Below, piece by piece: positions 1 through 32,132 of a stretch of DNA of 32,132 nt. This DNA is from a virus. The notes below the pieces were generated by a model, which was not told the origin of the DNA, searched no databases, and saw only the letters and a program-made list of their open reading frames with translations. Both the position numbers and the translations under genes were made by a program. The stretch's first letter is position 1, and each line of letters begins with the position of its first letter. The stretch spans positions 1 to 32,132 of the IMG/VR virus record IMGVR_UViG_3300017962_000053; one strand, written 5' to 3'.

Positions 1-7792: not shown

Positions 7793-7812
7793 TGGTGGTT
7801 TTGGGCGGTTAT

Positions 7813-8319
7813 CTACGTACTTAACTGACCGTTGTACAATTGATCTATCCAAAACTTTAAATCATCGAGTGTGCCATTATTATCTAAATAAAAGTCAGCC
7901 ATCCACGGTTCTAGTGTCATACTATCTATAGATTCTTTTGGCAAGTAGTCACTGCGATCAACCCAAATAGCATAATCAAAAACATTTGTGTTACGCATAG
8001 CAAAATATTCACGTTTGTTTCTAAGTCCACAATAAATATCATGCTCGTTGAAGATAGCTCTGCCTAATGTTGCAGCATCACGTTTGTTCATATCACTGAT
8101 AGCATTATACCATTCAGTTCTGTGGTTATGTCTATCGGCGTAACATTCTTCTTCGCTTTCGTAGTTATATTTCTTTTTTAACAAATCGTAGATAAACAGT
8201 TTAGAGCAGAACGCACTGCTACTTTCAAAACTATATCCATATTTGTCTCTGAGTATTTCGCAGACAGTATCTTTGCCGTGTCTGCCATGTCCGATTACCA
8301 ACAGCTTCTTTTTATTCAT
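7813..8319 (-). CDS. P-loop kinase, probable deoxynucleoside monophosphate kinase (T4 gp1-like)
   Basis: A 168-aa protein with an N-terminal Walker A loop, IGHGRHGKDT (G10, G15-K16-D17-T18). The lysine-aspartate form GKD is typical of T4 gp1-type dNMP kinases, which phosphorylate dTMP, dGMP and hydroxymethyl-dCMP for phage DNA synthesis. A later motif FDYAIWVDRSDY matches the strand that carries acceptor-side residues in such kinases. It is shorter than T4 gp1 (241 aa), so the lid or acceptor region may be reduced. It is a metabolic gene in the middle of virion genes, with an AT-rich upstream gap that holds a sigma70-like promoter. Another small NMP or adenylate kinase-like activity is possible. 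Confidence 0.72.
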   Translation of the reverse strand: MNKKKLLVIGHGRHGKDTVCEILRDKYGYSFESSSAFCSKLFIYDLLKKKYNYESEEECYADRHNHRTEWYNAISDMNKRDAATLGRAIFNEHDIYCGLRNKREYFAMRNTNVFDYAIWVDRSDYLPKESIDSMTLEPWMADFYLDNNGTLDDLKFWIDQLYNGQLST

Positions 8320-8325
8320 AAGTTT

Positions 8326-8354
8326 AATTTACAATAAAAAATAATTATTGTCAA
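8326..8354 (-). promoter_or_regulatory. Possible sigma70-type promoter for the kinase gene
   Basis: On the minus strand a perfect TTGACA (8354-8349) is followed after 17 bases by TAAATT (8331-8326), a four-of-six match to TATAAT. The -35 overlaps the TGA stop of the gp13 gene. An RNA start about seven bases past the -10 would fall at the kinase ATG. In such AT-rich DNA a chance match is possible. Confidence 0.35.
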
Positions 8355-9109
8355 CCAATAATAAAACCGTAACCTGTACCACCTGCTAGTGCAGTAGCTA
8401 ATTCATTGTCAAGTTTTTCCATTTCTGCTTGAGCTTCTGCTTTTAATGTATCACCATTTAATGTAGTGCCACCGCCTGGTCCAGCTATTGTGCTAAATTT
8501 ACTACGTGCTTCGCCTAACATATACTTACAACTTGCTAGTGTATAATCTTTTACCCATTGATTAGCTTTGTAATCTTTTAAAATTTCAAAATCGGGCCTA
8601 TAATTATAGCACCATAATAAAACTTCTTCATCTGCTCTTGGACGCTGAAGTATTGTTAATTTTTTTGTACTTGTATTCCATGTAAATTCAATAAAACTAC
8701 CAAACATACGACCAACAAGTTCTTGTTGTTGAGCAAAGAAATCATAAGTTGCAAGACCACCAATACCACTACCTGCTAACAGATAAGTGTTTGTGTATGC
8801 TAGATTAAATGGTTCAAATAAACTGCCACCATCTGCACTACCACCTAGTCTACTACCAACACTACGTCTATAAATTTTTCTTACTTCAATTATTTCGTTA
8901 GGAAGTGTATATTCGTTTTTGTCTTGTTCAAAACCAATTGTAATGTAACTTTCTTCTACTGCATTTTCAGTTCTTTGACGGTATCTATTTAATGCTTTGC
9001 CTAAAGCAGTTTTATAATGTGCAGGATCTAGTTCAACATCAATCATGCCTCCGCCTAAAAAGGTTTCAACATAATCATAAATTTCTTGGTATGCGGTAGT
9101 ATTACTCAT
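8351..9109 (-). CDS. gp13: Neck protein gp13-like (head-tail connector)
   Basis: A 252-aa protein, close to gp13-type neck proteins of marine T4-like phages and shorter than T4 gp13 (309 aa). Recognisable parts are the N-terminal helical region (YDYVETFLGGGMIDVEL, then a YRQRTENAVEESY stretch), the strand DKNEYTLPNEIIEVRKIYRR, and a C-terminal helical region with WVKDYTLASCKYMLGEARSKF. In T4, gp13 and gp14 form the neck that seals the filled head and receives the tail. The start has Shine-Dalgarno GGAG eight bases before ATG and a GATAAATA box at 9133-9126. Unlike T4, where 13, 14 and 15 lie in one direction, gp14 here is divergent from it. Confidence 0.82.
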   Translation of the reverse strand: MSNTTAYQEIYDYVETFLGGGMIDVELDPAHYKTALGKALNRYRQRTENAVEESYITIGFEQDKNEYTLPNEIIEVRKIYRRSVGSRLGGSADGGSLFEPFNLAYTNTYLLAGSGIGGLATYDFFAQQQELVGRMFGSFIEFTWNTSTKKLTILQRPRADEEVLLWCYNYRPDFEILKDYKANQWVKDYTLASCKYMLGEARSKFSTIAGPGGGTTLNGDTLKAEAQAEMEKLDNELATALAGGTGYGFIIG

Positions 9110-9125
9110 AGTTTGTCTCCAAAAG

Positions 9126-9133
9126 TATTTATC
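9126..9133 (-). promoter_or_regulatory. Late promoter box (GATAAATA), left half of a palindrome, for gp13
   Basis: This is the minus-strand half of TATTTATCGATAAATA. It is followed by CTTTTGGAGACAAACT and the gp13 ATG, giving a short leader with a GGAG Shine-Dalgarno. Confidence 0.75.
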
Positions 9134-9141
9134 GATAAATA
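9134..9141 (+). promoter_or_regulatory. Late promoter box (GATAAATA), right half of a palindrome, for gp14-gp15
   Basis: Plus-strand GATAAATA directly abutting the opposite box. Only TGTGT separates it from ATG at 9147, and no Shine-Dalgarno is present, so the gp14 message is predicted to be leaderless or nearly so. Confidence 0.72.
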
Positions 9142-9146
9142 TGTGT

Positions 9147-10301
9147 ATGCCAAAGCTAAGTTTATATAGACCACAAAAATCAAAAGACTACACTTTCTTA
9201 GATAACACTATCTATGAAATGTTTACTGTAGGTGGTACCGATTTTGTAATTCACAAATATTTAGGTCCAAAAAATCCATCAGATGCTGATGCCACAGCAG
9301 ACCAACCTCAATACGATTCTGTAAAATCTACAAACATTCAGGACTTGTTGTTTTTAGAAAACAGAGACAGAAAATATGACAGAGATGTTTATGTAGTACG
9401 TGGTCACTACAATGTACAAGATAACGATTTTGATTTAAGTCAATTTGGATTATTCCTCAGCAACGATACATTGTTTTTAACAGTACATATAAACAGTAGT
9501 GTAAAAACTATTGGTAGAAAACTTATGCCAGGCGATGTAATTGAATTACCACATTTAATCGATGAATATGCTGCTAATGATTTAGAAATAGCACTTAAAA
9601 GATTTTATGTGATCGAAGACGTAACAAGAGCAAGCGAAGGATTCTCACAAACTTGGTATCCACACTTATACAGATTAAAAGTAAAACAAATTTACGATGG
9701 ACAAGAATACAAAGATATTTTAGATTTACCTGCTGCTGAAAATAGCGATAAGACGCTAAGAGATATTATGTCAACATTCGAAATAGAAATGCAAATTAAT
9801 GATGCTGTAATTGCACAAGCAAACGACGATGTCAAATATGCTGGTTATGCAACACAACAATTTTATACTGTGCAAGTTAACGACGATGCTAGTGTTAGTA
9901 TTGTAAGTGTAGATGTTGATAATATAGATGTATCAAGTGGCATTACTGCTGATGTAATTTATGAAACTCCATTAGCAAGTGGTTATTTAGGATATTTAGT
10001 AGGAGATGGTATTCCACCAAATGGATCACCTTTTGGTGTAGGAAGTAGTTTTCCTCCTTTATCAGAAAACGGAGATTATTTTTTAAGGACAGATTTATTG
10101 CCAAATAGATTATTTAGGTACAACGGCAGTGGTTGGACTAAAATTGAAGATAATGTTAGAGCAGAACTTTCTAATACAGATACACGTAATACACAACTTG
10201 GAACGTTTATTAATAATAGCACAGTAAACGAAATTAGTGGAGAAGTTGTTGTAGAAAGACAAGCACTAAGTAAAGCTCTAAAAGCAAAGGCAGATAACTG
10301 A
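9147..10301 (+). CDS. gp14: Neck protein gp14
   Basis: A 384-aa neck protein. The N-terminus MPKLSLYRPQKSKDY, followed by TIYEMFTVGGTDFVIHKYLGP, is characteristic of gp14 in marine T4-like phages. Other typical blocks are RDVYVVRGHYNVQDNDFDLSQFGLF and LMPGDVIELPHL. I chose ATG 9147 because family members begin MPKLSLYRP and because the alternative ATG at 9141 lies inside the promoter box. T4 gp14 is 256 aa; the extra length is a C-terminal extension holding a 'G-D-Y-F ... RYNGSGW' surface module (about 300-335) that recurs in the sheath and gp15-like proteins. Its stop overlaps the gp15-like start by one base (TGATG). Confidence 0.9.
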   Translation: MPKLSLYRPQKSKDYTFLDNTIYEMFTVGGTDFVIHKYLGPKNPSDADATADQPQYDSVKSTNIQDLLFLENRDRKYDRDVYVVRGHYNVQDNDFDLSQFGLFLSNDTLFLTVHINSSVKTIGRKLMPGDVIELPHLIDEYAANDLEIALKRFYVIEDVTRASEGFSQTWYPHLYRLKVKQIYDGQEYKDILDLPAAENSDKTLRDIMSTFEIEMQINDAVIAQANDDVKYAGYATQQFYTVQVNDDASVSIVSVDVDNIDVSSGITADVIYETPLASGYLGYLVGDGIPPNGSPFGVGSSFPPLSENGDYFLRTDLLPNRLFRYNGSGWTKIEDNVRAELSNTDTRNTQLGTFINNSTVNEISGEVVVERQALSKALKAKADN

Positions 10302-12028
10302 TGCAATATTTTTATGATGGTCAAGTAAGACGTTATGTTACACAAATAGTACGTGCTTTTAGTAACTTTAGTTATAAAGACGGTGATGGTGATCTTAGAC
10401 AAGTTCCGGTAACTTATGGTGACCTTACAAGACAAGTTGCTAGTATTATGCGTGACAATAGTGAAAACAAAATTCCAAGTGCTCCTCGTATGGCAGTTTA
10501 TATCACTGGTTTAGAAATGGACAGGACACGTACCAGTGATAGTAGTTTTGTGAGTAAAGTAAATTTACGTGAAAAACAATTTGATGAAGAAACAAACAGC
10601 TATATTGCACAACAAGCAAAAGGATATACTGTAGAAAGGTTGCATCCTAATCCTTTTACGTTGAGTGTAAATGTTGACCTGTGGAGTACAAGCACAGATC
10701 AAAAATTACAAATACTTGAACAAATATTAATGCTTTTTAATCCAAGTTTAGAGTTTCAAACAAACGACAATTATGTAGACTGGACAAGTTTGACAGTGTT
10801 GTTTATGGAGGATATAACTTTTAGTTCACGTAGTGTACCTGTAGGAACAGAAAGTGAAATTGATATATGTACAATGAGTTTTACTGCTCCAATTTATATT
10901 TCTCCACCTGCTAAAGTCAAAAAATTAGGTATTATTACAAAAATTATTACAGGTATAATAAACTCTGACACAGGTACTTTAGAACTTGACGGTTTTACTC
11001 CAGATCCTGATTACATTCCAGAAGCAACAGGATTAGGTGTACAGCTCAATCCGCACGTTACATCTTATAGACAATATGGTATAGATGTAAACAACGGATT
11101 AGCATTATTAGCTACAAACAAGTTATTATACAAGCCAGATGCACATTGGTTAGATGTAATGGAAGCAGAATTGCCTTCACAATATGAACCAAATATTAGT
11201 CAGATAGAATTACGTAGAACTTACTTTGACACACCAGTTAGAGGAACTATTGAAATAAATCCTAGCGATACAACAGAATTGTTTATTGATTACGACGAAG
11301 ACACTCTTCCTAGTAATACTCTGATAGAAGGTCCTTCTCGCAATCCTGCACAATACGGCACGGTTGATTATATTATAAATCCTCGTACATTTAATCCAAC
11401 AACTATTAAAACCAGTGGAGTAAGGATATTGGTGTTAGACGTTATAGGTAATGCAGCGGTAAGAAATTATACACCAACTGGAACAACAAATCGTATTGAT
11501 ACTTACATAGAATATTATATTAATGATATAGAAAAACCAGATGGTGTTACAAGCGGTACATCGTTTCCTGGCTCTCCTACAAAGGGAGATTTGTTTTATA
11601 GGACAGATGAAGATAAGTTATACTTTTATCAGCAAAGTTGGTGGTTAGCTGATAAAGTTACAAGCATTGAAGTTACAGTAGATGGAGAAAGTGTTAGTGC
11701 TAGTGTACAAAACATTGGTGGCTTGTTGTCTATAATATTAGATGAAAATGTAACGCCTGACAATGCTGTAAAATATACACTACATTTCAATGATGACGGA
11801 GCAGACGCTTGGAAAAATAATGATGGCACAGACTTTTTTGCTGACCAGAACGACATAGTAGAATGGACTGGTTCTAAATGGCAAGTTGTATATGATGCAA
11901 GTGAATACACAACTCCTATATTTACTACAAACTTAAATACCGGAGTCCAATATGTTTACCAAGGTGAAGATTGGGTTGAAAGCATTGATGGTTATTATCC
12001 AAAAGGTACTTGGAGTATAATACTTTAA
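10301..12028 (+). CDS. gp15: Tail completion / sheath stabiliser gp15-like, with long C-terminal extension
   Basis: A 575-aa protein; T4 gp15 is 272 aa. Residues 1-210 match gp15: MQYFYDGQVRRYVTQIVRAFSN, LRQVPVTYGD, VERLHPNPFTLSVNVDLW, TDQKLQILEQILMLFNP, and the IYISPPAKVKK end of the core. gp15 forms the hexameric ring that caps tube and sheath and binds the neck. Residues about 215-575 are an extension with repeated GDLFYRT...YFYQQSWW-type modules (about 421-450, 508-530 and 540-560) like those in gp14 and the sheath, so it probably decorates the outside of the tail top. Translationally coupled to gp14. Confidence 0.85.
   Translation: MQYFYDGQVRRYVTQIVRAFSNFSYKDGDGDLRQVPVTYGDLTRQVASIMRDNSENKIPSAPRMAVYITGLEMDRTRTSDSSFVSKVNLREKQFDEETNSYIAQQAKGYTVERLHPNPFTLSVNVDLWSTSTDQKLQILEQILMLFNPSLEFQTNDNYVDWTSLTVLFMEDITFSSRSVPVGTESEIDICTMSFTAPIYISPPAKVKKLGIITKIITGIINSDTGTLELDGFTPDPDYIPEATGLGVQLNPHVTSYRQYGIDVNNGLALLATNKLLYKPDAHWLDVMEAELPSQYEPNISQIELRRTYFDTPVRGTIEINPSDTTELFIDYDEDTLPSNTLIEGPSRNPAQYGTVDYIINPRTFNPTTIKTSGVRILVLDVIGNAAVRNYTPTGTTNRIDTYIEYYINDIEKPDGVTSGTSFPGSPTKGDLFYRTDEDKLYFYQQSWWLADKVTSIEVTVDGESVSASVQNIGGLLSIILDENVTPDNAVKYTLHFNDDGADAWKNNDGTDFFADQNDIVEWTGSKWQVVYDASEYTTPIFTTNLNTGVQYVYQGEDWVESIDGYYPKGTWSIIL
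11561..11986 (+). repeat. Repeated surface modules in the gp15-like C-terminal extension
   Basis: Three short, diverged modules at about residues 421-450, 508-530 and 540-560 share the pattern of a GD/GT turn, an aromatic or D strand, then a Y-x-x-x-x-W or W-T-G-S-K-W end. Protein-level repeats only; the DNA copies have diverged. Confidence 0.55.
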
Positions 12029-12041
12029 AATAAGTATTTTT

Positions 12042-12473
12042 ATGAATAAAATTATTTGCAGTGGCGCATTATTTTATAGTTTAAGCACCAAGAGATTTCT
12101 CCTATTATATAGAAATAAAAAAGGCACCAATGGTAATTGCTGGGGCTTAGTTGGTGGAAAAAATGAAGGATGCGAAACACTTTGGGAAGGTTTGCAAAGA
12201 GAAATTGATGAAGAAATTGGTACAGTAAAAATTAAAAAAACTATACCATTAGAAAGTTTTGTAAGCAATGATGAACATTTTAACTTCCATACATATCTAT
12301 GTGTTGTTGAAAACGAATTTATTCCCACACTAAATTTTGAACACAGTGGTTATTGTTGGTGTAGTTTTAACAAATGGCCAAAACCTTTGCACACTGGATT
12401 ATTAAATACACTGCGTAGTAAAACAAATAAAACCAAAGTAGAAACTATTATTCAAGTTGCTCATTTAATTTAG
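12042..12473 (+). CDS. Nudix hydrolase
   Basis: A 143-aa protein with a perfect Nudix box GX5EX7REUXEEXGU at residues 39-60: G39...E45...R53-E-I-D-E-E58-I-G60, the metal-binding pyrophosphohydrolase loop. The N-terminus (GALFYSLSTKRFLLLYRN) is the usual first strand pair. Possible substrates are modified dNTPs, nucleotide sugars, ADP-ribose or 5' RNA caps; sequence alone does not decide, and the length suits a small MutT-like enzyme. It starts 13 bases after the gp15-like stop on the same strand, without a strong Shine-Dalgarno, and its 3' end overlaps the converging glycosyltransferase-like gene by 26 bases. Nearby sugar-transfer genes make a nucleotide-sugar substrate attractive but unproven. 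Confidence 0.88.
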   Translation: MNKIICSGALFYSLSTKRFLLLYRNKKGTNGNCWGLVGGKNEGCETLWEGLQREIDEEIGTVKIKKTIPLESFVSNDEHFNFHTYLCVVENEFIPTLNFEHSGYCWCSFNKWPKPLHTGLLNTLRSKTNKTKVETIIQVAHLI

Positions 12474-14412
12474 CAAACTGATTGTGCAACCAATCAAAAT
12501 CATTTATTTTAGATAATGCTATTTGATTATCTACATTTGTACTTCCGTATTCACGTCCGGCAATTGCTCCTGCTATGGCATATTTTCCAAACGGTTTGTC
12601 TTCTCCTCTTGTACACCATGCATCTAATCTAAATTCAGTTTCGTCATCTTTTTGTCTGTCAATAATTTTACTAGATAATTTAACGCATTCTCTAAATGCA
12701 CTCTTCCAGGTATTAAATGGATCTGTATTAAACGCTGTGGTATTGCTCATAGTTTCAATACCTTTGAATTTATTACTAATACTTGTAGTCATATCTGTTT
12801 TTGTAACATCCATGTTTTGTGTTAATTTAGTAGGCAATAATTTTACACCACCATAACCATAAACTAAATTGTTTACTGGATTAAAACTGCGCCAAACGTG
12901 AACAGTTTTTTTACCATCTACATCATAGTGTGCAATTTGATAGTCAAAATCAAAAGTTTCTAAAATATCAGCATCGCCATCAACTACCCAAAACATTTCA
13001 GTATCAACTATCTTAGCTGCATATTTGTGAGCTTGGTGAATTCCCTCAATGCCGTGAACCCTATGTATTGCTCGATCTGGAAATTGTTTTTTAAGTTTTT
13101 CAAAATTTTTATCTGCATTAGGTTCGTTGTAACTTATAAAAACAATATCATAAGGTTGGGGTTTACTTGCTATAATGTTGTGTTCTTTTTTATGTGCAAA
13201 AAATCTGTATTCAAATTCTTTCCTACTAATCCTAATATCTTTGCTTATTAATGCTATACCATCATAATAATTTTGATTTTTAAATACATGGTGTATTTTT
13301 CTATTAAATTGATCATGATGACTAATATAAAAATTAAAATTAAAGTTTTCATTAATATCAAGATCGGGATAAATCATCCAAAACATATCTTCTTTTACAT
13401 CATTACAAGCATTCATATAATCTTTGTAATTGTTTACTGTCCACTTCTTAAAACTTTTAGGATAGCTTGCTATAATATCCAATTCGTTTTTTGTAACATA
13501 AAATCTGTGTTCAATTTCACGTTCGCTAATTTTTTTGTCTCGAGGTAATAATACGATACCGTCTCTATGCTCACCATTTAAAAATACTTGTACAATACCT
13601 TTATTTTGATATGGAACATGATAATTAAAGTCAAAATCGGATGCTACTTCAACATCACTAGGAATTGCCCAAAACATTTCTGTTTGGCAATGTAGTAATG
13701 CTTCTTTGTAATCATTATAATTGTCAACAGTAAATTTTTGATACGGAATAGGATCACTTGCTATAATTTTTACTTCTTTTTTGTTTGCATAAAATCTGTA
13801 ATCTAATTCGTTTTTTGTAAAATTATAATTTTTTGGTATTAAACATACCCCATCAAATGTTTCACTATTACCATTTCCAAACACATGAATATTATCTAAA
13901 CTCCAGTAGTCTGGTTTGTAGTTAAACTTAAAACTGTCTCTAATTACAACGTTACTAGGAACTGCCCAAAATAAATCTGTTGTACTATTTTTCTGTGCTT
14001 CTAAAATATCTTCAGGAGTGTTTACATAAAAATAATCAAACTTTTCTCTACCGTGGTAGATATCATATATGCTAGATATGTATTGTCCTTTTTTAACTTT
14101 GTAGCTGCCAGGCTCTGTTGGAATTAGCCTTACACTTTCATAAGTTTTAACTTTTTTACTGTCTTTGTATATTTCTGGAAATGCGTGTATTGCTGGTTCT
14201 TCATCTTTTTTTGGTCTGTAGTACCACGGAAATCCGTTTAATAAATTTGCATCAGGATTAACAAGCCATACATAATCTTGATACCCTTGCCAGTCTTCAA
14301 TTTCTTCTTCAGAATATACAACTGGATATTTTTTAAGAAAATGATTTTTTAAATAATCTTGACCATTGTGTAAATTTCTTCCATAGAGTTCAAACTTATC
14401 TAATACTTTCAT
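12448..14412 (-). CDS. Five-repeat glycosyltransferase-like protein
   Basis: A 654-aa protein built of about five repeats of roughly 98 residues (about 25-120, 125-223, 225-322, 324-420, 424-535), each with a core (D/E)-M-F-W-x-(I/V)-x-x-D, then FxFNY, HVF, DGI-LLP and a FYxxKxE...IIAS end. Only the last repeat carries an intact DGDAD (478-482), the DxD-like metal/nucleotide-sugar motif of GT-A enzymes; earlier copies have P-S-D, P-S-N or Y-P-D instead. A separate C-terminal region (about 540-654) is unrelated to the repeats. The start overlaps the upstream glycosyltransferase stop by four bases (ATGA), so the two are coupled. A glycosyltransferase role is inferred from the last repeat and neighbour; the degenerate repeats may serve binding or scaffolding. 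Confidence 0.72.
   Translation of the reverse strand: MKVLDKFELYGRNLHNGQDYLKNHFLKKYPVVYSEEEIEDWQGYQDYVWLVNPDANLLNGFPWYYRPKKDEEPAIHAFPEIYKDSKKVKTYESVRLIPTEPGSYKVKKGQYISSIYDIYHGREKFDYFYVNTPEDILEAQKNSTTDLFWAVPSNVVIRDSFKFNYKPDYWSLDNIHVFGNGNSETFDGVCLIPKNYNFTKNELDYRFYANKKEVKIIASDPIPYQKFTVDNYNDYKEALLHCQTEMFWAIPSDVEVASDFDFNYHVPYQNKGIVQVFLNGEHRDGIVLLPRDKKISEREIEHRFYVTKNELDIIASYPKSFKKWTVNNYKDYMNACNDVKEDMFWMIYPDLDINENFNFNFYISHHDQFNRKIHHVFKNQNYYDGIALISKDIRISRKEFEYRFFAHKKEHNIIASKPQPYDIVFISYNEPNADKNFEKLKKQFPDRAIHRVHGIEGIHQAHKYAAKIVDTEMFWVVDGDADILETFDFDYQIAHYDVDGKKTVHVWRSFNPVNNLVYGYGGVKLLPTKLTQNMDVTKTDMTTSISNKFKGIETMSNTTAFNTDPFNTWKSAFRECVKLSSKIIDRQKDDETEFRLDAWCTRGEDKPFGKYAIAGAIAGREYGSTNVDNQIALSKINDFDWLHNQFAKLNEQLE
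12808..14340 (-). repeat. Five tandem ~98-residue protein repeats
   Basis: Approximate copies on the minus strand: 14340-14053, 14040-13744, 13740-13447, 13443-13153 and 13143-12808. Copies 2-4 are closest (FWAVPSN, FWAIPSD, FWMIYPD; then FKFNY, FDFNY, FNFNF; then IIAS in all three). The first is the most diverged and the last carries the DGDAD motif. Confidence 0.8.
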
Positions 14413-15011
14413 TGAATATCCTCTAATTTAAATGCTTTTGTTCCAACGTGTGCTAACATATTACTTGTATCACAATCAACATATGTCTTGTATCCATGTT
14501 CTGCTGCTAATTTACAAAACCATATATCTTCTCCTGAGAAGTCGTCAAGCTCTTCGTTGTAAGCATGATTAAACCAAGGTTTAGGTAAATTTTTATAAAC
14601 ATCAGTTTTTACAAGCATACAACCCATACCTACAGCAAATACTTCATGTAAACCTTTATTTGCATTTAGTTTAGTAGGTGGATTATTAAAGTCCATAAAT
14701 GCAACGTTGCTATAAGGTTTGTATCTAGTGCTATATGTACATGCTATAATATCTTTTTTGTGTGCATAAAGTTTTTTAAAGATTGTAACTGGAATATACA
14801 TGTCACTGTCAAGCCAAAGTATATAGTCCGCATTTGCCTCAAGTGCTTCGTTTACTAGTTGTGTTCTGCTGTTTGCAATTACGCTACCTAAAACAAAATG
14901 CAAACTATAATCTATATTTTGCTTTGTTAGATAGGCAGTGATGTTTGCTAGAGATTGTGCAAATACAGTATGCACAGTATCTCTAGCAGGAATGCAAAGA
15001 GCAATTTTCAT
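14409..15011 (-). CDS. GT-A family glycosyltransferase (GT2-like)
   Basis: A 200-aa protein with a Rossmann-like start KIALCIPARD, the nucleotide-sugar loop NSRTQLVNEAL, and a DxD motif in LWLDSDMYIP (D68-S-D70). Later come VGMGCMLVKTDVY and SGEDIWFC (about 159-166), the usual acceptor-side acidic block of GT2-like enzymes, and H188. It would transfer a sugar from an activated donor in the cytoplasm; the acceptor is unknown. It begins four bases past the stop of the 124-aa gene and overlaps the following repeat protein by four bases. Location directly after the fibre genes suggests decoration of virion adhesins, or change of the host surface against other phages. Confidence 0.85.
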   Translation of the reverse strand: MKIALCIPARDTVHTVFAQSLANITAYLTKQNIDYSLHFVLGSVIANSRTQLVNEALEANADYILWLDSDMYIPVTIFKKLYAHKKDIIACTYSTRYKPYSNVAFMDFNNPPTKLNANKGLHEVFAVGMGCMLVKTDVYKNLPKPWFNHAYNEELDDFSGEDIWFCKLAAEHGYKTYVDCDTSNMLAHVGTKAFKLEDIQ

Positions 15012-15015
15012 TTAC

Positions 15016-15390
15016 TTAAAGTGTTTGTGGCATAGATTCTTGTGCAAATTCTTTTTCTGCTTCAACTGTTGCATCATTGATTGAACGTGCTGTTGCAGTG
15101 CAGATTTTTACTGCTTCGTTAAAATCTTCTGCTGGTAATGCACTAGCACCTAACATGTGTTCGGGTTGTACTTTACCAATAGTGATTAAATCTGCTCCCA
15201 TTTTACGTCCAAAAATTTGGATCCAATGGTAACGATCGTCGTCTTCTGGAATGTCCAGTTCGTCAATGGCTTTGTTTGCTTCAATCTCTGTCTGTGCTTC
15301 TAGTTCAATTGTTGCAAGCACAGCACGTTTACGAGCTTTGGTAAATTCTTGTGCTAAGTCTACATTCAAGACTTCGTATAATGTTTTCAT
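15016..15390 (-). CDS. Hypothetical 124-aa protein in fibre operon
   Basis: The reading frame is open upstream to 15522, but the likely start is ATG 15390 (MKTLYEVLNVDLAQEF), which has a Shine-Dalgarno GGAGCA just before it. A longer version would overlap a better-supported small gene in another frame. The protein is acidic and largely helical (ARKRAVLATIELEAQTEIEANKAI), with no membrane segment or known catalytic motif. I do not recognise the family. Between a fibre-associated small protein and a glycosyltransferase, it might be a fibre assembly chaperone; that is inference only. Confidence 0.75.
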   Translation of the reverse strand: MKTLYEVLNVDLAQEFTKARKRAVLATIELEAQTEIEANKAIDELDIPEDDDRYHWIQIFGRKMGADLITIGKVQPEHMLGASALPAEDFNEAVKICTATARSINDATVEAEKEFAQESMPQTL

Positions 15391-15403
15391 GTATTGCTCC
15401 TGA

Positions 15404-15577
15404 TTATGTTGCTGGTGTATAGTATCCACCAAAAGAATCACTAAGAGAAATCTGTCCTGATGATATACCAATAAATGCTCCAAGCGTTGCACGTAACAAA
15501 ATAGGAGTAGTACTACTACCAAAATAGTTTCGTACTTGACTCATTGTAATTGTGCTGCCCGTTGCTGGTAATGCCAT
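15404..15577 (-). CDS. Small 57-aa fibre/collar-type protein
   Basis: This short gene opens at ATG 15577 and ends at TAA 15406-15404. It begins MALPATGSTITMSQVRNYFG and contains SSGQISLSDSFGGYY near the end. The pattern 'MALP-x-x-G-x-I-x-x-S-Q-V ... G-x-I-S-L-S-D-x-x-G' is one I associate with short structural modules of phage fibres and collars, where fuller versions repeat the ISLSD element. It has a Shine-Dalgarno (AGGAAA) upstream and is followed by the Shine-Dalgarno of the 124-aa gene inside its 3' flank. Its place between the S74 protein and the hypothetical gene supports expression with the fibres. The frame of the longer ORF over this stretch (MVVVLLLF...) looks like noise by comparison. 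Confidence 0.75.
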   Translation of the reverse strand: MALPATGSTITMSQVRNYFGSSTTPILLRATLGAFIGISSGQISLSDSFGGYYTPAT

Positions 15578-15624
15578 ACTTATTTCCTAGTTTATCGTTA
15601 TACTAACATAATATATACCACAGG

Positions 15625-16302
15625 TCAACTGCTTTTTAACTCATTAATGGTATTTTTTAATTCATCTATTTGTTGCTGTTGTTCTTTAATAGCTTCGATA
15701 AGCAATGGTACAAGTTTTTCATACTTCACTGTAAGATACTGAGGATCACGTGGAGAAGGTGCAACAACTTCTGGCAAAACTTTTTCAACTTCTTGGGCAC
15801 TCACTCCTACTTGAGTGTCTTCATTATTATATCCTAAACTTTTTGCAACTTCGTTTTCTGTATATAGATATCCGTTTAGACTTTTAACTTTGTCAAGTGC
15901 ATTTGATATAGTTCCTTTAAAAGTTTTTAAACGTTCGTCTGAGTAGTATGCTGTAACTTCGCCTGTGGCAGTAAAGTTGCCAGTGATTTGCATTTTTGCA
16001 GCGCCATTGTCACTTGTGCTACCTATAAGAACGTTACCTCCAAACGGTGCTAATTTAACCAAACCGTTGTCTTCAACTTCAATGCTTGGAACACCTGATA
16101 CATCGTTAACACTGAAGATAGTGCCTGTTAAACTAGGTGTAATACTGAACAGTTGTCCAGCAGAACTTTCCCAACTTAGGCTGTTGTCATCTAGTACGTT
16201 TTGTGTTATAGGATCGTTATCAAATCCTGTGAACACAATGCTAGGTAAACCACCTGCATTTCTTTGTGGTGTAATTACAATATTTTTATCACTGTTTGCC
16301 AT
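15625..16302 (-). CDS. Fibre protein with S74 intramolecular chaperone domain
   Basis: A 225-aa protein. The first 110 residues are a beta-rich fibre segment (SWESSAGQLFSITPSLTGTIFSVNDVSG, then VLIGSTSDNG) common in marine phage tail fibres. Residues about 120-225 form a peptidase S74 / endosialidase-type C-terminal chaperone: SDERLK (S121, K126), VGVSAQEVEKVLPEVV, YLTVKYEKLVPLLIEAIKE and a terminal coiled coil. In this family the chaperone trimerises and folds the fibre, then cuts itself off before the serine of SDERLK. Here it is a separate short protein, so it may act as a fibre tip or a chaperone in trans. It has its own GATAAATA box and Shine-Dalgarno (AGGAAA). Confidence 0.9.
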   Translation of the reverse strand: MANSDKNIVITPQRNAGGLPSIVFTGFDNDPITQNVLDDNSLSWESSAGQLFSITPSLTGTIFSVNDVSGVPSIEVEDNGLVKLAPFGGNVLIGSTSDNGAAKMQITGNFTATGEVTAYYSDERLKTFKGTISNALDKVKSLNGYLYTENEVAKSLGYNNEDTQVGVSAQEVEKVLPEVVAPSPRDPQYLTVKYEKLVPLLIEAIKEQQQQIDELKNTINELKSS

Positions 16303-16325
16303 TTGCGTTTCCTAATATCTATGTG

Positions 16326-16333
16326 TATTTATC
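16326..16333 (-). promoter_or_regulatory. Late promoter box (GATAAATA) for the S74 gene
   Basis: Minus-strand GATAAATA overlaps the last codons of the upstream LamG gene: its TAA is that gene's stop. A leader of about 18 bases with AGGAAA follows before ATG 16302. It splits the fibre region into two late units. Confidence 0.7.
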
Positions 16334-17066
16334 TGCCGTGCCAGCTTCTAGTACTTTCCCATACTTGGTTGATTTCTGTATTTGTTAGTTCTCTATCCCA
16401 CACTAAACATTGACTCATTGATCCGCCTTCTACTGCGCCTGCATATCCAGTACCCATGCGTAATTCGCCAGCTTGAGCTGGAGGATCTGTGCTTCGTGCT
16501 GTGTAATTTTGTACGTAATTAGCACCGTCTATACTGTAATATCCTGCACGATTAGTACCGCTAATTTTTGCAGTGGTCATTTTTATACTAACCATTTTCC
16601 AATCTCCATTAGTACCTATACTTGCAGTACTACCATAATCATAGTTGCCCGGTCTACTGTACCAACTGATAGTTTCACCAGTTTCCCATGTACAAGCAAT
16701 TTCTTGTCTATAGCTGTTGTTATTTGTTCCATTTTTTTCAAAAATTGTATCACGTTCTGTCATGTCAAAACTTTTTAACCACATAACAAGTGTAGTACCG
16801 CCAGCCATGTCAACTTTTGTTCCAGCTGCTTCACTACATCTAAAATAAACACTACCATTAAAATTTGGGCAATTAAAGTTAGTTCCAAGATTTGGTAAAT
16901 TTGTTGTTGAACTAAAACTGTTTATTTGATCAATTCTCAAACCTTGACCAGCATCATAAAAATTGTTCCAATTACCGTTACGTGCATATTCTTGAGGAAA
17001 GTTTGCCCAAAACTTTACATCGTCAAATACACTTGCTATACTAGGTTTTCCGTATCGCATTCCCAT
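16329..17066 (-). CDS. LamG-like adhesin (245 aa)
   Basis: A 245-aa protein with N-terminal tag MGMRYGKPS and a concanavalin A/LamG-like jelly roll over most of its length: a buried strand TTLVMWLKSFDM, EKNGTNNN, DWKMVSIKM, YYSIDGANYVQ, and the hallmark end CLVWDRELTNTEINQVWEST. This end pattern (x-x-x-Y/W-D/N-R-x-L-x-x-x-E-I) is shared with three neighbours. LamG domains bind glycans or proteins, so a receptor-binding role at a fibre tip is likely. It starts four bases after the upstream beta-propeller gene's stop and is the last gene before an internal late promoter. Confidence 0.78.
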   Translation of the reverse strand: MGMRYGKPSIASVFDDVKFWANFPQEYARNGNWNNFYDAGQGLRIDQINSFSSTTNLPNLGTNFNCPNFNGSVYFRCSEAAGTKVDMAGGTTLVMWLKSFDMTERDTIFEKNGTNNNSYRQEIACTWETGETISWYSRPGNYDYGSTASIGTNGDWKMVSIKMTTAKISGTNRAGYYSIDGANYVQNYTARSTDPPAQAGELRMGTGYAGAVEGGSMSQCLVWDRELTNTEINQVWESTRSWHGR

Positions 17067-17070
17067 TATA

Positions 17071-17946
17071 TTAGTTCCATCTTCTAACAGTTACATAAGT
17101 ACCTGCATAAGTGCAACATACAAGATAATGATAACCTGTGCTAGGATCGTATGCATAATCTAATCCGTTTAAAGCATTAGAAACAGTGCCCATTCTAAAA
17201 CTACCTACCCTTGTGCCAGTGCTGAGATCAAACGGAGTACTACACTCTATTACGTTGACACAATTGGAATTATTTATAGCAAATGCATATCCAGCAAATA
17301 CATATTTTCCCGAATAACTCCATGCTACTCCTTGATAAAATGTGTTGTTAGTGCCGCCAGTGAAATTAGCTATTTGTTGTGAATTTGTAAAATCATAAGG
17401 ACTTTCACATCTTATTTGATATAAATTTTGTGTCGAACTTTGGTTACAAGCAAATAAAAAATTAAGTCCGTCAATACTCCAATCGCCTGCAAGTAACGCA
17501 TTACCGGTATCACCGCCGATAGATGTTCTTGACACAGTAGTATTGGTTGCAGTGCCATTTGGTGTATTGTATCTATTTTCAAAATCTGTAAAGGTAGTGT
17601 TAGTTCTAAAAGTAGCAGCATGTAATTTATTGCCATTATCGCACCAATCTACATAAGCATTAGAAGTGTTTAATACTTTATTGTTTTCGGTTCTATTAGC
17701 AGTTGAAAAATTCCATGGAGTATTTTCATAGTGTCCAATAGTTAGGTCAGCAGCTGAGAAATCTACTACGCAAACATGTTTACCATCGTGTGAAACAGTA
17801 ATATCATTTAAATTACCATCAAGATTTCCGCTTGTTCCTCCAATTACTCCTGAAAAAACAAAGTCTTCTGTTGCCCAATTATCTTCTCCTGCTGCGTAAT
17901 TGGTTGTGTCGTCTAATTGCGGTCTTCCGCCAAAATGCATTCCCAT
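17071..17946 (-). CDS. Beta-propeller-like adhesin (291 aa)
   Basis: A 291-aa protein with N-terminal tag MGMHFGGRPQ and then about five repeats of some 45 residues. Each pairs an opening strand such as LNDITVSHDGKHVCVVDF, WSIDGLNFLFACN or VAWSYSGKYVFAGYA with a closing strand such as YQIRCESPYDFTNS or VIECSTPFDLST. This is the pattern of WD/NHL-like propellers found in phage surface proteins. It differs from its LamG neighbours but has a similar N-terminal tag and the same coupled arrangement (one-base TAATG overlap upstream). A ligand-binding tip role is inferred. Confidence 0.7.
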   Translation of the reverse strand: MGMHFGGRPQLDDTTNYAAGEDNWATEDFVFSGVIGGTSGNLDGNLNDITVSHDGKHVCVVDFSAADLTIGHYENTPWNFSTANRTENNKVLNTSNAYVDWCDNGNKLHAATFRTNTTFTDFENRYNTPNGTATNTTVSRTSIGGDTGNALLAGDWSIDGLNFLFACNQSSTQNLYQIRCESPYDFTNSQQIANFTGGTNNTFYQGVAWSYSGKYVFAGYAFAINNSNCVNVIECSTPFDLSTGTRVGSFRMGTVSNALNGLDYAYDPSTGYHYLVCCTYAGTYVTVRRWN

Positions 17947-18638
17947 TATAAGTTATACCTTTCTCGTTTTACAGAAAAGTTTGTAGATATTTCTTCTGCC
18001 TGTAGGGCTCTATCATACAAACTACAAGAATAAAATTTCATACCAGTTGCTTGATTTGCATCAAAACTGCCTTTAACACTGTCTTGTTCTTGATTTAATA
18101 TCCATCCTTGTGTTGTTTTTATATCGTTAGCCTGTGTCCATGTTCCAACATAGCTTCCGTTTTTATAATATTCCTGACTAGTGCCGCTATGACGTATAGT
18201 AAAAATCATTACTTCATCAGGTGAAAAACTAACATTTGATCCGCCTGTGCGAGTTTCGTTCCAAGCAAAAAAAGTAGTTTGTTTTTGGATGATGTGAACA
18301 TTGTTGTTAGCCGAACTTGCCATACTATGAAAATAATTTGTACCACTTTGATTATCAATACTGAAAACAGTTTCTATAGTCCATTCATAGCTATTTGTTA
18401 AACTTTGCAAAGCTGATTCAGGAAATGTTATATATGAGCTAGTTTGTCCTCCAGCAAATGCCAATCTGCCGCCAAAGTCGCTTGTATAATTTATAGTTCC
18501 ACTCAGCGTTGCATTTCGATTACCTACAATATCATAAACTGTAGTACCACTGCCTGGATATGAGCCGTTGTTACCTATGTCAACTGCCCAAATCAAAGCA
18601 TTAGTTACTACTTTTGGATTTCCAAATTTGATTGCCAT
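17946..18638 (-). CDS. LamG-like adhesin (230 aa)
   Basis: A 230-aa protein. It starts MAIKFGNPKVVTNALIWAVD, then shows the LamG/ConA order: RLAFAGGQTSSYITFP, YEWTIETVFSID, VMIFTIRHSGTSQEYYKNGSYVGTW, and the C-terminal CSLYDRALQAEEISTNFSVKRERYNL. The whole protein is essentially one jelly roll with a short tag. Start and stop each overlap a neighbour by one base (TAATG), so it is translated by coupling. A role as a receptor-binding or decorating protein of the fibre is inferred. Confidence 0.8.
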   Translation of the reverse strand: MAIKFGNPKVVTNALIWAVDIGNNGSYPGSGTTVYDIVGNRNATLSGTINYTSDFGGRLAFAGGQTSSYITFPESALQSLTNSYEWTIETVFSIDNQSGTNYFHSMASSANNNVHIIQKQTTFFAWNETRTGGSNVSFSPDEVMIFTIRHSGTSQEYYKNGSYVGTWTQANDIKTTQGWILNQEQDSVKGSFDANQATGMKFYSCSLYDRALQAEEISTNFSVKRERYNL

Positions 18639-19882
18639 TACTTATCAAATCTCCCTTTGTCATATCTATATTGATTTTCTACTTCGTCGGCAGTTAACGC
18701 TCTATTATAAATATTACACTTTGCAAGTTTACCATCATATTGATAGCTACCAGCGCCTCCATAACGACCAATCCATACTCCATTAGGGTCAACAGCAACA
18801 GTAGCACTAACACTTTTACTGCTTACCTGTACACCATCAATATATGTTATTTTTGTCGATCCGTTATAAGTGGCTACCACATGGTACCATGTACTTGTAT
18901 TCATATAAGTAGCTGTGGTAGTGTACAAACTATCTAAAGTTCCGTTGGTAAATTTTGTTCTATGCACAATATTATTTCCTTCTTGAAACAAACTATATTG
19001 TGTGTTAACGTTTCCTTTTTCAAACCAAAAACCATTTTGATTCAAGTTATCTGTCTTTACCCAAACTTCTATAGTATAATTCTGATTATCTAATTGTGTA
19101 TTTGCACCTGCCATAACCCAATAATCTGTACCTGCTTGAAAGTTCCAACTTCCGCCGCCATCTGCATGTTCTAATGGTCTGCCGTTATCGCTAGACGCTC
19201 CAAAAAAGTTTCCAGTAACCATATCAAACATTCTAGTCAAATCATTTTGTAATCTATAACTATATGTTCCGCCTCTTCCGCCTACACTTGTATCAATATC
19301 GTTAGCTCCTAAACTAGTTCCAACTGTTAATCTTGGATTTCTATAGTATATTGTGCCGCTACTAGCTAGATAACTGCTACTACATGCACCAGGATATAAT
19401 AACGGACGTATAAGTCCTACTCCGCTGTTATTACCACCAAACGATATTGTTTGCCACTTTCCTTTTATACTATTAGTAGCAGCACTGCCTCCTACACGTC
19501 TTTCTAAATTTGCTAGATAGTTTACTGTTGGAAAGTTATTAGCATCTTCGGTTACATAGTAATCAAATGCAAATGTATAGTTTCCGTCTCCTATATTTAC
19601 ATCCCAACCTTTATAGTGACACCCTGTACCACCTAAGTTATATCCGTAAACTATGTCTGTGCCTGTAACTTTGTAATTTCCTACAATGTCTCCAATAGGA
19701 ACACGGAAAAAATTGCCTGTTCCGTCAACACCCATGTTACCGCTGGTTTGTGTTAATCCAGGTTCTCCCCAAGTTGGACACAAATATAAATTTCTACTTT
19801 GGCAACGATCGTTGGCAGCATCAACACTCATTACAAGTGCATCAGCACCTCCTGGTGTACGTCTTCCTAAATTAGCAGCCAT
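18638..19882 (-). CDS. LamG adhesin with N-terminal carbohydrate-binding-like domain (414 aa)
   Basis: A 414-aa protein: tag MAANLGRRTPGGADALVMSVDAAN; a beta-sandwich at about 30-190 resembling carbohydrate-binding modules (YTFAFDYYVTEDANN, GKWQTISFGG, GTIYYRNPRLTVG); then a LamG domain at about 230-410 (YTIEVWVKTDN, WYHVVATYNGSTKITYIDG, VWIGRYGG, YDGKLAKCNIYNRALTADEVENQY). The cleanest LamG in the cassette. Two sugar-binding-type folds in one protein fit an adhesin. Coupled to both neighbours by one-base TAATG overlaps. Confidence 0.83.
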   Translation of the reverse strand: MAANLGRRTPGGADALVMSVDAANDRCQSRNLYLCPTWGEPGLTQTSGNMGVDGTGNFFRVPIGDIVGNYKVTGTDIVYGYNLGGTGCHYKGWDVNIGDGNYTFAFDYYVTEDANNFPTVNYLANLERRVGGSAATNSIKGKWQTISFGGNNSGVGLIRPLLYPGACSSSYLASSGTIYYRNPRLTVGTSLGANDIDTSVGGRGGTYSYRLQNDLTRMFDMVTGNFFGASSDNGRPLEHADGGGSWNFQAGTDYWVMAGANTQLDNQNYTIEVWVKTDNLNQNGFWFEKGNVNTQYSLFQEGNNIVHRTKFTNGTLDSLYTTTATYMNTSTWYHVVATYNGSTKITYIDGVQVSSKSVSATVAVDPNGVWIGRYGGAGSYQYDGKLAKCNIYNRALTADEVENQYRYDKGRFDK

Positions 19883-21303
19883 TACAATCCAACTCTTCCT
19901 TTTAAACTAGCATATACAGTTTTTATTTCTGCATCATTTAACACTCTATTGTATACTGCTAGATAATTTAAATCTCCATTTGTCCATTCACTGTTTCCTG
20001 GATCGTAATGAAATAAACTTAGTCCATTAGGTCCTGCACTTCCTCCTGTGCTATTATTAATAACTTTCGATCCATTTACCCAAAAACTGTATTGATCACT
20101 ACCTATGTTACCTGTGGCTACATATATTCTCCAATTGGTATCAGTGCCCCCGGCATCAACACTACTTACCCATCCTGCTGCATAATGATTTTCTGTCGTG
20201 TCACTCCAGTGTCCTAACAACCAATTATTACTAGTGGCAGATACTATTCTTCCTTTTGGACTTCCTCCTGGTGCATATCTAGTTATTGCTACAACAGTAT
20301 AGTCTTGACTACTATAATTAAATTGCGAAAACATTACCCCTGCGGCACCTACATCTGATCCGCTGTATCTAATATATTCTACACCGTTTTCTTCTCCATA
20401 ACTAAGATTTTGTGCGGCAGTGTGAGATCTTACTCCCATATGCCCGTCTGTACCGACTAAGTTTTTTAAACTTACTTTAGCATTTGTACACAATTGTCCA
20501 ATTGTTGGTTCAGTACCATCGCATTTATCTAATCTCGGATATGCAAAAGTTAATCCACTTGATGTATTAGTTGTATAATAATGATATGTTCTATGCAGTG
20601 CTTGGGTTGTACTGCTTGCCCATCTCACGTCTTCGGTGCCAACATTACCATAACTTTTATCTGGTATTTTTTCTAAGAATCTCGAGTTAAGGTCTCCGTT
20701 AAGTGAAGTGTTTGATTTTAATTCATACCATCCGCTGTCTGGATGTCTGCCGCCAGTGTACCCTTCATAAAAACAATGTCCTACAACAAGATACCAAACG
20801 TTAAATGTTAAACTTGACTGGCTAGGATATGTAAAATACGGATTGTTTTGACTTGCACCATTATCGTTTCTAATTGGTGCTGGGTTTAGTCCTAGATAAA
20901 AAGTTCCACCTGTGGCACTGGTGTGTCTTTTAACCCATACAGTCCAACGATATGTGTAATTTCTGTCAATCGAATAGTAACTACTATTCCATCCTCCATC
21001 AGCGCCACTAGTGGAGTCAGGAGTAGTAATCCACTCACTTTCTATAGGAGCAATCTGTCTTGGGTTAAACGGAGTTGCGTTACCTACGTCATTTTCTGCT
21101 CCGTTGTTCCAAAATCTATTTTGTTCACTTGCACTACCGTTTGCATTATAACCGGTGGTATTTCCTGTACCGCTACTCCATGTTAACCAACTAGGTAGTA
21201 TGTTTGATCTGTTGTGTTTCCACGGATTGCCGTCAACACTACTAGCATCAAACAAATGAGTCAATCCGTTTATTATTGTTTTTGCTCCATTGTGTGCGCC
21301 CAT
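19882..21303 (-). CDS. LamG adhesin with N-terminal carbohydrate-binding-like domain (473 aa)
   Basis: A 473-aa protein, tag MGAHNGAKTIINGLTHLFDASS. The N-terminal half (about 30-275) has a jelly-roll look: RSNILPSWLTW, YTYRWTVWVKRHTSATGGTFYLGL, FNVWYLVVGHCFYEG and LTFAYPRLDKCDG. The C-terminal half (about 295-470) is LamG-like: YTVVAITRYAPGG, DTNWRIYVATG, YSFWVNGSKVI, and the end LAVYNRVLNDAEIKTVYASLKG. The RSNILP...W start of the CBM-like part parallels SRNLYLCPTW in the next gene, so the two are related by duplication. Shine-Dalgarno GAGGG sits in the short gap after the fibrinogen-like gene. Confidence 0.83.
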   Translation of the reverse strand: MGAHNGAKTIINGLTHLFDASSVDGNPWKHNRSNILPSWLTWSSGTGNTTGYNANGSASEQNRFWNNGAENDVGNATPFNPRQIAPIESEWITTPDSTSGADGGWNSSYYSIDRNYTYRWTVWVKRHTSATGGTFYLGLNPAPIRNDNGASQNNPYFTYPSQSSLTFNVWYLVVGHCFYEGYTGGRHPDSGWYELKSNTSLNGDLNSRFLEKIPDKSYGNVGTEDVRWASSTTQALHRTYHYYTTNTSSGLTFAYPRLDKCDGTEPTIGQLCTNAKVSLKNLVGTDGHMGVRSHTAAQNLSYGEENGVEYIRYSGSDVGAAGVMFSQFNYSSQDYTVVAITRYAPGGSPKGRIVSATSNNWLLGHWSDTTENHYAAGWVSSVDAGGTDTNWRIYVATGNIGSDQYSFWVNGSKVINNSTGGSAGPNGLSLFHYDPGNSEWTNGDLNYLAVYNRVLNDAEIKTVYASLKGRVGL

Positions 21304-21322
21304 TACATATCCCTCACTTTAT

Positions 21323-21964
21323 TCATGATACATACACTCCACAATATTGATTATTTTTAGCATATCCGTAAAATTTTTCAATAGTATCGTCTTCATCAGA
21401 ATCAAATGTTGCTAAATGATTGTTGTACATGTTAAGATCAGTATCATCTGATATTTGATAAACATTTTCAAAAGCGTACATATCGCTAAAATCAGTAAAC
21501 GTCCATTTAGCGTGTTTGTTATGGGTTTCAGTTGAACTTAATCTTGTATCATTTTTACTACTCACATACTGATATACTGTAACTTTATCTAAATACTCAC
21601 GTTGTCCGAGATATTTCCAAAAGTTTAATCCTACCCAGACATTGTAATCTTTTAAATTACCAAGTGTATTAAAATTTGTTACTGCTGTATTTTTTTCACC
21701 TGATTTAATGTTTACTTTTTCGATTGCGTCATTCCAGCGTAATAATTCCATACCATTTGTATTATTTTTGTTTGCTAGTACAAGTGCCCAGTTTCTGTTA
21801 GATTCGAAGTCACATTCAATCCATGTGTGACAAAAACCAACGGGTGTTCTAATACTGTACCACCCGCTGGTTGTTATGTCTTCAATGTCAACATGGCCCG
21901 GAGGATTCGGTTTTCCTATTACAGAATATCCTGCGCAAAACTGTCTGCCATATGTAGTTGCCAT
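21323..21964 (-). CDS. Fibrinogen-like-domain adhesin candidate (213 aa)
   Basis: A 213-aa protein, tag MATTYGRQFCAGYSVIGKP. Residues about 30-75 read SGWYSIRTPVGFCHTWIECDFESNRNWALVLANK, which resembles the opening of fibrinogen-type recognition domains (G-x-Y-x-I ... x-C-D-x-E ... x-W-x-x-I/V). The rest is compatible with such a fold (MELLRWNDAI, NVWVGLNFWKYLGQREYLDKV, WTFTDFSDMYAFENVY) but without clear matches. These domains bind glycans or acetylated groups in animals. The fold call is tentative. It is the first gene after the giant fibre, separated by six bases, and its Shine-Dalgarno GAGGAG lies in the last codons of the fibre. Confidence 0.6.
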   Translation of the reverse strand: MATTYGRQFCAGYSVIGKPNPPGHVDIEDITTSGWYSIRTPVGFCHTWIECDFESNRNWALVLANKNNTNGMELLRWNDAIEKVNIKSGEKNTAVTNFNTLGNLKDYNVWVGLNFWKYLGQREYLDKVTVYQYVSSKNDTRLSSTETHNKHAKWTFTDFSDMYAFENVYQISDDTDLNMYNNHLATFDSDEDDTIEKFYGYAKNNQYCGVYVS

Positions 21965-21970
21965 ATGATA

Positions 21971-24900
21971 TTACTCCTCATACTCCGTATCCCATCTGTC
22001 AACATCTTTACGCTCACCGTACACAGTGTAGAAGCAGTTGATTGGTGCATCGCTGCCAACAATAACAGTGTTGTCAACAATATCTTCAACCCAAATATCT
22101 TGTTTACCACCTATTGCTGTCAAGTTAACAGTAATAGTATCTTCATGTACAAGACCAGTCCAATAATCAGGTAACTCAATTACATTTGTATCTTTCAGTC
22201 TGCCACGTACATATACACCATCTTCTGGACCTTCGAGTGTACCGTGACGTAACTTCATGCCATCTTTGGTTGGGTGATCGATTACAAAGCTCTTGCTTAC
22301 AGCAGCAAAAGTACCGTTAACTTCTAACATATAGTTAGTACCTGGGCTAGTAGTATCACCTTCTCCAAAGCCAATTCTAGCTGCTTTTGCAACAGTTAGC
22401 TCACCATCTGTGGTAAGTGCCATAGCACCTTGAGAATCAGCGTGAGACGAATCACCCCACCAGAAGCCTCTATCATTGGTATTACTCATTTGGAAACTCA
22501 TAGCATAATCGTTTAGACCGCCATATGTGTATCCTGATTTCATACCAATTGTGTATGTGCCGCTGCTCCAAACACGGATCTTATCACGTGTCTGTGAACC
22601 GTTACCGTCTATCAAACCAATGTTATAACGTGTGCTTGCACTAAACAGATCTGGGAATGTACCAGCGTTTAGGTTACTTGCATTTCGGTAGAATGCACTG
22701 CTTTCTCCATCTAGCAAGTCTGCATCTAGTCCGCTACCAGAACCGTCGTTACCGCTGGTCCAAACAGTGTATTCTGTGCCATCTGCATTGTGCTTCAAGC
22801 CATTTACACCACCTAACAAGTCAATGTAGTCGTCGTGTACATCGTTGTAGATACGCACTCTGTTACCACTGTCAACAAACTGCATGTAAGCTCTACGAGT
22901 ACCTGCTTGATACCAACTGATGTATGGGTTACCAGTTGCACTGGTATCTGCCATGCGAATCATTTCGTCACCTGCATGACTCATTGTTAATAGACCAGTC
23001 ATTGTATCAGCTTGATCACTGCGTACAAATTGAGTGCTGTTTATACCATCTAGTAAATCTGCATCAACATTTGTAAGTCCACTACCATTACCAGTAAATG
23101 TACTTGTACCAATGTTGATGTTACCAAATGTTGTAGTAATTTCACCTGCATCTAGTACACCAGTACCTGTTAAGTTACCATATGTTCCGTCAATACGTGC
23201 GTTAGGCACTGTACCACTACTCAAGTTACTTGCATTAAGTTGTGTAAGTGCGCTTCCTGTACCGTTAAAGCTACCGCCGTAAATAGCACCCTGTACACCA
23301 AGTCCACCATTTATTCTAACTGCACCAGTAGTTGTACTTGATGCTGCACTTGTATTGGTAAATGTTTTAACACCTGCCATACTTTGGTTACCACCAAGTC
23401 TACCACCTGCTACTGTACCACTGCTCAAGTTGCTTGCATTTAGACTGCTTAGTCCACTACCATTACCAGTAAATGTGCTTGTACCAATGTTAATGCTACC
23501 AAAGCCGTCAGTTATGCTACCGCTATTTAATGCACCGGTTCCTGTGATACTTGCTTGGTGTTGTGTAATACTCGAAGCAGCAATAGCAGCATCTGGAATA
23601 ACACTGTTGTTGACTGATGTTATACTAGAAGCATTTACATTTGTTAATCCTGCACCGCTACCAGTAAAGATACTTGTACCAATATTGATGTTTCCAAATC
23701 CAGTGTTAATACTACCACTGTTTAGTACACCAGTACCAGTGATATCACCTTGGTGTTGTGTTACGTTACCACTGCTAATACGTGCATTTGCAAATGTACC
23801 ACTTGTAATTTGGCTTGCAGCAATGTCACCCCAGAAGTTGTCAGCAACAACATCTTTAGCAACACGTATACCACCTGTTAGTTTTACACTTGCTGGGTCA
23901 TCAGCAAATGTTTCAGTTCTATCAGCATTTGTAGCATCAGTAAATGTTACAAAACTGTTAGCTGCTAGTGTTGTAAATGCACCTGTGCTTGGAGTGACGT
24001 TACCAATCGGTGTGTTGTTGATTGCCGGTACTGTAAACGTTCCATCAACATTTAGGTTGCCGTCAACGTCAACATTGTGTCTAAATCTAGTTGTACCAGT
24101 TGTTTCGCCAACAACAATACTGGTTGCTGCTTGACCAAATGCAATAGTAGTTGCATTGTCTTTTATTAGGTTAAATGTACCAGTTTCGTCAGTGTCAATT
24201 GTTGTACCATTAACATTTAGATTACCGTTAAGTGTGGTTGTAGCATTCCTGATTGTTGCTGTGCCTGTTGCAGCACCGATAGTTATGCCAGTACCAGCGC
24301 CGGCAATATTGACAGTTGTGGCTGTAGTATTTACTAGGTTAAATGTACTACTATTTGTAGTAATATCGCCGCCATCTACATTAACATCACCATCTACATC
24401 CAAGTTATTGTTGATACTTGTTGTACCTGTTGCAGCACCAATATCAATTGCTGTTGCAGCACCACCAAAGTTAATTGTTGTTGCTGTGGTATCAAACAGT
24501 GCCATTGTTGCACTTGCAGCATTAAGTCCTGTTGTAATAGTCGGGCTTGTACCAAATACTAGAGCACCACTACCAGTTTCGTCGCTTATCACTCCTGCAA
24601 GTTGCGCACTTGTAGTAGCAGCAAATTGACTTAGATTTCCTCTATTAGCAAGTGTACCACTTGTTGGAAGTGTTAATGCTGTATTACCTGTAGTTGTAAG
24701 TGAAAGTGTGTGTGCTCCACTGTGTGTGAAGTTACCGCCTAGTGTAATAGTTTTTGTACCGTTGTTTACACCTGTACCACCGTAAGTTGGGCTAATAATA
24801 GTACCTTGCCATACACCTGTGCCAATTGTACCAACACCTGTTAAACTTGAGTTAACAACTGCACCACCGAGTGTTGTAGAACTTAAAACACTTGCTCCGT

Positions 24901-27900
24901 TGATACGATACGCTTTACCACTTGCAAGTTCAAAGTTTTCACTACTTGTCCAACTATCGGTTGCATTGACCCAATTTATAGTTTTATCTGTAGCACCTTT
25001 TAGTGTAATACCGCCTCCGTCTGCTGTTGCATCGCTTGGTGTTGTTACATTACCAAGCTCAATATTTTTGTCTTCAACTGCTAATGTTGCTGTATCGATT
25101 GTAGTTGTAGTACCGTTTACTGTTAAATCACCTGTAACAACCAAGTTACCTGCAATATCAGTGTTACCTGTTGTAAATGCAACATTAAATTTGTTAAGAC
25201 CGTCGCCAAACGCTAGATCACCTGTTGCACCAATTTGCATACGCTGAGTGCCTGCTGTGTAGAAATCTAATTGATCGTTATCAGTTCCTGCACTGGATTC
25301 AGCTTCGATTTTAGTATCTTGGTCAACGTCTTTAACACCGCCTAAGCTACCCCAGTTTGCTCCGTCATAGCCTTCAAATGTACTATCACTTGTGTTATAA
25401 CGTATTTGACCTTGTGCTTCACCTGTTGCTACACCAGCTTCACCCGGACGTTGGGCTGATGTTCCAACTGGTACTTTTAATCCTGCTGTGCCTGTTAAGT
25501 TTACATAACCTGGAATAATTACATCACCGTCGGTGTTGATTGTCATTCTTGTTGTATATGTTTGCTCAATATCGCCTGCCGTACCAGTATCACCTGTTTG
25601 AATAATTACACTGCCGCCTGTTGCACTACCGGTACTTAAACCGCCTGCAAGTGTTAAATCGCCGCCTGCGATATTATTACCAATACCGCTTTCGCCTTTG
25701 ATTACAGCATCAACTGGAGATGCACTTGCTTCTGCGCTACCCAGTATAACATTTCTGTTTCTCAACAATAGTGTATTATCTCTAACAATTGTACCGTTTT
25801 GTGTTATAGCTGGATCTGCACTAACGTTTGCATCAACTCTTACTGTAAATGATGTTGCAGTTTCACTTGCACCTAGAACTGGCCACGTACCATCAACATT
25901 TGTAATGCCGCTGCCGTTTATAGTTACAGTGTCGCCTGCACGGATACCTAATGTTAAAGGAGTAGTTGTGAAAGTAATATTTGTACTTGTAAGTATACTA
26001 CCAGTTAAATCATTGCTTATGAACACTTCGCCTGCATCGGTAACACCTGTAACAGTTGTATTAGCTGGAATGTTTCCGCTACCTGTTACTAGCATACCAA
26101 ACAAAATGTTTGATGTATCAGCAAATAGAATTACATTTTCGCCATTTGCACTTGCCGCATTTGTTTGTCTTGCTATACTGTTTAGATTGACAGTAACATC
26201 CTGGCTAGTTGCTGCTTCATAACTAATAACATTTGCACTAATATCTCTACCAGTGCTCGAAGCACCTATTTTAACATTTTCAGCGGCGCCGCCTATTTCA
26301 AGAGAAGTAACATTTGTATTGTACACTTGTCCAAGACCTGTGCTGCTAGATGTTAAGTTTGCACTTCCAACGTCCAAGCCTTCTGCAAGATCAAGTGCTG
26401 TACCCCATTCTGGAGTTGTTCCATTAGATTTTAAGAAACTATTGTTTCTACCTATTTCTAATCTATTTAAACTACCTGCTGATTGTGCATAAAGTATATC
26501 GCCTACTGCGTATGTACTAATGTTAGTACCGCCTCTGTTTACCGGAACTAAACTGGTTAAGTTTGCTGGGTTGAGGAAATATGCACTATCTAAACTATCA
26601 AGTGTACCAGCATCAACGACACCGTCTTTAATAAACACTTCGCCTGATCCGTTTGTGTTAACATCAAATTGTTGTTGTATAAATCTTGCAACACCTAACG
26701 TTGAGAAAGTTCCAAGTGGATCATAATCAACATTGCTAATACCAATGTTTACAGGATCTCCATAGAATTCTCCGCCTAAACTAGAACCTGTAAGTGTAAT
26801 CGGGTTGTCAGTTGTGTTTGCTTTTTTCAAACTTTGTACAACAGTCTGATAGCTACTATCACCTCTTAAGAATGTATCAGTGTTGGCAACACCAGAACTT
26901 GCAAGTCTACTAGGACTAATCGTACCTGAAATAATATTTGTAGCATCGATATTAGTAACTGCTAGTGTGTTCCAGTTTGCTTTTATTCTACTAGAAGTGT
27001 TTATCACTGCTGATACTTGAACATTGTTTGGTATAATTTCTGCACTACCTACACCTGCTCCGTCAATATCTTTAGCATTTGTTACTAGTCCATTTATACT
27101 TGCTAGTGCATCAGATCTAAGTTCGTGTATTGTAAAACTATTATCAGTAACACTGCCTACAAAGAATCTACTACCAGTTGCTATAGGATCTCCGGCAACA
27201 CTGAATAGCTCGTTAGCAGTAGATCCATCACTTAATGTTTCAATTCTAATAGCATCGCCAGTTGTCAAACCATGTGCTAATACTGTTAAACTATTGTCAA
27301 CTTGGTTTACCACTCTACGTGTAATATTATGGTTGTTGTTTGCAGGAGTAGTTAAAAATTCTACTTGATTTAACAAACTAAAATCTTCATACAACTCTAC
27401 AGTGCTATTGTCAATTCTTTTTGTATAATAAACTTGACCGTTTATTAATCCACCTATAGCAACATTTCCTAATGTGTTATAAACAACAGGGTCTCCATTG
27501 CCAAACACGTGATTTGCTATGGTAATTCTGTATGTAGTATAGTCAACAGCACCGCCACCACCAGTTGTACCTGCAAGGAAGTTTTTAGATTCTTCGTCAT
27601 CTAAGTTAATAAATTTAGCATTTTGTACTGCTGAATTATCTTCAACAAAGTCAATACTTGTTGCACTAGCGACAAATAATTCACCACCTAGAATATTTAC
27701 ATATGCACGTTTTTCTATAGAAGAAACGTCAATTTCAAAGCCACTACCTGTTCCGCCTATTGAACTTGCAAGTGTCGATAATGTATCTCCAACAGCGTAT
27801 CCAGTACCACCTGTTTTGATATCAACGTCAGTAACTTGTCCTGCTGTGACAGTAATATCAGCTGTTGCTCCAGAACCAGAACCTGATACATTTGTTAGTG

Positions 27901-30900
27901 CAACATTTTCGTAAACTAACGTTCCGCCTGTAGGAGTATACAAACTACCGCCGGTAATGTTACCATTGTCTACGTTTGTTAAAACACCATAACGAACTTC
28001 GCTTACAGCACCTTGAGCATTACCATCAGCACTTGTTACAATAGTTCTAGCAGTACCGCTATCTCCTGTGCTCGATACATCGCTACCTGTATTTGCAATT
28101 GTAAATGTAGTCGACGAAGGAACACTTAATATTTTACCATTAACTGTAAATGTTGTATCTCCTTCGACAACAACTTGAACATTATTATCTATTTGGAAAT
28201 TATGAGCACCACTAGTAGTAATTGTAGCAACATTACTACTTCTTGCAATGTTAGTAATAGTTTGACTTGTAAATGTGTAATCGTCATCTGGATCAAGCAC
28301 AAGGTATTGACTTGAAATACTTGAACGTAAAAAGAAGTTGTCAATAATATCGGAACTACTTCCTTTTGAATCAACGGTTAAACCAGAGTCAACACCGTTG
28401 ATATAAATTGTACCGGCACTTACTTCCCAAGGATCAGCAGTACTATCTGCTGTTTCATCCCAACGCTCTCCTTGCGAAGCAACTAGAATATTACCACTAT
28501 TATCGTAACTACCTTTTGCATATGCAATAGCTCCCTCAACTCCTGGTTGGGTAATCACATCGCCGTCGTTGGCTGTTATATTACCACTAAGTGTAAGTTC
28601 AACTTGCTGATAGTTTTCAGTAGCAATGTCACCAGCTTTTAGATCAGCTGCTGGAATATTATCTACTTGTTCTAGTCTAGACAGATAACCATTTGTGTTT
28701 GTGTTTGTAAACTGACGTGTAGCAGGAATCAAGTCTGCATTCAACTGACCGTTTGTGTTCAACTGAACAATAGCACCCGGAACAGCCGCAGTAGACACAG
28801 TTTTGTCAACAAAGCCACCTAGCCTGTTACTAATAAAACTTCTTACTGCTAACTGTGTAGAAAGTCTAGCATCACTAGGACCGCCGATTTCATCGTCACC
28901 CAAGTTAACACTGGTTGAAATTTCTTCAATAGCAACATCTGACAAGCTCAGTCTCAATGCGTCAAGTTCGTCCACCTGCACTTTGTTTCTAAATGTAATG
29001 TTACCAGTTCTGTTGAACGCTGTAATAAAGTCACCAACCTTAAAGTCACCAAGTTCGTTTGTACCTGATGAGTAGCAACGACCTGGTAATTCTTCAAACT
29101 GTTCATATTCTTCTCTTGTGTTACCACCGTTTTGTGGAAGTGCATTATAGTCTGTACCAGAACCTGCATATTCCCAAGTGTGTGCAGATGAGTTAACAAC
29201 CGATGGTCGGTGGAACCATACTGATTTTTCTGGTAAGTTACTTAGGTTTGTTAGACTACTTGTACCGTCTGTAGCAGTAACGGTAAATGTAGCAGTACCT
29301 AAATCTCTAACTGCACTAACTTCGTTTACACCAATACTTGTGTTAGGTGAACCAGCATGATCGCTGGTAATTGTACTAGTTGCATCAAATTGAATACGTA
29401 ACGTGCTTGATCCAACTGTAACTTGTTCTACACTAACAATAAGTTTTCTTTCTATAGGTGTCCAACTGTGTACAATAGCAGCATTATTGTTTACTCCTGT
29501 TGTACCTGTAATCTGTCTACCTGGAACAAATTCGTAACTTTCAGACCCTGATTCAAGTATTAACTGTTGATAAGTTGTATGACTGCTTAAAATTTCTTCT
29601 ACAAAAAACTCTATAATATTTGATAAGAATTTATGCGTTCCGCTATTATTAAAGCCGGTAAACAATACAACATCGAATTCCAAACTATCATCAAATGCTA
29701 AAGTAAATTCATTCTCATCGATTAGTTTGATGTAGTATGTTTGTTCTGGATCTAAACCGCCAATTGGTGTGTTTCCGTCTGGATCGTATATAACTTTTTG
29801 TCCATTTGTGTATCCATGTCCTGTGATTGTAAAGATACTTGTGCCAGCATTAACATCTGCACTTGCATCAAAAGTTTGCTCAGTTGGTGCTGGTTTATAT
29901 GAGTTTGTTACATCACCTTCTGAACTAACCTCAGTGTATGACGGAATATCGCCAGGATCTCTAATTGCTTCTTTTACAATTTCAAATCTTGAATCTACAA
30001 AGTCTTCGATTGCTAGTGTAACACCTGTTAGTCCACTTATTGCTGTGTTTGCTAACTCACTTGCTTTTTCAACAGCAGCAATAGTTTGACGTTCTTGTCC
30101 ACTAATTTGACTTCTAGTACTATCTGCTAAGTTGTTGGTATAGTAAGACAAGCCTGCGGCACGTGTGTATCTATTACCAGTATCCCAAGTATCTTGTGCA
30201 ACAGCTTCAACAATTAGTCTTGTATCTCTACGACATTTTTCAATGTCGTATGTAAAGTTGTACCAGATAGCTGGTGCAATTTGTTCTTCTATGTATTCGT
30301 TTACATTTTGAGCAATATTAATTCTTGTTGTGTAATCAAGTAAGTTATAATTATCCTGTAAACTTTGTGTTGTCCAAGAAATATCTGGATAATCTTGTTC
30401 AAGTTCACTTATTGTTGCATCGCCATCTGCATCAATATAATCTATAATTTCTTGCACTAGAGATTCTGCTTTTGTTGCAGCAGCTGAAGAACCAGCAGTG
30501 CCACTTGTGTCTTGCACTTCTGTTGTACCACTTGAAGTTGTAACAGCAGTTTCTAGTATAACTTCGCCAATTACTGTTTTGAGTCTGCCATAAGCAGCAA
30601 TAGTTTCTTCTTTTTTACCAGAACCATATTGTGCTACTGTACCGACAAAGTACGCCAATGCAGCGTCATATGTTTGTAAGTTTCCGCCATATGTTAAGTC
30701 ATAAATCAAGGCGTCGATAATCAATCCAATATCTTCTTGACATTTCGCAGAATTGTAAGCAAAATTAGTTGCAAATGGTGAAGTGCCTGCCGAAACTTGA
30801 TCAGCTATCCAAGCAGTAACTTCATCTTGGACAAATGCTTTGTTTGCAATTAATTGTTGTACTGCATTTGCGTAACCTGCGTCACTAGCATTATTTGATC

Positions 30901-32132: not shown

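Follow-up and report, generated by a model that had tools for sequence, protein, structure and literature searches.

Back-to-back T4-type late-promoter boxes between the divergent gp13 and gp14-like genes of a marine phage clade, with a predicted leaderless gp14-like mRNA

The cI mRNA of phage lambda is leaderless. Leaderless phage mRNAs are also known from Thermus phage phiYS40, as described in the consulted part of PMC3594737. The late box of T4 occupies positions −13 to −6 relative to the RNA start, and the first position of the T4-type late box varies, according to the consulted sections of PMC1524935; these sections also report a late box of phage Aeh1 that resembles GCTAAATA. T4-type late promoters have been described, as have leaderless phage mRNAs, and the titles and abstract openings surveyed in the jumbo, phiKZ, Pelagibacter, cyanophage, and T4 literature contained no report of a leaderless mRNA from a T4-type late promoter. 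In the same survey of titles and abstract openings, we did not meet a late regulon that is split into leaderless and leadered classes by the distance from promoter to AUG.

We investigated the gap between the divergent gp13 and gp14-like genes in a 32,132-nt stretch of viral DNA (IMG/VR record IMGVR_UViG_3300017962_000053), which is referred to as the window. The gp13 gene, encoding a neck protein (head-tail adaptor Ad2), lies at 8351–9109 on the minus strand and was assigned by phrog_211 (E 8.6e-33) and by hhalign against T4-type gp13 (Prob 99.6). The gp14-like virion gene lies at 9147–10301 on the plus strand (phrog_11591, E 1.5e-89), and gp15, the tail sheath stabiliser gene, lies downstream of it on the same strand at 10301–12028 (PF16724, E 1.6e-22; hhalign Prob 98.1). 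As an earlier note on this DNA had stated, the gap measures 37 bases (9110–9146, between the gp13 ATG at 9109 on the minus strand and the conserved gp14-like ATG at 9147 on the plus strand) and contains a 16-bp palindrome, TATTTATCGATAAATA, at 9126–9141, which we checked to be its own reverse complement. The palindrome is made up of two abutting late-promoter boxes of the sequence GATAAATA, that of gp13 at 9126–9133 (minus) and that of the gp14-like gene at 9134–9141 (plus), the latter 5 nt from the ATG.

The statement in the earlier note that each half is a box seen before other virion genes also held. The window contains five copies of GATAAATA, all of which precede virion genes, and the three copies outside the palindrome are on the minus strand: at 3668–3675, 4 nt from the ATG (3663) of a second tail-tube-like gene (2344–3663), whose relatives show the same distance class; at 4381–4388, 24 nt from the ATG of the tail tube gene (3730–4356), with the SD AAGGAG; and at 16326–16333, 23 nt from the ATG of a tail-fibre-like gene (15625–16302), with AGGA. 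The tail-fibre-like gene is predicted to be leadered. The two tail-tube-like genes are adjacent, and the first is predicted to be leaderless and the second leadered. Dinucleotide shuffles gave a mean of 2.40 copies of GATAAATA, and 5 of 100 shuffles contained at least five. ATAAATA as a whole was rarer in the window than expected (8 observed, 16.6 expected), and the three sites without a leading G were inside genes. Sigma-70-like sites in the window were near the shuffle level (32 versus 24.7 ± 4.1). An open frame of 3386 codons (21971–32131, minus strand) continues past the end of the window. As a mere hint at the host, three MAG contigs with a gp13 relative were labelled Rickettsiales MED657 (two) and uncultured Ca. 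Pelagibacter (one); these may be binned phage contigs.

The name of the gp14-like gene is based on its place between gp13 and gp15 together with a profile match that is weak: the hhalign E value against the gp14 profile was 0.0037 (Prob 8.8), compared with 0.35 for gp13 and 0.9 for gp15. No relative was found in the PDB (best E 0.068, to Hsp33), and the AlphaFold model (pLDDT 50) was too poor for a fold search. The listed open reading frame starts at 9141, but some relatives align only from residue 3 onward. The N-terminus M-P-[KR]-[LI]-S-L-Y, which starts at 9147, was conserved across 20 aligned sequences (L062 was left out of the alignment). Moreover, the leadered, SD-bearing homologs of Phosso and PA5oct begin at the Met that corresponds to 9147. 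These comparisons indicate that the true start of the gp14-like gene is 9147 and not 9141.

Since the T4 box lies at −13 to −6, RNA synthesis is predicted to begin at the sixth base past the box. The minus promoter would start RNA at approximately 9120 (predicted +1 at 9120) and yield a gp13 mRNA whose leader, GGAGACAAACT (9110–9120), is 11 nt long and opens with the SD GGAG. The plus promoter would start RNA at 9147, on the A of the gp14-like start codon, and its mRNA is therefore predicted to be leaderless; initiation on such an mRNA would need a ribosome that recognises a 5′-terminal AUG. The gap would thus hold two independent T4-type late promoters, each with no more than an 8-bp box, that are oriented divergently and separated by few bases or none. 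We put the probability of this reading, in which two back-to-back late promoters give a leadered gp13 mRNA and a leaderless gp14-like mRNA, at approximately 80%.

The conservation of the gap was examined using the gp14-like protein as the query. Eighty IMG/VR loci were kept, 79 of which show the start region; L038, which is truncated and has no gp14 start, was dropped. These 79 loci and the window (80 sequences) gave 34 distinct 60-nt upstream sequences. Two divergent late boxes, of the form NNTAAATA, were present in all 34 distinct gaps, and the spacing between the boxes ranged from −2 to 17 bp (0 in 13 gaps, 5 in 9, and −1 in 4). The plus box was exactly 5 nt from the gp14-like start in 32 of the 34 gaps, with a variable spacer sequence, and differed from GATAAATA in seven (five GCTAAATA, one TATAAATA, and one CATAAATA). 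In a separate set of contigs, 22 of 23 gp14 starts were 5 nt from the box. The comparison with related phages, which the earlier note had proposed as a check on the palindrome, supported one part of the claim and contradicted another: the divergent boxes were found throughout, but 20 of the 34 divergent gaps lacked a perfect palindrome, which was present in only 14.

The exceptions to the 5-nt distance were L051 and L053–L055, which keep the boxes but have AAGG or AGGAG ahead of a start located 26 or 28 nt from the plus box. In these lineages, the gp14 start is displaced 21–23 nt downstream and an SD-like motif is present. The gp14 tree was built from 30 of 31 representatives and three outgroups, omitting proteins of 250 residues or fewer (L062). 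L053 sits among 5-nt relatives in this tree, so its gp14 leader was probably regained. In L053, L054, L055, and L210, the gp14-like gene seemingly starts at ATT, seven bases past AGGAG.

A homolog of the late sigma factor gp55 was detected on one related clade contig, G025 (L192:15058–15930; hmmsearch E 3.9e-16), whose gap likewise contains the two boxes and places the gp14 start at 5 nt; none was seen in the window, a 32-kb fragment. This homolog and the box pairs in 34 of 34 gaps uphold the claim of the earlier note that back-to-back T4-type late boxes serve the divergent gp13 and gp14-like genes. Iterated profile searches for relatives of gp33 and gp45 gave none in the marine contigs, Phosso, PA5oct, and 120 kb of Atu_ph07. 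PF02916 matched 2 of 10 records, T4 and, below the cut-off, HTVC008M. The promoter machinery of the clade may differ from that of T4, and hence the start point may differ as well.

The earlier note had also proposed that abutting late promoters share one polymerase and thereby set the ratio, or the alternation, of the two neck proteins. This proposal is compatible with the two-promoter reading, and we regard it as possible but rather unlikely. In its favour, the boxes are closely paired in every distinct gap, and the predicted starts at 9120 and 9147 are 27 bp apart. The open complex unwinds the DNA from −12 to +2 according to the available part of PMC7892883, and occupation of both starts at once would be unlikely, so that the two polymerases may exclude each other. 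Furthermore, the orientation of the T4 clamp sets the direction of activation (PMC2988020, as far as its consulted part goes), and one site could be read either way. On the other hand, the spacing between the boxes is not fixed among the relatives, the search of the jumbo relatives found neither gp45 nor gp33, and a compact gap would by itself suffice to place the boxes near each other. HTVC008M has no such device, and its gp13, gp14, and gp15 genes lie side by side in one direction.

To determine how the box is placed before other genes, we used a clade set of 1.09 Mb with 911 called genes, which was assembled from the window and from 56 pieces belonging to 22 related contigs (several marine contigs were taken in part only). 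Boxes were counted from 60 nt upstream to 40 nt downstream of the starts given by a simple in-house gene caller, and the distance was taken from the ATAAATA box to the first in-frame ATG. The distances of the 167 boxes were bimodal: 45 were at 4–5 nt, 8 at 3 or 6–8 nt, 2 at 9–14 nt, 110 at 15–35 nt, and 2 beyond. Twenty permutations of the motif gave a mean of 1.0 and a maximum of 3 at 4–5 nt, and the 110 boxes located 15–35 nt before clade starts compare with a control mean of 13.8, which is an enrichment. Another distance rule gave 181 boxes, 43 of which were at 4–6 nt. An SD-like motif preceded 1 of the 53 short-class starts (3–8 nt) and 101 of the 110 long-class starts. Under the T4 rule, the 12 of the 45 short boxes that are at a distance of 4 would need a start one base earlier, which counts against the leaderless reading.

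The contigs are related and the gene counts are not independent; counts of gene families are therefore the fairer measure. Nine families had the box at 4–5 nt, 21 had it at 15–35 nt, and none had it in both, while permuted motifs reached 0–3 families. A wider box, N[ACG]TAAATA, gave 15 short-distance and 27 long-distance families, again with none in both. ATAAATA was the most widespread non-SD-like 7-mer ending 4–5 nt before called ATGs (nine families). The short class includes the gp14-like gene, the second tail-tube-like gene, a protein of approximately 700 aa encoded beside the terminase, and a protein which, from its motif, we take to be nucleotidyltransferase-like. In a subset of 30 of the 160 loci, picked chiefly for the length of their contigs, ATAAATA-N5-ATG had 55 matches versus 11 for the reversed pattern, a count that includes the gp14 site that helped pick many of the loci.

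These distances bear on a second alternative, in which the minus box is the sole promoter, the plus box is present incidentally or at most assists melting, and translation of the gp14-like gene uses a transcript begun farther upstream. Between the plus box and the ATG there is no space for an SD, and the plus box departs from GATAAATA in 7 of the 34 gaps, as this alternative would allow. However, the plus box occurs in all of the gaps and keeps its fixed 5 nt in 32, the variant GCTAAATA resembles the late box reported for Aeh1 in the consulted part of PMC1524935, and the 4–5-nt layout extends to nine gene families, compared with at most three for permuted motifs. An RNA started upstream would, moreover, lack an SD before the gp14-like ATG. 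We consider this alternative improbable.

In regards to the palindrome itself, the window contained one 16-bp palindrome compared with a mean of 1.13 in 100 first-order Markov sequences, none of which contained the exact motif. A palindrome of this length is unremarkable per se, and the significance of the site lies in the boxes and their conservation. The relatives keep the pair of boxes and a single exact distance, which makes the palindrome a by-product; it arises when both boxes start with the G favoured in the clade and abut exactly. The variable spacing and the presence of a perfect copy in only 14 gaps do not support the palindrome as a functional unit. For the same reasons, we reject it as an operator, in which a dimeric regulator on the dyad would control both genes and the likeness to the box would be secondary. 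The dyad is perfect in the window and in 14 of the 34 gaps, as an operator would predict, but in the other 20 it is imperfect, the distance between the half-sites differs by as much as 19 bp, more than a dimer of fixed geometry would accept, and a lone half-site stands before other virion genes at promoter distance; we regard an operator as very improbable. A chance origin, as an AT-rich palindrome in an AT-rich gap, agrees with the expectation of approximately one 16-bp palindrome per window of this composition, but is refuted, to the point of being negligible, by the conservation of both boxes in every distinct gap and by the close box pairs (within 30 bp) in the 1.09-Mb set, of which 22 were divergent, 21 of them at gp13/gp14, and 2 convergent. 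The other divergent pair, in L213 near 8041, has each box 5 nt from an ATG, and both of its genes are therefore predicted to be leaderless.

We compared the box-to-ATG distances with those of other phages. In the Pelagibacter phage HTVC008M, 7 of 15 boxes were at the peak (5 nt), and all nine ATAAATA-N5-ATG matches fell on start codons annotated by others, while the reversed pattern had one match. These nine include the genes for the tape measure, the tail tube cap, the DNA end protector, and two baseplate wedge proteins; among their start codons are those at record positions 6280, 19456, and 49760 and, on the minus strand, 16007 and 18916. Mosig (1 of 16; 140 kb), Melnitz (1 of 15; 140 kb, both genomes being 141–142 kb), and PA5oct (1 of 24; 280 of 287 kb) each had a single box at 4–5 nt. 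None was found in P-SSM4 (18 boxes), S-PM2 (17), T4 (18; 160 of 169 kb), KVP40 (17; 240 of 245 kb), phiM12 (3), Phosso (25; 400 of 469 kb), and Atu_ph07 (8; 120 of 490 kb). Caulobacter phage Cr30 and Sinorhizobium phage phiM9 had no ATAAATA-N5-ATG match. The 4–5-nt peak is present in two lineages among the phages compared. It does not simply follow the host because Mosig and Melnitz, whose hosts are SAR11 (Pelagibacter) and OM43, respectively, are without the peak; with the peak in HTVC008M, the host is not supported as its sole cause.

The fixed 5-nt spacing is a stronger result than the palindrome and predicts leaderless late mRNAs for the gp14-like gene and a set of other late genes in the clade and in HTVC008M. 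We put at even odds a wider reading of the sequence comparisons, in which the late genes of the clade fall into two translation classes by promoter placement alone, leaderless with the box at 4–5 nt and otherwise with a short SD-bearing leader, and with the class fixed for each family. The gp13/gp14 site would then emit one mRNA of each class, in opposite directions, and the supply of each neck protein could be tuned on its own through the condition of the host ribosomes or initiation factors, as well as through the facing of the polymerase. If true, this would be a very simple way of writing the translation mode into the promoter, and the 4–5-nt peak would be a marker that can be read from a genome. 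It would also allow leaderless translation to be tested readily in abundant marine bacteria, and it would settle the start-codon choice for the gp14-like gene in favour of 9147.

The clade resembles phages with gp55-dependent T4-type late promoters in having an 8-bp TATAAATA-like box before virion genes and a gp55 homolog. GATAAATA agrees with the T4-type consensus TATAAATA at 7 of 8 positions; the first base of the T4 consensus is T, whereas that of the clade box is mostly G, which counts against the two-promoter reading. Approximately one-quarter of the clade boxes are 4–5 nt from the ATG, compared with 0 of 18 in T4, 0 of 17 in S-PM2, and 0 of 17 in KVP40. T4 also carries, near 116.4 kb (L233:16441), a pair of divergent late boxes only a few bp apart, which gives the back-to-back layout a precedent; this pair differs in that its rightward gene is leadered with AAAGGAG and that it is not in the gp13/gp14 gap. 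HTVC008M shares the 5-nt peak but belongs to another lineage (Kyanoviridae), its gp13 box is at 8 nt, its gp13, gp14, and gp15 are co-directional, and no close divergent box pair was found in it. Divergent gp13-like and gp14-like genes also occur in Agrobacterium phage Atu_ph07 and Sinorhizobium phage Phosso, in which the gp14-like start is farther from the box (preceded by GGGAG in Phosso) and the 4–5-nt peak is absent. The gap of Atu_ph07 (L163) contains the abutting variant boxes TATTTAAC and GGTAAATA, so the back-to-back layout may predate the marine clade. The predicted gp14-like mRNA is like those of phiYS40 and lambda cI in beginning at the start codon. What sets the marine clade apart from these systems is that its predicted leaderless class follows, for each gene family, from the fixed distance of a T4-type late box, and that boxes of this kind would also give rise to a leadered class.
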